A DNA stretch of 64,000 bases from Pseudoxanthomonas composti. GTDB lineage: Bacteria > Pseudomonadota > Gammaproteobacteria > Xanthomonadales > Xanthomonadaceae. A program made the position numbers and the translations under genes. Under the pieces are notes generated by a model that made no database searches, was not told the DNA's origin, and saw only the letters and a program-made list of their open reading frames with translations. Each line of letters starts with the position of its first letter. Position 1 is the first letter of the stretch. Below are positions 1 to 64,000 of this stretch, piece by piece. The stretch spans positions 124,001-188,000 of the forward strand of contig NZ_SAWZ01000005.1 in the NCBI RefSeq assembly GCF_004122095.1, given 5' to 3'.

Positions 1-331
1 CGGCTCGGCGCAGGTGCGGAATGACGATGGAACCACCCACCACCAGGCCTACGGAGAAGGTCTCGAAGAACTCCTCGCGACTCACGCCCGCTTCCTTGCA
101 CTGGGCCACGTGGTAGGCGATGCAGTCGTCGCAGCGCAGCACCATCGAGGCCACCAGCCCCAGCAGCTCCTTGGTCTTCACATCCAGCGCGCCCGCCTGG
201 TAGGTCTGGGTATCCAGGGCGAAGAAGCGGCGGACGACCTGGTTGGGCTCGGCCAGGATCCGCTCGTTCATGCGCTTGCGGAAGGCGGTGAACTCGGCCA
301 CGCGGTCCTGGGAAGCGGCGTCCTCGCTCAT
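1..331 (-). CDS. Carboxymuconolactone decarboxylase / AhpD-like protein (3' end off window)
   Basis: The first 110 residues are visible; the gene runs off the left edge. The reading has a CxxC pair (Cys67, Cys70) followed by His74 in the context RCDDCIAYH, the redox motif of AhpD-like alkylhydroperoxidases in the carboxymuconolactone decarboxylase family. A peroxide or thiol-disulfide role is therefore more likely than ring-cleavage metabolism. Its ATG overlaps the glutaredoxin stop as ATGA, so the two are translationally coupled and probably form a redox operon. The family call is firm; the substrate is not known. Confidence 0.85.
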   Translation of the reverse strand, partial: MSEDAASQDRVAEFTAFRKRMNERILAEPNQVVRRFFALDTQTYQAGALDVKTKELLGLVASMVLRCDDCIAYHVAQCKEAGVSREEFFETFSVGLVVGGSIVIPHLRRA

Positions 332-618
332 GCCGGGTTGCCCGCCAGCAGCGGCTCCAGCTTGCCGGCGCGGTGCAGCGCCATCATGTCGTCGTAGCCG
401 CCGACGTGGGTCTCGCCGACGAAGATCTGCGGCACGCTGGTGCGACGGGTCCTGGCCATCATCTTCTCGCGCTCGGCCGGGTCCAGGTCGATGCGGACCT
501 CCTCCCAGCTCTGCCCCTTGGACTTGAGGAAGTTCTTGGCCGCCACGCAGTACGGGCAGATCGCCGTGCTGTAGATGGTGATCTTGGGGCCGGGGGCGGC
601 AGCGTCGGGTGTGCTCAC
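328..618 (-). CDS. grxC: Glutaredoxin 3
   Basis: A 96-residue single-domain glutaredoxin. The active site CPYC lies at residues 21-24, with the cis-proline segment SVPQIF and the GGYDDM glutathione-binding region downstream, the standard GrxC pattern. It reduces protein disulfides and mixed disulfides with glutathione in the cytoplasm. The start is a GTG preceded by AGGAAA. It is first in a two-gene unit with the AhpD-like gene (4-bp overlap) and divergent from the M48 protease. Confidence 0.93.
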   Translation of the reverse strand: MSTPDAAAPGPKITIYSTAICPYCVAAKNFLKSKGQSWEEVRIDLDPAEREKMMARTRRTSVPQIFVGETHVGGYDDMMALHRAGKLEPLLAGNPA

Positions 619-791
619 GGGAATTTCCTGGCATGGGTGTTGTCTGAGCCACTATGGTGACGCAAGTGCGGGTTCCCAACCGGGCCGATGGAACGGTGAG
701 GATTAACGGCCGATTCACGCCTCGGACCGGGCACTGCACCATGCTTCCGCCGTCTCACCTGCCCTGCTTCGCACAGCCCAAGGAACCACGC

Positions 792-2438
792 GTGCGCCCA
801 ACCCTGCTCGCCACTGCCCTGACCTTGCTGGTGGCCGCGCCGCTGGCCTGGGGCCAGCAGGACCTCAAGCTGCCCGACATCGGCTCCTCGGCCGGAGAGC
901 TGCTGACCCCGGCGCGGCAGGAGGAGTACGGGGCGATGACGCTGCGCGAGCTGCGCAACTACGGCTACCTGCTGGACGACCCGCTGGTGTCGGACTGGCT
1001 GAGCGACCTGGGCCGGCGCCTGGGCGCCAAGAGCGACCGCCCCGAGCAGAAGTTCACCTTCTTCACCCTGCGCGACCGCCAGATCAACGCCTTCGCCACC
1101 CTGGGCGGCTACATTGGCATGAACTCCGGGCTGGTGCTGGCCGCCGAGCGCGAGGACGAGGTCGCCGCGGTGCTGGCGCACGAAATCGCCCACGTCACCC
1201 AGCAGCACGTGCTGCGCGGGGTGGAGCGGGCCCAGCGCGACCAGGTGCCGATCCTGCTGGGCATGCTGGGCGCCATCGTGGCCGCGCAGGCCGCTGGCGG
1301 GCGATCCAGCGGCGACGCCACCCAGGCGGCGCTGGCCAGCGCGATGGGCCTGATGGCGCAGCGCCAGATTGACTACACCCGCTCCAACGAGTCCGAGGCC
1401 GACCGGGTCGGCATCTATACGCTGGAGCGCGCCGGCTACGACCCGGAGGCCATGGCCGCCTTCTTCGAGCGCCTGCAGCTGGCCATGCGCAGCAATATGG
1501 GAAGCGGCCGCGACCAGTATCCGGATTACCTGCAGACCCACCCGGTCACCACCACGCGCATCAGCGAGTCGCGCCAGCGCGCCGAGCAGATCGAACGTGG
1601 CAAACGCACCACCACCACGGTGCGCACGCCCGGCGGCAAGGTCACCGAAAGCATTCCGCAGGAGGGCGACTACGCCAGCGGCCGCGCGCCGGGGCTGATC
1701 CCGGCCGCGCCCTTCGACTACACGCTGGTGGCCGGCAATGCCAAGGCAGGCAGCTCGGGCCTGTTCGCCCTGGCCAAGGAGCGCCTGCGCGTGCTGAGCG
1801 CCGATACACCGAACGCGGCGATCCGCGAATACCTGGGCATCCAGCGCGGCAAAGGCTCCCTGACCGATGCGCAGCGCTACGGCCTGGCCCTGGCGCAACT
1901 GCGCGACAACCAGGTCCAGGTGGCCGAACAGACCCTGGGCGAGCTGCTGGCGGAGGATCCGGACAACCCGTGGCTGATCATCGCCCTGGCGCAGGCGGAA
2001 CTGCGTGGCGGCAAGCCCGCGGCCGCCAACAAGCGCATGGACGCCCTGCTGGCACGCGATGCGAGCGACCGTCCGGTCGCGCTCAGCTATGCGGACCTGC
2101 TCAACGAACAAGGCACCGCCGCGGCCGGCAAGCGCGCCCAGGCCATCCTGCGCCCGCTGCAGGCCAGCGCCGGCGACGACCCGCTGTTCCAGCAGGCCTA
2201 CGCACGCGCCAACGAGCTGGCCGGCGAGGCCACCCGCGCGGCCGAGGCTTATGCGGAGGTGGCCTTCCTCAACGGCCGTCCCGAGCAGGCCCTGCTGCAG
2301 TTGCAGACTCTCAAGCAGCGCCAGGACCTGGACTACTACACTCGCGCCCGTGTCGATGCCCGCATCGCCTCGATCACCCCGCAGGTGCTGGAACTGCGTC
2401 GGCTGGGCGTGCGTGACGAGGTGCTGGACCGCCGCTGA
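792..2438 (+). CDS. bepA: BepA-like M48 metalloprotease with TPR domain
   Basis: A periplasmic zinc metalloprotease and chaperone of the BepA (YfgC) type, which in E. coli oversees assembly of outer-membrane proteins such as LptD. The zinc motif HEIAH is at residues 130-134, with the third ligand in NESEADRVGIY further on. The C-terminal half is helical and TPR-like. I choose GTG at 792, because AAGGA lies 7 nt upstream and a clear signal peptide ending in APLAWG then begins the protein; an ATG at 741 is in frame but has no ribosome site. 548 residues. Confidence 0.88.
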   Translation: MRPTLLATALTLLVAAPLAWGQQDLKLPDIGSSAGELLTPARQEEYGAMTLRELRNYGYLLDDPLVSDWLSDLGRRLGAKSDRPEQKFTFFTLRDRQINAFATLGGYIGMNSGLVLAAEREDEVAAVLAHEIAHVTQQHVLRGVERAQRDQVPILLGMLGAIVAAQAAGGRSSGDATQAALASAMGLMAQRQIDYTRSNESEADRVGIYTLERAGYDPEAMAAFFERLQLAMRSNMGSGRDQYPDYLQTHPVTTTRISESRQRAEQIERGKRTTTTVRTPGGKVTESIPQEGDYASGRAPGLIPAAPFDYTLVAGNAKAGSSGLFALAKERLRVLSADTPNAAIREYLGIQRGKGSLTDAQRYGLALAQLRDNQVQVAEQTLGELLAEDPDNPWLIIALAQAELRGGKPAAANKRMDALLARDASDRPVALSYADLLNEQGTAAAGKRAQAILRPLQASAGDDPLFQQAYARANELAGEATRAAEAYAEVAFLNGRPEQALLQLQTLKQRQDLDYYTRARVDARIASITPQVLELRRLGVRDEVLDRR

Positions 2439-2546
2439 GGCGCAGGCGGCCCTGGGTCGCCGGGGCAGCGTTTCGGCACCACGGGTGTGGTGCAAGGGCC
2501 GATCGCGGCATGCTCCGGGACACAGGCTGCGACCAGCAGATGACCA

Positions 2547-2575
2547 GGTCACCAAACCGTCACAAAATTGTCGTC
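2547..2575 (+). promoter_or_regulatory. PHO-box-like repeats upstream of phoB
   Basis: Three seven-base half-sites with an exact 11-bp period: GGTCACC near 2547, CGTCACA at 2558 and TGTCGTC at 2569, each separated by an A/T-rich spacer. This matches the layout of PhoB sites (TGTCA units 11 bp apart). It sits about 40 bp before the phoB start, consistent with phoB autoactivation. Individual units are imperfect, so the call rests mainly on spacing and location. Confidence 0.6.
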
Positions 2576-2609
2576 TACTGCGCGCAACCCCATCGGAGCA
2601 AGGCATCCC

Positions 2610-3299
2610 GTGCAGAAGCACATCCTGATCGTCGACGATGAACCCGCCATCCGCGACATGGTGGCCTTCGCCCTGCGCAAGGGGGAGTTCAACCCCGTGC
2701 ACGCCGGCGACGCGCGCGAGGCGCAGACGGCCATCGCCGACCGCGTACCGGACCTGATTCTGCTGGACTGGATGCTGCCCGGCACCAGCGGCCTGGAGCT
2801 GGCCCGGCGCTGGCGCAAGGAGGCCCTGACCCGGGATGTGCCGATCATCATGCTCACCGCGCGCGGCGAGGAGAACGACCGGGTGGGCGGGCTGGAAGCG
2901 GGTGTGGACGACTACGTGGTCAAGCCGTTCTCGGCGCGCGAGCTGCTGGCGCGCATCCGCGCGGTGATGCGCCGCACCCGCGAGGACGATGAGGACGGCA
3001 GCATCCAGGTCGGCGCGCTGCGCATCGATGGCGCGGCCCACCGCGTGTTCGCCGGCGATGCGCCGGTGCCGATCGGCCCCACCGAGTACCGCCTGCTGCA
3101 TTTCTTCATGACCCACCCCGAGCGCGTCTACACGCGCGCCCAGCTGCTGGACCACGTCTGGGGCGGCAGCGTGTACGTGGAGGAGCGCACGGTGGACGTG
3201 CACATCCGCCGCCTGCGCAAGACCCTGGAACCGCACGCGGTGGATGGCATGGTGCAGACTGTCCGCGGATCGGGCTACCGGTTCTCCAACTCGCTGTAA
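2610..3299 (+). CDS. phoB: Phosphate regulon response regulator PhoB
   Basis: An OmpR/PhoB-family regulator of 229 residues: receiver domain (residues about 3-120, phospho-acceptor Asp53 in LLDWMLPG, Lys in VVKPF) followed by a winged-helix DNA-binding domain. It activates phosphate-starvation genes when phosphorylated by PhoR. GTG at 2610 is chosen because a purine-rich GGAGCAAGG precedes it and the receiver begins at once (QKHILIVDDEP). The PHO-box-like repeats just upstream suggest autoregulation. phoR, ppk and ppx follow on the same strand. Confidence 0.95.
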   Translation: MQKHILIVDDEPAIRDMVAFALRKGEFNPVHAGDAREAQTAIADRVPDLILLDWMLPGTSGLELARRWRKEALTRDVPIIMLTARGEENDRVGGLEAGVDDYVVKPFSARELLARIRAVMRRTREDDEDGSIQVGALRIDGAAHRVFAGDAPVPIGPTEYRLLHFFMTHPERVYTRAQLLDHVWGGSVYVEERTVDVHIRRLRKTLEPHAVDGMVQTVRGSGYRFSNSL

Positions 3300-3343
3300 G
3301 GCAAGCCCAGGCCGATGCTGCACGTGGATCTGGCGCGTTCTGC

Positions 3344-3349
3344 CACAAT
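3344..3349 (+). promoter_or_regulatory. -10-like element, possible leaderless phoR transcript
   Basis: CACAAT lies 7 nt before the ATG at 3357, so a transcript from it would begin at or next to the start codon. phoR could be made from this site as well as by read-through from phoB. It also favours 3357 over 3315 as the start. Confidence 0.35.
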
Positions 3350-3356
3350 CACCCCC

Positions 3357-4694
3357 ATGCCCCTGCGCTTCCGCCCCGCCTGGTATCGCACGTTGGGCCA
3401 GCACGCGGCCGTGCTGGCCGCGGCGCTGTTGCTGGGCCTGGTGGCCGGCCAGGTCTGGGCGTTCCTGGCCATCGCCGCGCTCGGCCTGCTGGGCTGGAAC
3501 TACTGGCGCCTGCGCAAGGTCCTGCTGCGGCTGGCCGGGCGCGAGCGTTTCGAGCCCGGCACCGGCGATGGCGTGTGGTACCAGCTGGACCACCTGCTCT
3601 ACCGCGGCCAGACCGAGATGCGCGCGCGCAAGAAGCGCCTGCTGGCGATGCTGCGCGCCTATCGCGCCGCCGCCGCGGCATTGCCCGATGCGGTGGTCAT
3701 CATTGACCGCAACACCCAGCGCGTGCAGTGGTTCAACAAGGCCGCCAACACCCTGCTGGGCCTGCACCATCCGCGCGACCTCAATGCGCCGGTAGGCGAG
3801 GCGCTCAAGCCGCTGCCGATCGCGCACTGGCTCAGCGGCGGGCGCAACGCAGAGCCGCTTCAGGACGTGGCCTCGCCGCTGGACGGCACCATCCGCCTGA
3901 GCCTGCGGCTGATCCCCTACTCGGACCAGTACTGGCTGCTGGTGGCGCGCGATGTCAGCAAGCTGCTGCGGCTGGAGCAGATGCGGCGCGACTTCGTGGC
4001 CAATGTCTCGCACGAACTGCGCACGCCGCTGACCGTGGTGCATGGCTACCTGGACATGCTGGACCCGGAAGACATGCCGGAGTGGGCGCCGATGCTGGCC
4101 GAGATGCAGAAGCAATCCCAGCGCATGACCCAACTGGTGGAAGACCTGCTGACGCTCTCGCGCCTGGAAGCCCAGGACAGCCTGCCGGAGGAGAACGTGG
4201 CGATGGCGCCGATGCTGGCGACCCTGCGCCGCGAGGCCGAGGCGCTGAGCCAGCAGCGCCACACCATCGTGATGGAGGACCTGGCCCATGTGGACCTGCT
4301 GGGCTCCAACAAGGAGCTGCACAGCGCTTTCTCCAACCTGGTCAGCAACGCGGTGCGCTACACGCCGGCCGGCGGCACCATCACCATCGCGTTCAAGCCT
4401 TCGGCCGAGGGCGTGACGATGTCGGTGCGCGACACCGGCTACGGGATCCCGCAGTCGCACCTGCCGCGTATCACCGAGCGCTTCTACCGCGTCTCCAACA
4501 GTCGCTCGCGCGAAAGCGGCGGCACCGGCCTGGGCCTGTCCATCGTCAAGCACGTGCTGAACCTGCACCAGGCCCGGCTGGAGATCGACAGCGCCGTCGG
4601 CCATGGCAGCACCTTTTCCATCCACTTCGGGCCGCCGCGCATCCAGCCGCGCGAAGCCGACCTCTTATTGCCGCAGGAACAACAGATCGCATGA
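3357..4694 (+). CDS. phoR: Phosphate regulon sensor kinase PhoR
   Basis: A membrane histidine kinase of 445 residues from ATG 3357 (459 if the ATG at 3315 is used). N-terminal hydrophobic hairpin (about residues 14-45), a PAS domain (about 95-195), HisKA with phospho-acceptor His219 in NVSHELRTPLT, then HATPase_c with the GTGLGLSIV box. This is the standard PhoR layout. It phosphorylates PhoB at low phosphate and probably dephosphorylates it when phosphate is ample, working through the Pst/PhoU system, which is outside this window. The stop overlaps the ppk start as ATGA. Confidence 0.94.
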   Translation: MPLRFRPAWYRTLGQHAAVLAAALLLGLVAGQVWAFLAIAALGLLGWNYWRLRKVLLRLAGRERFEPGTGDGVWYQLDHLLYRGQTEMRARKKRLLAMLRAYRAAAAALPDAVVIIDRNTQRVQWFNKAANTLLGLHHPRDLNAPVGEALKPLPIAHWLSGGRNAEPLQDVASPLDGTIRLSLRLIPYSDQYWLLVARDVSKLLRLEQMRRDFVANVSHELRTPLTVVHGYLDMLDPEDMPEWAPMLAEMQKQSQRMTQLVEDLLTLSRLEAQDSLPEENVAMAPMLATLRREAEALSQQRHTIVMEDLAHVDLLGSNKELHSAFSNLVSNAVRYTPAGGTITIAFKPSAEGVTMSVRDTGYGIPQSHLPRITERFYRVSNSRSRESGGTGLGLSIVKHVLNLHQARLEIDSAVGHGSTFSIHFGPPRIQPREADLLLPQEQQIA

Positions 4695-6772
4695 GCATCG
4701 CCGCCGACGCCGCCCTGGAGACTCCTGACCCGCTGCGCGATCCGGCGCTGTACCTCAACCGCGAACTGTCGCAGCTGGACTTCAACTTCCGCGTGCTGGC
4801 CCAGGCGCTGGACCCGCAGGTGCCATTGCTGGAGCGGCTGCGCTTCCTGTGCATCAGCTGCACCAACCTGGACGAGTTCTTCGAGATCCGCGCCGCGACC
4901 GTGCGCCACGCCCAGGACTTCGGCCTGCCGCCAGGGCCGGACGGCCTGTCGCCCACGACCATCCTGCACATGATCCACGACCGCGCCGCGCAGCTGGTGG
5001 ACTCGCAGTACCGCTGCTGGAACGAGGTGCTGCGCCCGGCGCTGGCCGAGGCGGGGGTGCGGGTGCTGGGACGGGACCGCTGGAACGCGCGGCAGACGCG
5101 CTGGCTGCGCGCGTACTTCCGCAACGAGATCATGCCGGTGCTGTCCCCGCTGGGCCTGGACCCCTCGCACCCGTTCCCGAAGATCCTCAACAAGTCCTTG
5201 AACATCGTGGTGGTGCTCAAGGGCAAGGACGCGTTCGGCCGTGCCGGGCACCTGGCCATCGTGCGCGCGCCGCGCTCGCTCTCGCGCATCATCCACATCC
5301 CCGAGCGCGTCTCCGGCGGGCCCAACGACTTCGTGCTGCTGTCCAGCGTGCTGTCGGTGTTCGTGGACGAAATGTTCCCGGGCATGGAGGTCAAGGGCGC
5401 CTACCAGTTCCGCGTCACCCGCAACTCCGAGCTGGTGGTGGACGAGGCCGAGGTCGACAACCTGGCGCTGGCGCTGCGCGATGAGCTGGCCGGACGCGGC
5501 TACCGCCCCGCCGTGCGCCTGGAGATCGCCCACGATTGTCCCAAGGCCATCGTCGCCACCCTGCTGCAGAACTTCGAGCTCAACGAGAACGCGGTCTACC
5601 GCATCGATGGGCCGGTCAACCTCAACCGCGTCATCCAGGTCTACGACCTGGCCCAGCGCCCGGACCTGAAGTACGCCGGGTTCACGCCCCGCGTGCTGCG
5701 CGACAGCGACACGATCTTCGAGACCGTGGCCGATGGCGATGTGCTGCTGCATCATCCCTTCGATGCGTTCACCCCGGTGCTGGAGCTGCTCAAGCAGGCC
5801 GCCACCGACCCCAACGTCCTGGCGATCAAGCAGACGCTGTACCGCACCGGCAAGGACTCGGCCATCGTCGATGCGCTGGTCCTGGCCGCGCGCAACGGCA
5901 AGGACGTGACCGTGGTGGTGGAGCTGCGCGCGCGCTTCGACGAGGAGGCCAATCTTGGACTGGCCGACCGGCTGCAGAACGCCGGCGTGCAGGTGGTCTA
6001 TGGCGTGGTCGGTTTCAAGACCCACGCCAAGATGATGCTGATCGTGCGCCGCGAGGGCCGCAAGCTGCGTCGCTACGTGCACATGGGCACGGGCAACTAC
6101 CACAGCGGCACCGCGCGGGCCTACACCGACCTGGGGCTGATCACCGCCGATGCCGATATCGGCAACGACGTGCACCTGCTGTTCCAGCAGCTGTCCGGCC
6201 TGGCGCCCAGCACCAAGCTCAAGTGCATGCTGCAGTCGCCCTTCACCCTGCACTCGGGCGTGATCAAGAAGATCGAGCGCGAGGCCAGGATCGCCCAGGC
6301 CGGCGGCAACGGCCGCATCATCATCAAGGTCAACGCCATCAACGAGCCGCGCGTGGTGCGGGCGCTGTACAAAGCCTCGCAGGCCGGGGTGAAGATCGAC
6401 CTGATCGTACGCGGCGCCTGCACCCTGCGACCGGGCCTGGAGGGAATCTCCGACAACATCCGCGTGCGCTCCATCGTCGGACGCTTCCTGGAGCACAGCC
6501 GCATCTACTGGTTCGGCAACGACGGCCAGCCAGAGCTGTACTGCGCCAGCGCCGACTGGCTGGAACGCAACCTGCTGCACCGCGTGGAAGCCTGCTTCCC
6601 CATCCTGGACCCCAAGCTCGCCGCCCGCGTCTATCGCGAAGGCCTGCAGAACTACCTGGACGACAACCTCAATGCCTGGGAGCTGGATGCCGAAGGCGGC
6701 TACCACAAGCTGAGCCCGGACGGCGATGCCGCGCCGCACTCGGCGCAGGCCACGCTCTTGGCCAAGGTCTAG
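4691..6772 (+). CDS. ppk: Polyphosphate kinase 1
   Basis: Makes long-chain inorganic polyphosphate reversibly from the gamma-phosphate of ATP. 693 residues, the normal length for PPK1. The N-terminal domain begins LYLNRELSQLDFNFRVL, a family signature. The autophosphorylated histidine is His464 in YVHMGTGNYH, and a second conserved His is in EHSRIYWF. It starts on ATG overlapping the phoR stop, so PhoR and Ppk are probably translationally coupled. This ties polyphosphate synthesis to phosphate sensing. Confidence 0.96.
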   Translation: MSIAADAALETPDPLRDPALYLNRELSQLDFNFRVLAQALDPQVPLLERLRFLCISCTNLDEFFEIRAATVRHAQDFGLPPGPDGLSPTTILHMIHDRAAQLVDSQYRCWNEVLRPALAEAGVRVLGRDRWNARQTRWLRAYFRNEIMPVLSPLGLDPSHPFPKILNKSLNIVVVLKGKDAFGRAGHLAIVRAPRSLSRIIHIPERVSGGPNDFVLLSSVLSVFVDEMFPGMEVKGAYQFRVTRNSELVVDEAEVDNLALALRDELAGRGYRPAVRLEIAHDCPKAIVATLLQNFELNENAVYRIDGPVNLNRVIQVYDLAQRPDLKYAGFTPRVLRDSDTIFETVADGDVLLHHPFDAFTPVLELLKQAATDPNVLAIKQTLYRTGKDSAIVDALVLAARNGKDVTVVVELRARFDEEANLGLADRLQNAGVQVVYGVVGFKTHAKMMLIVRREGRKLRRYVHMGTGNYHSGTARAYTDLGLITADADIGNDVHLLFQQLSGLAPSTKLKCMLQSPFTLHSGVIKKIEREARIAQAGGNGRIIIKVNAINEPRVVRALYKASQAGVKIDLIVRGACTLRPGLEGISDNIRVRSIVGRFLEHSRIYWFGNDGQPELYCASADWLERNLLHRVEACFPILDPKLAARVYREGLQNYLDDNLNAWELDAEGGYHKLSPDGDAAPHSAQATLLAKV

Positions 6773-6774
6773 CC

Positions 6775-6822
6775 GGGGCGAGCGGTCATTACACTCCCGC
6801 GCCACGGGCGAGCGGCTACACT
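6775..6822 (+). promoter_or_regulatory. Duplicated promoter-like segment before ppx
   Basis: GGGCGAGCGG followed by a TACACT occurs twice: 6776-6795 (TACACT at 6790-6795) and 6806-6822 (TACACT at 6817-6822). The second TACACT is 7 nt from the ppx ATG and would give a leaderless transcript; the first would give a leader of roughly 28 nt. There is no ribosome-binding site between the second copy and the ATG. Confidence 0.45.
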
Positions 6823-6829
6823 TTTGCCG

Positions 6830-8356
6830 ATGCCTTACTCATCCCCCAGCTCATCACCGGTCAAGGATGGCGACCAGATCGCCGCCGTGGACCTGGGTTC
6901 CAACAGTTTCCATATGGTCGTGGCCCGCTATTCCCAGGGCCAGCTGCGCGTGATCGACCGCCTGCGCGAGACCGTGCGCATGGCCGACGGCCTGGATGGC
7001 CGTGGCGGCCTGTCGGAGGAGGCGCGCCTGCGCGCCCTGGAATGCCTGGAGCGTTTCGGCCAGCGCATCCGCGACCTGCCCCACCACCACGTGCGTGCGC
7101 TGGCCACCAACACGGTGCGCCGCCTGTCCTCGCCGCGGGCGTTCCTGACCCCGGGCGAGGCCGCGCTGGGACATCCCATCGAGGTGATCAGCGGTCGCGA
7201 GGAAGCGCGCCTGATCTACCTGGGCGTGGCCCATGCGCAACCGCCGAAGGAAGACCAGCACCGGCTGGTGATCGACATCGGCGGCGGCTCGACGGAATTC
7301 ATCATCGGCCGTGGCTTCGACCCGGTCGAACGCGAAAGCATCCAGGTCGGCTGCATCGCCAGCACCCGGCGCTTCTTCCCTGGCGGCAAGCTGAGCAAGA
7401 AGCGCTGGAAGGACGCGCTGACCGAGATCGCCGGCGAGCTGCAGCAGTTCGCCACGCTCTACCGCGACCTCGGCTGGCAAGAGGCGATCGGCTCGTCCGG
7501 CACCAGCAAGGCCATCGGCGAGATCTGTGCGGCGATGAAGCTGACCAAGGGCGCGGTGACCGCCGAGGCCCTGCCGCAGGTGCGCGACCGGCTGTTGCAG
7601 GTCGAGCGCATCGAGGATATCGATCTGCCCGGCCTGAGCGGCGACCGCCGCCCCATCATCGCCGGCGGCGTCCTCATCCTGGAGGCGGCGTTCCAGGCGC
7701 TGGGCATCGAACGCATGATGGTCAGCAAGGCTGCCATGCGCGAAGGCATCCTCTACGACATGATCGGCCGGGGCGGCCAGAACGATGTCCGCGAGGCCGC
7801 CGTCGCCGCCCAGATGCGCCGCTACGACGTGGACACCCGGCAGGCCCAGCGCGTGGAAGCCACGGCGCTGTCGATGTTCGAACAGGTCCGCGCCGCGTGG
7901 AAACTCGAGGACATGGACGCCGAGCTGCTGTCCTACGCCGCGCGCCTGCACGAGATCGGCCTGGCCGTGGCGCACAGCCAGTACCACGTGCATGGCGCCT
8001 ATCTGCTGGAGCATTCGGATATTTCCGGCTTCTCGCGGCAGGAGCAGTTGTTCCTGTCGGCCCTGGTGCGCACGCACCGCCGCAACGTGCCCAAATCCGC
8101 GTTCGAGGCCCTGCCCGATCGCCGCCTGGCGGCAGCCAAGCGCACCGCCGCACTGCTGCGTCTGGCGGTGTTGCTGCACCGCGCGCATGAAGCCCAGCCG
8201 ATTCCCAAGCTGGATGTCAGCGTCGAGGGCGAGCGGCTGAGCCTGGTGCTGGACAAGGAGTGGATCGAGCAGCGTCCGCTGTTGCGCGCCGACCTGCTGG
8301 ACGAGCCGGACCACATGACCGGCCTCGGGGTGACGTTCCAGCCTTTTGTGACATGA
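6830..8356 (+). CDS. ppx: Exopolyphosphatase (Ppx/GppA family)
   Basis: Removes terminal phosphate from polyphosphate, balancing the Ppk upstream; family members may also cleave pppGpp. 508 residues. The two ASKHA ATPase-fold signatures are clear: VDLGSNSFHMVV near the N-terminus and VIDIGGGSTEFI near residue 145. The C-terminal third is an HD-like helical region containing YAARLHEIG. ATG 6830 is preferred over an in-frame TTG two codons upstream because a -10-like element lies 7 nt before it. Confidence 0.93.
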   Translation: MPYSSPSSSPVKDGDQIAAVDLGSNSFHMVVARYSQGQLRVIDRLRETVRMADGLDGRGGLSEEARLRALECLERFGQRIRDLPHHHVRALATNTVRRLSSPRAFLTPGEAALGHPIEVISGREEARLIYLGVAHAQPPKEDQHRLVIDIGGGSTEFIIGRGFDPVERESIQVGCIASTRRFFPGGKLSKKRWKDALTEIAGELQQFATLYRDLGWQEAIGSSGTSKAIGEICAAMKLTKGAVTAEALPQVRDRLLQVERIEDIDLPGLSGDRRPIIAGGVLILEAAFQALGIERMMVSKAAMREGILYDMIGRGGQNDVREAAVAAQMRRYDVDTRQAQRVEATALSMFEQVRAAWKLEDMDAELLSYAARLHEIGLAVAHSQYHVHGAYLLEHSDISGFSRQEQLFLSALVRTHRRNVPKSAFEALPDRRLAAAKRTAALLRLAVLLHRAHEAQPIPKLDVSVEGERLSLVLDKEWIEQRPLLRADLLDEPDHMTGLGVTFQPFVT

Positions 8357-8485
8357 GTCCGCTTTGAGCTGTTCAGGTCCAGCGCGCGTCGTCACGCTGG
8401 CCTGCGGTGGTAACGTTTGGCGTGGTAGCACCAAGGAAGGGGCGGAAGATGCCCCTGGCGCACGTCACACCGCGGGGGGAACACG

Positions 8486-9739
8486 TTGGACCACCAGAAC
8501 GCCGATGCGCTGCTGCAGCAGGTCATGGCTCAGATCGGAAGCCGGTCGTCGTCGGTCGATCGCAACGTCGAGCACATCCTGCGCGCCGTCCACGAGCACC
8601 TGCACATGGACGTGGCGTTCATCAGCGAGTTCGGCCCCGACCAACGGGTCTTCCGCCATGTCATCAACGAGAGCGGCCGCCTCAGCCTGCAGGCCGGGGA
8701 CCGCATGTCCATGGAGGACGGCTACTGCCTGAAGGTGGTGGACGGCCGGCTGCCCGAGCTGATCCCGGACACCGCGCAGGTGCCGGCCGCGGTGTCGATT
8801 CCCGACACCCAGGCCATTCCCATCGGCGCCCACCTCAGCGTGCCCATCATCCTGGCCGACGGCCGGCTCTATGGCACGTTCTGCTGCTTCAGCTTCGCGG
8901 CCCGGCCCGACCTGGACGAGCGCGACCTGCACATGATGCGGGCCTTCGCCCAGCTGGCCGCCTCCCAGGTCCAGGGCGACCTGGACAGCCTGCGCGAGCA
9001 TGGGGCCAAGGTCGACCGCATCAATGCGGTGCTGGGCAAGGAGCAGCTGCGCGCGGTCTACCAGCCCATCTACCGCGTCTCCGACGCCGCCATCGTCGGC
9101 GTGGAGTGTCTTTCCCGATTCGATGCCGCACCGCTGCGCGGACCGGACAAGTGGTTCGAGGAGGCCAACGACATCGGCCTGGGCGCGCGCCTGGAACTGC
9201 ACGCCATGACCACCGCGCTGAGCGCGCTGGCCGGCACGCCCGGCGACTTCTACATCTCCATCAACATGTCTCCCAGGACCCTGGTCGGCTGCCGCATCCT
9301 CGACCATCTGCACGGCATCTCGCCGCACCGCCTGGTGGTGGAAATCACCGAACACGCCCTGGTGCTGGACTACCTGCCGCTGAAGGAAACCTTGCGACAC
9401 CTGCGCGAGGCGGGCGTGCGCTTTGCGGTGGACGATGCCGGCGCCGGCTACTCCAACATGCGCCACATTCTCACGTTGCAGCCGGACATCATCAAGCTGG
9501 ACATCAGCCTGACCCGTGGCATCGACACCGACCCGGGCCGCAAGGCGCTGGCTGCGGCGATGGTGGGCTTCAGCCGCCAGACCGAGTGTCACGTGGTGGC
9601 CGAAGGCGTTGAGACACAGCAGGAGCTGGACACCCTGCAGGCGCTGGGGGTGGACCACGTGCAGGGCTATCACCTGTCCCACCCACTGCCGCACGAGGCG
9701 CTGGTGCAAACGCTGCGGGCAAGGGCGCAGCCGAACTGA
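8486..9739 (+). CDS. GAF-EAL cyclic-di-GMP phosphodiesterase
   Basis: 417 residues: an N-terminal GAF sensor (about 15-165) and a C-terminal EAL domain (about 180-415). The signature reads ECLSR at 207-211 rather than EALSR or EVLSR, but the other catalytic elements are present: the Asn in YISINMSP, Glu in VVEITEH, the DDAGAGYSN segment, Lys in IIKLDIS and Glu in VAEGVET. It is therefore probably active and hydrolyses c-di-GMP to pGpG. The start is TTG, chosen because a run of G followed by A lies 5 nt upstream. It stands alone between ppx and the glycosyltransferase; its ligand is unknown. Confidence 0.9.
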   Translation: MDHQNADALLQQVMAQIGSRSSSVDRNVEHILRAVHEHLHMDVAFISEFGPDQRVFRHVINESGRLSLQAGDRMSMEDGYCLKVVDGRLPELIPDTAQVPAAVSIPDTQAIPIGAHLSVPIILADGRLYGTFCCFSFAARPDLDERDLHMMRAFAQLAASQVQGDLDSLREHGAKVDRINAVLGKEQLRAVYQPIYRVSDAAIVGVECLSRFDAAPLRGPDKWFEEANDIGLGARLELHAMTTALSALAGTPGDFYISINMSPRTLVGCRILDHLHGISPHRLVVEITEHALVLDYLPLKETLRHLREAGVRFAVDDAGAGYSNMRHILTLQPDIIKLDISLTRGIDTDPGRKALAAAMVGFSRQTECHVVAEGVETQQELDTLQALGVDHVQGYHLSHPLPHEALVQTLRARAQPN

Positions 9740-9748
9740 ACCCGAACG

Positions 9749-9777
9749 CTGTCATGGGCGCGTCATCACCCTGACAC
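9749..9777 (+). promoter_or_regulatory. PHO-box-like site upstream of the glycosyltransferase/PAP2 pair
   Basis: Three half-sites with an exact 11-bp period: CTGTCAT (9749), GCGTCAT (9760) and CTGACAC (9771). The first is a perfect match to the PhoB half-site consensus CTGTCAT. A -10-like TACATC follows at 9784-9789, the distance expected where a PHO box replaces the -35. The target gene starts at 9826. With phoB 7 kb away this predicts phosphate-starvation control. Confidence 0.6.
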
Positions 9778-9825
9778 GCCCGCTACATCGCGACCGACCA
9801 CGCTAGGCAAAACGTGGAGGCGCGC

Positions 9826-10977
9826 ATGCGGTACGCCATCGTCACCGAGACCTATCCGCCCGAAGTCAACGGCGTCGCCCTGACCGTCCGCGCCCTGGAG
9901 CGCGGGCTGCGCGCGCGCGGGCACCAGGTGCGGGTGGTGCGTCCGCTGCTGGCGGCCGACGAAGAGGCGGTGGCCGAGGACGCGGACACGGTGTTCGTCC
10001 GCGGCGCGGCGCTGCCGCGCTATCCAGGCCTGCGCTTCGGCCTTCCCGCCGGGCGCCGGCTGCGCGCCTGCTTCGATGCGTTCACGCCGGATGCGATCTA
10101 TGTGGCCACGGAAGGCCCCCTGGGCTGGTCGGCCCTGCGCGCGGCAAGGGCCATGGGGATTCCCGCGGCCACCGGCTTCCACACCCGCTTTGATCGCTAC
10201 ATGCGCGACTACGCGCTGCCATCCATGGAGAAACTCGCGCTGGGGTGGATGCGCAGCTTCCATAACCGAGGCCAGGCCACGCTGGTCCCGACCCGCCAGC
10301 TGCAGGACGAGTTGCAGTCGGCCGGCTTTGCCAATGTGGTGCGACTGGCCCGCGCGGTGGATACGCAACATTTCGATCCGACGCACCGCGACGCGGTGCT
10401 GCGTGCGCACTGGTGCGCCGGCGATGGACCGGTGGTAATGCATGTGGGGCGCATCGCCGCGGAGAAGAACCTGGACCTGCTGGTGCGCGCCTTCCGTGCG
10501 TTGCAGCAGCAGTGCCCGGGCGCGCGTCTGGTGTGGGTGGGCGACGGGCCGCAGCGCGCGGCCCTGGCCGCGGCCCATCCGGACTTCATCTTCTGCGGCG
10601 TGCAGCGTGGCGCCGCACTGGCGCGGCATTTCGCCAGCGCCGACCTGTTCCTGTTTCCCAGCCTCAGCGAGACCTTCGGCAACGTGACCCTGGAGGCCAT
10701 GGCCAGCGGGGTGCCGACGGTGGCCTTCGACTATGGCGCGGCCCGCGAGCACCTGCAGGACGGGGTCCACGGCGCGCTGGCGAGCGACGAGCCGGGCTTC
10801 ATCGCCTCGGCCGTGGCCTTGGGCTCGGATCCAGTCATGCGCGCGCGTATGGCCCAGGCCGCGCGCCAGGCCGTGCTGCACTTGCATCCGGCCCAGGTCG
10901 CCGCCGACTTCGACCAGATCCTCCACCACCTCGCCGACCAGGCCGGGAGACCCCATGCGCATGTCGCGACCGCGTGA
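9826..10977 (+). CDS. GT4-family glycosyltransferase, candidate glycolipid synthase
   Basis: 383 residues with two Rossmann halves (GT-B fold). The N-terminus reads TETYPPEVNGVALTV, typical of GT4 enzymes acting on lipid acceptors. The C-terminal half has HVGRIAAEKNLDLLV and the E-x7-E motif ETFGNVTLE that binds the sugar nucleotide. ATG 9826 is preceded by GTGGAGG. The PAP2 phosphatase gene overlaps its 3' end by 23 bp. With a PHO-box-like site upstream, one reading is transfer of a sugar to diacylglycerol during phosphate starvation, as PhoB-controlled glycosyltransferases do in Agrobacterium. The sugar and acceptor are inferred, not visible. Confidence 0.8.
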   Translation: MRYAIVTETYPPEVNGVALTVRALERGLRARGHQVRVVRPLLAADEEAVAEDADTVFVRGAALPRYPGLRFGLPAGRRLRACFDAFTPDAIYVATEGPLGWSALRAARAMGIPAATGFHTRFDRYMRDYALPSMEKLALGWMRSFHNRGQATLVPTRQLQDELQSAGFANVVRLARAVDTQHFDPTHRDAVLRAHWCAGDGPVVMHVGRIAAEKNLDLLVRAFRALQQQCPGARLVWVGDGPQRAALAAAHPDFIFCGVQRGAALARHFASADLFLFPSLSETFGNVTLEAMASGVPTVAFDYGAAREHLQDGVHGALASDEPGFIASAVALGSDPVMRARMAQAARQAVLHLHPAQVAADFDQILHHLADQAGRPHAHVATA

Positions 10978-11506
10978 GCTGATCCATTGGCACGACGCAG
11001 GCTGGTGCCTGCGCACCAATCGCTGGTGCGAGAAGGACCTGGTGCGCCGCTACTTCGCCTGCGTCAGCCGGCTGGGCGATGGCGTGTTCTGGTATGCGCT
11101 GATGGCGGTGCTGGTGCTGGCCGATGGCGAGGACGGCGCCCTCGCCGCCGCGCACATGGCGCTGATCGGCGCGGTCGCCCTGCTGCTCTACAAGGGGCTC
11201 AAGCGCTGGACCCGGCGTCCACGTCCATTCGCCGCCGACGGCCGCATCCGCGCCTGGGTGGCGCCGCTGGATGAATTCAGTTTTCCCTCCGGCCATACGC
11301 TGCATGCGGTGTCCTTCACCATCGTCGCGCTGGCGCACTACCCGATGCTGGCCTTCGCGCTGATTCCCTTCGCCGCCAGCGTCGCCACCTCGCGCGTGGT
11401 GCTCGGCCTGCACTACCCCAGCGACGTGCTGGCCGCCACCGGCATCGCCACGCTGCTGGCGGGCAGCTCGCTGTACCTGTTGCCTGCGGTGCTGATGGTG
11501 GGTTGA
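10955..11506 (+). CDS. PAP2-family membrane phosphatase
   Basis: 183 residues with several membrane segments. The three PAP2 phosphatase motifs are intact: KGLKRWTRRPRPF (KX6RP), PSGHT, and SRVVLGLHYPSD (SRX5HX3D). Such enzymes dephosphorylate phosphatidate, undecaprenyl pyrophosphate or related lipids. The start overlaps the glycosyltransferase gene and has GGGAGA 5 nt upstream; an ATG two codons later is possible. Coupling with a GT4 enzyme suggests it could supply diacylglycerol by cleaving phosphatidic acid; undecaprenyl recycling is the main alternative. Confidence 0.85.
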   Translation: MRMSRPRELIHWHDAGWCLRTNRWCEKDLVRRYFACVSRLGDGVFWYALMAVLVLADGEDGALAAAHMALIGAVALLLYKGLKRWTRRPRPFAADGRIRAWVAPLDEFSFPSGHTLHAVSFTIVALAHYPMLAFALIPFAASVATSRVVLGLHYPSDVLAATGIATLLAGSSLYLLPAVLMVG

Positions 11507-11520
11507 GCTGGCGCGGTGCG

Positions 11521-11945
11521 ACGCCGGCGTTGTCCGGGGCGTGGCGATGGTGGATGGAAGAGCGCCATCCACCCTACGGAGGGTGGAGAACGCGAAGCTT
11601 GTCTACCGTGGCGCTGTGGAGGCATGGCTGACTCGCCCCGCGCTCACGTTGTCCGGGGCGTGGCGATGGTGGATGGAAGAGCGCCATCCACCCTACGTAG
11701 GGTGGACAACGCGGAGCTTGTCCACCGTGGCGCTGTGGAGGCCTGGCTGACTCGCCCCGCGCTCACGTTGTCCGGGGCGTGGCGATGGTGGATGGAAGAG
11801 CGCCATCCACCCTACGTGGGGTGGACAACGCGAAGCTTGTCCACCACGGCGCTCGCGGTGGGAGTGGCACCCGCTGCCCTTACGTCGTTCGCCGCGCGGC
11901 GATGGTGGATGGAAGAGCGCCATCCACCCTCCGGGGGGTGGGCGC
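11521..11945. repeat. REP cluster 1: four tandem units, 117-119 bp period
   Basis: Fills most of the 489 bp between the convergent PAP2 and M28 genes. Palindrome A (GGTGGATGG, 7-nt loop, CCATCCACC) recurs at 11549-11573, 11668-11692, 11787-11811 and 11904-11928. Palindrome B (GGTGGACAA ... TTGTCCACC) follows at 11701-11726 and 11820-11845, with a decayed copy at 11582-11607. A and B abut through CTACGTAG in unit 2. The GTAGGGTGGA edge fits the GTAG-headed REP family of Xanthomonadaceae. Open frames across it are repeat translations, not genes. Confidence 0.85.
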
Positions 11946-11995
11946 GGGGCTTGACCACCAACTGGTGCGGCGATGCACGCGCGCGGTCGCGCTGT

Positions 11996-13612
11996 TTACT
12001 CCTTCAGCAGCGGCTTGCGCGGCAGCTTCTCTTCGCGCATGGCGGCGTTGTAGGCGAAGGAGGCGATGACGGCCGCGGCCTGCTTCAGGTCTTCCGGCAT
12101 GGCGTGGTCGTAGGTGTCCAGGTCGCTGTGATGGACATTGGTGCTGTAGTCCAGGCGGTCCTGCACGAACTGGAACCCCGGCAGGCCGACGCGATCGAAG
12201 GAGATGTGATCGGTGCTGCCGGTATTGCGACTGGTGACGATGGTGGCGCCCAGGTCGTTGAACGGGGCCAGCCAGCTTTCGAAGATCGGCATCACCGCGC
12301 TGTTTTCCTGGGCATAGATGCCGCGGATGCGGCCCGAGCCGTTGTCCAGGTTGAAGTAGGCGGCGAACTTGCCGTACTCCTTGGTGCGCTGCAGCTCGCC
12401 GGTGGGCTCGCGGAAGTAGGCCGGCAGCTTCTTCTGCTCAGGATCGGTCGGCTCGGGATAGGCGGCCAAGTGCTGCTTGACATACTCGCCCGAGCCGATC
12501 AGGCCCTGCTCCTCCCCGCTCCACAAGGCCACGCGGATGGTCCGCTTGGGCTTGGCGCCGACGGCCTTGAGGATACGGATGGCCTCCATCATCACCGCCA
12601 CGCCCGCGCCGTTGTCCGAAGCGCCGGTGCCGGCATGCCAGGAGTCCATGTGCGCACCCAGCATCACCACCTCCTCGGCCTTGCCGCTGCCGGGCAGCTC
12701 GGCGATGGTGTTGTAGCCGGGGTCGTTGCTCTGGCTGGTGAAGTCGGCATCGGAGTTCAGGCGCAGGCGCACGGTCTCCTTGCGCTGCAGGGCGCGCACC
12801 AGCGGATTGTAGTGCTCGGCGGCCACGGCCAGTTCCGGCACGCCCACCGACTCGCCGGCCCGGCGCGAACCGCCACCACCCACGCGCAGGATGCCGTTGT
12901 CCCAGCCGCTGATGCTCAGCGCGGCCAGCGCACCCTCTTCCACCAGGAACTTGTTTTGCGCGGCGGTCATTTCCTGGCGCTCGCGGTAGTCCTTGAGCCG
13001 CTTGGCCTTGTCTTCCGGCTTGACGTCCTTGGGCACGCTGAAGGACAGCAGCTCGGTCAGGCCGGCCTCGTCGTAGCGCTGGGTGTCCGGCTCGGTGCCG
13101 GGCTTGTACTCGCGCGCCTCGCTCAGCAGCACGATCTTGCCGCGCAGCTGGCCCTTATACTTGTCCAGGTCCTTGGGCGTCTTGGCGCTGACCAGGATGG
13201 CCTCGCCTTCCACCGGCCCCTGGGTGCCTGGCGTCCAGGCCTTGGGCACGGCGTGCAGCGGCTGTGCGCGCGGGGACAGCAGTTCCAGGCTGGCGCTGCG
13301 GAACTCCCAGCCGCGGCCGAAGTCATCGAAGGCCTCGTCGTGCACATTGGCCAGGCCCCAGTCCTTGAACTGCTGGCGGGTCCAGGCGTTGGCCTTGGCC
13401 ATGTTGGGCGAGTTGGTCAGGCGCGGGCCGATCTGCTCGGTCAGGTGCTGCAGGGTCTGGGAGACCTGCGAGTGGTGGAAGGCTTCCTGCCGGATCTTGC
13501 CGACCATCTCCATGTCCACCTGCTCGGCTGCCTGCGCCTGGGACAGGCCCATGCTCAGCAAGCCGGCGGCCGCCATGGCCCGGAACAACACACGCTTACG
13601 CATTGCCCTCAT
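11996..13612 (-). CDS. Secreted M28-family metallopeptidase
   Basis: 538 residues with a signal peptide ending SQAQA. The M28 zinc-site segments are recognisable: GAHMDSWHAGTGASDNGAG (His, Asp), the catalytic Glu pair in ALWSGEEQGLIGSG, and later NLDNGSGRIRG and TDHISFD. A PA-like insert lies between the N-terminal region and the peptidase domain. It is probably an exported aminopeptidase or carboxypeptidase. The start at 13612 follows GGGGAAG; an in-frame ATG at 13681 would place 23 unlikely residues before the signal peptide. It converges on REP cluster 1. Confidence 0.9.
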   Translation of the reverse strand: MRAMRKRVLFRAMAAAGLLSMGLSQAQAAEQVDMEMVGKIRQEAFHHSQVSQTLQHLTEQIGPRLTNSPNMAKANAWTRQQFKDWGLANVHDEAFDDFGRGWEFRSASLELLSPRAQPLHAVPKAWTPGTQGPVEGEAILVSAKTPKDLDKYKGQLRGKIVLLSEAREYKPGTEPDTQRYDEAGLTELLSFSVPKDVKPEDKAKRLKDYRERQEMTAAQNKFLVEEGALAALSISGWDNGILRVGGGGSRRAGESVGVPELAVAAEHYNPLVRALQRKETVRLRLNSDADFTSQSNDPGYNTIAELPGSGKAEEVVMLGAHMDSWHAGTGASDNGAGVAVMMEAIRILKAVGAKPKRTIRVALWSGEEQGLIGSGEYVKQHLAAYPEPTDPEQKKLPAYFREPTGELQRTKEYGKFAAYFNLDNGSGRIRGIYAQENSAVMPIFESWLAPFNDLGATIVTSRNTGSTDHISFDRVGLPGFQFVQDRLDYSTNVHHSDLDTYDHAMPEDLKQAAAVIASFAYNAAMREEKLPRKPLLKE

Positions 13613-13706
13613 CGATGCACTTCCCCGTTGCGACGAAACCATCGAGTCTAGGCGCGCGAAGGCCGCGACCGGCCGTGCCATCGGTCATGGCCAGGGCCGG
13701 CATGAT

Positions 13707-14591
13707 TCATTCCAGCGAGGTCACCACCGCCGCGCGCAGGGCCTGCACCTGCTGGCCGCGCCAGTCGCGGTCATTGGCCACCTGCGCCTGGGCGCGGCTG
13801 GCAGCTAGCGCATCGAAATCCAGCTCGGCCATGGCCCAAAGCTGGTCGCCCTCGGTCTGCGCCAGCACGCCATCGGCCGGCAGGCCGACATCCATCGGCG
13901 CCAGCAGTGCCGCCTGGCCAGTGTTGACGTCCAGCGCCGGGCTCCAGGGGGCCAGGCCGGCGGTGACCGACTGGGCCACGAACATCCGGTTCTCCAGCGC
14001 ACGCGCCAGGCAGCCGATGCGCACGCGCGTGGCCCCGGCCTCGGTATCGGTGCAGCTGGGCACCAGCAGCAGGCGCGCGCCGGCTTCCTGCTGGGCGCGT
14101 ACCGGCAGCGGAAACTCGCTGTCGTAGCAGATGGCCACCCCGGCGCGGATGCCGTCGGCCTCGAACACCTTCAGTGCATCGCCGCCCTCGATCAGGCCGG
14201 TGGCCTTCTCAAAGCCGGTCAGCTGCAGCTTGTCCTGCCAGACATGCGCCCCCTGCGGGGTGAACCAGTCGCTGCGGTTGCGATAGCGGCCGTTGTCCTG
14301 CCGCAGCAGGAAGCTGCCGGCGATGATGTGCAGCTTCTGCGCGCGCGCCAGTCGCTCGAACAGCGCCAGCCATTGCGGCCGCAAGGCCTGGGTGGCCTGC
14401 AGCGATTCGGGCAGGCCGGCGCTGATGGAGACCGGGAAGGTCGCGGCCAGCTCCAGCGACAGGTATTCCGGCAACACCGCCAGTTGCGCGCCGGCATCGG
14501 CGGCCTGTTGCAGGACCTGGGCGATGCGCTCGGCGAAGGCGTCGAAGTCCCGCGGCTGGCCAATGGGGTACTTGCAGGCGGCGACCTTCAT
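13707..14591 (-). CDS. Nitrilase-superfamily carbon-nitrogen hydrolase
   Basis: 294 residues. The Glu-Lys-Cys triad of the nitrilase fold is visible: Glu in LPEYLSLE, Lys in WQDKLQLTGFE, and Cys155 in GVAICYDSEFP. The superfamily hydrolyses amides or nitriles; the exact substrate cannot be read here. Its ATG overlaps the stop of the upstream acetyltransferase gene (ATGA), so the two are translationally coupled. In several other bacteria the same two domains occur as one fused protein, supporting a joint role. Confidence 0.88.
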   Translation of the reverse strand: MKVAACKYPIGQPRDFDAFAERIAQVLQQAADAGAQLAVLPEYLSLELAATFPVSISAGLPESLQATQALRPQWLALFERLARAQKLHIIAGSFLLRQDNGRYRNRSDWFTPQGAHVWQDKLQLTGFEKATGLIEGGDALKVFEADGIRAGVAICYDSEFPLPVRAQQEAGARLLLVPSCTDTEAGATRVRIGCLARALENRMFVAQSVTAGLAPWSPALDVNTGQAALLAPMDVGLPADGVLAQTEGDQLWAMAELDFDALAASRAQAQVANDRDWRGQQVQALRAAVVTSLE

Positions 14592-15187
14592 GCTGCCTCC
14601 CAGTCGCGCAGCCAGAAGGTCAGCCAATGGCTCACCTCGCCCAGCCCCTGCTCGCGCCAGTCCAGCTGCATGGCCAGACCGTCCTGCCGGGCATAGCCGC
14701 GCTTGGTCCAGAACGTATCGTTGGCGCGGTAGCTCGGCGGGCAGCGCGGGTCTTCCGGCAGGCGGTCCACCGAGGCGAACGCGGTCCAGCGATAGCCCAG
14801 CCCGTGGGCATGGGCCTCGCGATGATCGAAGAAGGCATGGCCGATGCCGCGCCCCCGCCATTCCGGCAACAGCAGCGACTCGCCGAAATAGAACACCTGT
14901 GCCGGATCCATCCCCTGCGCGGCGAACGGCGCATGGAAGCTTTCGGCATCGTGCAGCAGCGGCAGGCCGGTGGCGGCGCCGACCACCTGGCCCTGCGCCA
15001 TGGCCAGCACGAACAGGCTGTCGCGCGAGGCCGCGTAGGTGGACAGGTACTCGCGCTCGTAGGCGTCATCGCCTTCGTAGAGATAGGGCCAGTCGCGAAA
15101 CACGGCCATGCGCAGCGCCGCGACATCCTCGAGCCAGGGCAGGATTTCCGGCCCGCGGAACAGGCCGATGGTGTGTGGGGCAGTCAT
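14588..15187 (-). CDS. GNAT-family N-acetyltransferase
   Basis: 199 residues with the acetyl-CoA-binding region in FYFGESLLLPEWRGRGIGHAFF, which carries the R/Q-x-x-G-x-G/A motif. It transfers an acetyl group from acetyl-CoA to an unknown amine. It is the first gene of a pair with the nitrilase-like hydrolase, with a 4-bp overlap. A TAGAGT element 6 nt before the ATG, and no ribosome site, suggest a leaderless transcript. Confidence 0.85.
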   Translation of the reverse strand: MTAPHTIGLFRGPEILPWLEDVAALRMAVFRDWPYLYEGDDAYEREYLSTYAASRDSLFVLAMAQGQVVGAATGLPLLHDAESFHAPFAAQGMDPAQVFYFGESLLLPEWRGRGIGHAFFDHREAHAHGLGYRWTAFASVDRLPEDPRCPPSYRANDTFWTKRGYARQDGLAMQLDWREQGLGEVSHWLTFWLRDWEAA

Positions 15188-15193
15188 ACCCGA

Positions 15194-15199
15194 ACTCTA
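15194..15199 (-). promoter_or_regulatory. -10-like element of the GNAT gene (leaderless)
   Basis: TAGAGT on the minus strand lies 6 nt from the ATG at 15187, leaving no room for a leader or a ribosome-binding site. Confidence 0.4.
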
Positions 15200-15202
15200 A
15201 CG

Positions 15203-15238
15203 CAAGGCCCGCGCCGGTTTCCGCCGGAACGGGCCTTG
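15203..15238. terminator. Inverted repeat, possible terminator
   Basis: CAAGGCCCG (15203-15211) pairs with CGGGCCTTG (15230-15238). It lies between the 128-residue gene after creD and the GNAT promoter, a sensible place to end the creD transcript. No T-run follows on either strand, so intrinsic termination is uncertain. Confidence 0.4.
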
Positions 15239-15262
15239 GAATCCCAGAGCGCGGTACGGTCC

Positions 15263-15649
15263 TCAGTCGCGCCAGAGGTAGAGCGCGACCGCCTGTGCCG
15301 GCACCACCACCAGCCAGGCGCGATCATCGCCACGCGTGGTGAAGTGCAGCGTTCCCAGCGGCGCAGGCGCCAGGATGCGACGCCAGGGCCGGTAGTGCCC
15401 CTGCTCGTCGGATCGCTCCGTGGTCTGCGCCCGGTCCAGCACCGATGCCGGATCGTGGCTCAGGCGCTGGCAGGTCTCCTTGCGCAGCAGGAACAGCAAC
15501 GCTCCTGTCGAGGGCCGTCGCAGCGGCAGCAGCAGCGCGGCCAGGCTGGCCGGGGCCAGGAGCCGGGCCGACACCGTGCGCAGGGCCGCGGGCAGCACGC
15601 GTCGGGCGCGGACATGCAGTCCGCCAGGAAGCAGGTGAACCATCGACAT
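15263..15649 (-). CDS. Uncharacterised 128-residue protein, coupled to creD
   Basis: I do not recognise the family. The reading is arginine- and leucine-rich, with a hydrophobic stretch LLAPASLAALLLPL around residues 30-43 and a second (AWLVVVPAQAVALYLW) at the C-terminus. Its ATG overlaps the creD stop as ATGA, so it is translated with CreD and may work with it. Longer readings that extend into creD are artefacts. Coding status is supported by the overlap and its frame. Confidence 0.6.
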   Translation of the reverse strand: MSMVHLLPGGLHVRARRVLPAALRTVSARLLAPASLAALLLPLRRPSTGALLFLLRKETCQRLSHDPASVLDRAQTTERSDEQGHYRPWRRILAPAPLGTLHFTTRGDDRAWLVVVPAQAVALYLWRD

Positions 15650-16971
15650 CACCGCAGCGAGGCCGACAGGTCGTACCAATCGACCTTGCGGGTGATCCAC
15701 ATGACCGCGGCCAGGATGCCGAACAGCAGCAGCGAGCCCATCAGCAGCGCGTTGTCCTCCGAGACCAGCAGCGTGTAGAGCGCGCCATACAGCGCGGTCA
15801 GCGTGGCGGCAAAGCCAGCGGCACGCCACCAACTGCGCAGCACGCCGGACAGATACACCAGCTGCAGGCCGATGCAGGCGATGCTGGACACCAGGTAGGC
15901 CTTCCAGAACACGATGTGCTCGGACAGGCCGATCAGCAGCAGGAAGAAGATCGCCAGGGCCAGGCCGACCAGCAGGTATTGCAGGGGATGGATCGGCAGG
16001 CGCTTGATCAGCTCGAACAGGGCGAAGCCGACGAAGGTCAGCACCACGAACAGGATGCCGTACTTGCTGGCGCGATCGGCCTGGGTATAGACATCGACCG
16101 GATCGACCAGGCTGACCTGCAGGGTCTCCGGCGCCTGGCGCTCCTCCAGCAGCTTGCGCTGGGCATCGCTGGCCAGCGAGGACACCGACCAGCTGGCGTT
16201 GAAGCCATCGGCGGCGACCTGGCGCGTGGCCGGCAGGAAGCTGCCGCTGAAGGAGGGATGCGGCCAGGCCGATTGCAGCGAGATCCGGTTGTCGTCGGCG
16301 ATCGGCGCGATGGACAGGGCCTGCGTGCCGTCCAGCGAGAAGCGCAGCGACACGGTCTTCAGCGCGGGCAGATGGCCCGGCGCCGCCTCGGGCGCGGGGC
16401 TGGGCAGCAGCGCGTGCACGCCCTGGGAAATGCTGGCGAAGGCCTTGCTGCCGGGACGCAGCGCCTGGGCCTTGCCGTCCACTTCCAGGCTCGGCATCTC
16501 GGCCAGGCCGCGCACGTCGCGCACGCCGATCACCAGATACGGCTGGCCATGATGACGCTCGGGCACCAGGTCATAGTCGAGCGGGGCGAACTCGGCCTGC
16601 ACGGTGCTCTGCCACTGATAGACCGGTACGCGGAACAGGCCGATGCGGCGCTCGCTCGGCACCAGCCTGCCGGCGATCGCCAGGCGCCTGGGCGCCTGCA
16701 GCTCGTAGCCTTCGACCGTGCGGCGCTGGCGCTGCGCCTTGCCATCGCTGTCGGTCGTGGTGATCTCTTCGACCTGCGTCCACGGCACCACGCGCACCGG
16801 CCCGATGAAGGTCTGCGCGCCGGCCTTGCTTTCCGAAACACGCTGCACGGCCATGTCGCGGTAGGACTGCCGCTCCTGGATGACCCCGCGCACCAGGGTC
16901 AGCGGAACCAGCAGCAACAGCACCAGGGCGCCGACCGTGGCGCAGCGCAATAGCAGACGGAAGGATTTCAT
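15649..16971 (-). CDS. creD: Inner membrane protein CreD
   Basis: 440 residues: one N-terminal membrane helix (about 7-27), a large periplasmic domain, and five or six helices in the C-terminal third. This is the CreD layout. CreD is the main output of the CreBC two-component system and affects envelope integrity and beta-lactam response in enterobacteria and Stenotrophomonas. Start 16971 is preferred; an in-frame ATG at 17001 falls in the likely -10 element. A cre-tag-like direct repeat lies 69 bp upstream. A small coupled gene follows. Confidence 0.92.
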   Translation of the reverse strand: MKSFRLLLRCATVGALVLLLLVPLTLVRGVIQERQSYRDMAVQRVSESKAGAQTFIGPVRVVPWTQVEEITTTDSDGKAQRQRRTVEGYELQAPRRLAIAGRLVPSERRIGLFRVPVYQWQSTVQAEFAPLDYDLVPERHHGQPYLVIGVRDVRGLAEMPSLEVDGKAQALRPGSKAFASISQGVHALLPSPAPEAAPGHLPALKTVSLRFSLDGTQALSIAPIADDNRISLQSAWPHPSFSGSFLPATRQVAADGFNASWSVSSLASDAQRKLLEERQAPETLQVSLVDPVDVYTQADRASKYGILFVVLTFVGFALFELIKRLPIHPLQYLLVGLALAIFFLLLIGLSEHIVFWKAYLVSSIACIGLQLVYLSGVLRSWWRAAGFAATLTALYGALYTLLVSEDNALLMGSLLLFGILAAVMWITRKVDWYDLSASLR

Positions 16972-17033
16972 CGACAGGGGCCCGATCAGGAAGGTGGGCA
17001 TAGCCTGTGCGCGCTAGGTGGGCTGGGTTTGTG

Positions 17034-17055
17034 GCGAATTTGAAGCGAATGTGAA
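17034..17055 (-). promoter_or_regulatory. cre-tag-like CreB site upstream of creD
   Basis: On the minus strand TTCACATTCGC is followed at once by TTCAAATTCGC, two 11-bp units differing at one base. The core TTCAC-N6-TTCAA (17055 to 17040) matches the E. coli cre-tag TTCAC-N6-TTCAC in all but one base. A TATGCC (17003-16998) downstream could be the -10, giving a short leader before ATG 16971. Confidence 0.65.
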
Positions 17056-17197
17056 GTCAGGACCCCGACACCGCGGTCAGCCCGGACCAGCGCCTGCGAT
17101 CCCCATGGCGGGCGACTAAGAACCTTCCCTCGTGCGCGGGCGGCTTGCGCATCTGGACGGCTCCAGCGCGGTCGCCTGTCGCGCCGTGGCCGAACGC

Positions 17198-18628
17198 TCA
17201 GCCGGCCGGCAGCTGCAGTTGGGCGACCGCACCGACTGTCGCGCCGTTGACCAGGGTGACGCTGCCGCCGTGCAGGCGCGCGACCTCGCGCACGAACGGC
17301 AGCCCCAGCCCGGAGCTGCGCGCGCCGGTGGCCGGCCGCGGCAGCGAGTAGAAGCGTTCGAACACCCGCTCGCCGGCGTAGTCCGGAATGCCCGGGCCCT
17401 GATCGGTCACGCTGATGGTCACGGCCCTGTCGCCCGCCTCGGCGACGACCTGCACGCAGGCGCCCTCCGGGGAGAAGCCCACCGCGTTGTCCAGCAGGTT
17501 GCCCAGCGCCTGTCGCAGCAGGAAGGCATCGCCCTCCACCGCCGGCGCGTCGTGTGGTGCCTGCACCTGCACGGTGACCCGGCGCGCAAGGGCGGTGGCC
17601 GAGATGTCGTTGGCGCACTGCGCCAGCAGCTGGCCCACGTCCACGCGCTGGCGGTGCTGCAGCCAGCCGTGCTGTTCCACCTCCGCCAGGGCCAACAGCT
17701 TGTCGATGGTGGCGGTCAGGCGCGCTTCCTGCGCCTGGATGTTGCGGGCGAAGCGCTCGCGCTCGGCCTGCGGCAGCGGCTCCTGCAGCAGCTCGGCCGC
17801 GCCGCGGATCGCCGCCAGCGGGCTTTTCATCTCGTGCGTCAGCGACTGCACGTACTGCTCCACGTAAGCCTTGCCCTCCAGCTTGCGACGCATGGTTTCC
17901 AGCGCCTGGCCCAGGTCGCCGATCTCGTCGCGGCGCGGCCTGGGCGGCGCCACCGGCTGGCCCGCGCTGACCGCCTTGGCATAGCGGTTGAGCCCCCCGA
18001 TGCCGCGGATCAGCCAGGCGCTCATCGCCAGCCCGATCAGCGCCGACAGGCCGATCAGCCAGCCTCCGCGCTGCAGGATGTTGCGCTGGCTGGCCACGAT
18101 GAAGGGCTCCAGGGCGCGATTGGGCTGGGCGACGGTGAGCACCCCGATCAGCCGCTGGCCGTCGCTGATCGGCGCGGCCACGTGCATGACGGTGTTGATG
18201 GTGTCGCCGGGCGCCTCCGGGCTGGAGCGCGCGCCGTATTCCCCGCGCAAGGTGCGGTAGACATCGTTCCAGCGCGAGTTGTCGCGGCCCAGGTCGCGTC
18301 CCTGCGAGTCGTAGACCACCACGCCCCGCGCATCGGTGATGGTCACCCGGTAGTCCAGCGTGCGCTTGATGAAGCCGGAGACGTTGGCGTCCAGGTCGCG
18401 CCGCCGCGCCTGGGCCATGTGCTGGGCGAAATCGCCGCGCGCGATGACGCCATGCTTGAGGTCATCGGCCGCCATCACCGCCAGCATGTTGGCCGTTTCC
18501 ACCAGGGTCGATTCCATGGCCTGGCGCACGCCGGGCTTGACCTCGTTGACGAACACGCGCATCACGAAGAACGCGGCCAGGCCGACGATCAGGAAGAACG
18601 CCAGGAACAGGCGCAGGCCGAGGCGCAT
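17198..18628 (-). CDS. creC: Sensor histidine kinase CreC
   Basis: 476 residues: a membrane helix at about 5-27, a periplasmic sensor region to about 185, a second helix, HAMP, HisKA with SLTHEMKSPLAAIRG as the phospho-acceptor box, and HATPase_c with DQGPGIPDYAGERVFERFY and the GLGLPF box. It phosphorylates CreB. ATG 18628 is chosen because the first helix starts immediately and GGAG lies upstream. It follows creB after a 100-bp gap and precedes creD, so gene order is creB-creC-creD. Confidence 0.93.
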   Translation of the reverse strand: MRLGLRLFLAFFLIVGLAAFFVMRVFVNEVKPGVRQAMESTLVETANMLAVMAADDLKHGVIARGDFAQHMAQARRRDLDANVSGFIKRTLDYRVTITDARGVVVYDSQGRDLGRDNSRWNDVYRTLRGEYGARSSPEAPGDTINTVMHVAAPISDGQRLIGVLTVAQPNRALEPFIVASQRNILQRGGWLIGLSALIGLAMSAWLIRGIGGLNRYAKAVSAGQPVAPPRPRRDEIGDLGQALETMRRKLEGKAYVEQYVQSLTHEMKSPLAAIRGAAELLQEPLPQAERERFARNIQAQEARLTATIDKLLALAEVEQHGWLQHRQRVDVGQLLAQCANDISATALARRVTVQVQAPHDAPAVEGDAFLLRQALGNLLDNAVGFSPEGACVQVVAEAGDRAVTISVTDQGPGIPDYAGERVFERFYSLPRPATGARSSGLGLPFVREVARLHGGSVTLVNGATVGAVAQLQLPAG

Positions 18629-18728
18629 CAGGGCATCTCCGGGCTTCTGACGCGGCGCGCGGCCCCGCCAGGGACGTGCTCGGCCAGCGAGCCAGGGCAC
18701 GTCCGGCGCTGCGACGGGCCAAGCATCC

Positions 18729-19397
18729 TCACAGGTCCAGGGAGTAGCCGATGCCGCGGTGGGTGCGGATCGGGTCGGCCTGCGCACCGGCGCTGCGCAA
18801 CTTGGCGCGCAGGGTCTTGATGTGGGTGTCGATGGTGCGGTCGGCGCTGTCGGCGGCCGGGTCCCAGCCGTGGTCCATCAGCTGGGCGCGGCTGAGGATG
18901 GCGCCGGGGCGCGCCAGCAGCGCGTCGAGCACGGCGAACTCGTAGCGGGTCAGGTCCAGCAACTGGCCGGCGTAACGGATGCGATGGCTCTGGCGGTCCA
19001 CCGCGAAGGGGCCGTGCTGCGCCGGCGCCGGCGTGGCGGCCGCGCGGCGCAGGCGCGCCCGCACCCGCGCCACCAGTTCGCGCGGGGAGAAGGGCTTGGC
19101 CACGTAGTCGTCCGCGCCCAGCTCCAGCCCCAGCACCCGGTCCACCTCGTCGCTGCGCGCGGTGAGGAAGATCACCGGTACCTGGCTGAAGCCGCGCAGC
19201 TGCCGGCACACATCGAAGCCGGTGATGTCCGGCAAGCCCACATCCAGCACCAGCACGTCCACCCCGCCGCGGCCGATGCGGGCCAGCGCATCGCGTCCCA
19301 GGGCCACGTGTTCGGCTTGCAGGCCCTCGCTGCGCAAGGCGTACAGCACGGTATCGGCGATGGCCGATTCGTCCTCGGCAAGCAGAATGGTCGGCAT
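18729..19397 (-). CDS. creB: Response regulator CreB
   Basis: 222 residues: receiver (Asp in VLDVGLPDITG, Lys in VAKPFS) plus an OmpR-type winged helix. It acts on creD and other envelope genes. ATG 19397 begins MPTILLAEDES; longer in-frame starts at 19409 and 19430 would run into the promoter. A TATGCT sits 7 nt before the ATG, so the message may be leaderless. Only 31 bp separate it from the divergent rlmJ start. Confidence 0.92.
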   Translation of the reverse strand: MPTILLAEDESAIADTVLYALRSEGLQAEHVALGRDALARIGRGGVDVLVLDVGLPDITGFDVCRQLRGFSQVPVIFLTARSDEVDRVLGLELGADDYVAKPFSPRELVARVRARLRRAAATPAPAQHGPFAVDRQSHRIRYAGQLLDLTRYEFAVLDALLARPGAILSRAQLMDHGWDPAADSADRTIDTHIKTLRAKLRSAGAQADPIRTHRGIGYSLDL

Positions 19398-19428
19398 GGC
19401 GCGCAGCATATCCGTATCCTTCACCGCC
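19398..19428. promoter_or_regulatory. Back-to-back creB and rlmJ promoters
   Basis: The divergent interval is 31 bp. On the minus strand TATGCT (19410-19405) is 7 nt from the creB ATG; on the plus strand TATCCT (19415-19420) is 8 nt from the rlmJ ATG. Any -35 for one would lie over the start of the other, so the two polymerases should exclude each other. Confidence 0.5.
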
Positions 19429-20286
19429 ATGAATTACCGACACGGCTTCCATGCCGGCAACCACGCCGATGTCCTCAAGCACGTCATCGTGCTGATGCTG
19501 CTGGAGGCGCTCAAGGCCAAACCCAGCCCGTTCTTCGTGCTCGACACCCACGCCGGCCGCGGCCGCTACCTGCTGGGGGGCGAGCAGAGCCAACGCACCG
19601 GCGAGGCCGCCACCGGCATCCTGCGCCTGGCCGCGCACAAGGGCCTGCCGGCGCCGTTGAAGGCCTATTTGCAGGCGGTCAAAGCCGGCAACCCGGTCGA
19701 TGCGCTGCTGGCCTACCCGGGCTCGCCAATGCTGGTGGCCCAGGCCCTGCGCGAGGGCGACCGCCTGGCCGCCTGCGAGCTGCAGGCCGAGGAAGCCCAG
19801 GCCTTGAAGGCGCTGTTCACCGGCGATGCCAAGGTGGCCGTGCACGCCCGCGACGGCTACGGTGCGATCAAGGCGCTGCTGCCGCCGCGCGTTGGCCAGG
19901 ACAGGTTCGCCCGCGGCCTGGTGCTGATCGACCCACCCTACGAGGCGCAGCAGGACGAATACCCGCTGGTGCGCGATGCGGTCGCCGAGTGCCTGCAACG
20001 CTGGCCCGGGGCGATGGTGGCGGTGTGGTACCCGATCAAGCAGCGCCGCACCCTGCAGCCCTTCTATCGCCGGGTGGCCTCGCTGCCGGCCAAGGGCGTG
20101 CTGGCGGCCGAGCTGCTGGTGCACCCGGACGACTCCCCGCTGCGCTTGAACGGCAGCGGCATGTTGCTGTTCAACCCGCCCTGGCAGCTGGACCAGGCCC
20201 TGGCGCCGGTGCTGAAAGCCCTGGATGCGGCCCTGGGCGAGCCGGGCGCCAGCCACCTGCTCACCTGGCTGCGCCCGCCGGTGTGA
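19429..20286 (+). CDS. rlmJ: 23S rRNA (adenine(2030)-N6)-methyltransferase
   Basis: 285 residues. The N-terminal MNYRHGFHAGNHADVLKHV is diagnostic of RlmJ; the DPPY catalytic motif is in LIDPPYEAQ. It methylates A2030 of 23S rRNA using S-adenosylmethionine. The start is set by the family signature and by the -10-like TATCCT 8 nt upstream. It is divergent from creB. Confidence 0.94.
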   Translation: MNYRHGFHAGNHADVLKHVIVLMLLEALKAKPSPFFVLDTHAGRGRYLLGGEQSQRTGEAATGILRLAAHKGLPAPLKAYLQAVKAGNPVDALLAYPGSPMLVAQALREGDRLAACELQAEEAQALKALFTGDAKVAVHARDGYGAIKALLPPRVGQDRFARGLVLIDPPYEAQQDEYPLVRDAVAECLQRWPGAMVAVWYPIKQRRTLQPFYRRVASLPAKGVLAAELLVHPDDSPLRLNGSGMLLFNPPWQLDQALAPVLKALDAALGEPGASHLLTWLRPPV

Positions 20287-20347
20287 GCCGCCCGCGCCGG
20301 CACGGCCGGCGTGAAGACCGCGTCCAGTGCGGCCAAAAGGAGCGTCG

Positions 20348-20353
20348 TATGAT
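20348..20353 (+). promoter_or_regulatory. -10-like element before the GNAT gene
   Basis: TATGAT, a good -10 match, about 85 bp before the ATG at 20440. No convincing -35 is seen. Confidence 0.3.
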
Positions 20354-20439
20354 CGGACCGAACCGGGGCTGCTGTTCATCCAGCGGCCACGCCACTCGCG
20401 CAGCGTTCCGACCGAGGTCGAAGGGAGCATCGCAGTCGC

Positions 20440-21021
20440 ATGAACAGTTCCAAGCGCCTGCCCCCGTGGCATGAACACTTCAGGCTATCCAACGGGCACG
20501 AGCTGCTGATCCGCCCGATCCGTCCGGAGGATGCAGAACCGCTGCGGGCCGGCTTCAGCCTGCTGGGCCCGGACGAGATCCGCCAGCGATTCCTCTATGC
20601 CGGCAACGAGTTGTCCGCCGAGATGGCCGCGCGCCTGTGCGCGCCTTCGCCGCAGAAGGAGTTCGCCCTGGTGGCCGCCGAGTCCCTGCCCCCGGGCGAG
20701 GCGCTGGTCGGTGCAGTGGCACGCGCGGCCATGGAGCCGGGCAGCAACCGGGCCGAGTTCACGGTGCTGATCAGCCGTTTCCTGGCCGGGCAGGGCCTGG
20801 GCCGCCACCTGATCGGCAGGCTGGTGAAGTGGGCGCGGCGGCGTGAGCTGGACCAGCTCTACGGCGATCTGCTGGAAACCAACCACCCGGCCCTGCAGCT
20901 GACCCAGTCCATGGGCTTTCGCATCGTGCCCGAGGACAGCCTGGACGGCCTGGTGCGCATCGTGCTGGATCTGTCCAAGGCCGCGCCGGAGGAGCCGGCC
21001 ACGGTCGACCAGCCGGTCTGA
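20440..21021 (+). CDS. GNAT acetyltransferase resembling the Pat C-terminal domain
   Basis: 193 residues. The region FLAGQGLGRHLIGRLV carries the acetyl-CoA motif (Q-x-x-G-x-G), and the whole sequence, with LLIRPIRPEDAEPLRAGF and QRFLYA near the start, resembles the acetyltransferase domain of protein lysine acetyltransferases of the Pat/PatZ type. The large acyl-CoA-ligase-like part of those proteins is absent. A protein-acetylating role is plausible but inferred. AAGGGAGC precedes the start. Confidence 0.82.
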   Translation: MNSSKRLPPWHEHFRLSNGHELLIRPIRPEDAEPLRAGFSLLGPDEIRQRFLYAGNELSAEMAARLCAPSPQKEFALVAAESLPPGEALVGAVARAAMEPGSNRAEFTVLISRFLAGQGLGRHLIGRLVKWARRRELDQLYGDLLETNHPALQLTQSMGFRIVPEDSLDGLVRIVLDLSKAAPEEPATVDQPV

Positions 21022-21089
21022 CCGCCATCGTGGGTGCGCGTCCGGTCCTGGGACCTGTACGCGTCGAAGGCCGCTTCACCTCGCTGGGC

Positions 21090-21095
21090 TAACAT
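21090..21095 (+). promoter_or_regulatory. -10-like element of mfd (near-leaderless)
   Basis: TAACAT lies 9 nt before the mfd ATG at 21105. No ribosome-binding site lies between them. Confidence 0.4.
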
Positions 21096-21104
21096 GCCCG
21101 GTTC

Positions 21105-24100
21105 ATGAAAAGTTCTCCCGCTTCCGTCGTGCCGCTGCCCCGCAGCGGCCAGTCGCGCGCGTACTGGCGCGCCCCCGCCTCTCCGACTGCCCTGGCCTGG
21201 TTCCTGATCCAGGCCGCACGCGTGCACGATGCCCCGATCCTGGCGGTGGCGCGCGACAACCACGGCGCGCACCAGCTCGAATCGGACCTGCACACGCTGC
21301 TGGGCGAGGATGCCCAGCTGCCGGTGGTGCCGTTCCCGGACTGGGAAACCCTGCCCTACGATCGCTTCAGCCCGCACCCGGACATCGTCTCCCAGCGCCT
21401 GGCCGCCCTGCACCGGCTGCCTTCGCTCAAGCGCGGCATCGTCATCGTGCCGGTGCAGACGCTGATGCAGCGGCTGGCGCCGTTGAAGTACATCGTCGGC
21501 GGCAGCTTCGACCTTGCCGTCGGCCAGCGCCTGGACATGGACGCGGAAAAGCGCCGGCTGGAGCTGGCCGGCTACCGCAACGTGCCGCAGGTGCTGGACC
21601 CGGGCGATTTCGCCGTGCGCGGCGGGCTGCTGGACGTGTACCCGATGGGCGCGCGGCAGCCGCTGCGCATCGAGCTGTTCGATGAGGACATCGATTCGAT
21701 CCGTGCCTTCGACCCGGAAAGCCAGCGCTCGCTGGACAAGCTGACCCAGGTCAAGCTGCTGCCGGGCCGCGAGGTGCCGCTGGACGAGCTGTCCATCGGC
21801 CGCGCCATGGACGCCCTGCGCACGCGCTACGACATCGACACCCGCCGCAGCAGCCTGTACCAGGATCTCAAGGCCGGGGTGGCGCCGGCCGGCATCGAGT
21901 ACTACCTGCCCCTCTTCTACGATGCGACCGCCACGCTGTTCGACTACCTGGACCCGGCCACCCTGCCGCTGCTGGTGGATGGCAGCTACGAGGCCTCCGA
22001 GGCGTTCTGGGCGCAGACCGGCAACCGCTACGAGCAGCGCCGGCACGACGTGGAGCGCCCGCTGCTGCCGCCGGCCGAGCTGTACCTGGCCCCGGACAAG
22101 CTGCGCGAGCAGCTCAACCGTGGCAACCGCATCGAGCTGTGCAACCCCGGCCATGCCCGCCTGGAGGAAGCCAATGCCCTGGGCGAGGCACCGCTGCCGC
22201 CCTTGCCCATTGCCGCGCGCGACGTCGCGCCGGGCAAGGCGCTGAAGGATTTCCTGTCGCACTACCCCGGGCGCGTGCTGATCGCCGCAGACTCGGCCGG
22301 CCGCCGCGAGGCGCTGCTGGAGGTCCTGGCCGGCGCGGGGTTGAAGCCGCCGACGGTGGAGGGTTTTGGCCAGTTCCTGGAGGGCAAGGATGCTTTCGCC
22401 ATCGCCGTGGCGCCGCTGGAGGACGGCTTTGCCGTGGACACGCCGCAGATCGCGGTGCTGACCGAGCGCCAGCTGTTCCCCGAGCGCGCCACCCAGCCGC
22501 ATCGCCGCCGCGCCCGCGCCAAGGAGCCGGAGGCCATCATCCGCGACCTGGGCGAGCTGTCCGAAGGCGCGCCCATCGTCCACGAGGACCACGGCGTGGG
22601 CCGCTACCGCGGCCTGATGGTGCTGGAAGCCGGCGGCATGCCGGCCGAATACCTGGAGATCGAGTATGCCAAGGGCGACCGCCTGTACGTACCGGTCTCC
22701 CAGCTGCACCTGATCAGCCGCTATTCCGGCGCCTCGGTGGAAACCGCGCCGCTGCATTCGCTGGGCGGCGAGGCCTGGACCAAGGCCAAGCGCAAGGCCG
22801 CCGAGAAGGTCCGCGACGTGGCCGCCGAGCTGCTGGAGATCCAGGCGCGCCGGCATGCGCGCGTGGGCCTGGCGCTGGACGTGGACCGCGCGATGTACGA
22901 GCCGTTCGCGGCCGGCTTCCCGTTCGAGGAGACGCCAGACCAGCATGCGGCCATCGAGGCGGTGCTGCGCGACCTGGCCAGTTCGCTGCCGATGGACCGG
23001 GTGGTCTGCGGCGATGTTGGCTTCGGCAAGACCGAGGTCGCCGTGCGCGCGGCCTTCGCCGCGGCCAGCGCCGGCAAGCAGGTGGCGGTGCTGGTGCCGA
23101 CCACGCTGCTGGCCGAGCAGCACTACCGCAACTTCCGCGACCGCTTCGCCGACTATCCGATGAAGGTCGAAGTGCTCTCGCGCTTCAAGTCGACCAAGGA
23201 GATCAAGGCCGAGCTGGCCAAATTGGCCGACGGGCAGCTGGACGTGATCGTGGGCACCCATCGGCTGCTGCAGGCCGATGTGAAGTTCAAGGACCTGGGC
23301 CTGGTGATCGTGGACGAGGAGCAGCGCTTCGGCGTGCGCCAGAAGGAAGCGCTCAAGGCGCTGCGCGCCGAGGTGCACCTGCTGACCCTGACCGCCACGC
23401 CGATCCCGCGCACGCTCAACATGGCCATGGCCGGCCTGCGCGACCTGTCCATCATCGCCACCCCGCCGGCCAACCGCATGGCGGTGCAGACCTTCATCAC
23501 GCCCTGGGACGGGCCGCTGCTGCGCGAGGCCTTCCAGCGCGAGCTCTCCCGCGGCGGCCAGGTGTACTTCCTGCACAACGACGTGCAGACCATCCCGCAG
23601 ATGCAGCGCGAGCTGCAGGCGCTGGTGCCGGAGGCGCGCATCGGCGTGGCCCACGGGCAGATGCCCGAGCGCGAGCTGGAACAGGTGATGCTGAGCTTCC
23701 AGAAGCAGCGCTTCAACGTGCTGCTGTGCTCGACGATCATCGAATCGGGCATCGACATCCCCAACGCCAACACCATCGTCATCAACCGCGCCGACAAGTT
23801 CGGCCTGGCCCAGCTGCACCAGCTGCGCGGCCGCGTCGGGCGCTCGCACCACCGCTCCTATGCCTATCTGGTGGTGCCGGAGAAGCGCGCGCTCACCCCC
23901 GATGCCGAACGCCGGCTGGAGGCGATCGCCTCGATGGACGAACTGGGCGCCGGCTTCATGCTGTCCACCCACGACCTGGAGATCCGCGGCGCTGGCGAGC
24001 TGCTGGGCGAGGACCAGAGCGGGCAGATGGCCGAGATCGGCTTCAGCCTGTACACCGAGCTGCTGGATCGCGCCGTGCGCTCGATCCGGCAGGGCAAGCT

Positions 24101-24569
24101 GCCGGACGTGGATGCCGGCGACGAGGCGCGCGGGGCGGAGATCGTGCTGCATGTGCCTGCGCTGATTCCGGAGGACTATCTGGGCGACGTGCACGCGCGC
24201 CTGACCCTGTACAAGCGCATCGCCAATGCGCGCGACGCCGGCGAGCTGCGCGAGCTGCAGGTGGAGATGATCGACCGCTTCGGCCTGCTGCCGGAGGCGG
24301 TGAAGAACCTGTTCGCCATCACCGAACTCAAGCTCACCGCCACCACCCTGGGCATCCGCAAGCTGGAGCTGGGCGAGAACGGCGGCCGGGTGGTGTTCGA
24401 GTCGCAGCCCAGCATCGACCCGATGGCCATCATCACCATGATCCAGAAGCAGCCCAAGCTCTACGCGATGGACGGCCCGGACAAGCTGAAGGTCAAGCTG
24501 CCGCTGCCGGAGGCGGTCGATCGCTTCAATGCGGCCAAGGGGCTGCTGATGGCGCTGTCGAAGGGATGA
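21105..24569 (+). CDS. mfd: Transcription-repair coupling factor Mfd
   Basis: 1154 residues, the usual length. Order: UvrB-homology region (1-340), CarD-like RNA-polymerase-interacting domain (HEDHGVGRYRGL, about 485-560), helicase with Walker A GDVGFGKTEVA and the DEEQ box (VDEEQRFG), RecG-like TRG motif, and the C-terminal regulatory domain. It removes stalled RNA polymerase and recruits UvrA. Very long antisense frames cover it but are codon-bias shadows. Confidence 0.97.
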   Translation: MKSSPASVVPLPRSGQSRAYWRAPASPTALAWFLIQAARVHDAPILAVARDNHGAHQLESDLHTLLGEDAQLPVVPFPDWETLPYDRFSPHPDIVSQRLAALHRLPSLKRGIVIVPVQTLMQRLAPLKYIVGGSFDLAVGQRLDMDAEKRRLELAGYRNVPQVLDPGDFAVRGGLLDVYPMGARQPLRIELFDEDIDSIRAFDPESQRSLDKLTQVKLLPGREVPLDELSIGRAMDALRTRYDIDTRRSSLYQDLKAGVAPAGIEYYLPLFYDATATLFDYLDPATLPLLVDGSYEASEAFWAQTGNRYEQRRHDVERPLLPPAELYLAPDKLREQLNRGNRIELCNPGHARLEEANALGEAPLPPLPIAARDVAPGKALKDFLSHYPGRVLIAADSAGRREALLEVLAGAGLKPPTVEGFGQFLEGKDAFAIAVAPLEDGFAVDTPQIAVLTERQLFPERATQPHRRRARAKEPEAIIRDLGELSEGAPIVHEDHGVGRYRGLMVLEAGGMPAEYLEIEYAKGDRLYVPVSQLHLISRYSGASVETAPLHSLGGEAWTKAKRKAAEKVRDVAAELLEIQARRHARVGLALDVDRAMYEPFAAGFPFEETPDQHAAIEAVLRDLASSLPMDRVVCGDVGFGKTEVAVRAAFAAASAGKQVAVLVPTTLLAEQHYRNFRDRFADYPMKVEVLSRFKSTKEIKAELAKLADGQLDVIVGTHRLLQADVKFKDLGLVIVDEEQRFGVRQKEALKALRAEVHLLTLTATPIPRTLNMAMAGLRDLSIIATPPANRMAVQTFITPWDGPLLREAFQRELSRGGQVYFLHNDVQTIPQMQRELQALVPEARIGVAHGQMPERELEQVMLSFQKQRFNVLLCSTIIESGIDIPNANTIVINRADKFGLAQLHQLRGRVGRSHHRSYAYLVVPEKRALTPDAERRLEAIASMDELGAGFMLSTHDLEIRGAGELLGEDQSGQMAEIGFSLYTELLDRAVRSIRQGKLPDVDAGDEARGAEIVLHVPALIPEDYLGDVHARLTLYKRIANARDAGELRELQVEMIDRFGLLPEAVKNLFAITELKLTATTLGIRKLELGENGGRVVFESQPSIDPMAIITMIQKQPKLYAMDGPDKLKVKLPLPEAVDRFNAAKGLLMALSKG

Positions 24570-24576
24570 GCTCAAG

Positions 24577-24700
24577 GCGAGGAGTGAGCGCAGAGGAGTG
24601 AGGAGTGAGCAGAGCGACGGGACGGATCGACCCGACTCGCGCTGACTCGTTCCTCGTTCCTCTCCACTCGTTCCTCTCTCAGTCCTCTCCCTCCCCGCCA
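24577..24700. repeat. GAGGAGTGAG-type repeat after mfd
   Basis: A purine-rich arm at 24577-24609 is identical over 33 bp to 48847-48879. It is followed by a pyrimidine-rich arm (about 24640-24700: CTCGTTCCTC and CTCTCTCAGTCCTCTCC) that is a partial reverse complement. The transcript could fold into a long imperfect hairpin just after the mfd stop. A shared segment around GCAGCGCAGCATC follows here and inside the 48.8-kb copy. Confidence 0.75.
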
Positions 24701-24791
24701 CCATGGCGCAGCGCAGCATCGACCGCGCTGGCCCACCCCGGCCCGCGCCCCTACCATGGCGCCCACTCCCTCGCGACGGACCACGCGCACG

Positions 24792-26060
24792 ATGCCCACG
24801 CCCCAGTTGTCGATGTACTTCTTCCTGCAGGCGGCGGTCATCCTGTTCGTGTGCCGCATGGTCGGCCTGCTGGCCAAGCGCATTGGTCAGCCGCAGGTGG
24901 TGGGCGAGATGATCGCCGGCGTGACCCTGGGACCTTCGCTGTTCGGCCTGCTGCTGCCGGGCACGCAGGCGGCGCTGTTCCCCAAGCAGACCCTGGACAC
25001 GCTGTACGTGCTGGCGCAGTTCGGCGTGGGCTTCTACATGTTCCTGGTCGGCACGGGCTTCCGTGGCGACCATTTCCGCGCGCGCTATCGCAGCGCAATG
25101 AGCGTCTCGGTGGCCGGCATCGCCGTGCCGTTCGTGCTGGCCTTCGCGCTGATGCCCTGGCTGATCCATGTCCAGGGCCTGTTCTCGGCCAAGGCCAAGC
25201 CGTTCGAAGCCTCGCTGTTCCTGGGCGCGGCCATCGCCATCACCGCCTTCCCGATGCTGGCGCGCATCATCCACGAGCGCGGCCTGACCAATAGCTCGCT
25301 GGGCACGCTGGCCCTGACCGCTGGCGCCTTCGACGATGCGGCGGCCTGGTGCATCCTGGCCGTGGTGCTGGCCAGCTTCGGCGGCAGCTGGACCGGGGCG
25401 TGGCTGGCCATCGGTGGCGGCGTCCTGTTCGTGCTGTTCATGGCCTTTATCGGCCGTCGCCTGCTGGCCGGCCTGTCCAGGCATGTCAGCGAGGACAAGC
25501 CCCTGGGCATGGGGGTGGTGGCCACGGTGCTGGTGTGCTTCTGCCTGTGCGCCTTCGCCATGGACGTGATCGGCATCCATGCGGTATTCGGCGGCTTCAT
25601 CCTCGGCGCCTGCCTGCCGCGCGGCGCGCTGACCGAGAAGCTGCGCGAGACCATGCAGCCGTTCGTGGTGGTGTTCCTGCTGCCGATGTTCTTCACCTAT
25701 TCGGGCCTGAAGACCCAGCTGAACGTGCTGCTGCAGCCGGAGATCCTGCTGGCCGGCGTGGCGATCCTGGCCGCGTCCTTCCTGGGCAAGGGCGTGGCCT
25801 GCTGGGCGGCCGCGCGCGCCACTGGCGAGAACAACCGCGATGCCATGGCCATCGGCGCGCTGATGAACGCGCGCGGGCTGATGGAGCTGATCATCATCAA
25901 CATCGGCCTGCAGGCCGGGGTCATCGAGCAGGGCCTGTTCTCGATCCTGGTGCTGATGGCCATCCTGTCCACGCTGATGGCCACGCCGGTCTTCAACTGG
26001 GTCATGCGCCGCGGCCCGCGCAGCCGCGGCGAGAACCTGCAGCTGTTCGAGCAGTCCTGA
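24792..26060 (+). CDS. CPA2-family cation:proton antiporter
   Basis: 422 residues from ATG 24792, with about 12 membrane helices. Family segments include KRIGQPQVVGEMIAGVTLGP, the acidic pair in AGAFDDAAAW and ARGLMELIIIN. The KefB/KefC C-terminal RCK/TrkA-N domain is missing, so this is the shorter type that exchanges K+ or Na+ for H+ without that control module. An ATG at 24756 is in frame but would add 12 non-hydrophobic residues. Confidence 0.88.
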   Translation: MPTPQLSMYFFLQAAVILFVCRMVGLLAKRIGQPQVVGEMIAGVTLGPSLFGLLLPGTQAALFPKQTLDTLYVLAQFGVGFYMFLVGTGFRGDHFRARYRSAMSVSVAGIAVPFVLAFALMPWLIHVQGLFSAKAKPFEASLFLGAAIAITAFPMLARIIHERGLTNSSLGTLALTAGAFDDAAAWCILAVVLASFGGSWTGAWLAIGGGVLFVLFMAFIGRRLLAGLSRHVSEDKPLGMGVVATVLVCFCLCAFAMDVIGIHAVFGGFILGACLPRGALTEKLRETMQPFVVVFLLPMFFTYSGLKTQLNVLLQPEILLAGVAILAASFLGKGVACWAAARATGENNRDAMAIGALMNARGLMELIIINIGLQAGVIEQGLFSILVLMAILSTLMATPVFNWVMRRGPRSRGENLQLFEQS

Positions 26061-26078
26061 AGCCCGCCCGCGCCGCGG

Positions 26079-26261
26079 TCAGCTGCCGACTGCGGCCTCC
26101 AGCTCGGCCAGGGCGATCTGGCCGGCAGCCACATCGCCGGTCAGGGTGAAATCCAGGTCCTCTTCGGCGTCGTCCTCGTGCAGGGTGTACCCATGCCGTT
26201 CCAGGACCGCGCGCTTCTGCGCGTAGGTGAGGACGTAGAGGATGGGCAATCGGCTGGGCAT
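26079..26261 (-). CDS. Small uncharacterised acidic protein (60 residues)
   Basis: A 60-residue frame beginning MPSRLPILYVLTYAQKRAVL, then an acidic segment (HEDDAEEDLDF) and an alanine-rich helical tail. It is the true N-terminal part of a longer antisense reading over ilvE that has no support. I know no function. It converges on the antiporter gene 18 bp away and is divergent from ilvE. The conserved-looking N-terminus and its place in a gene-sized gap make it a probable gene. Confidence 0.55.
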   Translation of the reverse strand: MPSRLPILYVLTYAQKRAVLERHGYTLHEDDAEEDLDFTLTGDVAAGQIALAELEAAVGS

Positions 26262-26537
26262 CAAGACGCGGACCTGCGGGGAAGCGGGCCGAGATTCTAG
26301 CGCCGGTGCCGCAGGGAAACCTGAGCCGGGGCATGGCGGCCGCCTGCTGGCGTCAGGCCTGCCCCCCCATGCTGCGCGACCTTCGGGCAGTGGGCGGGCC
26401 AGGCGCGCGCAGGCACCGGACGGGCCGGCCACAGCGCTTGCCTTTATCCTTGTCCGGTCCGCTGCCCCACGCCGCCGGATCTCCGCCCCAGCTCGGCGCG
26501 GCGTGACCCAAGTTTTCCGAACATCGAGGAAGCTCCA

Positions 26538-27638
26538 TTGAACGCAGAAACCGCAAAGCCCCTGTCCTTCCGCCTGCCCGGCTCGTCCGTGCGCAAGGCC
26601 GACGCCGAGCGTGAGGCCATCCTGGCCTCGCCCGGCTTCGGCAACGCCTTCACCGATCACATGATCGCCATCCAGTGGAGCGTGGACAAAGGCTGGTACG
26701 ACGCCGAAGTGCGCCCCTATGGCCCGCTGCAGCTGGACCCGGCCGCCTCGGTGCTGCACTACGGCCAGGAGATCTTCGAAGGCATCAAGGCCTACCGCCA
26801 CGCCGACGGCTCGGTGTGGACCTTCCGCCCGGAGTCCAACGGCGCGCGCCTGCAGCGCTCGGCCCGCCGCCTGGCGCTGCCGGAGCTGCCGGTGGACGCC
26901 TTCGTCGAATCGCTGCGCCAGCTGATCGCGGCCGATGGCGACTGGGTGCCTTCGGCCCCTGAGACCAGCCTGTACATCCGCCCGTTCATGATCGCCGATG
27001 AAGCCTTCCTGGGCGTGCGCTCGGCCCAGCACGCCAGCTACTACGTGATCGCCAGCCCCGCCGGCCCGTACTTCGCCAAGGGCGTGGCGCCGGTGTCGAT
27101 CTGGCTGTCCACCGAGTACGCCCGCGCCGGCAAGGGCGGCACCGGTGCGGCCAAGTGCGGCGGCAACTACGCCGCCTCGCTGCTGCCGCAGAAGATCGCC
27201 TACGCGCAGGGCTGCTCGCAGGTGCTGTTCCTGGACAACGACGGCTATATCGAGGAACTGGGCGGCATGAACGTGTTCTTCGTGCAGCGCGACGGCACCC
27301 TGGTCACGCCGGCGCTGTCGGGCAGCATCCTGGAAGGCATCACCCGCGAGAGCATCATCCGCCTGGCCCGCGACCGCGGCATCACCGTGGAAGAGCGCCG
27401 CATGCACGTGGAGGACTGGAAGAACGGCGTGGCCTCCGGCGAGATCACCGAGGTGTTCGCCTGCGGCACCGCCGCGGTGGTCACCCCGATCGGCGAGCTC
27501 AAGGGCGAGGGCTTCGCCGTGGGCGATCTGAGCGCGCCGGCCGGCGAGCTGACCATGTCCCTGCGCCAGGAGCTGACCGACATCCAGTACGGCCGACGCC
27601 CGGATCCGCACGGCTGGATGGTCAAGCTGTCCGGCTGA
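26538..27638 (+). CDS. ilvE: Branched-chain amino-acid aminotransferase
   Basis: 366 residues, class IV PLP fold of the long bacterial BCAT type. The PLP lysine is Lys206 in GAAKCGGNYA; other hallmarks are LHYGQEIFEGIKAYR and FLDNDGYIEELGGMNVFFV. It catalyses the last step of leucine, isoleucine and valine synthesis with glutamate as donor. The start is TTG, supported by GAGGAAG a few bases upstream. The 276-bp region before it holds a TATCCT (26445-26450) as the only -10 candidate, giving a leader of about 80 nt. Confidence 0.95.
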   Translation: MNAETAKPLSFRLPGSSVRKADAEREAILASPGFGNAFTDHMIAIQWSVDKGWYDAEVRPYGPLQLDPAASVLHYGQEIFEGIKAYRHADGSVWTFRPESNGARLQRSARRLALPELPVDAFVESLRQLIAADGDWVPSAPETSLYIRPFMIADEAFLGVRSAQHASYYVIASPAGPYFAKGVAPVSIWLSTEYARAGKGGTGAAKCGGNYAASLLPQKIAYAQGCSQVLFLDNDGYIEELGGMNVFFVQRDGTLVTPALSGSILEGITRESIIRLARDRGITVEERRMHVEDWKNGVASGEITEVFACGTAAVVTPIGELKGEGFAVGDLSAPAGELTMSLRQELTDIQYGRRPDPHGWMVKLSG

Positions 27639-27697
27639 GTGTGGACTTGTCCCAGGGGCGGCCTTTGCCGCCGCTGGGGCAACCGCGGGAGCCTGCG

Positions 27698-28294
27698 ATG
27701 ACCTTTGACCGCACGGCCGAATCCGCCTTGGCCATGGCGCGCCCCCGGCGCGTGCAATGCGGGCGAGGCGCGCTGCGGATCGCGTTTACTGCCTGCCTTT
27801 TGCTCGCACTGGCGGCGTGCGCGACCGGGCCCTTGCCCTCGGCACCGCCACCGGTATCAGTACAGTTCCTGCTGGTGCCGCATGCCGATCTGGCCGACGA
27901 CGACCCGGACGACCCGTCCTTGTCCCCGCGCGGTCTGGCCCAGGCGCAGGCGCTCGCAAAGGCCCTGCGGCAGGCACCGCTTTCAGGCATCGAAGTCAGC
28001 GAATTCAGGCGTACCCAGCAGACCGCAGCGCCCCTGGCGGCCCGCCTTCGCCTCGCAGCGGCGCGCTACTTCTCGCGCGGCGAGGTCGGCGAAATCGCGC
28101 GCCGGCTGCAGCAGCGCTATCGGCGTGGGCAGGTGCTGATGGTGACGGACCCTGACATGCTGGCCCCGCTGGCCGCAGCGCTGTGTCGGTGCCAGGTCGC
28201 CCCGATCCACGACCAGGTCTGGCGGTTGTATCGGGTCAGGCCGGCCTCGGACGTGCCGGGCCAGGTCGCCCCGGAGCCGCTGCCGCAGCCCTGA
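27698..28294 (+). CDS. Histidine-phosphatase-like lipoprotein, degenerate active site
   Basis: 198 residues. A hydrophobic segment with the lipobox LAAC places the mature protein on a membrane. After it comes a phosphoglycerate-mutase-like core: [26 protein letters not shown] and [13 protein letters not shown]. Active members carry RHG or RHA; here the Arg is Pro (PHA), though His and the RTxQTA segment remain. It may be an inactive or altered phosphatase. It follows ilvE but with its own start. Confidence 0.72.
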
Positions 28295-28358
28295 GCTTCC
28301 ACGGGCCGCCGCGGGCCCGTGCACGCAGCGTTCCCGGACGCTGGCTGGCATCAACGCC

Positions 28359-29081
28359 ATGCACGCGCCGCTGCCCCTGCCCGGGGGCCTTTTGCCCGGT
28401 TGGGACGGCACCATCGACGGCGTGCGCGCCCTGCAGGACGAGCTTGCGGCGCAGGTCGTGCTGGAAGATGGTTTCATCGACCCACCGCGCCTGCTGGCCG
28501 GCCTGGATGTGCGATTCGAGGACGACGGGACGCTCACCCGCGCGGCGGGCGTGCTGCTGGAGGCGGACACGCTGCGGCCCATCGCCAGCGAGGTGGTGCG
28601 GCGGCCGACCTCCTTCCCCTATGTGCCCGGCCTGCTGAGCTTCCGCGAGTTGCCGGCGCTGCTGCAGGTGCTGGCCTGCCTGCCCGAGCAGCCGGACCTG
28701 GTGTTCGTCGACGGCCAGGGCATCGCGCACCCGCGCCGGCTGGGCATCGCCGCGCACTTCGGCGTGGTCACCGGGCTGCCGACCATCGGCGTGGCCAAGA
28801 AGCCGCTGTGCGGGCGCTGCGTGCCGCCGGGCCCGGAGCCCGGCGCGCGCTCGCCGCTGCAGCACCAGGGCGAGAAGATCGCCTGGGTGCTGCGCAGCAA
28901 GGCGCGCTGCAACCCGCTGTTCGTGTCGCCCGGACATCGCGTGACCATGGACACGGCCGCCGACTGGGTCATGCGCACCCTGCGCGGCTACCGGCTGCCC
29001 GAGCCGACCCGGCTGGCCGATCACCTGGCCTCGCGTCGCGAGGAAAAACGCGCAGCGGCCACATCGCGGCCACTGTTCTAA
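28359..29081 (+). CDS. nfi: Endonuclease V
   Basis: 240 residues. The metal-binding Asp is in AGLDVRFE; the wedge region [14 protein letters not shown] and the segment [19 protein letters not shown] are diagnostic. It nicks DNA one base 3' of deoxyinosine and starts repair of deaminated adenine. The C-terminal tail (about 215-240) is basic. No operon partner; it lies between the lipoprotein gene and the first pirin. Confidence 0.95.
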
Positions 29082-29193
29082 CGCGCTGCCCCGGATCGCG
29101 GCCGAGCCCGCTGCAACGGTCCGTTGTCGACGTGCACGCCCCCTCGCCCCGGACCGGTGCGATGCTGGGGCCTGGTTCCTTCAGGAAGACCCC

Positions 29194-30084
29194 ATGACGC
29201 TGATCATCCCGCCACGGACCCACGACCTGGGCGACGGCTTCACCGTGCGCCGCGCCGTGCCCACCTTGCAGGCCCGCAGCGTCGGGCCCTTCGTGTTCGT
29301 CGACCACATGGGACCGGCGGTGTTCGAGCCGGATCGCGGCATCGACGTGCGCCCGCATCCGCACATCGGCCTGGCGACGGTGACCTATCTGTGGGAGGGC
29401 GCGATCGGCCATCGCGACACGCTGGGCAGCGACCAGGTCATCCGGCCCGGGGACGTGAACTGGATGACCTCCGGCCGCGGCATCGCCCATTCCGAGCGCA
29501 CCCCGCCGCAGGCGCGCGCCGAGCGCAGCGGCGTGCATGGCATGCAGACCTGGGTCGCCCTGCCCAAGGCGCACGAGGAAACTGCACCGGAGTTCTACCA
29601 CCACCCGGCCGCCACGCTGCCGCACTGGCAGCAGCACGGCGCGGGCCTGCGGGTGATCGCCGGACGCGCGTTCGGGTACGAGTCGCCGGTGCGGGTGTTT
29701 TCCGACACCTTCAACGTCGCGCTGGACCTGCAGGCCGAGGCGGAGCTGGCGCTGGACGACGGCGTGGTGGAACGCGCGCTCTACATCCTGGAGGGCGAGG
29801 CGCAGCTGGACGGGGCCGACGTACCGGCCCGGCACTTGGTCGTGCTGGATCGCGGCACCCGGCCGGTGCTGCGGGCCCTGACGCCGTTGAAGGCCATGCT
29901 GGTGGGCGGTGAGCCGCTGGATGGGCCGCGCCACCTGTGGTGGAACTTCGTGTCCAGCTCCAAGGAGCGCATCGAGCAGGCCAAGCAGGACTGGCGCGAG
30001 GGCCGCTTCGGCAAGATCGCCGGCGACGACGAGTTCATCCCGCTGCCGCCGGACCCCAAGCCCGAGCCGGTGAACTACCCCTGA
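29194..30084 (+). CDS. Pirin-family protein (copy 1)
   Basis: 296 residues, two cupin folds. The N-terminal metal site shows HPHIGLATVTYL and the later His and Glu in GIAHSERTP. Pirins are iron-binding; some have quercetinase activity and others act as redox-sensing co-regulators, so the role here is open. AGGAAG precedes the ATG. A second pirin sits 0.8 kb downstream on the other strand with rather different sequence. Confidence 0.88.
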   Translation: MTLIIPPRTHDLGDGFTVRRAVPTLQARSVGPFVFVDHMGPAVFEPDRGIDVRPHPHIGLATVTYLWEGAIGHRDTLGSDQVIRPGDVNWMTSGRGIAHSERTPPQARAERSGVHGMQTWVALPKAHEETAPEFYHHPAATLPHWQQHGAGLRVIAGRAFGYESPVRVFSDTFNVALDLQAEAELALDDGVVERALYILEGEAQLDGADVPARHLVVLDRGTRPVLRALTPLKAMLVGGEPLDGPRHLWWNFVSSSKERIEQAKQDWREGRFGKIAGDDEFIPLPPDPKPEPVNYP

Positions 30085-30091
30085 CCCTCGC

Positions 30092-30126
30092 GGGAGCGGC
30101 GTGCCGGGGGTCGGCGCGCCGCTCCC
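30092..30126. terminator. Inverted repeat after pirin 1, possible terminator
   Basis: GGGAGCGGCG (30092-30101) pairs perfectly with CGCCGCTCCC (30117-30126), directly after the stop. No T-run follows, so it may stabilise a 3' end rather than terminate on its own. Confidence 0.45.
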
Positions 30127-30141
30127 GGGGCGCCGACGTGG

Positions 30142-30171
30142 TTGCCATCCCATTTTTCGCTGCGGTATGGT
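30142..30171 (+). promoter_or_regulatory. Sigma70-type promoter of the 145-residue gene
   Basis: TTGCCA (30142-30147), an 18-bp spacer and TATGGT (30166-30171). It would give a leader of about 140 nt before the ATG at 30319. Confidence 0.45.
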
Positions 30172-30318
30172 CGTGGCGGGGCACGGCCGGCGGCGATCAC
30201 GCCGGTCGCTGGGGGAACTGGACGCATGGGGATGCGTCGGCATGCAGCACGCACACGCGCTGATCCAGCGCGCGCATCCCCGTTGCCATCACGATGGACT
30301 TCAACCGGGGATTGTTCC

Positions 30319-30756
30319 ATGTCGTCACGACCGTCGCTTGCGCTGTCGCTCCTGCTGGCCGGCTGCGCGCCTGCCCTCGCCGCAGACGATGCGCCGCCCC
30401 TGGCCTGCCCCGCGCTGCCGGCGTCCGCTGGCCTGCACTGGGAGACCCGCGACCAGGGCGCCTTCCTGCTGTGCCGGGCGATGGATGCCGGCGACCAGCA
30501 GGCCTTCGGCATCATGCTCACGCGCGACAAGCCGGATATCCGCCTGGACAAGCGCCTGCGCGCCGAGGCCGGGGCGGTCAATGGCCAGGGCATGTACTGG
30601 TACTACCCCAATGCCGGTGGCAATGCCCTGAAGAACCGGCGCATCGCGGTGGTGGAGGTCGGCGAGGACCGCTACGCGCAGATCTGGATCGACGCCCCGG
30701 ACGAGCCGCGGATGCAGTCGTTGCAGAACGTGGTACGCGAACTGTCGCTGCGCTGA
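30319..30756 (+). CDS. Uncharacterised exported protein (145 residues)
   Basis: No family recognised. The N-terminus is a signal sequence; LLAGC could be a lipobox, or cleavage could come after PALA. The mature part has two Cys in PPLACPAL and FLLCRAMD, and a segment YWYYPNAGGNALKN. ATG 30319 has GGGGA 8 nt upstream, and the signal peptide starts immediately. It is downstream of pirin 1 but behind its own promoter. Confidence 0.7.
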   Translation: MSSRPSLALSLLLAGCAPALAADDAPPLACPALPASAGLHWETRDQGAFLLCRAMDAGDQQAFGIMLTRDKPDIRLDKRLRAEAGAVNGQGMYWYYPNAGGNALKNRRIAVVEVGEDRYAQIWIDAPDEPRMQSLQNVVRELSLR

Positions 30757-30798
30757 GAGGCCACGGGCGGCGCCGCAACTCGGGGACTTTGCGGCGAC

Positions 30799-30829
30799 GC
30801 GCATCGGCAAGCGCCGCCCGCCGATGCGC
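30799..30829. terminator. Bidirectional hairpin between convergent genes
   Basis: GCGCATCGGC (30799-30808) and GCCGATGCGC (30820-30829) form a 10-bp stem with an 11-nt loop in the gap between the exported-protein gene and pirin 2. No T-run. Confidence 0.4.
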
Positions 30830-30869
30830 CCGCCACGCCGATGCAAGGCGCGGCGCGGAATAACCGCGT

Positions 30870-31718
30870 CTAGAAGCGTCCTTCCTGGAAATCGACGAAG
30901 GCCTGCATCAGCTCCTGTCGGGTGTTCATCACGAACGGCCCGTGGCGCGCGACCGGCTCGCGCAAGGGCCGCCCGGCCACCAGGATGAGCTGCGCCCCCT
31001 GGCTGCCGGCGCGCAGGTGCAGTTGGCTGCCGCCACCGAGCACCGCCATCTCGCGCAGTTCCAGCGCACGCGCGCCCTCGTCCTGGCCCACCGTCGCCGC
31101 GCCCTCGTAGACGTAGGCGAAGGCGTGATGCCCCTCGGGCAGGGCGTAGTCCCAGCTGGCGCCGGCTGCAAGATGGATGTCCAGGTACAGCGGATCGGTG
31201 GCCGGTTGCACGATCGGGCCAACGGTATCGCCCACCTGGCCGGCGATCACCTTCACCGACACCCCCGTGGCCGGATGCGTCACGGGGATGCGGTCCGGGG
31301 CGAATTCCTGGTACTTCGGCGCGGTCATCTTGTCCTTGGCCGGCAGGTTCACCCACAGCTGGAAGCCGCGCATGCGGCCGGATTCCTGCTCGGGCATCTC
31401 CGAATGCACCAGCCCGCGGCCGGCGGTCATCCACTGCACGCTGCCCGGCGTGAGCAGGCCTTCGTTGCCGTGGTTGTCGCGATGGCGCATGCGGCCATCG
31501 AGCATGTAGGTCACCGTCTCGAAGCCGCGATGCGGATGCTCCGGAAACCCGGCCAGGTAGTCTTCCGGCTTGTCGGTGCCGAACTCGTCCAGCATCAGGA
31601 ACGGGTCCAGCTCGGGCAGGTCCTGGGTGCCGATCACGCGCGTGAGCTTCACCCCGGCGCCGTCGGACGTAGGCATGCCGCGCACCTTGCGCAGGATGCG
31701 GGTGGAGTCGTTGCTCAT
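30870..31718 (-). CDS. Pirin-family protein (copy 2)
   Basis: 282 residues, again two cupin domains, with metal-site segments FPEHPHRGFETVTYML and GLVHSEMPEQ. More typical of YhhW/YhaK-like pirins than copy 1. It starts at ATG 31718 with GAGG upstream. A longer reading that joins it to the aldehyde dehydrogenase gene is an artefact. The aldehyde dehydrogenase is next upstream, 154 bp away, and might share a role in oxidant or aromatic metabolism, but this is weak. Confidence 0.88.
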   Translation of the reverse strand: MSNDSTRILRKVRGMPTSDGAGVKLTRVIGTQDLPELDPFLMLDEFGTDKPEDYLAGFPEHPHRGFETVTYMLDGRMRHRDNHGNEGLLTPGSVQWMTAGRGLVHSEMPEQESGRMRGFQLWVNLPAKDKMTAPKYQEFAPDRIPVTHPATGVSVKVIAGQVGDTVGPIVQPATDPLYLDIHLAAGASWDYALPEGHHAFAYVYEGAATVGQDEGARALELREMAVLGGGSQLHLRAGSQGAQLILVAGRPLREPVARHGPFVMNTRQELMQAFVDFQEGRF

Positions 31719-31872
31719 GGGCGCCTCACAGAGTCGATGATCCACCCAAGATGATGGCGCAGATCGCCGCGCGGAATCTTCTGCGCCGCAACCATCCGTT
31801 CCATTGGCGTGCACTGGCGCGCTCGGCGGTTGGCAAAGCCCGCCGCCGGACACGAGCGCCCGCAAGCCCGAC

Positions 31873-33234
31873 TCAGGCGACGTAGATCGTCTTGATGTTG
31901 GTGAACTCGTGCATGCCGTGCTGGGCCAGCTCGCGGCCGAAGCCGGAACGCTTGCTGCCGCCGAACGGCAGGCGCACGTCGCTCTTGACGATGGCATTGA
32001 CGAAGGCCGCCCCGCACTGCAACTGCTGGGCCACGCGTTCGCCGCGGGCGGCATCGGCCGTCCACACGCTGCCGCCCAGGCCGAAGCTGGTGTCGTTGGC
32101 CACGCGTACGGCCTCGGCCTCGTCCTTGACCCGCAGGATGCTGGCGACCGGGCCGAACAGCTCCTGCTCATAAGCCGGCATGCCCGGCCCGACATGATCC
32201 AGGATCGTGGCCGGATAGTCGGCGTAGCCCTGCCCCGGTGCGCCGCCCAGCAGCAGCTTGGCGCCGGCCTGCACGCTGGCGCCGACCTGCTGGTGCAGTT
32301 CCTCGCGCAGGTCCTGGCGCGCCATCGGCGCCAGCGTGGTCGCGCTGTCGTTGGGGTCGCCGGTGCGCAGCTTGCCGGCGGCCTCGACGAAGCGGGTCAC
32401 GAAGGTCTCGGCGATGGCCTCGACCACGATGAAGCGCTTGGCGGCGATGCAGGTCTGACCGGCGTTGTCGAAGCGGCTCTTCACCGCCGCGGCCACGGTC
32501 TTGTCCAGGTCGGCGTCCTCCAGCACGACGAAGGCATCGCTGCCGCCCAACTCCATCACGCATTTCTTCAGCACGCTGCCGGCGGTGGCGGCGATGGACT
32601 TGCCGGCGCGCTCGCTGCCGGTCAGGGTCACCGCGGCCACGCGCGGATCGCAGATGACCTCGGCCGCCTGGTCGTTATCGATATGCAGCACGCCGAGCAC
32701 GCCTTCCGGCGCGCCCGCGGCCTGCAGGACCGCGGCGATGGCATCGGCGCAGCGCGGCACATTGGTCGCGTGCTTGAGCAAGGCCACGTTGCCAGCCATC
32801 AGCGTGGGCGCCAGGAATCGGAACACCTGCCACAGCGGGAAATTCCACGGCATCACCGCGAACACGCAGCCGATGGGCTCATAGCGCACGTAGCTGGACT
32901 GCGCTTCGGTGGCGATCTGCTCCGGGTGCAGATAGCCCTGCGCGTTGTCGGCGTAGAACTCGCAGGCGGCCGCGCACTTCTCGATCTCGGCCAGGGCCTC
33001 GGGCTTGAGCTTGCCCATCTCGGCGGTCATCACCTGCTGCAGGTCCTGGCGGCGCTCGCGCAGGACGCCCGCCGCGGCACGCAGCACGTCCCCGCGCGCC
33101 TGCACACTGCGCTGGGACCATTCGGGAAACGCCGCCTGCGCGGCATGCAACGCCGCTTCGACCGCATTGCTGGTCATCAGCGCCTGGCGATGCTCGACCT
33201 GGCCGGTCGCCGGGTTGGGGATTTCGGTGGTCAT
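31873..33234 (-). CDS. NAD(P)-dependent aldehyde dehydrogenase, succinate-semialdehyde type
   Basis: 453 residues. Cofactor and catalytic signatures are intact: PWNFPLWQV, the Glu in MELGGSDAF, and the nucleophile Cys in NAGQTCIAAKRF. It best resembles succinate-semialdehyde dehydrogenases (Sad/GabD), which feed GABA or polyamine breakdown into the TCA cycle; this fits the PotFGHI system and omega-aminotransferase elsewhere in the window, but substrate is inferred. GAGGAAG precedes the ATG. Confidence 0.88.
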   Translation of the reverse strand: MTTEIPNPATGQVEHRQALMTSNAVEAALHAAQAAFPEWSQRSVQARGDVLRAAAGVLRERRQDLQQVMTAEMGKLKPEALAEIEKCAAACEFYADNAQGYLHPEQIATEAQSSYVRYEPIGCVFAVMPWNFPLWQVFRFLAPTLMAGNVALLKHATNVPRCADAIAAVLQAAGAPEGVLGVLHIDNDQAAEVICDPRVAAVTLTGSERAGKSIAATAGSVLKKCVMELGGSDAFVVLEDADLDKTVAAAVKSRFDNAGQTCIAAKRFIVVEAIAETFVTRFVEAAGKLRTGDPNDSATTLAPMARQDLREELHQQVGASVQAGAKLLLGGAPGQGYADYPATILDHVGPGMPAYEQELFGPVASILRVKDEAEAVRVANDTSFGLGGSVWTADAARGERVAQQLQCGAAFVNAIVKSDVRLPFGGSKRSGFGRELAQHGMHEFTNIKTIYVA

Positions 33235-33355
33235 TGGGGCTTCCTCGATACGACATGACAGATGCGTCATTGTCGCGTCGCGGGCGTTACCGGGCCGTTT
33301 GGCGTCGCCGGGCACCGGCTATTGCAGGCACGCTTCATACTCGAGCCCACCGCAT

Positions 33356-33427
33356 CTGTGGGAGCGGCTTTGGCCGCGAAGAAGCTTTCATGGGAAGGCC
33401 TCTTCGCCGACGAATCGGCTCCCACAC
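33356..33427. repeat. REP-like palindrome (TGTGGGAGC type)
   Basis: TGTGGGAGCGGC at the left end and GGCTCCCACA at the right end flank a 50-bp centre that itself contains GGCCGCGAAG and CTTCGCCG. This resembles the TGTGGGAG REP sequences found in pseudomonads and xanthomonads and is unlike the GTAG clusters. It lies between the oprM-like stop and the aldehyde dehydrogenase start. Confidence 0.7.
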
Positions 33428-33440
33428 CACTGCGGCGAGC

Positions 33441-34961
33441 TCAGCGCGCGGCGGTGGCTGGCTGCGCTGCATTGGCGCCCTGCCAGCCAAGTCCAAGGCT
33501 CTTCTGCAGCGCGATGTAGTTCACCACCTGCTGCACCTGCGCCTGGGCGGCGTTGTCGTGCGCGGTCAGCTGTTGGCGCTGCACGTCCAGGGCATCGATC
33601 AGCGAAGCCGCGCCGGCCTTGTAGCGCTGGTCCATCAAGCTTGCCGAGCGGTCGGCCGAGGCCTGCGCCTGCTGCGCGACGACCACTTGCCTGCGCGCCG
33701 CGCCGTAGTTGGACAGCGCGGTATTGGCGTCCTGCAACGCGGCCAGCACGGTGCCTTCGTAAGCCGCGGTGCGCGCCTCGGTGCCGGCGCGCGCCTGCGC
33801 GACCTGCGCGCGCACGCGTCCGAAATCCAGCACCGACCAGCGCAGGAACGGCGCCACCAGCGTGCTGGCCGAATCCGGCCCCAGGTCCCCGGGCGAGGTC
33901 GCCACCGCGGCGATGCTGCCGAACAGGCTGACCTGAGGAAAATACGCCGACAGCGCCTGGCCGATCTGCGCATTGCTACCGGCCAGCGCACGCTCGGCCT
34001 GGCGCACGTCGGGGCGGCGGCGGATCAGTGAGGCCGGGTCGTCCACCTTCACCTGCGCCGGCAGGGACGGCAGCGGCGCGGCCGCGGCCAGCCGCGCGTC
34101 CAGCGCCCCGGGTTCGCGGCCGATCATCAGCGCCAGCTGGTCCAGCGCGGCATCGCGCTGGGCTTCCAGCGGCAGCTGCGTGGCCTGGTTCTGCTGCAGC
34201 TGCCCGCGCGCACGTTCGACCTCCAGGTCGGAGGCCGCCCCGCGTGCGCGGCGCTGTTCGGTCAGCGCCAACGCCTGGGCAGAGGCGTCCGCGCTGCGCC
34301 TGGCGATCTCGATGCGCGCCTGCAACCCGCGATAGTTGGCGTAGACCTGGCCGACTTCCGCCGCCAGCTGCACCTGGGCGTCGGCCAGCTCGGCCTCGGA
34401 GGCCTCGGCTTCTGCCAGGGACTGCTCCACCGCGCGGCGGCGGCGGCCGAACAGGTCCAGCTCCCAGCTGGCGTCGAAGCCGGCCAGGTAGATGTCCGTG
34501 TCCAGGTCGTCGGCAGCATTGCGTACCGCCTGGCCAGTCTGCGGATCACCGGCAGCGATCTCATCGCCAATGCCGCGCACGCTGTCCTTGATGGCATCGG
34601 GCGCCTGCACGTAGGCGCCGCCGGCCATGGCCCCGACCTGCGGCAGGCGCTCGGCGCGGCGCTGCGCGGACAGCTCACGGGCTGCCCGCAGGCGGCCACC
34701 GGCCGCGCGCAGGCTGGGGCTGTTGCTCAGCGCCTGGTCCACCAGCCAGCTCAGCTCGGCATCGTGCAGTTCGTCCCACCAGCGATTGGCCGGCGGGGTG
34801 GCGATCACCTTGGCCGCGCCGGCACGATGCAGGCTGGGCGCCTGCAACGCGTCCCTGGCCACCTCGGGCCGCACGTAGTCCGGGCCGAGCATGCAGCCGG
34901 CCAGCAGCACCGGCAGCAGCGCCAGCGCGCCCAGTCGCAGGGTGGAATCAATGCATCGCAA
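33441..34961 (-). CDS. Outer-membrane efflux lipoprotein (OprM/NodT family)
   Basis: 506 residues. Signal peptide with lipobox LLAGC, then GPDYVRPEV, the common start of RND/MFS outer-membrane factors. The middle has the duplicated TolC-type helical hairpin pattern. It should form the trimeric exit duct of the EmrAB-type pump encoded upstream. Its start overlaps the emrB-like stop by 14 bp, placing it as the third gene of the operon. Confidence 0.93.
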   Translation of the reverse strand: MRCIDSTLRLGALALLPVLLAGCMLGPDYVRPEVARDALQAPSLHRAGAAKVIATPPANRWWDELHDAELSWLVDQALSNSPSLRAAGGRLRAARELSAQRRAERLPQVGAMAGGAYVQAPDAIKDSVRGIGDEIAAGDPQTGQAVRNAADDLDTDIYLAGFDASWELDLFGRRRRAVEQSLAEAEASEAELADAQVQLAAEVGQVYANYRGLQARIEIARRSADASAQALALTEQRRARGAASDLEVERARGQLQQNQATQLPLEAQRDAALDQLALMIGREPGALDARLAAAAPLPSLPAQVKVDDPASLIRRRPDVRQAERALAGSNAQIGQALSAYFPQVSLFGSIAAVATSPGDLGPDSASTLVAPFLRWSVLDFGRVRAQVAQARAGTEARTAAYEGTVLAALQDANTALSNYGAARRQVVVAQQAQASADRSASLMDQRYKAGAASLIDALDVQRQQLTAHDNAAQAQVQQVVNYIALQKSLGLGWQGANAAQPATAAR

Positions 34962-36528
34962 GTGGCGTCCCCTTGGGCAGCGGCTTGAGTAGAAAGGCCA
35001 GCGGGATCGAGGCGACCACGATCACGCCGAAGATCCAGAACAGGTCGTTGTAGGTCATCACCAGCGCCTGCAGCTGCAGCTGCCGGGCGAAGGCGCCCAT
35101 GGCCTGCATGGCCGCATCCCCGCCGCTGCCCTGCAGCGCGTGGGCGACCTGCTGCAGGTATTCCTGCGCGCGCGGCGAGTTGGCGGTGGTGGCGCTGCCC
35201 AGCACTTCGGTGTGGTAGGTCAGGCGACGGTCCTGGAAGGTGGAGATCAGGGCCAGGCCGATCGAGCCACCGAGGTTGCGCGCGGCATTGAACAGGCCCG
35301 AGGCGTCGCCGGCCAGCTCCGGCGGCACCGAGCTGATCGCCGCCTGGTTGAGCGCCATCATCGCCAGCGCCAGGCCGCAGCCCTGCAGCAGCTGGCCGGC
35401 AACGAAGCCGCTGCCCACGCTCTCGGAGGTCAGGTCGATGTTGACGAAACACGCCGCGGCAAAGCACAGCAGGCCGCCGATCACCAGCACGCGCACGTCC
35501 ACCGTCTCCAGCAGCTTGGGCATGAACGGCATCAGGATTACCGTGGGCACGCCGCCCAGCAGCAGCACGTAGCCGGCCTGCTCGGTGTTGTAGCCGGAGA
35601 TCACCGCCAGGAATTGCGGGATCATGTACATCACCCCGAACAGGATCATGCCTACGGCCAGCATCATCACGAACACCGCGCCGAAGCTGCGGTTGAGCAG
35701 CACCTTGAGCTGGATCACCGGCTCGCGGCTGACGAACTGCGAGGCCAGCAGCGCGGCAAAACCAATGACCGTGACTGCCGACAGCATCAGGATCAGCTCC
35801 GACTCGAACCAGCGCTCGCGCTGGCCGTCCTCCAGCACCACGGTCAGCGCGCCCAGCCCCGAGGTCAGGCCGAAGATGCCCAGCCAGTCGCCGCGCAGCA
35901 GCCCCCAGTAGTCGCCTTTCTCGTGCGGCAGGCCGATGAACAGCAGTGCCAGCAGGCCCAGGCATACCGGCACGTTGAGGAAGAACGCGTAGTGCCAGCT
36001 GATGTTCTCGGTCAGCCAGCCGCCCAGCAGCGGGCCGATCACCGGCCCCATGATCACGGTCATGCCGAACAGCGCCGTGCCCATGGTCTGCTGGTGCTTG
36101 GGCAGACGCGTGGCGACGATGGTCAGCGCGGTGGGGATCAGCGCGCCGCCGGCAAAGCCCTGGCCGATGCGGCCGATGATCATCATCGGCAGCGTGGAGG
36201 ACAGCCCGCACATCACCGAGAACGCGGTGAACAGCACCGCGCAGATGATCAGGAAGTTGCGCAGCCCCAGCGTGCGCACGAACCAGCCGGTCAGCGGGAT
36301 CATCATGATCTCGCTCACCAGATAGGCCGTGGAGATCCAGGTGCCCTCGGTGCCGCTGGCGCCCACCTCGCCCTGGATGGTCGGCAGGGCCGCGTTGACG
36401 ATGGAGATATCCAGCGTGGCCATGAACGAGCCGATGGTGCCGGCGGCCACCGCCAGCCACGCGCTGGCATCGGCGTTGCGCGGCCTGGCCTGGCCTTGCC
36501 CCTCGACGCTGGCGGCGTTGGCGCTCAA
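34948..36528 (-). CDS. emrB: DHA2-family multidrug efflux transporter (EmrB type)
   Basis: 526 residues and 14 predicted helices. Motif C-like FMATLDISIVNAALPTI at the N-terminus and GRIGQGFAGGALIPTALT are typical of EmrB/FarB. It exports drugs or fatty acids with the adaptor and duct made next to it, driven by the proton gradient. The start is TTG and overlaps the adaptor stop (TTGA), with GGTGAGG upstream. No MarR-type regulator lies beside the operon in this window. Confidence 0.93.
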   Translation of the reverse strand: MSANAASVEGQGQARPRNADASAWLAVAAGTIGSFMATLDISIVNAALPTIQGEVGASGTEGTWISTAYLVSEIMMIPLTGWFVRTLGLRNFLIICAVLFTAFSVMCGLSSTLPMMIIGRIGQGFAGGALIPTALTIVATRLPKHQQTMGTALFGMTVIMGPVIGPLLGGWLTENISWHYAFFLNVPVCLGLLALLFIGLPHEKGDYWGLLRGDWLGIFGLTSGLGALTVVLEDGQRERWFESELILMLSAVTVIGFAALLASQFVSREPVIQLKVLLNRSFGAVFVMMLAVGMILFGVMYMIPQFLAVISGYNTEQAGYVLLLGGVPTVILMPFMPKLLETVDVRVLVIGGLLCFAAACFVNIDLTSESVGSGFVAGQLLQGCGLALAMMALNQAAISSVPPELAGDASGLFNAARNLGGSIGLALISTFQDRRLTYHTEVLGSATTANSPRAQEYLQQVAHALQGSGGDAAMQAMGAFARQLQLQALVMTYNDLFWIFGVIVVASIPLAFLLKPLPKGTPLAMH

Positions 36529-37703
36529 CGCGCGGCCTCACCCTGCTCGGCTTCGTCCTGCACCGTGTCCTTGGCCTGCTTGGCCGAGCGCGTATCCACC
36601 GTGGCAATGACCGACATGCCCGGCACCAGCACCTTGCGCGCCTCCGCACCGGCCTCCACGCGGATACGCACCGGGATGCGCTGCACGACCTTGGTGAAGT
36701 TGCCGGTGGCGTTCTCCGGCGGCAGCAGCGCGAACTGCGAGCCGGTGCCCGGCGAGATGCTTTCCACCGTGCCCTTCAGGCTCACCCCGGACAGCGCATC
36801 GGCCTCGATCTCCACCGGCTGGCCCGGGCGCATCAGCCCGACCTGGGTCTCCTTGAAATTGGCCACGAGGTACAGCGTCTGCACCGGCACCAGGGTCATG
36901 GTGCGGGTGCCGGCGGCCAGGAACTGGCCGACCTGCACGGTCTTGTCGCCGATGGTGCCGTCGATGGCCGCGGTCAGGCGCGTGTCCTCCAGCGCCACCC
37001 GCGCCTGGTCGGCATCGGCCTGGGCCTGCTTGAGCCCGGCACCGGCCTGGCGCAGCTGCGCCTGCCCGGCCTGGATCTGGCTCTGCGCACTTTCCACCTG
37101 CGATTGAGCGGCCTCGGCCTGGGCGCGGGCCTGGTCGCGCTGGTGCACCAGGCTTTCCAGGTGCTCGTGGGTATCGGCGCCGGAGGCCGCCAGCGGGGTG
37201 AAACGCTTCACCTCGGCCTGGGCGAACTTCAGCGTGGCCGTGGCCGAGGTCAGCTGCGCGCGTGCCTGCACCAGCTGCGAGGTGTAGCCGGCCAGGCCGG
37301 CCTCGGCCGCGGCGATGTCCGCCTCGCGCACGGCGATGGCGGCTTCGGCCTGCTGCAGTGTGGCTTTGTAGGTGCGGTCGTCGATCTGCAGCAGCGGCGC
37401 GCCCTTGCGCACGTGCTGGTCGTCGCGCACGAAGACCTCGGTGACATAGCCGTTGACGCGCGGCGCCACCGCCACGGCGTCGGCCTGCAGGTAGGCGTTG
37501 TTGGTCTCCTGCATGTAGCGGCCGACCAGCAGCCAGTGGAGGAACCATGCCAGCAACAGGATCAGCGCCAGCACGCCCACCACGATCAAGGTCCACTTCA
37601 CCCGCGGGTTCTTCAGCGGCGAGGGCTTGGTCTTGCCGTTCTGGTCCTGGCCTTGCGGCGTCTGCTCAGCGTCCTGGCGCTGGGGGTCGGTGTTCTCGCT
37701 CAA
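36525..37703 (-). CDS. emrA: HlyD-family periplasmic adaptor (EmrA type)
   Basis: 392 residues. A polar, Gln-rich N-terminal tail, a membrane helix (about 37-58), a biotinyl-lipoyl half (AVAPRVNGYVTEVFV), a long coiled-coil hairpin of about 100 residues, and the second lipoyl half. It bridges the inner-membrane pump and the OprM-like duct. I choose TTG at 37703 because CAAGGA lies 7 nt upstream; longer readings run into the REP cluster and are not protein-like. First gene of the operon. Confidence 0.88.
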   Translation of the reverse strand: MSENTDPQRQDAEQTPQGQDQNGKTKPSPLKNPRVKWTLIVVGVLALILLLAWFLHWLLVGRYMQETNNAYLQADAVAVAPRVNGYVTEVFVRDDQHVRKGAPLLQIDDRTYKATLQQAEAAIAVREADIAAAEAGLAGYTSQLVQARAQLTSATATLKFAQAEVKRFTPLAASGADTHEHLESLVHQRDQARAQAEAAQSQVESAQSQIQAGQAQLRQAGAGLKQAQADADQARVALEDTRLTAAIDGTIGDKTVQVGQFLAAGTRTMTLVPVQTLYLVANFKETQVGLMRPGQPVEIEADALSGVSLKGTVESISPGTGSQFALLPPENATGNFTKVVQRIPVRIRVEAGAEARKVLVPGMSVIATVDTRSAKQAKDTVQDEAEQGEAAR

Positions 37704-37861
37704 GCTCGGGTCCTTGTCGGCGCTGGGGGTGGCAGCCGCGCATGGTGACCATACCCGTGCGTAGGGGCTGCGAAGGCCGATACTGTACTCGATGGTGCAG
37801 GAATAGCAAAAGCCCTGTCGCCAGGCCTTGAGCAGTCGCTGACGCTGCAACGCCCCGAGAA

Positions 37862-38270
37862 CCCATAGGGTGGATGCCGCACCTTCGTTCAGCGCCGCCC
37901 CGGCCGCCTTGGTGGACAAGCTTCGCGTTGTCCACCCTACGCAAGTGACGCGCTGACCGCCGTAGGGTGGATGACGCTCTTCCATCCACCACCGCGCAAC
38001 GAACGACGTGGACATGGCGGCATGACCGCCTCGCCGCACCGGCCGCCTTGGTGGACAAGCTTCGCATTGTCCACCCTACGCAAGTGACGCGCTGACCGCC
38101 GTAGGGTGGATGACGCTCTTCCATCCACCACCGCGCAACGAACGACGTGGGCACGTCGGCATGTCGGCCTCGCCGCTGCGGCCGCCGTGGTGGACAAGCT
38201 TCGCGTTGTCCACCCTACGCAACTGACGCGCCGATGGCCGTAGGGTGGATGGCGCTCTTCCATCCACCAC
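37862..38270. repeat. REP cluster 2: three tandem units, 139 bp period, inverted
   Basis: Occupies most of the 582 bp between emrA and the PotI-like gene. Palindrome B (GGTGGACAA ... TTGTCCACC) at 37911-37936, 38050-38075 and 38189-38214; palindrome A (GGTGGATG ... CATCCACC) at 37966-37990, 38105-38129 and 38244-38268. The period is exactly 139 bp between successive GTAG heads (37962, 38101, 38240). The order B-A is the reverse complement of cluster 1. A partial unit lies at about 37866-37876. Open frames here are repeat translations. Confidence 0.85.
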
Positions 38271-38285
38271 CACCGCGAACCCGGC

Positions 38286-39110
38286 TCAAGGGCCGGCTGC
38301 AGCGTCCTGCGTGCGCTCGGTGCGCAGCATCCAGCCCCAGGCCAGCGCCGCCAGCAGGGACACGGCCACGATCATCAGCGTGGCCAACGCATTGATCTTG
38401 GGGTTCAGGCCCATGCGCACCGAGGACATGACCCGCACCGGCAAGGTCGTGGCCTCCGGGCCGCCGACGAAGCTGGCGATGACCACATCGTCCAGCGACA
38501 GGGTGAAAGCCAACAGCCAGGCCGAGGCCAACGCCGGGGCGATCAGCGGCAGGGTCACCCGGAAGAAGGTCCGCACTGGCCCGGCGCCCAGGTCCATGGC
38601 CGCCTCTTCCAGGGCCGGGTCCAGGGTCTTCAACCGCGAAGCCACCAGCACGGCGACAAAGCCCAGCGCCACGGTGGTATGGGCCAGCCAAATCGGCACC
38701 GCCCCATGCGGCGCGCTGCCGAACACGCCGCCCACGGCGACGAACAGCAGCAGCATCGACAGCCCGACCAGCACGTCGGGCATCACCAGCGGGGCGGTCA
38801 CCAGCGCCGCGAACACGGTGCGACCGGCAAAGCGCCGCTGGCAGGTCAGCACCAGGGCGGCCATCGTCCCCAGCACCAGCGCGGTGTTGGCCGTCCAGAA
38901 CGCCACCTTCAGGCTGACCCAGGCCGCGGCCAGCATCGGCCCGTCGTGCAACAGCGCGCCATACCAGCGCAGCGAGACACCCGACCACACCGTGGCCAGG
39001 CGCGAGTCGTTGAAGGAGTACGCCATCAACAGCACGATGGGCAGGTAAAGGAACGCCAGACCCAGCGCCAGCACTACCGCCCGCCACCGCGTTGCGCGCA
39101 CGCCGCTCAC
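38286..39110 (-). CDS. potI: Polyamine ABC transporter permease (PotI type)
   Basis: 274 residues, six helices, with the permease EAA loop EEAAMDLGAGPVRTFFRVTLP that contacts the ATPase. It forms the membrane channel with the other permease. The start is GTG, overlapping the PotH-like stop as GTGA, and the sequence begins VSGVRATRW before the first helix. Last gene of the potFGHI operon. Confidence 0.92.
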   Translation of the reverse strand: MSGVRATRWRAVVLALGLAFLYLPIVLLMAYSFNDSRLATVWSGVSLRWYGALLHDGPMLAAAWVSLKVAFWTANTALVLGTMAALVLTCQRRFAGRTVFAALVTAPLVMPDVLVGLSMLLLFVAVGGVFGSAPHGAVPIWLAHTTVALGFVAVLVASRLKTLDPALEEAAMDLGAGPVRTFFRVTLPLIAPALASAWLLAFTLSLDDVVIASFVGGPEATTLPVRVMSSVRMGLNPKINALATLMIVAVSLLAALAWGWMLRTERTQDAAAGP

Positions 39111-40054
39111 CGGTCCGAGGGCGCCAGCTGGCGCCGCTGCAGCCGCTCGAACAGCGCGAGGGGCAGCACCAGCGTGGCCAGCATCGCCACGGCCATCGCC
39201 GAGGCCCGTGGCCAGTCGCGGTTGGCGAAGAACTCGTTCCACAGCACCCGCCCGATCATGCGCGTGTCCGGTCCGCCCAGCAGTTCGGGGATCACGTACT
39301 CGCCCATCACCGGCACTGCCACCAGCAGGCAACCGGCCAGGATGCCGGCGCGCGACAGCGGCAGGGTGATCGCCAGGAATGCGCGCCAGGGCGTGGCGCC
39401 CAGGTCATGGGCCGCTTCCAGCAGGCGCGCGTCGTGCCGGACCAGGTTGGCGTACAGCGGCAACACCATGAAAGGCAGGTAGCAGTAGACGATGCCCAGG
39501 TAGGCGGCCAGCGGCGTGTAAAGCAGCTGGCGTCCCTCGATCCAGCCGAGCGTGCGCAGCAGGTCGATCACACCCAGCCTGTCCAGCCACAAGCCCAGCG
39601 GGCCGTTGGCCTTGAGCAGGCCGATCCAGGCGTAGGCGCGCAGCAGGAAGGAGGTCCACGACGGCAACACCACCAGCATCAGCGCCAGGCTGCGGCGCGC
39701 CGGCGACAGCTGCGCCATGCAGTAGGCGATCGGATAGCCGACCAGCAGCGTCAGCGCCGTGGACACCAGCGCGATGCGCAGCGAGCCCAGGTAGGCCTGC
39801 ACATAGCCCGGCGTGGTGAACAGCGCGCGGTAGTTGTCCAGGTGCGCCTGCCAGGCGATGCCGTCTGCAGTGACGGCCCACAGCGGGGTGTACGGCGGCC
39901 TGGCGATGGCCACCGACGCCAGCGAGATCTTCAGCACGATCAGCAACGGCACGGCGAACAACAGGATCATCCACACCGAGGGCACGCCAATCAGCGCCCA
40001 GCGCCCCCCACGCCCGCCCTCGCCCACCGTTGCCTTGCGGCCGCGCGCGCTCAT
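39107..40054 (-). CDS. potH: Polyamine ABC transporter permease (PotH type)
   Basis: 315 residues, six helices, EAA loop LLEAAHDLGATPWRAFLAITLP. Pairs with the PotI-like subunit. ATG 40054 overlaps the ATPase gene stop (ATGA), so it is coupled on both sides. A basic N-terminal tail (SARGRKATV) precedes the first helix, in keeping with a cytoplasmic start. Confidence 0.93.
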   Translation of the reverse strand: MSARGRKATVGEGGRGGRWALIGVPSVWMILLFAVPLLIVLKISLASVAIARPPYTPLWAVTADGIAWQAHLDNYRALFTTPGYVQAYLGSLRIALVSTALTLLVGYPIAYCMAQLSPARRSLALMLVVLPSWTSFLLRAYAWIGLLKANGPLGLWLDRLGVIDLLRTLGWIEGRQLLYTPLAAYLGIVYCYLPFMVLPLYANLVRHDARLLEAAHDLGATPWRAFLAITLPLSRAGILAGCLLVAVPVMGEYVIPELLGGPDTRMIGRVLWNEFFANRDWPRASAMAVAMLATLVLPLALFERLQRRQLAPSDR

Positions 40055-41160
40055 TCGCACAGCACCACGCCATCGCGGGCATCCCACCACAGCCACACCG
40101 TCTCTCCAGGCGAGACACCCTGCCCCTGCGGGACACGGGTGTTGGCCGCATCGACCATGACCTGCTGGCCGCTGGCCAGACGCAGGTGGTGGATCGAATG
40201 CCGCCCGAAATAGGCCGACTCCTCGACCACGCCCTGCACCCGGTTGTAGGGCTGGTCGGGCGGCGCATGCGCGATCCGCAGCTGCTCGGGCCGCAGCGCC
40301 AGGGCCACGGCCTGTCCCGGCGCGGCCGCCACGGTCTCCAGCCGCAGCGGCGCCGCCATGTCCGCCGACTGCAGGACCAGACCGCCCTGCCCGTCGCGCA
40401 CGACCACGGCCTCGAACAGGTTGACCGAGCCGATGAAACGCGCGGCGAAGCGGCTGTTGGGCTGCTCGTAGATCTGGCTGGGCGTGCCGATCTGGCGGAT
40501 ACGTCCGGCGTCCATCAGCGCGATGCGCCCGGCCATGGCCATGGCCTCTTCCTGGTCGTGGGTGACCAGCACGCAGGTCACCCCGCTGCGCTTGAGAATG
40601 GCCGCCAGCTCGAACTGCATGGTCGTGCGCAGCTGGCGGTCCAGGGCCGCCATCGGCTCATCCAGCAGCAGCAGCTTCGGCCCGCGGGCCAGCGCCCGCG
40701 CCAGGGCCACGCGCTGCTGCTGGCCGCCGGACAGCTGGTGCGGCTTGCGTTGGGCCAGCGCCTCCAGCTGCACCAAAGCCAGCATCTGCGCCACGCGTTC
40801 GGCGATCCGCGGCTTGGACAGGCGCGCCTGCTGCAGGCCGAAGGCGATGTTCTGGCGCACGCTCATGTGCGGGAACAGCGCATAGGACTGGAACATCATG
40901 TTCACCGGCCGCGCATGCGGCGGCAGCCCAAGCAGCGACTGGCCATCGAGCTCGATCGTGCCGGCGTCCGGCGTCTCCAGGCCGGCCAGGCAGCGCAGCA
41001 GCGTGGACTTGCCGCAGCCGGAGGCACCGAGCAGGGCGAAGATCTCGCCGCGGCCGATCTCCAGGTCGGTCTCATCCAGGGCCAGCGTGTGCGCGAAGTG
41101 CTTGCGCACCGCACGCAGGCGCAGGTAGGCGCCCGGCGCCGCCGCCTCGGTCTCACCCAT
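40051..41160 (-). CDS. potG: Polyamine ABC transporter ATP-binding protein (PotG type)
   Basis: 369 residues. Walker A GASGCGKST, signature LSGGQQQRVALARAL, Walker B LLLLDEPMAALD, and a C-terminal TOBE domain (about 285-365). It powers uptake through the PotH/PotI channel. Its ATG is 2 bp after the PotF-like stop. The order binding protein, ATPase, permease, permease matches potFGHI, the putrescine system. Confidence 0.95.
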   Translation of the reverse strand: MGETEAAAPGAYLRLRAVRKHFAHTLALDETDLEIGRGEIFALLGASGCGKSTLLRCLAGLETPDAGTIELDGQSLLGLPPHARPVNMMFQSYALFPHMSVRQNIAFGLQQARLSKPRIAERVAQMLALVQLEALAQRKPHQLSGGQQQRVALARALARGPKLLLLDEPMAALDRQLRTTMQFELAAILKRSGVTCVLVTHDQEEAMAMAGRIALMDAGRIRQIGTPSQIYEQPNSRFAARFIGSVNLFEAVVVRDGQGGLVLQSADMAAPLRLETVAAAPGQAVALALRPEQLRIAHAPPDQPYNRVQGVVEESAYFGRHSIHHLRLASGQQVMVDAANTRVPQGQGVSPGETVWLWWDARDGVVLCE

Positions 41161-41162
41161 CG

Positions 41163-42281
41163 TCAACGCCCGGTCTTGAAGTCGTCCCACACGCGGGTGT
41201 ACAGCCTGTCCGTTTCCGGCGCGATGACGGCGAAGGTGAACAGCGCGTCCTGCACATCCTGGGGTGGGTAGATGGCCGGGTCGTTGGCGATGGCAGTTTC
41301 CATCAGCGCGCGCGAGGCCGGCACCGGGTTGGGGTAGCTGATGGCATCGGAATTCTTCGCCGCCACCGCCGGGTCGAGCAGCGTGTCGATGAAGGCGTAG
41401 GCGTTGTCCACGTTCTTGGCATCCTTCGGGATGGCCAGCACGTCCACGTACAGCGGCGCGCCTTCCCGCGGAATCGCGTAGCCGATGTTCACCCCATTGC
41501 CGGCCTCGCGCGCACGGTTGCGCGCCTGGATGACATCGCCCGACCAGCCCACCACCAGGCAGGTGTCGCCATTGGCCAGGCCGTCGATGTACTGGGAGGA
41601 ATGGAAGTTGGTGACGTAGGGGCGGATGCGCTTCAGCAACGCCGCCGCCTTGTCGATCACCGCCGGCTCGGCGCTGTTGGGATCCTCGCCCAGGTACTTC
41701 AGCGCGATGGGAATGAGCTCGCTCGGCGTGTCCAGCAGGGTCACGCCGCAGTCGGAGAACTTGGAGATCAGCTCCGGCTTGAAGATGATGTCCCAGCTGC
41801 TGGTCGGCGCAGTGCTGCCCAGGCGCGCCTCGACCGCCTCCACGTTGTAGCCCACGCCCGTGGTGCCCCACATGTAGGGCACGCCGTAGGTGTTGCCTGG
41901 GTCCTGCGCGGCCATGCGCCGCAGCAGCGCCGGGTCCACCTTGGCCAGGTTGGGCAGCCTGGACTTGTCCAGTGGCTGGAACACCCCCGCCTGCACCTGT
42001 CGCGCCAGGAAATTCAGCGTGGGCACCACCACGTCGTAGCCGGTGGCCCCGGCCAGCAGGCGCGCCTCCACCATCTCGTTGCTGTCGAAGACGTCGTAGG
42101 TCACGCGCACGCCGGTCCTGCGCTCGAACGCCGGCACCGTGTCATCGGCCAGGTAGTCGTTCCAGTTGTAGACGTTGAGCACCTTGCTGGGCCCGGCCGG
42201 ACCTTCCGGCTTGCCGCAGGCCGCCAGCAGGCCGGCCGCTGCCAGCGCGCCGCCCAGCATCCATGTCTTGATTGCGTACAT
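41163..42281 (-). CDS. potF: Polyamine-binding lipoprotein (PotF type)
   Basis: 372 residues. Signal peptide with lipobox LLAACGK, so the binding protein is probably lipid-anchored, unlike soluble PotF of E. coli. Family segments: VLNVYNWNDYLADDTVPAFE, VGYNVEAVEARLG and DDFKTGR at the end. Binds putrescine or spermidine in the periplasm. ATG 42281 follows GAGGTGA closely. First gene of the four-gene operon and divergent from the diguanylate cyclase. Confidence 0.92.
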   Translation of the reverse strand: MYAIKTWMLGGALAAAGLLAACGKPEGPAGPSKVLNVYNWNDYLADDTVPAFERRTGVRVTYDVFDSNEMVEARLLAGATGYDVVVPTLNFLARQVQAGVFQPLDKSRLPNLAKVDPALLRRMAAQDPGNTYGVPYMWGTTGVGYNVEAVEARLGSTAPTSSWDIIFKPELISKFSDCGVTLLDTPSELIPIALKYLGEDPNSAEPAVIDKAAALLKRIRPYVTNFHSSQYIDGLANGDTCLVVGWSGDVIQARNRAREAGNGVNIGYAIPREGAPLYVDVLAIPKDAKNVDNAYAFIDTLLDPAVAAKNSDAISYPNPVPASRALMETAIANDPAIYPPQDVQDALFTFAVIAPETDRLYTRVWDDFKTGR

Positions 42282-42476
42282 CTTCACCTCGGTCTTGCTG
42301 GTCGCCCGCACCGGCACGGGTGCGAAGCGACGCGATCCCCGGACTTTACCCTGTGCCCCACGGACGAGGCGATGCCTGCGCGGCCCGCCCGCGCCGGGCG
42401 CACGCCGTGGCCGCCGCTAAAGTCCGCAGGCCCAGTGCCGATACCGCAGGCAGACCTACACGGACCGACGACCTTG

Positions 42477-43793
42477 ATGCTTGCCAGCGCTGCGGTGCTG
42501 TCGCACCAACCCACGACCGGCGAGTCGCTCCCCCAGCGCGTGCTGGTCATGGAGAACTCGCGCGCGTTCACTGGGATGCTGCGCGAGGCCATCGAAACCC
42601 GGCTGGAGATCCCGGTCACCGTGGCCAGCTCGCTGGCCGAGGCGCAGCGCGTCATCGAGCAGGACGGCCCCTGGTTCCTGGCCCTGACCGGCCTGACCGT
42701 GGCCGATGGCGATGCCGACACCATCGTGTCCTTCTTCGCCGAGCACAGCATCCCCACGGTGGTGGTCAGCGGCTTCTACGACGAGAAGCTGCGCCAGCGC
42801 ATCCTGGGCCAGCACGTGATCGACTACGTGCTCAAGAGCACGCCGGACAGCGTGGATTACCTGGTGTGGCTGGTGCGTCGACTGGAGCGCAACCGCCGCA
42901 TCGCCGCCCTGGTGGTGGACGACTCGGCCTCGGCCCGCGCCTACGCCGGCGGCCTGCTGCAGCTGTACGGCTACCGCGTGCTGGAGGCCGAGGATGGCGA
43001 GCGCGGCCTGCAGATGCTGGAGAGCAATCCCGACATCCGCCTGGCCATCGTCGACCAGGAAATGCCCGGCATGGAAGGCACCGAGTTTGTCCGCCGCCTG
43101 CGCGCCAGCCGCGCGCGCGACCGCCTGGCGGTGATCGGGCTGTCGGGCAACTCCGACGTCTCGCTGATCCCGCGCTTCCTCAAGTCCGGGGCCAACGATT
43201 TCCTGCGCAAGCCATTCTCGCGCGAGGAATTCTTCTGCCGCGTCTCGCAGAACATCGACCAGCTGGAACTGGTCGGTACGCTGCAGGACCTGGCCACCCG
43301 CGATTACCTGACCGGCCTGCCCAATCGCCGGCACTTCATCGAGCGCGGCCTGCGCCTGCTGCCGCGCCTGCAGGCCGAGCAGCGCCCGGTGGCTGCGGCG
43401 ATGCTGGACATCGACCATTTCAAGCGCGTCAACGACACCTGGGGACACGAGGCCGGCGACCTGGCGATCCAGGCGGTGGCCAACGCGGTGCAGGCACACG
43501 CGCGCGAGCAGGACATCGTCGGACGCTTCGGCGGCGAGGAGTTCGTGCTGCTGTCGCCGGACCTGGATCTGGACCAGGCCAACGCGCATTTCGAAAGCCT
43601 GCGCGAGCGCATCCGCGACCTGGAGGTGCCCATCGGCGGGGAGATCCTGCGCCTGACCGTCAGCGTGGGCGTCTGCGTCAGCACCGACGACAGCGCGCGC
43701 GAGGACCTGCTGCGCAACCTGCTGGCCGAAGCCGACCGCCGCATGTACCTGGCCAAGGCCGAGGGCCGCAACCGGGTCAAGGCGCTGGCCTGA
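42477..43793 (+). CDS. PleD-like diguanylate cyclase with two receiver domains
   Basis: 438 residues. First receiver (about 20-135) lacks the phospho-acceptor: the equivalent stretch reads LALTGLTVADGD. The second (about 145-260) is complete: Asp193 in IVDQEMPGMEG, acidic pair VVDD and Lys in LRKPFS. The GGDEF domain has GGEEF at 352-356 and an inhibitory I-site REQD at 343-346, five residues upstream, so it should make c-di-GMP with product inhibition. Layout equals PleD. No operon partner. Confidence 0.92.
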   Translation: MLASAAVLSHQPTTGESLPQRVLVMENSRAFTGMLREAIETRLEIPVTVASSLAEAQRVIEQDGPWFLALTGLTVADGDADTIVSFFAEHSIPTVVVSGFYDEKLRQRILGQHVIDYVLKSTPDSVDYLVWLVRRLERNRRIAALVVDDSASARAYAGGLLQLYGYRVLEAEDGERGLQMLESNPDIRLAIVDQEMPGMEGTEFVRRLRASRARDRLAVIGLSGNSDVSLIPRFLKSGANDFLRKPFSREEFFCRVSQNIDQLELVGTLQDLATRDYLTGLPNRRHFIERGLRLLPRLQAEQRPVAAAMLDIDHFKRVNDTWGHEAGDLAIQAVANAVQAHAREQDIVGRFGGEEFVLLSPDLDLDQANAHFESLRERIRDLEVPIGGEILRLTVSVGVCVSTDDSAREDLLRNLLAEADRRMYLAKAEGRNRVKALA

Positions 43794-43845
43794 ATCAGCG
43801 GAAGTTGTTGCTTCGCAGCCCACCTGGCCCGGCCGTGCTTCGGCC

Positions 43846-45126
43846 TCAACTGGCCCTGGCGGGCCGAACCAGCGACAGCGCCAGCAAGGTCAACACCGCG
43901 GCGGCCGACAGATACCAGCCCACCGAGGCCAGGCCGTAGCGAGCGGCCAGCCAGGTCGCCACGTAAGGCGCCGGCGCGGCGCCGACGATGCTGGCGAAGT
44001 TGAACGACAGCGACGAGCCGGTGTAGCGCACCTCGGTGGGATACAGCTCGGCCAGCAGCGTGCCCACCGGGCCGTAGGTCAGGCCCATGGCGAAGAAGCC
44101 CAGCGACAGGAAGGCCAGCACCATCATGGGTTGGCCGGCCAGGAACAACCTGGACATGACCAGGCCGAAGCAGAAGATCGCCAGGCTGGCCCACATCATC
44201 GCCGTGCGCGTGTTGCGCTTGTCGCCGTAGCGCGCGGAAATGGGAATGCCGGCAGCGAAGAACAGGATGCCCACCAGCTGCAGCAGCAGGAACTGCCCAC
44301 GGCTGTACTGCAGTGTGGTGGTGCCGTAGCCCAGGGCGAACACCGTCATCAGGTAGAACAGCACGAAGGTGGCGAAGGCCCCCAGCGTGCCGATCACCAC
44401 CGGCCCGGCGTGCCGGGTGAACACCGTCCGCAACGGCAGGCGCACGCGGGTGTTGCGATCCAGCGCCCGCTGGAAGTCCGGCGTCTCGTGGATCTTCAGG
44501 CGGACCCACAGCCCCACCCCCACCAGCAGCGCACTGGCGATGAAGGGCAGCCGCCAGCCCCAGGCTAGGAATTGCGCGTTGCTCATCACCGCACCCAGCA
44601 GCAGAAACGAACTGGCCGACAGGAAGAACCCCAGCGGCGCGCCCAGCTGCGGGAACATGCCGTACCAGGCGCGCTTGCCGGGCGGTGCGTTCTCCGTGGC
44701 CAGCAGCACCGCCCCGCCCCACTCGCCGCCCAGCCCCAGGCCCTGGCCGAACCGGCACAGGGTCAACAGCACCGGCGCCATCACGCCGATGCTCTGGTAG
44801 GACGGCAGCAGGCCGATCAGCACCGTGGAAATGCCCATGGTCAGCAGCGCGGCCACCAGCGTGGCCTTGCGCCCGGTGCGGTCGCCGAAATGGCCGAACA
44901 GGGCCGAGCCCACCGGCCGGGCGACGAAGGCCACCGCAAAGGTCGCCAGCGAAGACAGCGTGGCGGCGGTGTCATCGCCCGGCGGAAAGAACAGATGCGG
45001 AAACACCAGCACCGCCGCCGTGGCGTAGATGTAGAAATCGAAGAACTCGATCGTGGTGCCGATCAGGCTGGCCAGCAGCACGCGGGCCGGCGAGTTCACG
45101 GGGGCGGGGGCGGCGGCAGTGGACAT
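43846..45126 (-). CDS. MHS-family major facilitator (metabolite:H+ symporter)
   Basis: 426 residues with 12 helices. The MHS signature is clear: GTTIEFFDFYIYATAA, GHFGDRTGRKATL and RFGQGLGLGGEWGGAVLLA. Members import osmolytes, shikimate, alpha-ketoglutarate or citrate; the substrate here is not evident. Start 45126 is assumed; an in-frame ATG at 45138 has no better support, and no ribosome site is visible. It converges with the diguanylate cyclase. Confidence 0.88.
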   Translation of the reverse strand: MSTAAAPAPVNSPARVLLASLIGTTIEFFDFYIYATAAVLVFPHLFFPPGDDTAATLSSLATFAVAFVARPVGSALFGHFGDRTGRKATLVAALLTMGISTVLIGLLPSYQSIGVMAPVLLTLCRFGQGLGLGGEWGGAVLLATENAPPGKRAWYGMFPQLGAPLGFFLSASSFLLLGAVMSNAQFLAWGWRLPFIASALLVGVGLWVRLKIHETPDFQRALDRNTRVRLPLRTVFTRHAGPVVIGTLGAFATFVLFYLMTVFALGYGTTTLQYSRGQFLLLQLVGILFFAAGIPISARYGDKRNTRTAMMWASLAIFCFGLVMSRLFLAGQPMMVLAFLSLGFFAMGLTYGPVGTLLAELYPTEVRYTGSSLSFNFASIVGAAPAPYVATWLAARYGLASVGWYLSAAAVLTLLALSLVRPARAS

Positions 45127-45228
45127 CGTGAGGAACAACCCATCCGGTAAAGCCGGGCGATTCTGGCACGTTTGCCGGCGCGGCGAAGGATTGGTTGCAG
45201 CGGTGACCAGCGCGGCGCGCGCGTACGC

Positions 45229-45963
45229 TCAGGGCCTGGGCAACACCTGCAGGAGCCGGTCCAGGCCACCTGCGTCGATCGCCACGTCGGCCTGTTCGCG
45301 CACCCGGGCCTTGGCGTGGTAAGCCACGGAAAGACCGGCTGCCTGCATCATCGGGATGTCGTTGGAACCATCGCCCACGGCGATCGTCGCGGTGGGCGCC
45401 ACGCCCAGCAGCGAGGCCACGTCCAGCAGCGTGGCCCGCTTGACCGCGCCATCGCAGACATCGCCCCAGGCCTGCGGCACGACGCGCCCGGTCAGCTGGC
45501 CGTGCTCGATCTCCAGCAGGTTGGAGCGCACGAAATCCAGGCCCAGCCGCTGGCGCAGGCGCTCGGCGAAGAAGGTGAAGCCGCCGGAGACCAGCAGCAC
45601 TTTCAAACCCGCCTGGCGGCAGGCCCCCACCAGCGCCTCAGCGCCGGGGTTGAGCTGCAGCCGCGTGTCGTACACCGCCTGCAGCGCCTGCACCGGCACG
45701 CCTTGCAGCAGCGCCACGCGCGCCAGCAGGCTCTGCCGGAAATCAGGGATGTCCCCGCGCATGGTGGCCTCGGTGATCGCCGCCACTTCCGCCTTCTTGC
45801 CCACCGCCTCGGCGATCTCGTCGATGCACTCGATGTCGATCAAGGTCGAGTCCATGTCGAAGGCGATCAGGCGATAGTCCGGCAGTGGGCGCGGGGCCAC
45901 GCCCTGGCGCAGGAACAGGCCGGGCGGCAGCAGGTCGGGCTGGACGGGGAGCAGATCGCGCAT
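45229..45963 (-). CDS. serB: Phosphoserine phosphatase
   Basis: 244 residues, HAD fold. Motif I FDMDSTLID with the nucleophile and acid Asp, motif II LLVSGGFTFF, motif III Lys in VKRATLL, motif IV VGDGSNDIPM. It makes serine from O-phosphoserine. No ACT domain precedes it, so this is the short SerB form. Start ATG 45963 is about 24 nt after a TATGCT promoter element; longer frames extend into the neighbouring gene's leader. Confidence 0.93.
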   Translation of the reverse strand: MRDLLPVQPDLLPPGLFLRQGVAPRPLPDYRLIAFDMDSTLIDIECIDEIAEAVGKKAEVAAITEATMRGDIPDFRQSLLARVALLQGVPVQALQAVYDTRLQLNPGAEALVGACRQAGLKVLLVSGGFTFFAERLRQRLGLDFVRSNLLEIEHGQLTGRVVPQAWGDVCDGAVKRATLLDVASLLGVAPTATIAVGDGSNDIPMMQAAGLSVAYHAKARVREQADVAIDAGGLDRLLQVLPRP

Positions 45964-45993
45964 GCGGTGGAAGCGCTGGCAACGGGGCGCGCC

Positions 45994-46059
45994 AGCATAG
46001 CCGCTTGCAGGGGCCGCAGCCACGCATCCAGGCCGGTGCGGGCAGGCAGGCGTTACCCT
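45994..46059. promoter_or_regulatory. Divergent -10 elements of serB and the aminotransferase
   Basis: TATGCT on the minus strand (45999-45994) for serB and TACCCT on the plus strand (46054-46059) for the aminotransferase. Both would give leaders of about 25 nt. No clear -35 on either side. Confidence 0.35.
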
Positions 46060-46091
46060 TGGCGCTTCCTTCTGCACTGCCGGAGCCGCGC

Positions 46092-47468
46092 ATGAGCGCC
46101 GAGTCCACTCCCTCGCCATCGCTGGCGGACTACTACGCCGAGCAGGCCGCGCAGGCGCCGGACAACCTGGACGCGTTCTGGCTGCCCTTCACCGCCAACA
46201 AGGCGTTCAAGGCCAGACCGCGCCTGCTGGCCAGCGCCTCGGGCATGTACTACACCGACATCGAAGGCCGCCAGATCCTGGATGCCTGCGCCGGGCTGTG
46301 GTGCGTCAACGCCGGCCACGCGCGGCCGCGCATCGTCGAGGCCATCCGCCAGCAGGTCGGCACCCTGGACTTCGCGCCCAATTTCGCCATGGCCTCGCCG
46401 CTGCCGTTCAAACTGGCCGAGCGCCTGGCGGAGCTGGCGCCGGTCGATCTGAACCACGTGTTCTTCACCAATTCCGGCTCCGAGTCGGTGGACTCGGCGA
46501 TGAAGATCGCCCTGGCCTACCACCGCGTGCGCGGGCAGGGCCAACGCACGCGCTTCATCGGCCGCGAGAAGGCCTACCACGGGGTCGGCTTCGGCGGCAT
46601 TTCCGTGGGCGGCCTGCCCAACAACCGCAAGTGGTTCGGGCCCGGGCTGCCCGGCGTGGACCACCTGCGCCACACCCTGGACCTGGAACGCAACGCGTTC
46701 TCCAAGGGCCTGCCGGTCCATGGCGTGGAGTGGGCCGAGGAGCTGGAGCGCCTGATCACCCTGCATGACGCCTCCACCATCGCCGCGGTGATCATCGAGC
46801 CGATCAGCGGCTCGGCCGGGGTGATCCTGCCGCCGCAAGGCTATCTCCAGCGCATCCGCCAGCTCTGCGACAAGCACGGCGTGCTGCTGATCTTCGACGA
46901 GGTCATCACCGGCTTCGGCCGGGTCGGCAAGGCCTTCGCCTCGCAGCGTTTCGGGGTCACCCCCGACCTGATGACCACGGCCAAGGGCCTGACCAACGGC
47001 TGCGTGCCGATGGGCGCGGTGCTGGTCAGCGACGGCATCTTCGAGACCTTCATGCAGGGGCCGGACAACGTCATCGACCTGTTCCACGGCTACACCTACT
47101 CCGGCCATCCGCTGGCCTGCGCCGCCGCGCTGGCGACCCTGGACACCTACGCCGAGGAGAACCTGTTCGAGAAGGCCATCGAACTGGGCGACTACTGGCA
47201 GGCCGGGCTGCACTCGCTCAAGGGCCTGCCGCATGTGGTCGATGTGCGCAACTTCGGCCTGATCGGCGCGGTGGAATTCGCCCCGCGCCCGGATGCCCAC
47301 CCGGGCGCGCGCGGCTTTGAGGCCTTCACCCGCGCCTTCAACGAGGGCCAGATGCTCACCCGCATCACCGGCGACGTGCTGGCGCTGTCGCCCCCGCTGA
47401 TCGTGGAGAAAGCGCACATCGACCGCATCTTCAACACCCTGGCCGAGATCATCCCCAAGCTCGACTGA
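46092..47468 (+). CDS. Class III omega-aminotransferase (beta-alanine:pyruvate type)
   Basis: 458 residues. PLP lysine in MTTAKGLTNGCVPMGAV; other class III landmarks are FTNSGSESVDSAMKIAL and LLIFDEVITGFGR. Beta-alanine--pyruvate transaminase is the best family guess from FWLPFTANKAFKARPRL at the N-terminus. It converts beta-alanine or another omega-amine using pyruvate. GGAG lies 6 nt upstream of ATG. Could act in polyamine breakdown with the aldehyde dehydrogenase at 31.9 kb. Confidence 0.9.
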   Translation: MSAESTPSPSLADYYAEQAAQAPDNLDAFWLPFTANKAFKARPRLLASASGMYYTDIEGRQILDACAGLWCVNAGHARPRIVEAIRQQVGTLDFAPNFAMASPLPFKLAERLAELAPVDLNHVFFTNSGSESVDSAMKIALAYHRVRGQGQRTRFIGREKAYHGVGFGGISVGGLPNNRKWFGPGLPGVDHLRHTLDLERNAFSKGLPVHGVEWAEELERLITLHDASTIAAVIIEPISGSAGVILPPQGYLQRIRQLCDKHGVLLIFDEVITGFGRVGKAFASQRFGVTPDLMTTAKGLTNGCVPMGAVLVSDGIFETFMQGPDNVIDLFHGYTYSGHPLACAAALATLDTYAEENLFEKAIELGDYWQAGLHSLKGLPHVVDVRNFGLIGAVEFAPRPDAHPGARGFEAFTRAFNEGQMLTRITGDVLALSPPLIVEKAHIDRIFNTLAEIIPKLD

Positions 47469-47485
47469 GCCGCGCGCCGCCTGAC

Positions 47486-47501
47486 CGCGGACGCGTCCGC
47501 G
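47486..47501. other. Perfect 16-bp palindrome CGCGGACGCGTCCGCG
   Basis: Lies 17 bp after the aminotransferase stop and 42 bp before the DUF445 ATG. With no loop it is a weak terminator; it could be a protein-binding site or a chance feature of GC-rich DNA. Confidence 0.3.
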
Positions 47502-47530
47502 CCGTCGCGGTGGGCATCACGGCCTGCCGC

Positions 47531-47536
47531 TACACT
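47531..47536 (+). promoter_or_regulatory. -10-like element of the DUF445 gene (leaderless)
   Basis: TACACT lies 7 nt before the ATG at 47544, with no ribosome-binding site between. Confidence 0.4.
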
Positions 47537-47543
47537 CGACGCA

Positions 47544-48836
47544 ATGAATGCTTCGCCGCAACAAGATCCACGCCACGCGCAACTGCGACGCATGAAGGCC
47601 CTGGCCACCGGCCTGCTGTTGCTGATGCTGGCCGGCTTCGTGCTGAGCCACCTGATGGGCCAGCACGGCATCTGGGCCTGGGTGGCGGCCTTCTGCGAGG
47701 CTGCCGCGGTCGGCGCCATGGCCGACTGGTTCGCGGTGGTGGCGCTGTTCCGGCGCCCGCTGGGGCTGCCGATCCCGCACACCGCCATCCTGCCGCGCGG
47801 CAAGGACCGGCTGGCCGACGGGCTGGCGGTGTTCGTGCGCGACCAGTTCCTGGCCCCGGACGCCCTGATGTCCAAGCTGCAGGTCTTCGACCCGGCCACG
47901 CGCCTGGGCCATTGGCTGGCCCAGCCCGAGCAGGCCCGCCGGCTGGCCGACATGGCGCGCGGCTGGGCGCTGCAGGCGCTGGACCTGCTGGACGAGAAAG
48001 CCGTGCGGCGCGCGATCCTGCGCTTCGTCGTCACCCGGCTGCGCGGCTGGAACGCCGCCGGCACCGCTGGCGAGGTCCTGGGGCTGCTGACCGCCGACGG
48101 CCGCCACCACGTGCTGCTGGACGAGGCCCTGGAGCGCATCGCGCGGTGGCTGGACGATGAGCGCATCAAGGCCCGCGCCTCCATGCTGATCGTGCGCTAT
48201 GCGCGGCGCGAGTGGCCCAAGCTGGTGGGCACGGTGGACTGGATCAAGCCGATCGAGGAGATCGGCGACAGCCTGGCCGAGCGTCTGGCGCGGGCCGCGC
48301 TGGAAGAGCTGCAGCAGGTGTTGGGCGATCGCCAGCATCCCTTGCGGCAGGACTACGAACAGGCGGTGGCGCGCTACATCGAGCGCCTGCGCGAGGACCC
48401 GGCCCTGGCCGAGCGCATCGAAGGCATCAAGCAGCGCGTCATCGACCATCCCGCCGTGCAGACCTATGTGCAGGGCTTGTGGGACCAGATCCACCAGGCC
48501 CTGCGCGAGGACCTCTCGCGGACCGATTCGCGGCTGTCGGCCCACCTGGAGAACAGCCTGGTGTCGCTGGGACAATCGCTGGAACGCGACCCCGCCCTGC
48601 GCGCGGCATTGAACGAGCACATGCTCAGCGCCGCGGAAAAGCTCACCACGCGCCTGCGCAGCGGCGTGACCGAACACATCGCGCAGACGGTCAAGGGCTG
48701 GGACGAGCGCCACCTGGTGGAGCAACTAGAACTGGGCGTGGGCCGCGACCTGCAGTACATCCGCTTCAACGGCACCCTGGTCGGCGGCCTGATCGGCCTG
48801 CTGCTGCACGCGGGCAGCGTTTGGCTGGGACGCTAG
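47544..48836 (+). CDS. DUF445 (YjiN-like) membrane protein
   Basis: 430 residues. A hydrophobic hairpin at the N-terminus (LATGLLLLMLAGFVLSHLMG, then EAAAVGAMADWFAVVALFRRP), a long helical middle of about 300 residues, and a hydrophobic segment at the C-terminus (VGGLIGLLLHAGSVWLG). The ADWFAV and PHTAILP segments are typical of DUF445. Function is unknown. The start is set by the -10-like element and family alignment. Confidence 0.88.
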   Translation: MNASPQQDPRHAQLRRMKALATGLLLLMLAGFVLSHLMGQHGIWAWVAAFCEAAAVGAMADWFAVVALFRRPLGLPIPHTAILPRGKDRLADGLAVFVRDQFLAPDALMSKLQVFDPATRLGHWLAQPEQARRLADMARGWALQALDLLDEKAVRRAILRFVVTRLRGWNAAGTAGEVLGLLTADGRHHVLLDEALERIARWLDDERIKARASMLIVRYARREWPKLVGTVDWIKPIEEIGDSLAERLARAALEELQQVLGDRQHPLRQDYEQAVARYIERLREDPALAERIEGIKQRVIDHPAVQTYVQGLWDQIHQALREDLSRTDSRLSAHLENSLVSLGQSLERDPALRAALNEHMLSAAEKLTTRLRSGVTEHIAQTVKGWDERHLVEQLELGVGRDLQYIRFNGTLVGGLIGLLLHAGSVWLGR

Positions 48837-48846
48837 AAGCCGAAGA

Positions 48847-49112
48847 GCGAGGAGTGAGCGCAGAGGAGTGAGGAGTGAGTGGAGGCTAGGAGTGAGCGCA
48901 GAGGAGTGAGGAGTGAGTAAAAGCAACGGCGCGTATCGTGCCGCTCTGATTTGCGTCGATCCTCGCAGCGCAGCATCCACCGCTTGCTTCCCCCCACTCC
49001 TCGCCTTAGCGCACTCCCCGCCTTCGCTCACTCCTCACTCCTCTGCGCTCACTCCTAGCCTTTGCTCACTCCTAGCCTTCGCTCACTCCTGGCCTTTGCT
49101 CACTCCTCGCCC
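48847..49112. repeat. GAGGAGTGAG-type repeat with a perfect 34-bp inverted repeat
   Basis: Fills most of the 355 bp between the DUF445 gene and the CheY-like gene. 48884-48917 and 49027-49060 are exact reverse complements over 34 bp, separated by 109 bp. A further 33-bp arm at 48847-48879 is identical to 24577-24609. Three more inverted short units follow to about 49112 (GCTCACTCCT repeats). The transcript could form a long hairpin, or the element is a MITE-like insertion. Confidence 0.8.
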
Positions 49113-49191
49113 TAAAGAATCCCTCGCCCTGGCCGATACGCATCTGAGAGGCCACCGCAGCCGGCGGCACCCATCGACAAGGAGACGCGTC

Positions 49192-49560
49192 ATGTCCACC
49201 CGTCCCACTGTGCTGCTCTGCGACGACTCGCGGGCCCTGCGCATGCTGGCAACGCAGCAGCTGACCGATGCCGGATTCGACGTGGTCGGCGAAGCCGGCA
49301 ACGGTCGCCAGGCCATCGAGCGCTATCGCGAACTTTCGCCCGACCTAGTGCTGATGGACCTGGTGATGCCCGAGTGCGATGGCAAGCAGGGCTTGAGCGG
49401 CATCCTGGCCGCGGATCCGGAGGCGCGCGTGGTGATCCTCAGCTCGCTCGGGGCACAGAGCGACATCGAGGAATGTTTGCGCCTGGGCGCCAAATCCTAT
49501 TTGCAAAAACCCATCGATCCGGCGGACATGGAGCGGATCCTGCTGGGCGTGCTGGCCTGA
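49192..49560 (+). CDS. CheY-like single-domain response regulator
   Basis: 122 residues, receiver only. Acidic pair in LLCDDSRA, phospho-acceptor Asp56 in VLMDLVMPE, Thr/Ser in ILSSLG and Lys in YLQKPI. It has no output domain, so it works through a protein partner. AAGGAGA lies 6 nt before the ATG. The next gene, 43 bp away, encodes an MshEN-repeat/CheX protein whose catalytic motif predicts that it dephosphorylates receivers, making this its probable substrate. Confidence 0.9.
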   Translation: MSTRPTVLLCDDSRALRMLATQQLTDAGFDVVGEAGNGRQAIERYRELSPDLVLMDLVMPECDGKQGLSGILAADPEARVVILSSLGAQSDIEECLRLGAKSYLQKPIDPADMERILLGVLA

Positions 49561-49603
49561 GGCCATCCGCGCTCCACTCCCCTGGCATCGATCGAGGATT
49601 CCC

Positions 49604-50455
49604 ATGGCAGCAAAATTCTTCGGCCAGTTCCTGCTGGAAAAAGGCGTCATCAGCGCCCAGCAGCTGCTGGACGCGCTGGACGCGCAGCGTGCGTCCAATC
49701 CCACCCTGGGCGAGCTGGCCCAGCAGCGCGGCCTGCTGACCGCCGCCCAGGCCAAACGCGTCAACGAGCGGCAGCGCGTGGAGGACCGTCGCTTCGGCGA
49801 TATCGCCGAGGACATGGGCCTGCTGGACAGCACCCAGCTCGGCGAGCTGCTGGCCGCGCAGAAGGCCCAGCGCAAGCTGTTCGGCGAGATCCTGGTGGAA
49901 CAGCACACGCTGGACCGTGCCCGCCTGGAGACCGAGCTGGCTGCCCATCGCCAGGAGCAGGAGGACGCCGCGCGCGCCCTGGGCGAGACCGTCAGCGCCC
50001 ACCCGCTCTCGGACCTGGCCGCCAGCGCCATCAACACCAGCGTGCGGCTGTTCCCGCGCCTGTTCGGCAGCCAGTGCCAGCCGGCGCAGGCGCTGGACTC
50101 ACCGCAGGCGCTTGCGGCCTACCCGGTCGGCGCGCTGGTGCGCATCCAAGCCGACCAGCCGATGGCCGTGGGCCTGGCCTGCACGGCGGACACGGCCACG
50201 CGGCTGGCCACGGCGTTCCTGTCGATCCCGCAGGAAAAATGCGACGACGAACTGGCCCTGGATGCCCTGGGTGAGGTGGTCAACGTGCTGATGGGCTACG
50301 TGGTGCGCGATGCCTTGTCCGACGATGCCCAGTACCGGGCCTTCCCGCCCGAAACCCGCACGCCGCTGGCCCAGGCCATGGGCGCCTCGCCGTGCGCGCT
50401 GGCCATTGGGATGAGCTCCCAGCTGGGCGACTTCGCGCTGCTGGTCTGCCGCTAG
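49604..50455 (+). CDS. Four MshEN-like repeats fused to a CheX phosphatase domain
   Basis: 283 residues. The first 110 hold four tandem repeats of the form FGxxLxxxGxLxxxQLxxxLxxQ: FFGQFLLEKGVISAQQLLDA, then units beginning TLGELAQQRG, RFGDIAEDMG and LFGEILVEQH. These look like the MshEN/GspE-N motif that binds c-di-GMP. The C-terminal half is a CheC/CheX/FliY domain with intact ExxN (Glu224, Asn227) and the Pro 22 residues later (Pro249), so it should dephosphorylate a receiver. GAGGA precedes the ATG. It sits between a CheY-like gene and a hybrid kinase, suggesting c-di-GMP-gated phosphatase activity. The repeat function is inferred. Confidence 0.8.
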   Translation: MAAKFFGQFLLEKGVISAQQLLDALDAQRASNPTLGELAQQRGLLTAAQAKRVNERQRVEDRRFGDIAEDMGLLDSTQLGELLAAQKAQRKLFGEILVEQHTLDRARLETELAAHRQEQEDAARALGETVSAHPLSDLAASAINTSVRLFPRLFGSQCQPAQALDSPQALAAYPVGALVRIQADQPMAVGLACTADTATRLATAFLSIPQEKCDDELALDALGEVVNVLMGYVVRDALSDDAQYRAFPPETRTPLAQAMGASPCALAIGMSSQLGDFALLVCR

Positions 50456-50489
50456 CGCCATTCCGCACGCGCCAACGGCTGCATGAACT

Positions 50490-50525
50490 CGGCTCGCCAA
50501 CAATTCTTGTTGGCGAGCCGTTTTT
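50490..50525 (+). terminator. Intrinsic terminator after the CheX-like gene
   Basis: A perfect 14-bp stem, CGGCTCGCCAACAA (50490-50503) with its complement at 50507-50520, a TTC loop and five T at 50521-50525. This is the clearest intrinsic terminator in the window. It separates the CheY/CheX pair from the hybrid kinase. The remaining 269 bp to 50795 hold no convincing promoter or gene. Confidence 0.92.
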
Positions 50526-50794
50526 GTTGGGGAGGCCTTCACAGTTTTTCGCTCCGGCGTCGGCGTCCACTTCGCTTTCACCCGAGCCGGTTGCAGACTC
50601 GAAACGTGAACGCAGCATGCTGATCCAGCGTGCCGCGGCCGCGACGAAGCACTGCAACGGCAACGTGCCCACCATGGTCAGGCGCCGCTGTGCCGCGGGG
50701 GGGATGCGCGTGGCCTCACCGCCACGGATGGACATGCCTCCCTGCTGCGCACGCAGCACCGGCCATCGGTTGGGACAGGGGAGAAACACAGGTA

Positions 50795-53700
50795 ATGTCC
50801 ACCTCGGACACCACACCCATCCTGGATGGGGTCATGCTGTCCCCGGCCCGCAACGCCGCCTGGCTGCTGGTCGCCGGACTCATCGCGGCGGTGCTGATCG
50901 CCCTGTCGCTGCAGCGGCACAACGTCACCGAACAACAGGACCGCTTCGCCCAGCTCACCGATGACGTGGTGGGCGCCCTGCAACAGCGCATGGAGATGTA
51001 CGAGCACGGCCTGCGCGGCGCGCGCGGCGCGGTGATGACCGCCGGCGGCGAAGACGCCATCCGCGAGCGGTTCGTCGCCTACAGCCGCTCGCGCGATTAT
51101 CCGCGTGAGTTTCCCGGCTCGCGCGGGTTCGGCTACATCCGGCGGGTGCCGCAGGCCGAGGAAGCGGCCTTCGTGGCCCAGGCCCGGGCCGATGGCATCG
51201 CCGATTTCAGCGTGCGCCAGTTCGCGCCGCACCCGGGCGACCGTTACGTCATCCTCTACATCGAACCGCAGGGCCCCAACTCCCCGGCATTAGGGCTGGA
51301 TATCGCCTCCAACCCCGTGCGGCGCGAAGCGGCCGAGCGCGCCGCGCAGAGCGGCCAGGCCGTGCTCACCCATCCCATCGCGCTGTACGAGAACGGCACG
51401 GCGCGCCAGGACTTCCTGTTGCTGCTGCCGGTCTATCGCAACGGCGCGCCCGTTGCCACGCCGGCCGAGCGCATCGCCGCCACGATCGGCTGGACCTATG
51501 CGCCGCTGCGCATCCGCGAAGTGCTGCAGAGCTTCGACGAAGACCACGCCGACTACGCGCTGCGCATCGTCGATGCGGCCAGCCGCGACACCCCGTTCTT
51601 CGAAAGCGGCAGCTTCGCGCCCGCGGGCAAGTCCTCGCGCCTGAAGAACAGCCGCGAGCTGGACGTCTACGGCCGCCGCTGGTTATTGACGGTGCAGGCG
51701 ACCCCGGAGTTCCTGCGCTCGCTCAACCAGATCTCGCCCTGGATCGCGGGCGGCTCGGTGCTGCTGGTGACGCTGCTGCTGTCCGGCCTGGCCTATGCGG
51801 TGGGCATCGGCCGCCAGCGCAGCCAGCAGATCCTGGCGGCGCAGGCGCGCCTGGGGGCCATGGTGCAGAGCTCCAGCGAAGCCATCATCACCGAGGAAGC
51901 CCAGGGCATCATCACCCACTGGAATCCCGCCGCCGAGCGCGCCTTTGGCTATACCGCCGAAGAAGCGGTGGGCCAGTCGATGCAGCGGCTGATCGGCGAA
52001 GGGCTCGCCGAGGCCGGCACGGACGCGGTGCGCGATGAGGGCGGCGCCCGCAAGGTCAGCCTGCGCCACCGCGATGGTCACCGCGCGCGCATGCTCACCA
52101 CCCAGTCGCCGCTGCTGAACCGCCAGGGCCAGCGCGTGGGCACCTCGCATTTCTTCCACGACCTCTCGCGCCAGCTGCAGGCCGAGGAACAGTTCGGGAT
52201 CGTGGTGGAAGCTTCGCCCAGCGCGCTGCTGGTGCTCGATGCCGACAGCGTGATCCAGCAGGCCAACCGGCGCGCCGAGGAACTGTTCGGCCGTCCGCGC
52301 CCGGCCCTGGTCGGCCTGCCGCTCACCAGCCTGCTGCCGACGGACCTGCATGCGGCCCAGCAGCAGGCGATGCAGGAGCTGGTGCAGTCGCCCGACTCGC
52401 CGCCGGTCTCGCTGGGCAGCGATGTCTACATCGCCCGTGAGGACCTGAGCCAGATCCCGGTGGAGATCGGACTGAGCCCGATGCGTGCGGACGGTCATGC
52501 CCAGATCCTGGCGACCATCACCGACATCTCCGAGCGCAAGCGCGCCGAGTACGAGATCCACCAGCTCAACGCCACGCTGGAACAGCAGGTGGCCGAGCGC
52601 ACGCGCCAGCTGGTGGCCACCAGCACCCTGCAGCGCGCGATCACCTCCCATGCCGGCTACGCCATCATCGCCTCGGACAGCGCCGGTCGCATCACCCTGT
52701 TCAACCCCGCCGCTGAAAAGATGCTCGGCTACAGCGCCGCCGAGCTGCTGGGCAGGAAGGGCGTGGACGTGCTGCTGGATCCGGAAGAGCTGCGCGAGCG
52801 CGCCGGCCCGCTGGCGCAGGATCCGGCGCAGCCGATGAACTTCTTCGAGACGGTCGTTTCCGGCGCGGGCACGGGGCGCAGCGTCACCGAGGAGTGGACC
52901 CACATCGCCAAGGACGGGCGGCGCATCCCGCTGCTGTTGACCATCAGCACGCTGCGCGACGAGCACGAGCAGGTGATCGGCTTCCTCGGCATGGGCCTGG
53001 ACCTGACCGAGCGCAAGCAGCACGAGGAAGCCCTGCGCCAGGCGATCAGCGCGGCCGAGGCGGCCAACCGCTCCAAGAGCGATTTCCTGGCCAACATGAG
53101 CCATGAGATCCGCACGCCGATGAACGCCATCCTGGGCATGCTGTACCTGCTCGAACGCGGCGAGCTTTCCCCGCCCGTGCGCGAGATGACCCGCAAGATC
53201 GACATCTCCGCGCGCGCCCTGCTGTCCATCATCAACGACGTGCTGGACTTCTCCAAGATCGAGTCGGGGCGGATCGACCTGGAGAACACCGCCTTCGACC
53301 TGGGCGAACTGCTGGAGAACATCGCCACGCTGATGACCTCGGCGGTCAGCGTCAAGCCGGTGGAAATGGTGGTGGAGGCCCCGCCCGATGGCGCGCGCTG
53401 GCTGCTGGGCGACTCGCTGCGCCTGAGCCAGGTGCTGATCAACCTGGTGGGCAATGCGATCAAGTTCACCGACCGCGGCGAGATCGTGCTGTCGGTGCGC
53501 AAGTTCCGCAGCGAGTCGCCGGGCAAGGTCAAGCTGCTGTTCTCCGTGCGCGATACCGGCATCGGCATCCCCAAGGAAAAGCAGGACCTGATCTTCTCGC
53601 CATTTCATCAGGCCGACACCTCCACCACCCGACGCTTCGGCGGCAGTGGCCTGGGCCTGACCATCAGCCGCCGGCTGGTGGAGCTGATGGGCGGCGAGCT

Positions 53701-55285
53701 GCAGGTCTACAGCGCGCCCGGCCGCGGCAGCGAGTTCTACTTCGCCATCTCCTTCGGGCTGAGCGAGGGCACCGCCCCGGCCGTGTCCACCGAGGATCCC
53801 AAGCGCGTGCTGGTGGTGGACGACCACGACCTGGTGCGCCGCAACCTGGTGCACATCATCGAAGGCTTCGGCTGGAGCGCGGTTGATGCGCCCAGTGCGC
53901 AGGCGGCGCTGGACCTGCTGTCCGAGGCCGATGCCGGCACCAGCCCGTTCGATGCCTACGTGCTGGACTGGCGCATGCCCGGCATGGACGGCATTGCCCT
54001 GGCCAGTGCCCTGCGCGCGCGCCAGGGCAACGGGCGCGAGCCGGTGATCATCATGGTGACCTCCTACGAGCGCAATCTGCTGGACGAGAAGATGCCCGGC
54101 GGCCTGGTCGATGCGGTGCTCACCAAGCCGGCCACCAGTTCCTCCTTGTTCAACGCCCTGGGCGAGGCCATGGGCCGGCGCGAAGCGCCGCGCCTGCGCG
54201 GCCCGGACAGCAAGCGCCTGGGCGGGCTGCGCCTGCTGGTGGTCGATGACAGCGAGTACAACCGCGAGGTGGCCCAGCGCATCCTGGAGAGCGAGGGCGC
54301 CAGCGCCGAGCTGGCCGAGAACGGCGAGGAAGCGATCAAGCTGATCGAGACCGATCCGTCGCGCTTCGACGTGGTGCTGATGGACGTGCAGATGCCGGTG
54401 ATGGATGGCTACCAGGCCACGCGCGTGATCCGCGCGTCGCCGCAGATGAGCCACCTGCCGGTGATCGCGCTGACCGCCGGCGCCTTCCGCCAGCAACAGG
54501 ACGCGGCCGTGGCCAGCGGCATGAGCGGCTTTGTGGCCAAGCCCTTCGACGTGCAGCAGCTGATCGAGGCGATCCAGCGGCTGGCCCCGGCGCTGAGCTC
54601 GAGCTCGCGGCTGGACCCCACCGCGGAGATCACCGCCGCGGTGCCGGCCATCACCGTGCATGCGCCGGACCTGTCGGACACGCCGGTGCTGGACACCCAG
54701 CGCGGCCTTGAGCAATGGGGCGAGGAAGCTCCCTACAAGCGCTACCTGTTGCGGTTCCTGCGTGACTATCACGCCCCGGCCCCGATCCTGCGCCAGCTGG
54801 TCCAGCAGGGAGATCGATCCCCCGCGATCTCCTTCGTGCACAAGATGCGTGGCGCCACCGCCTCCCTGGCCCTGCTGCGGCTCAGCCGCGTGGCGGGCCG
54901 GATCGAGGAGGCGCTGTATGGCGACAACGACGTCTCCGAGCTGCTGGATGTGCTGGAGCACGCCACCGCGCAGGCGCACGCGGCCATCGCCGCCTACGCC
55001 GATGGGACGGAGCTGGAGGAACCGGGTGAGGCCTCCGGCGACTGGGTCGCGGCCCTGTCGCCGGAGGCGCTGACCGCACTGCAGCAACTGCTGCACGCCC
55101 TGGACAGCGACGACCCGGCGGAAATGGAAGCGCAGCTGCATGGCCTGCACGGCTTGCTCCCGGCGTTGGTCCTGGAAACGCTGCACGCCCAGGTCGACGC
55201 CTTCGCCTTCCGCGAGGCGGAAGCCGATGTGCGGCAATGGATTGCCCAGCACGACGGCACCGCCCCGCCCGGACACGGGCGCTAG
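50795..55285 (+). CDS. CHASE-PAS hybrid histidine kinase with two receivers and HPt
   Basis: 1496 residues. Helix (about 20-40), periplasmic CHASE domain (about 68-295), helix (about 315-338), three PAS domains (352-462, 467-578, 612-742), HisKA with His770 in NMSHEIRTPMNA, HATPase_c (870-985, GSGLGLTISR), receiver 1 with Asp1058, receiver 2 with Asp1197, and an HPt domain with His1349 in HKMRGATAS. All phosphorelay residues are present. CHASE suggests a small extracellular ligand. It is 15 bp before the HD-GYP gene, an RpfC/RpfG-like arrangement. ATG 50795 has GGGGAG upstream. Confidence 0.93.
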   Translation: MSTSDTTPILDGVMLSPARNAAWLLVAGLIAAVLIALSLQRHNVTEQQDRFAQLTDDVVGALQQRMEMYEHGLRGARGAVMTAGGEDAIRERFVAYSRSRDYPREFPGSRGFGYIRRVPQAEEAAFVAQARADGIADFSVRQFAPHPGDRYVILYIEPQGPNSPALGLDIASNPVRREAAERAAQSGQAVLTHPIALYENGTARQDFLLLLPVYRNGAPVATPAERIAATIGWTYAPLRIREVLQSFDEDHADYALRIVDAASRDTPFFESGSFAPAGKSSRLKNSRELDVYGRRWLLTVQATPEFLRSLNQISPWIAGGSVLLVTLLLSGLAYAVGIGRQRSQQILAAQARLGAMVQSSSEAIITEEAQGIITHWNPAAERAFGYTAEEAVGQSMQRLIGEGLAEAGTDAVRDEGGARKVSLRHRDGHRARMLTTQSPLLNRQGQRVGTSHFFHDLSRQLQAEEQFGIVVEASPSALLVLDADSVIQQANRRAEELFGRPRPALVGLPLTSLLPTDLHAAQQQAMQELVQSPDSPPVSLGSDVYIAREDLSQIPVEIGLSPMRADGHAQILATITDISERKRAEYEIHQLNATLEQQVAERTRQLVATSTLQRAITSHAGYAIIASDSAGRITLFNPAAEKMLGYSAAELLGRKGVDVLLDPEELRERAGPLAQDPAQPMNFFETVVSGAGTGRSVTEEWTHIAKDGRRIPLLLTISTLRDEHEQVIGFLGMGLDLTERKQHEEALRQAISAAEAANRSKSDFLANMSHEIRTPMNAILGMLYLLERGELSPPVREMTRKIDISARALLSIINDVLDFSKIESGRIDLENTAFDLGELLENIATLMTSAVSVKPVEMVVEAPPDGARWLLGDSLRLSQVLINLVGNAIKFTDRGEIVLSVRKFRSESPGKVKLLFSVRDTGIGIPKEKQDLIFSPFHQADTSTTRRFGGSGLGLTISRRLVELMGGELQVYSAPGRGSEFYFAISFGLSEGTAPAVSTEDPKRVLVVDDHDLVRRNLVHIIEGFGWSAVDAPSAQAALDLLSEADAGTSPFDAYVLDWRMPGMDGIALASALRARQGNGREPVIIMVTSYERNLLDEKMPGGLVDAVLTKPATSSSLFNALGEAMGRREAPRLRGPDSKRLGGLRLLVVDDSEYNREVAQRILESEGASAELAENGEEAIKLIETDPSRFDVVLMDVQMPVMDGYQATRVIRASPQMSHLPVIALTAGAFRQQQDAAVASGMSGFVAKPFDVQQLIEAIQRLAPALSSSSRLDPTAEITAAVPAITVHAPDLSDTPVLDTQRGLEQWGEEAPYKRYLLRFLRDYHAPAPILRQLVQQGDRSPAISFVHKMRGATASLALLRLSRVAGRIEEALYGDNDVSELLDVLEHATAQAHAAIAAYADGTELEEPGEASGDWVAALSPEALTALQQLLHALDSDDPAEMEAQLHGLHGLLPALVLETLHAQVDAFAFREAEADVRQWIAQHDGTAPPGHGR

Positions 55286-55300
55286 GAAAGACGAGGGAAC

Positions 55301-56311
55301 ATGGCCCAGCGCCCCATCCTGTGCGTGGATGACGAACCCAACAACCTGGCGTTGCTGCGCCAGATCCTCCAGGGCGACCATCGCCTGGTGTTCGCCCGCA
55401 ACGGCGGCGAAGCCCTGGCGGCGGTGGCCAAGCACGACCCGGCCCTGATCTTGATGGACGTGGAGATGCCGGACATGGACGGCTACAGCGTGGCCATCAA
55501 GCTCAAGCAGGACCCGCGCACGGCGCGCATCCCGGTGATCTTCGTCACCGCCCTGAACAAGGACACCGACGAGCGCGTGGGCTTCGAGGCAGGCGGCGTG
55601 GATTACCTCACCAAACCGGTGTCGGCCTACGTGCTGCGCGCACGCGTGCGCACCCATCTGTCGCTGGTGCAGGCCTCGGCCCTGGAGCAGAGCTATCGCG
55701 ACGCGATCCAGATGCTGTCCATCGCCGGCCACTACAACGATAGCGACACCGGCAGCCATGTCTGGCGCATCGGCGCCTACGCGCGTGCGCTGGCGCTTGC
55801 GCTGGGCTGGGACGAGCAGCGCGCCGCCCTGCTGGAACAGGCCGCGCCGCTGCACGACACCGGCAAGATCGGCATTCCCGACGCGGTGCTCAAAAAACCC
55901 GGCCCGCTCACCCCAGAGGAATGGGTGGTGATGCGCACGCATCCCTCCATCGGCCACAAGATCCTCAGCCAGTCAGCCGCTCCGCTGTTCCAGCTGGCGG
56001 CGGAGATCTCGCTGAACCACCATGAGCGCTGGGACGGCAGCGGCTACCCCAACGGGCTGGCTGGCGCGGCCATCCCCGAGTCGGCCCGGATCATCGCGGT
56101 GGTGGACGTGTTCGACGCGCTCAGCGTGCGCCGCCCGTACAAGGAGCCCTGGCCGCTGGACAAGGTCCTGCAGACCCTGGACGAGGGCGCAGGCACCCAC
56201 CTGGACGCACGTATGGTGCGGACCTTCCACGACATCCTGCCGCGCATCCTGGAGCTGAAGGCCTACTGGGACGCGCGCGAGCAGTCCGAGGCGAACCCGC
56301 TGCCACAGTAA
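55301..56311 (+). CDS. REC-HD-GYP cyclic-di-GMP phosphodiesterase
   Basis: 336 residues. Receiver (Asp53 in LILMDVEMPDMDG), then HD-GYP with HDTGKIGIPD (His185-Asp186) and HHERWDGSGYPNG (GYP at 248-250). Degrades c-di-GMP when phosphorylated, like RpfG of Xanthomonas. The kinase next to it is the likely phosphodonor. AGGGAAC precedes the ATG. Although the layout resembles RpfCG, no rpfF is here and the kinase has CHASE and PAS domains instead of the RpfC sensor. Confidence 0.92.
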   Translation: MAQRPILCVDDEPNNLALLRQILQGDHRLVFARNGGEALAAVAKHDPALILMDVEMPDMDGYSVAIKLKQDPRTARIPVIFVTALNKDTDERVGFEAGGVDYLTKPVSAYVLRARVRTHLSLVQASALEQSYRDAIQMLSIAGHYNDSDTGSHVWRIGAYARALALALGWDEQRAALLEQAAPLHDTGKIGIPDAVLKKPGPLTPEEWVVMRTHPSIGHKILSQSAAPLFQLAAEISLNHHERWDGSGYPNGLAGAAIPESARIIAVVDVFDALSVRRPYKEPWPLDKVLQTLDEGAGTHLDARMVRTFHDILPRILELKAYWDAREQSEANPLPQ

Positions 56312-56383
56312 GGGTGCGCGCGCAGGCGCAGCGCCGCCGACGCCCGCGCAATTTTGCCCTCCGAACCGCGCGCTACGGCCCGC

Positions 56384-58540
56384 TCAGTCGATCAAGCGCG
56401 TCAGCCGCCACGCGCGATGGATGCGCGCGTTGCGCTCGAAATCCTGCGGGATGGTGGCCGCGCTGATCTCCTGGCAGCGCGCGAACTCGGCCACGCCGGC
56501 CTCGTCCAGCTTGAAGCGGCGGAAGTTGTTGGAGAAGTACAGCACCCCGCCGGTGGCCAGCCGCGCCGTGGCCGCGCGCAGCAGGCGCAGCTGCTCGCGC
56601 TGCACGTCGAAATCCTCGGCACGGGCGGAATTGGAGAAGGTCGGCGGGTCGCAGAAGATCACATCGAAGCGATGCCGCTCGGCCTCCAGCCAGGCCACCG
56701 CATCGGCCTGTACCAGCTGGTGCTGCTGGCCCCCGTGACCATTGAGCGCCAGGTTCTCCGCGCACCACTGCAGGTAGGTGCCCGACAAATCCACGCTGGT
56801 GGTGGAGGCCGCGCCGGCCACCGCGGCCTGGACGCTGGCCACGCCGGTGTAGCAGAACAGGTTGAGGAACCGCTTGCCGCGCGCCTCGTCCGCCATCCGC
56901 GCGCGCAGCGGGCGGTGGTCCAGGAACAGCCCGGTGTCCAGGTAATCGAACAGGTTCACCCGCAGCAGCGCACCGTGCTCGCGCACGGTGATGAACTCCC
57001 CGCGCTGGTCGAAGCGACCGTACTTGCTGCCGCCCTTGCCCTTGGCGCGGGACTTGATGGCCACCTGTTCCTTGGGCACCTGGAACACCTCGCGCACGGC
57101 CGTCAGCAGCTCGCTGAAACGGCGGCGCACATCGGCTTCCGGGATCTCGCTGGGCGCGGCGTATTCCTGCACATGCAGGAAGGTGCGGGCGGCGCCGCCC
57201 TCCTCGGTGTACACATCGATGGCCGCGGCGTACTCGGGCAGGTCGGCATCGTAGATGCGATAGCAGCCGATGCCCTCGCGCTGCAGCCAGCTCTTGAGCT
57301 TGCGCTGGTTCTTGCGCAGGCGATTGACCACCATCTGCGCGCCTTCGGTGAGCGCGCGCGGTTCGCTTGCCACGCGCTGCGGCGGCGCCACGGGGTCGCA
57401 GACGATCAGCGCGCACTCGATGGCGCCGTTGAACAGCTGGTACTTCTTGCTGGCGCGCAGGCCGGTGGCATAGGCCAGCTCCGCGCTGCCGCACAGCAAG
57501 CTGGCGGCCCACTGCGGCACGGCCTTGCGCAGGCCATCGCCGATGCTGCGATACAGCGCCGCATCAGCCTGCAGGCGCTCGTCGTAGGGCGGATTGCACA
57601 CCACCAGACCCTGGCTGAGCGCGCCTTCGGCATTGGCCGGGGCCTGCAGGTCGGCGATGTCGCCAGTCCGCAGCTGCAGCAGGCCGGCAAGCCCGGCCAG
57701 CACGGCGTTGTCCTCGCTGGCGCGAATCGCGCCCCGCGACAGATCGCTGCCGAAGAACACCGGCTTGAGCGCGGCGCGGCCGGCACGCTCGCGTGCGACC
57801 GCCTCGGCGTGCAGCTCGCGCCAGGCGGCGCGGTCGAACCCGGTCCAGCGCGAGGGCAACTGGTTGCCATGCCGTTGCAGACCCGGCGCCACATCGGCCG
57901 CCATCAGCGCGCCCTCGATCAGCAGCGTGCCGCTGCCGCACATCGGATCCAGCAGCGCCCCGCCGTCCTGGTAACGCTTGGGCCAACCACCGCGCAGCAG
58001 CACCGCCGCGGCCAGGTTCTCCTTCAACGGCGCCTCGTTCTGCTGCGCGCGCCAGCCGCGGCGATGCATCGGCCCGCCGCTGAGGTCCACCGAAACCGTG
58101 GCGATGCCCTTGCGCAGGGACAGGTTCAGGCGCAGGTCGGGCGTCTCGGTGTCCACGTTGGGACGCTCCATGCCCTGCCCGCGCAGGCGATCGACCACCG
58201 CATCCTTCACCCGCTGCGCCGCGAAGCGCGCGTGGGTGATGGCGGGGCCGGACACATGCGCATCCACCGACAAGGTATCGCCCGCGGCCAGATGGGTCTC
58301 CCAGGGCAAGGCGGCCACGCCCGCGTACAGCGCGGCATCGTCGGCGCATTCGAAACTTCCCAGCGGCCACAGCACGCGGCTGGCCAGGCGCGACCACAGC
58401 ACCATGCGCTGGGCATCGCGCAGCTCACCCTCGGCATTGACGCCGGACACGGTGGCGGTGGCGCGGGTGGCGCCCAGGGCCAGCAGCTCGTCGACGAGCA
58501 GGTATTCCAGACCCTTGGCGCAGGAAACGAAGAAGTTCAA
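56384..58540 (-). CDS. rlmL: Bifunctional 23S rRNA methyltransferase (m2G2445 and m7G2069)
   Basis: 718 residues, the fused RlmKL form. N-terminal THUMP domain, first methyltransferase with [15 protein letters not shown] and the motif [11 protein letters not shown], then a second with [10 protein letters not shown]. It modifies G2445 and G2069 in the peptidyltransferase region. The start is TTG with GAGG 8 nt upstream, and the family N-terminus [15 protein letters not shown] fits. Converges with the HD-GYP gene; no terminator found in the 72-bp gap. Confidence 0.94.
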
Positions 58541-58649
58541 CGGGGGTGCCTCACGGCTCGCGGGCCGATTGATGACGGGAAGAAAACCTCAAGCCCGGTC
58601 CGCGCGCCTTGGCGGCGCTCGTAGGCGGCGCGCGTTCGGCGCTGGAGGT

Positions 58650-59177
58650 TCAGAGCAAGGCCAGCAGCTGCGCGAAGGCCTCGGCGCAGGTATCCACGTG
58701 CTTGCCGAGGCGATGGTCGTCATCGACCAGCAGCAGGCGCGCGCGGCGCGTGTGCGCCCAGTTGATCACCGCACCGGCCGGGATCAGCTCGTCGTCCCAG
58801 CCATGCACGATCGACACCGGCACCGCGGCCGCGTCCAGATCCGGCATGGGGCCCATCTGCGTGGGCGGGGCCAGCAGGAACAGCCCGTGCGTGGTGACCT
58901 GCAGGGACACCTGCGCGGCGATGTAGGCGCCCAGGCTGGACCCCACCAGCACCAGCGGGCCGCGCTTGGCCGCGGCCTCGGCCAGCCCGCGCAGGCGCAT
59001 CAGGCGCGAGGCCACATCGCCCAGCTGGCTGATGTCGGCGCGGGCGTCCAGGTCGCGATAGTCCGGGCGCTCATGGGTCCAGCCCAGGCGCTCGGCGACC
59101 TCGGCCAGCGCGGTCACCTTGACGGCGTCCGGGCCGCTCTCGAAGCCATGGGAAAGAATGCAATGTCCGCGAATCAC
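58650..59177 (-). CDS. Small alpha/beta-fold serine hydrolase
   Basis: 175 residues. Nucleophile in GSSLGAYIA, acid Asp in HGWDDELIP and His in DDDHRLGKH. The short size and the start CILSHGFESGPDAVK recall YqiA/RsbQ-type esterases. Substrate unknown. The start is GTG overlapping the MOSC gene stop (GTGA), so both genes are co-translated. Longer readings are artefacts. Confidence 0.82.
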   Translation of the reverse strand: MIRGHCILSHGFESGPDAVKVTALAEVAERLGWTHERPDYRDLDARADISQLGDVASRLMRLRGLAEAAAKRGPLVLVGSSLGAYIAAQVSLQVTTHGLFLLAPPTQMGPMPDLDAAAVPVSIVHGWDDELIPAGAVINWAHTRRARLLLVDDDHRLGKHVDTCAEAFAQLLALL

Positions 59178-59665
59178 AGCGCCTCCACCTTGTCGCCTAC
59201 CGAAAAACGCCCGCCCTCGATGATGCGGGCACACAGGCCGCCATGCCCGCGCATGGCGTTGTAGCCACCGGGCCCGAGCGCATCTTCCATGCGCGAGCAC
59301 GGATCGCAGGGCTCGGTGCCTTCCAGCACCACCTCGCCGATGCGGAAGCGGCGCGCCTTCAGTGCGATCAGCGGGATGCCCGAGACCACCACGTTGCGCC
59401 GCAGCTGCGCCGGCAGCAGCCGCTCGTGCCCGGCCAGGGCGGCGATCACCGGCAGGTGTTCGGCCTGGATCAGGGTCAGCCCGCGCTTGCCGCTGCCGCC
59501 CTTGTAGCGGTCGCCGGCCAGACCGCCACCGGCGCTGGCATCGGCGTAGGGCATCTCCAGCATCGGCCGGTCGCGCGCCGGCCGCAGGCCGATCCACTGC
59601 ACCTGCCCGGCCCGCGGCAAGGTGGACATCAGCCGGGCGAGCGGCGAGTCGGGATGGAAGGGCAT
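59174..59665 (-). CDS. MOSC-domain protein
   Basis: 163 residues, MOSC fold alone. The conserved Cys is in TEPCDPCSRME, as in MOSC proteins that handle molybdenum cofactor sulfur or bind molybdopterin. No beta-barrel N-terminal domain or ferredoxin domain. CGGAG lies upstream of the ATG at 59665. Coupled to the serine hydrolase that follows. Confidence 0.85.
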   Translation of the reverse strand: MPFHPDSPLARLMSTLPRAGQVQWIGLRPARDRPMLEMPYADASAGGGLAGDRYKGGSGKRGLTLIQAEHLPVIAALAGHERLLPAQLRRNVVVSGIPLIALKARRFRIGEVVLEGTEPCDPCSRMEDALGPGGYNAMRGHGGLCARIIEGGRFSVGDKVEAL

Positions 59666-59770
59666 GCGGGCTCCGTGGCGATGCGGCGTGGGCGACCAAG
59701 ACCGCACAGTTTACTTGACTGGCCGGCCCAGCCCGGCCGCGCATGCCTGACGTGCCCGGCCCCGACCCTC

Positions 59771-59776
59771 TAACAT
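59771..59776 (+). promoter_or_regulatory. -10-like element of the amidase gene (leaderless)
   Basis: TAACAT lies 8 nt before the ATG at 59785, the same hexamer found before mfd. No ribosome-binding site lies between. Confidence 0.4.
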
Positions 59777-59784
59777 GCGCGGCC

Positions 59785-60363
59785 ATGTCCCCGCCCTTCT
59801 CCGAGCCCGCCGCGCCGGCCTACCTGCCGTTGCCCTACGAGGCCCTGCTGGCGCCGCGCCCGCTGGCGCAGGTGGACCTGCTGGTCGTGCATTGCACCGA
59901 GCTGCCGGACCTGGCCATGGCCCGCCAGTACGGCGAGCAGGTCCGCTACGCGGCCGGCACCGGCAACAGCGGCCATTACTACATCGACCGCGACGGCAGC
60001 ACGCAGTGCTGGGTGGCGCCCGAGCGCATCGCCCACCACGTGCGCGGCCACAACCCGCGCTCGATCGGGGTGGAGCTGGTCAACACGGGGCGTTACCCGA
60101 ACTGGCTGGACTGGGACCACCAGGCCATGGAACACCCCTACCCCGCCGCGCAGATCGACGCGCTGGTGGCGCTGATCGCCCGGCTGCAGCGCCAGCTGCC
60201 GGCCCTGGCCTTCATCACCGGGCACGAGGACCTGGACACCGAGCAGGTCCCGGCCAGCAACGATCCGGCCCGCACGGTGCCGCGCAAGCGCGACCCCGGC
60301 CCGCTGTTTCCCTGGGATGAGGTGCTTGCCGCCATCGCGCTGGAGCGACTGCCCACGCCCTGA
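59785..60363 (+). CDS. AmpD-like N-acetylmuramoyl-L-alanine amidase
   Basis: 192 residues, amidase_2 fold. Zinc-site elements: His in LVVHCTELP, the segment HHVRGHNPRSIGVELVN and the C-terminal KRDPGPLFPW. It should cleave the lactyl-amide bond of anhydromuropeptides or murein. No signal peptide is apparent, so it is probably cytoplasmic like AmpD. An in-frame ATG at 59743 would extend it but is not supported. Confidence 0.88.
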   Translation: MSPPFSEPAAPAYLPLPYEALLAPRPLAQVDLLVVHCTELPDLAMARQYGEQVRYAAGTGNSGHYYIDRDGSTQCWVAPERIAHHVRGHNPRSIGVELVNTGRYPNWLDWDHQAMEHPYPAAQIDALVALIARLQRQLPALAFITGHEDLDTEQVPASNDPARTVPRKRDPGPLFPWDEVLAAIALERLPTP

Positions 60364-60394
60364 CGGCCGGCCCGGGCCGCGCCGGGCGGCGGCA

Positions 60395-60400
60395 TATAAT
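60395..60400 (+). promoter_or_regulatory. -10 element of tesB
   Basis: A perfect TATAAT, about 32 bp before the GTG start at 60432, giving a leader of about 25 nt. No convincing -35. Confidence 0.5.
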
Positions 60401-60431
60401 CGGGCCATCCCCCGCCAGCCCTGACCCACCC

Positions 60432-61358
60432 GTGTCTTCAGCCCGCCCCGCCCCCCACCAGCCCGTCGCCGACGAACTGATCGACCTGCTCTCGCTGGAG
60501 CGGCTGGAGGACAACCTGTTCCGCGGACAGAGCCGCGACATCGGCACCAAGTACGTGTTCGGCGGCCAGGTGCTGGGGCAGTCGCTGTCGGCCGCGCAGG
60601 CCACGGTGGACCCGGCCGCCGGCCGGCTGGCGCACTCGTTGCACGCCTATTTCCTGCGCGCCGGCGATGTGAACGCCCCCATCGTCTACGACGTGGACCG
60701 CACCCGCGATGGCGGCAGCTTCTCGGTGCGGCGGGTCACGGCCATCCAGCACGGCAAGGTGATCTTCTTCTGCGCCGCCTCCTTCCAGGCGCTGGAAGAC
60801 GGGGCCACCCACCAGCCGCCGATGCCGCAGGTGCCGCCGCCGGAAGACGTGCCGGAACTGCCGCCGGTGCCGGCCCACATCATGGCCAGCCTGGCGCCCA
60901 AGGTGCAGCGCTGGCTCTCGCGGCAGGGGCCGTTCGAGTTCCGCCACGTGCATCCGCGCAACGAGCTCAAGCCCGAGCGCCTGCCGCCGTTCCAGCAGAT
61001 CTGGTTCCGCCTGACCCAGCCGGTCGGCGACTCGGACGCGCTGCACCGGGCATTGCTGGCCTACGTGTCCGATTTCCAGCTGCTGGGCACGGCCAACTTC
61101 CCGCACGGCATCAGCTATTACCAGCCCAACGTGCAGATGGCCTCGCTGGACCACGCGCTGTGGTTCCACCGCCCCTTCCGCACCGACGACTGGCTGCTGT
61201 ATTCCATCGACAGCCCCACCGCCCAGAACTCGCGCGGCCTGGCCCGCGGGCAGATCTTCGACCGCCAGGGCCAGCTGGTGGCCAGCGTGCAGCAGGAAGG
61301 CCTGATCCGCGTGTTGCCCGACGCCGACGCCGCCCGGCACGTGCCGGCCAAGGATTAA
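60432..61358 (+). CDS. tesB: Acyl-CoA thioesterase II
   Basis: 308 residues, double hot-dog fold. Typical segments: NLFRGQSRDIGTKYVFGGQV near the N-terminus, HSLHAYFLRAGD, the catalytic-region SDFQLLGTA (Asp) and SPTAQNSRGLARGQIFD at the C-terminal end (Gln/Thr site). Hydrolyses medium- and long-chain acyl-CoA. GTG start behind a TATAAT promoter element; the pathogenicity-like gene is 12 bp downstream and may be co-transcribed. Confidence 0.94.
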   Translation: MSSARPAPHQPVADELIDLLSLERLEDNLFRGQSRDIGTKYVFGGQVLGQSLSAAQATVDPAAGRLAHSLHAYFLRAGDVNAPIVYDVDRTRDGGSFSVRRVTAIQHGKVIFFCAASFQALEDGATHQPPMPQVPPPEDVPELPPVPAHIMASLAPKVQRWLSRQGPFEFRHVHPRNELKPERLPPFQQIWFRLTQPVGDSDALHRALLAYVSDFQLLGTANFPHGISYYQPNVQMASLDHALWFHRPFRTDDWLLYSIDSPTAQNSRGLARGQIFDRQGQLVASVQQEGLIRVLPDADAARHVPAKD

Positions 61359-61370
61359 CCGGACTTCCCC

Positions 61371-61901
61371 ATGCGCCAGATCTTTTCCAGCCAACGCGTC
61401 GAGACCGTCGAGGGCGTGGCCAAGCTGCTGACCGAGGCCGGCGTGGACGTCTACGTCACCAACGGCCGCTCCTACCAGAGCAAGCGCAGCGGCCGCTTCA
61501 GCTACAGCGACCCCACCCCGTCCAAGGACCGTCCCACGGTGTGGGTGCGCCACGCCGACGACCAGCCGCGCGCACGCGAACTGCTGCGCGAGGCCGGGCT
61601 GATGGAAAGCACCCGTCCCGACCAGCGCCGCTCGTCCCAGTACGCGCCGCTGCCCACCGAGGCCGCCCCCAAGCGCAACTGGGCCTGGCGCATCCGCCTG
61701 GTGCTGATGGCCTGCATCGCCGCGGCCGCCATCGCCACCTTCATGCGCCACCGCCAAGCCGCCGAGGAGCTGCGCCAGGCCCAGGCCCTCCAGGCCGAAC
61801 AGGCGCGCCAGCAGCGCAATGCCCAGCCCTACGACGACGGGCTGAAGGAGGGCGAGGTGCGCATTCCCATCTCCACCCCGCCGCAGGCCCCGCGCCGCTG
61901 A
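61371..61901 (+). CDS. Pathogenicity-like membrane protein
   Basis: 176 residues. The N-terminal 75 residues form a small alpha/beta unit (IFSSQRVETVEGVAKLLTEA, similar to DUF2007-type domains), then one membrane helix (about 105-123) and a Gln/Ala coiled tail. Proteins of this build are annotated 'pathogenicity-like' in Xanthomonas, but without a proven role. Starts 12 bp after tesB. No catalytic motif visible. Confidence 0.75.
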   Translation: MRQIFSSQRVETVEGVAKLLTEAGVDVYVTNGRSYQSKRSGRFSYSDPTPSKDRPTVWVRHADDQPRARELLREAGLMESTRPDQRRSSQYAPLPTEAAPKRNWAWRIRLVLMACIAAAAIATFMRHRQAAEELRQAQALQAEQARQQRNAQPYDDGLKEGEVRIPISTPPQAPRR

Positions 61902-61924
61902 GCCCGCGCAGGGGCGTCTTGGTG

Positions 61925-61952
61925 GTCACATTCGCCGGCCGCGCGCGTCCAG
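61925..61952 (+). promoter_or_regulatory. Shared GTCACAT-N16-TCC motif upstream of sigma factor 1
   Basis: GTCACAT (61926-61932), 16 bp, then TCC. The same motif with the same spacing is found upstream of sigma factor 2 (63165). This fits a -35/-10 pair used by ECF sigma factors. Confidence 0.5.
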
Positions 61953-61983
61953 GCATGCCGGACCGCCTCGAAGGAGAACACCG

Positions 61984-63159
61984 ATGACCGCCACCGCCCT
62001 GCTGCCCGACGCACGCCAGGACCTGGATGCCGCGCTGCACCTGGACCTGTCCGCCGCCGCAGGCGGCGATGGTCTGGCCTACGGACGCGTGGTGGCGACC
62101 TGCCAGAACACGGTGACCGCCATCGCCCTGGCGATCACCCGCGATGTCCAGGCCAGCGAGGACATCGCCCAGGAAGCCTTCCTGCGGGCCTGGCAGCAGC
62201 TGAGCCGGCTGCACAACCACGCCAGCTTCCTGCCCTGGCTGCGGCAGATCACCCGCAACCTGGCGCGCGACTGGCTGCGCAGCCAGCGCGGCCGGCCGAT
62301 GACCGGCGAGGTGGCCGAGATCGCCATCGGCATGGCCGCAGACCCCGCGCCGGAGCCGGCGCAGCGGCTGGTGGCGCTGGAAGAAGAGCGCGCCGCCACC
62401 GAGATCATCTCCAGCCTGCCCGAGGACAGCCGCGAGACCCTGCTGCTGTTCTATCGCGAGGGCCAGAGCTCGCAGCAGGTGGCGCAACTGCTGGGCATCA
62501 GCGACGCGGCCGTGCGCAAGCGCCTCTCCCGCGCCCGCGAAGCCGTGCGCGAAGAGCTGCTGCAACGCTTCGGCCGCTTCGCCCGTGGCAGCGCGCCGTC
62601 CACCGCCTTCACCGCCACCCTGGTCGGCGTGCTGGGGCTGGCGGCCAAGCCCGCCGCCGCGGCAGGCGTGGAGGCTGCGGCGGTTTCGGTTGGCGGCGGC
62701 CTGCTGGGCAAGTGGCTCGTGGGCAGCGCCGCCGCGGGTGCCGGCGCGCTGGCAGGCGGGCTGCTCAGCGGCGGCCTCACTGCCTGGCTGATGCGCGGGG
62801 TGCTGTTCCGCTTCACCGAAACCCAGGCCGAGCGCCGCATGGTGTGGCGGGCGTATTGCCGCTACCTGGCCATCGGCATCGGCTGCGTCCTGGTGGGGAC
62901 CTTGGTGGCGCTGACCACCACCAGCGCCTGGGCGCTGGCCGCCACCCTGGTGGCCGGCATCGGCATCGTCACCTGCGAGCAGCTGGGACCGCTGCGTCGG
63001 GTAATGCAGCCGCTGATCGCTCGCGACACCGCGCGCGATCGTCAGGGCGCGCGCAGGCGGCAGATGGCCTACCGGCTGAGCTTCGGCATGACCGGGACCG
63101 TCCTGAGCAATTTCGCGCTGGTGGTGATGGTGCTGCCGTTGATCCTCCAGCGCCTGTAG
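61984..63159 (+). CDS. ECF sigma factor with membrane C-terminal domain (copy 1)
   Basis: 391 residues. Sigma region 2 (about 35-100, DVQASEDIAQEAFLRAWQQL) and region 4 (about 140-190, SQQVAQLLGISDAAVRKRLS). After this a 200-residue Ala/Gly-rich tail carries about four membrane helices, so the sigma factor is probably membrane-bound. AAGGAGA precedes the ATG. A paralogue follows 58 bp downstream. No separate anti-sigma gene is seen; the tail may do that work. Confidence 0.85.
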   Translation: MTATALLPDARQDLDAALHLDLSAAAGGDGLAYGRVVATCQNTVTAIALAITRDVQASEDIAQEAFLRAWQQLSRLHNHASFLPWLRQITRNLARDWLRSQRGRPMTGEVAEIAIGMAADPAPEPAQRLVALEEERAATEIISSLPEDSRETLLLFYREGQSSQQVAQLLGISDAAVRKRLSRAREAVREELLQRFGRFARGSAPSTAFTATLVGVLGLAAKPAAAAGVEAAAVSVGGGLLGKWLVGSAAAGAGALAGGLLSGGLTAWLMRGVLFRFTETQAERRMVWRAYCRYLAIGIGCVLVGTLVALTTTSAWALAATLVAGIGIVTCEQLGPLRRVMQPLIARDTARDRQGARRRQMAYRLSFGMTGTVLSNFALVVMVLPLILQRL

Positions 63160-63163
63160 CGCG

Positions 63164-63190
63164 TGTCACATCGCCCGCCCCGGCGTGTCC
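63164..63190 (+). promoter_or_regulatory. Shared GTCACAT-N16-TCC motif upstream of sigma factor 2
   Basis: GTCACAT at 63165-63171, 16 bp, then TCC. It matches the site upstream of copy 1 in sequence and spacing. A TAGGAT (63196-63201) may be an ordinary -10 as well. Confidence 0.5.
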
Positions 63191-63217
63191 TGCTCTAGGA
63201 TCGCACCGGACACGCCC

Positions 63218-64000
63218 ATGACCACGACCACCTTTGACCTTGACCTGACCCTGCGCCGCGAGCTGCCCGCCGCCGCCGCAGGCGACCCTGCGGCCTATGG
63301 GCGCATCGTCGGCGCCTGCCAGAACACCGTCACTGCCGTGGCCTGGGCCATCACCCGCGACGTACAGGCCAGCGAGGACATCGCCCAGGAAACCTTCATC
63401 AGCGCCTGGCGGCACCTGGGCCGGCTGAAGCAGCCGGACAGCTTCCTGCCCTGGGTGCGCCAGATCGCCCGCAACCTGGCGCGCAACCACCTGCGCAACG
63501 CCCGCCACCGCCCGTTCAATGGCGAGCAGGCGGAACTGGCCATCGAACTGGCCGCCGACACCGCGCCCACGCCTGACGAGCGCCTGCTGCAGACCGAGGA
63601 GGAGGCCGTGGCCGCCGAGGTCATCGCCGCCCTGCCCGAGGACGCGCGCGAAACCCTGCTGCTGTTCTACCGCGAAGGCCAGAGCTCGCAGCAGGTCGCC
63701 ACCCTGCTGGGCCTGACCGATGCGGCCGTGCGCAAGCGCCTCTCGCGCGCCCGCGCCGCCGTGCGCGAAGAAATGCTGGCGCGCTTTGGCGAGTTCGCCC
63801 GCAGTTCCGCGCCCGCGGCCGGCTTTGCCACCGTGGTCACTGCCGCCCTGGCCCTGGCCAGTCCGCCGGCCGCGGCGGCGACCGTGCTGGGCCTGACCGG
63901 CGCGGCCGGTGGCAAGACCCTGGCGCAGCTGCTGCTGGGCACGCTGGGCAGCGTAGGCGTGGGCCTGTCGGGCGCCGCGATCGGCATCTGGTGGGGCCTG
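63218..64000 (+). CDS. ECF sigma factor with membrane C-terminal domain (copy 2, 3' end off window)
   Basis: 261 residues are visible. It repeats copy 1: DVQASEDIAQETFISAWRHL (region 2) and SQQVATLLGLTDAAVRKRLS (region 4), followed by an Ala-rich and hydrophobic tail that is not complete here. The intact copy could have four membrane helices like copy 1. ATG 63218 has no strong ribosome site. The two probably arose by tandem duplication. Confidence 0.83.
   Translation, partial: MTTTTFDLDLTLRRELPAAAAGDPAAYGRIVGACQNTVTAVAWAITRDVQASEDIAQETFISAWRHLGRLKQPDSFLPWVRQIARNLARNHLRNARHRPFNGEQAELAIELAADTAPTPDERLLQTEEEAVAAEVIAALPEDARETLLLFYREGQSSQQVATLLGLTDAAVRKRLSRARAAVREEMLARFGEFARSSAPAAGFATVVTAALALASPPAAAATVLGLTGAAGGKTLAQLLLGTLGSVGVGLSGAAIGIWWGL

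Follow-up and report, generated by a model that had tools for sequence, protein, structure and literature searches.

A conserved gene pair of a CheY-like receiver and an MshEN-CheX fusion in Xanthomonadaceae, and its likely link to flagella

Introduction

What does a CheX-type phosphatase do when it is fused to repeats resembling the c-di-GMP-binding unit MshEN, and with which of its neighbours does it work? The question is raised by a 64,000-nucleotide stretch of the Pseudoxanthomonas composti genome (contig NZ_SAWZ01000005.1; hereafter the window, meaning the whole stretch analysed), in which such a fusion gene is preceded by a receiver-only gene and followed by genes for a hybrid kinase and an HD-GYP protein. 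The initial annotation of the window read these four genes as a single cassette, in which c-di-GMP sets phosphatase activity towards the receiver while the HD-GYP protein sets c-di-GMP, closing a loop. The pairing of MshEN with CheX was already in print in 2016: a passage of Wang et al., 2016 (PMC5013675) lists the phosphatase CheX among MshEN-associated domains, and this was the only place in the open-access literature where we found the two named together. Our search of the same literature found no functional study of a protein combining them. What is new here is a defined two-gene unit and the probable link of that pair to flagella.

Results

Layout of the locus

All four reading frames are present, and family scans bear out the domains first named for them (Table 1), with three PAS and two REC stretches in the kinase. 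The fusion gene starts 46 bases past the receiver stop. The HD-GYP gene begins 15 bases 3′ of the kinase gene, and these two genes are probably one unit of their own. In the genome to which the window belongs, the fusion protein is the single match to the CheX family PF13690.

Table 1. Features of the locus, in window coordinates.
Feature	Position	Strand	Basis
Receiver-only (CheY-like) response regulator, 121 aa	49192..49557	+	PF00072, E 3.9e-26
MshEN-repeat x4 - CheX fusion, 283 aa	49604..50455	+	family profiles, fold model, PDB profile match
Four-repeat array of the fusion, residues about 5-116	49616..49951	+	exact 29-residue period, alignment, motif mapping
CheX domain of the fusion, residues about 174-283	50123..50452	+	PF13690 at 176-237, Foldseek, alignments
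Terminator-like hairpin, 14 pairs, loop 3, then TTTTTG	50490..50520	+	terminator scan
CHASE-PASx3-HisKA-HATPase-REC-REC-Hpt hybrid kinase	50795..55285	+	domain scan; neighbour outside the conserved unit
REC-HD-GYP protein	55301..56311	+	PF00072 and PF13487; neighbour only

A receiver and an MshEN-CheX fusion form a conserved pair

In each of the 28 full-length loci (the window, L010, 21 compared relatives, L074, L075, L076, L079 and L116), the gene immediately 5′ of the fusion gene encodes the receiver. Five of these loci lie outside the family, where the fusion is about 26-37% identical. Receiver and fusion are thus a real conserved two-gene unit. The receiver consists of that domain alone and carries the DD, D, S/T and K phosphorylation residues of a stand-alone CheY-like protein. 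An alignment of the 28 receivers of the pair shows acceptor Asp and Lys-Pro in every one and DD(S) in 27, with the caveat that the receiver at L079:10088-10402 can be read in frame only over its second half, its N-terminal part being out of frame in the assembly. Two receivers in L077, a fetched part of the genome's chemotaxis cluster, are only 32% and 27% identical to it, and one of these adjoins CheZ; the receiver of the pair is therefore a second CheY-like protein and not the standard CheY. Since the pairing is conserved, this receiver is the natural candidate substrate of CheX, and to that extent its proposed role as phosphatase substrate is upheld by gene order.

The kinase and HD-GYP genes lie outside the pair

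The larger proposal, in which the HD-GYP protein would set c-di-GMP for the MshEN-CheX protein and all four genes would be one cassette, draws on their adjacency on the same strand in this genome and on a G+C content that gives no foreign sign for the kinase and HD-GYP genes. It fares poorly elsewhere. In the 21 relatives compared, the pair never has either gene beside it (0/21), and the sole kinase match there is an unrelated protein of 31% identity lying 3.8 kb upstream in L033. Some of these loci have a short 3′ flank (L004 and L040 about 1.5 kb, L044 2.2 kb), but a kinase placed as in the window would start 340 bases after the fusion gene. In L031, from the same genus, a convergent RlmL gene follows the pair after about 15 bases and there is no kinase or HD-GYP gene. 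A search of five other genomes of the genus gave no match to the HD-GYP protein at E<=1e-60. In addition, we found five terminator-like sites in an 8-kb region (shuffled sequences gave a mean of 2.2, sd 1.5), and the one with the longest stem is the hairpin of Table 1, which separates the fusion gene from the kinase and is the probable end of the two-gene unit. Because the kinase and HD-GYP genes stand behind this hairpin and adjoin the pair in none of the relatives, the closed loop is unsupported, and we regard the four-gene cassette as highly improbable and have rejected it. A diffusible messenger could nonetheless link the HD-GYP protein to the fusion without synteny.

The C-terminal domain is a divergent CheX

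The C-terminal part of the fusion scores 25.1 bits against PF13690, just below the Pfam cut-off of 27, and the distant homologue in L075 scores 34.0 bits, above it. An AlphaFold2 model of the fusion built from eight sequences (mean pLDDT 85.8, pTM 0.64) gave CheX structures as the top-ranked Foldseek matches, the best being 3hm4_B (E 3.0e-7, target-normalised TM 0.71), followed by others of the family (1squ, 1xko and 3hzh, the last a CheX-CheY complex); a profile of 14 homologues (alignment A4) also matched 3hm4 at E 1.2e-5. The fusion shares with these proteins the fold and the motif D220-x3-E224-x2-N227 with P248-P249, so that both the ExxN catalytic pair and the Pro at +22 from the Asn are intact, as first read from the sequence. 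All 23 rows of alignment A1 and all 14 of A4, two alignments with some rows in common, carry D220, E224, N227, P248 and P249. It differs from the CheX structures in its divergence (14-18% identity) and in being fused to a sensor-like array and, in the window, paired with its own receiver gene and not placed in a che operon.

It might be argued that such a domain works as an adaptor in the manner of CheC or FliM, binding the phosphorylated receiver as a sink or as a link to the motor, and has little phosphatase activity. The PF13690 score under the Pfam cut-off and the presence of CheC, FliY and FliM middle domains among the weaker Foldseek matches lean that way, but the best structural matches are to CheX, and E224 and N227, the residues that CheX uses, are invariant together with P249, which makes an adaptor improbable.

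The repeat array has an MshEN-type fold and one near-canonical half-site

The N-terminal array repeats with a period of exactly 29 residues (G7, G36, G65 and G94) and belongs to the MshEN family by profile and by the predicted fold of its tandem helical motif. The fusion scores 62.9 bits against NCBIfam NF053729 (cyclic di-GMP-binding, MshE-related; cut-off 38). Structure prediction, one of the checks proposed at the outset, recovered V. cholerae MshE: chain B of 5htl superposed at 0.8 A over 56 columns with 34% identity, although E was only 0.15, and chain A was a poor Foldseek match. The A4 profile run against PDB sequences was stronger, finding PilF 6f8l at E 6e-11 and 5htl at E 1.5e-5. The array thus resembles MshEN (T2SSE_N) in its 29-residue-period helical repeat, its Gly/Gln framework and its predicted fold, but has four repeats where MshE has two, and CheX as its effector in place of an ATPase.

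The ligand positions are less well kept. Of the four FG...Q repeats originally described, only 1 and 3 show the full pattern: in repeat 2 the FG is replaced by LG, and repeat 4 carries His at both the Gln and the second Gly position. Only repeat 3 (residues 63-86) is near-canonical and closest to an MshEN half-site, with R63, F64, G65, G72, L79, L83 and Q86 at the ligand positions and Phe for Leu10 as its sole deviation; its Arg63, Gly65 and Gln86, like Gln28 and Gln57, are unchanged in all 23 rows of A1. The other three repeats of the window protein lack the Arg. In repeat 1 a Phe replaces it in 23/23 homologues; repeat 2 has Ala50 (23/23) and Asn54 (22/23) where ligand-contacting Leu would be expected; and repeat 4 is without the Arg in 22/23 and has His for Gln in 19/23. 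Alignment of the ligand residues, a further check named in the initial annotation, therefore came out in favour of repeat 3 and against repeats 1, 2 and 4.

When the 24-residue relaxed MshEN motif of Wang et al., 2016 is applied as a strict pattern, two repeats of MshE pass, whereas in the window protein none passes in full and repeat 3 comes nearest. Among 27 distinct homologues, one repeat passes in 10, always repeat 3, and two adjacent repeats pass in none; 22 of the 27 pass once if the two mid hydrophobic positions are left out. Counted over 53 positions, repeat pair 1-2 has 17 residues in common with MshE, pair 2-3 has 19 and pair 3-4 has 16. The published description of c-di-GMP-binding MshEN calls for two adjacent motifs with R, L, G, G, L, L and Q, and this is not what the array contains: judged by sequence, its fold is MshEN-type and the complete two-motif site is absent. 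Since repeat 3 alone is near-canonical and none of the 27 homologues has two passing repeats, we put c-di-GMP binding by the array no higher than plausible.

Distribution

A search for the combined architecture across the family, also proposed at the outset, gave matches to the fusion at E<=1e-3 in 22 of 149 genomes, 21 of them full length. The remaining match (G120/L030, in a genome with FliM) was dropped: it covers residues 25-237 at 25% identity within an 875-residue frame and bears no close resemblance to the fusion. At the level of the class, 274 genomes yielded 107 matches at E<=1e-3, of which only five, our own genome included, span repeats and CheX together; the others are, judging by their spans, repeat regions of other proteins. 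A second profile found seven full-length matches in 369 genomes of the class and two in 398 of the phylum, the two sets overlapping, and a search of plasmids gave no match. In G593/L117 only the repeat half was matched and no receiver was found nearby; the 287-residue protein there (L117:7571-8431) resembles the repeats in its first half (33%) and has a different C-terminal half. Short proteins or frames of about 125-165 residues in L082-L088 and L092, from genomes of another family of the phylum, match the four-repeat half and have no CheX.

Association with flagella and chemotaxis

FliM is present in 20 of 21 family genomes with the fusion and in 54 of 128 without it (Fisher p 2.4e-6), the sole exception among the former being G094, which is 75% complete. 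Counted by genus the figures are 11/11 and 19/43 (p 5.7e-4). Within genera the association gave p 0.21, or 0.048 when the genus of G094 is left out, and since the within-genera test is not significant, shared ancestry may account for part of the link. The pair is far from universal among swimmers, being absent from 54 of 74 flagellate genomes. Outside the family, FliM was found in all four pair-bearing genomes tested (G820 was left out). We considered whether the fusion stands in for CheZ and rejected this: CheZ occurs in 19 of 21 fusion-bearing genomes, so it is not replaced. CheA, present in 148 of 149 genomes, is uninformative for co-occurrence.

Gene neighbourhoods add one case. In three genomes of a single distant genus (G366, G250 and G420) the pair is convergent to KfrA_N-DUF2802-CheW-CheW-ParA genes, an order assigned by Pfam in L075 only and seen again in L076 and L079; we count these three as one evolutionary case. 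The same order is found at the end of the Pseudomonas flagellar chemotaxis cluster. Within Xanthomonadaceae, no flagellar or chemotaxis gene was seen next to the pair among 10 + 3 scanned neighbours. The original remark that no chemotaxis genes lie nearby accordingly holds for the scanned proteins of the window but not for this distant genus, where CheW and ParA genes are close to the pair. Neighbours in Xanthomonadaceae are mostly unrelated housekeeping genes, with exceptions in two loci: in L008 a MASE1-GGDEF diguanylate cyclase gene (L008:5817-7415) lies directly upstream of the receiver gene, and in L043 a cyclase gene neighbours the pair.

Discussion

The fusion, its pairing with a receiver, the predicted folds, the intact receiver and CheX motifs and the family-level association with FliM are observed. 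On this basis we tentatively favour, while giving it somewhat less than an even chance, a reading in which the pair serves as an accessory switch of the CheY type, with a CheX tuned by the repeats and a flagellar output, beside the ordinary CheY and CheZ. The receiver would be phosphorylated by a kinase encoded elsewhere, CheA being the likeliest, and the CheX domain would strip off the phosphate through E224 and N227, as its invariant catalytic motif suggests. The proposed input of the four repeats is a nucleotide, c-di-GMP most likely, which would be sensed at the half-site of repeat 3 in concert with repeat 4, repeat 2 or a second protomer and would change the rate of the CheX phosphatase. 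An output in flagellar behaviour, alongside standard CheY/CheZ, is suggested by the co-occurrence and by the one gene neighbourhood.

The more specific version, a second-messenger-gated CheY phosphatase in which one half-site per chain senses c-di-GMP and sets the CheX rate on a dedicated second CheY, is rather more doubtful. As each chain offers a single good half-site, a ligand common to two chains is a natural idea, and c-di-GMP would then perhaps span two protomers and drive their dimerisation. Equally doubtful is that the array no longer binds c-di-GMP and has become a docking or dimerisation arm, with a partner protein as input and CheX still dephosphorylating the receiver. This would fit the lack of two adjacent motif-passing repeats in all 27 homologues and the consistent degeneracy of repeat 2, and according to a passage of Wang et al., 2016 (PMC5013675) such changes cost the Xanthomonas homologue GspE/XpsE its binding. 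Against it, Gln28, Gln57, Gln86, the four motif glycines and Arg63, all at positions that contact the ligand in MshE, are invariant in A1; XpsE has lost far more contact positions than the fusion array; and elsewhere the same paper suggests that perfect conservation is possibly not required.

If CheX is indeed tuned by the messenger and acts on a dedicated receiver, control would sit at the step of dephosphorylation, and flagellate bacteria would gain a route from c-di-GMP to the motor through that step. Routes known to lead from c-di-GMP to the flagellum have, to our knowledge, the motor, transcription or CheY-like proteins as their targets. In the Cle proteins of Caulobacter the nucleotide binds the CheY-like protein itself, whereas in the model proposed here c-di-GMP would act on the phosphatase. 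Cle proteins, described in one report (PMC5677366) as c-di-GMP-responsive CheY-like motor regulators, would nevertheless resemble the pair in joining c-di-GMP, a CheY-like protein and the motor. A CheX-family protein of another flagellate gammaproteobacterium, V. cholerae VC0377, may likewise bear on motility, being hit in a motility suppressor according to a passage in PMC8789113. That the unit is conserved and consists of two genes makes a functional test of MshEN-CheX simple.

Finally, the region upstream of the receiver gene has features of its own. Two GGAGTGAG-type repeat arrays in opposite orientation lie at 48845-48917 and 48995-49111, and the RNA fold of 48840-49191 reaches -184.7 kcal/mol (z -10.0). 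The window contains 15 copies of GGAGTGAG where 2.07 would be expected, some of them near 24581-24609, and among the 117 loci fetched, arrays of this type are confined to those of the window's own genome.
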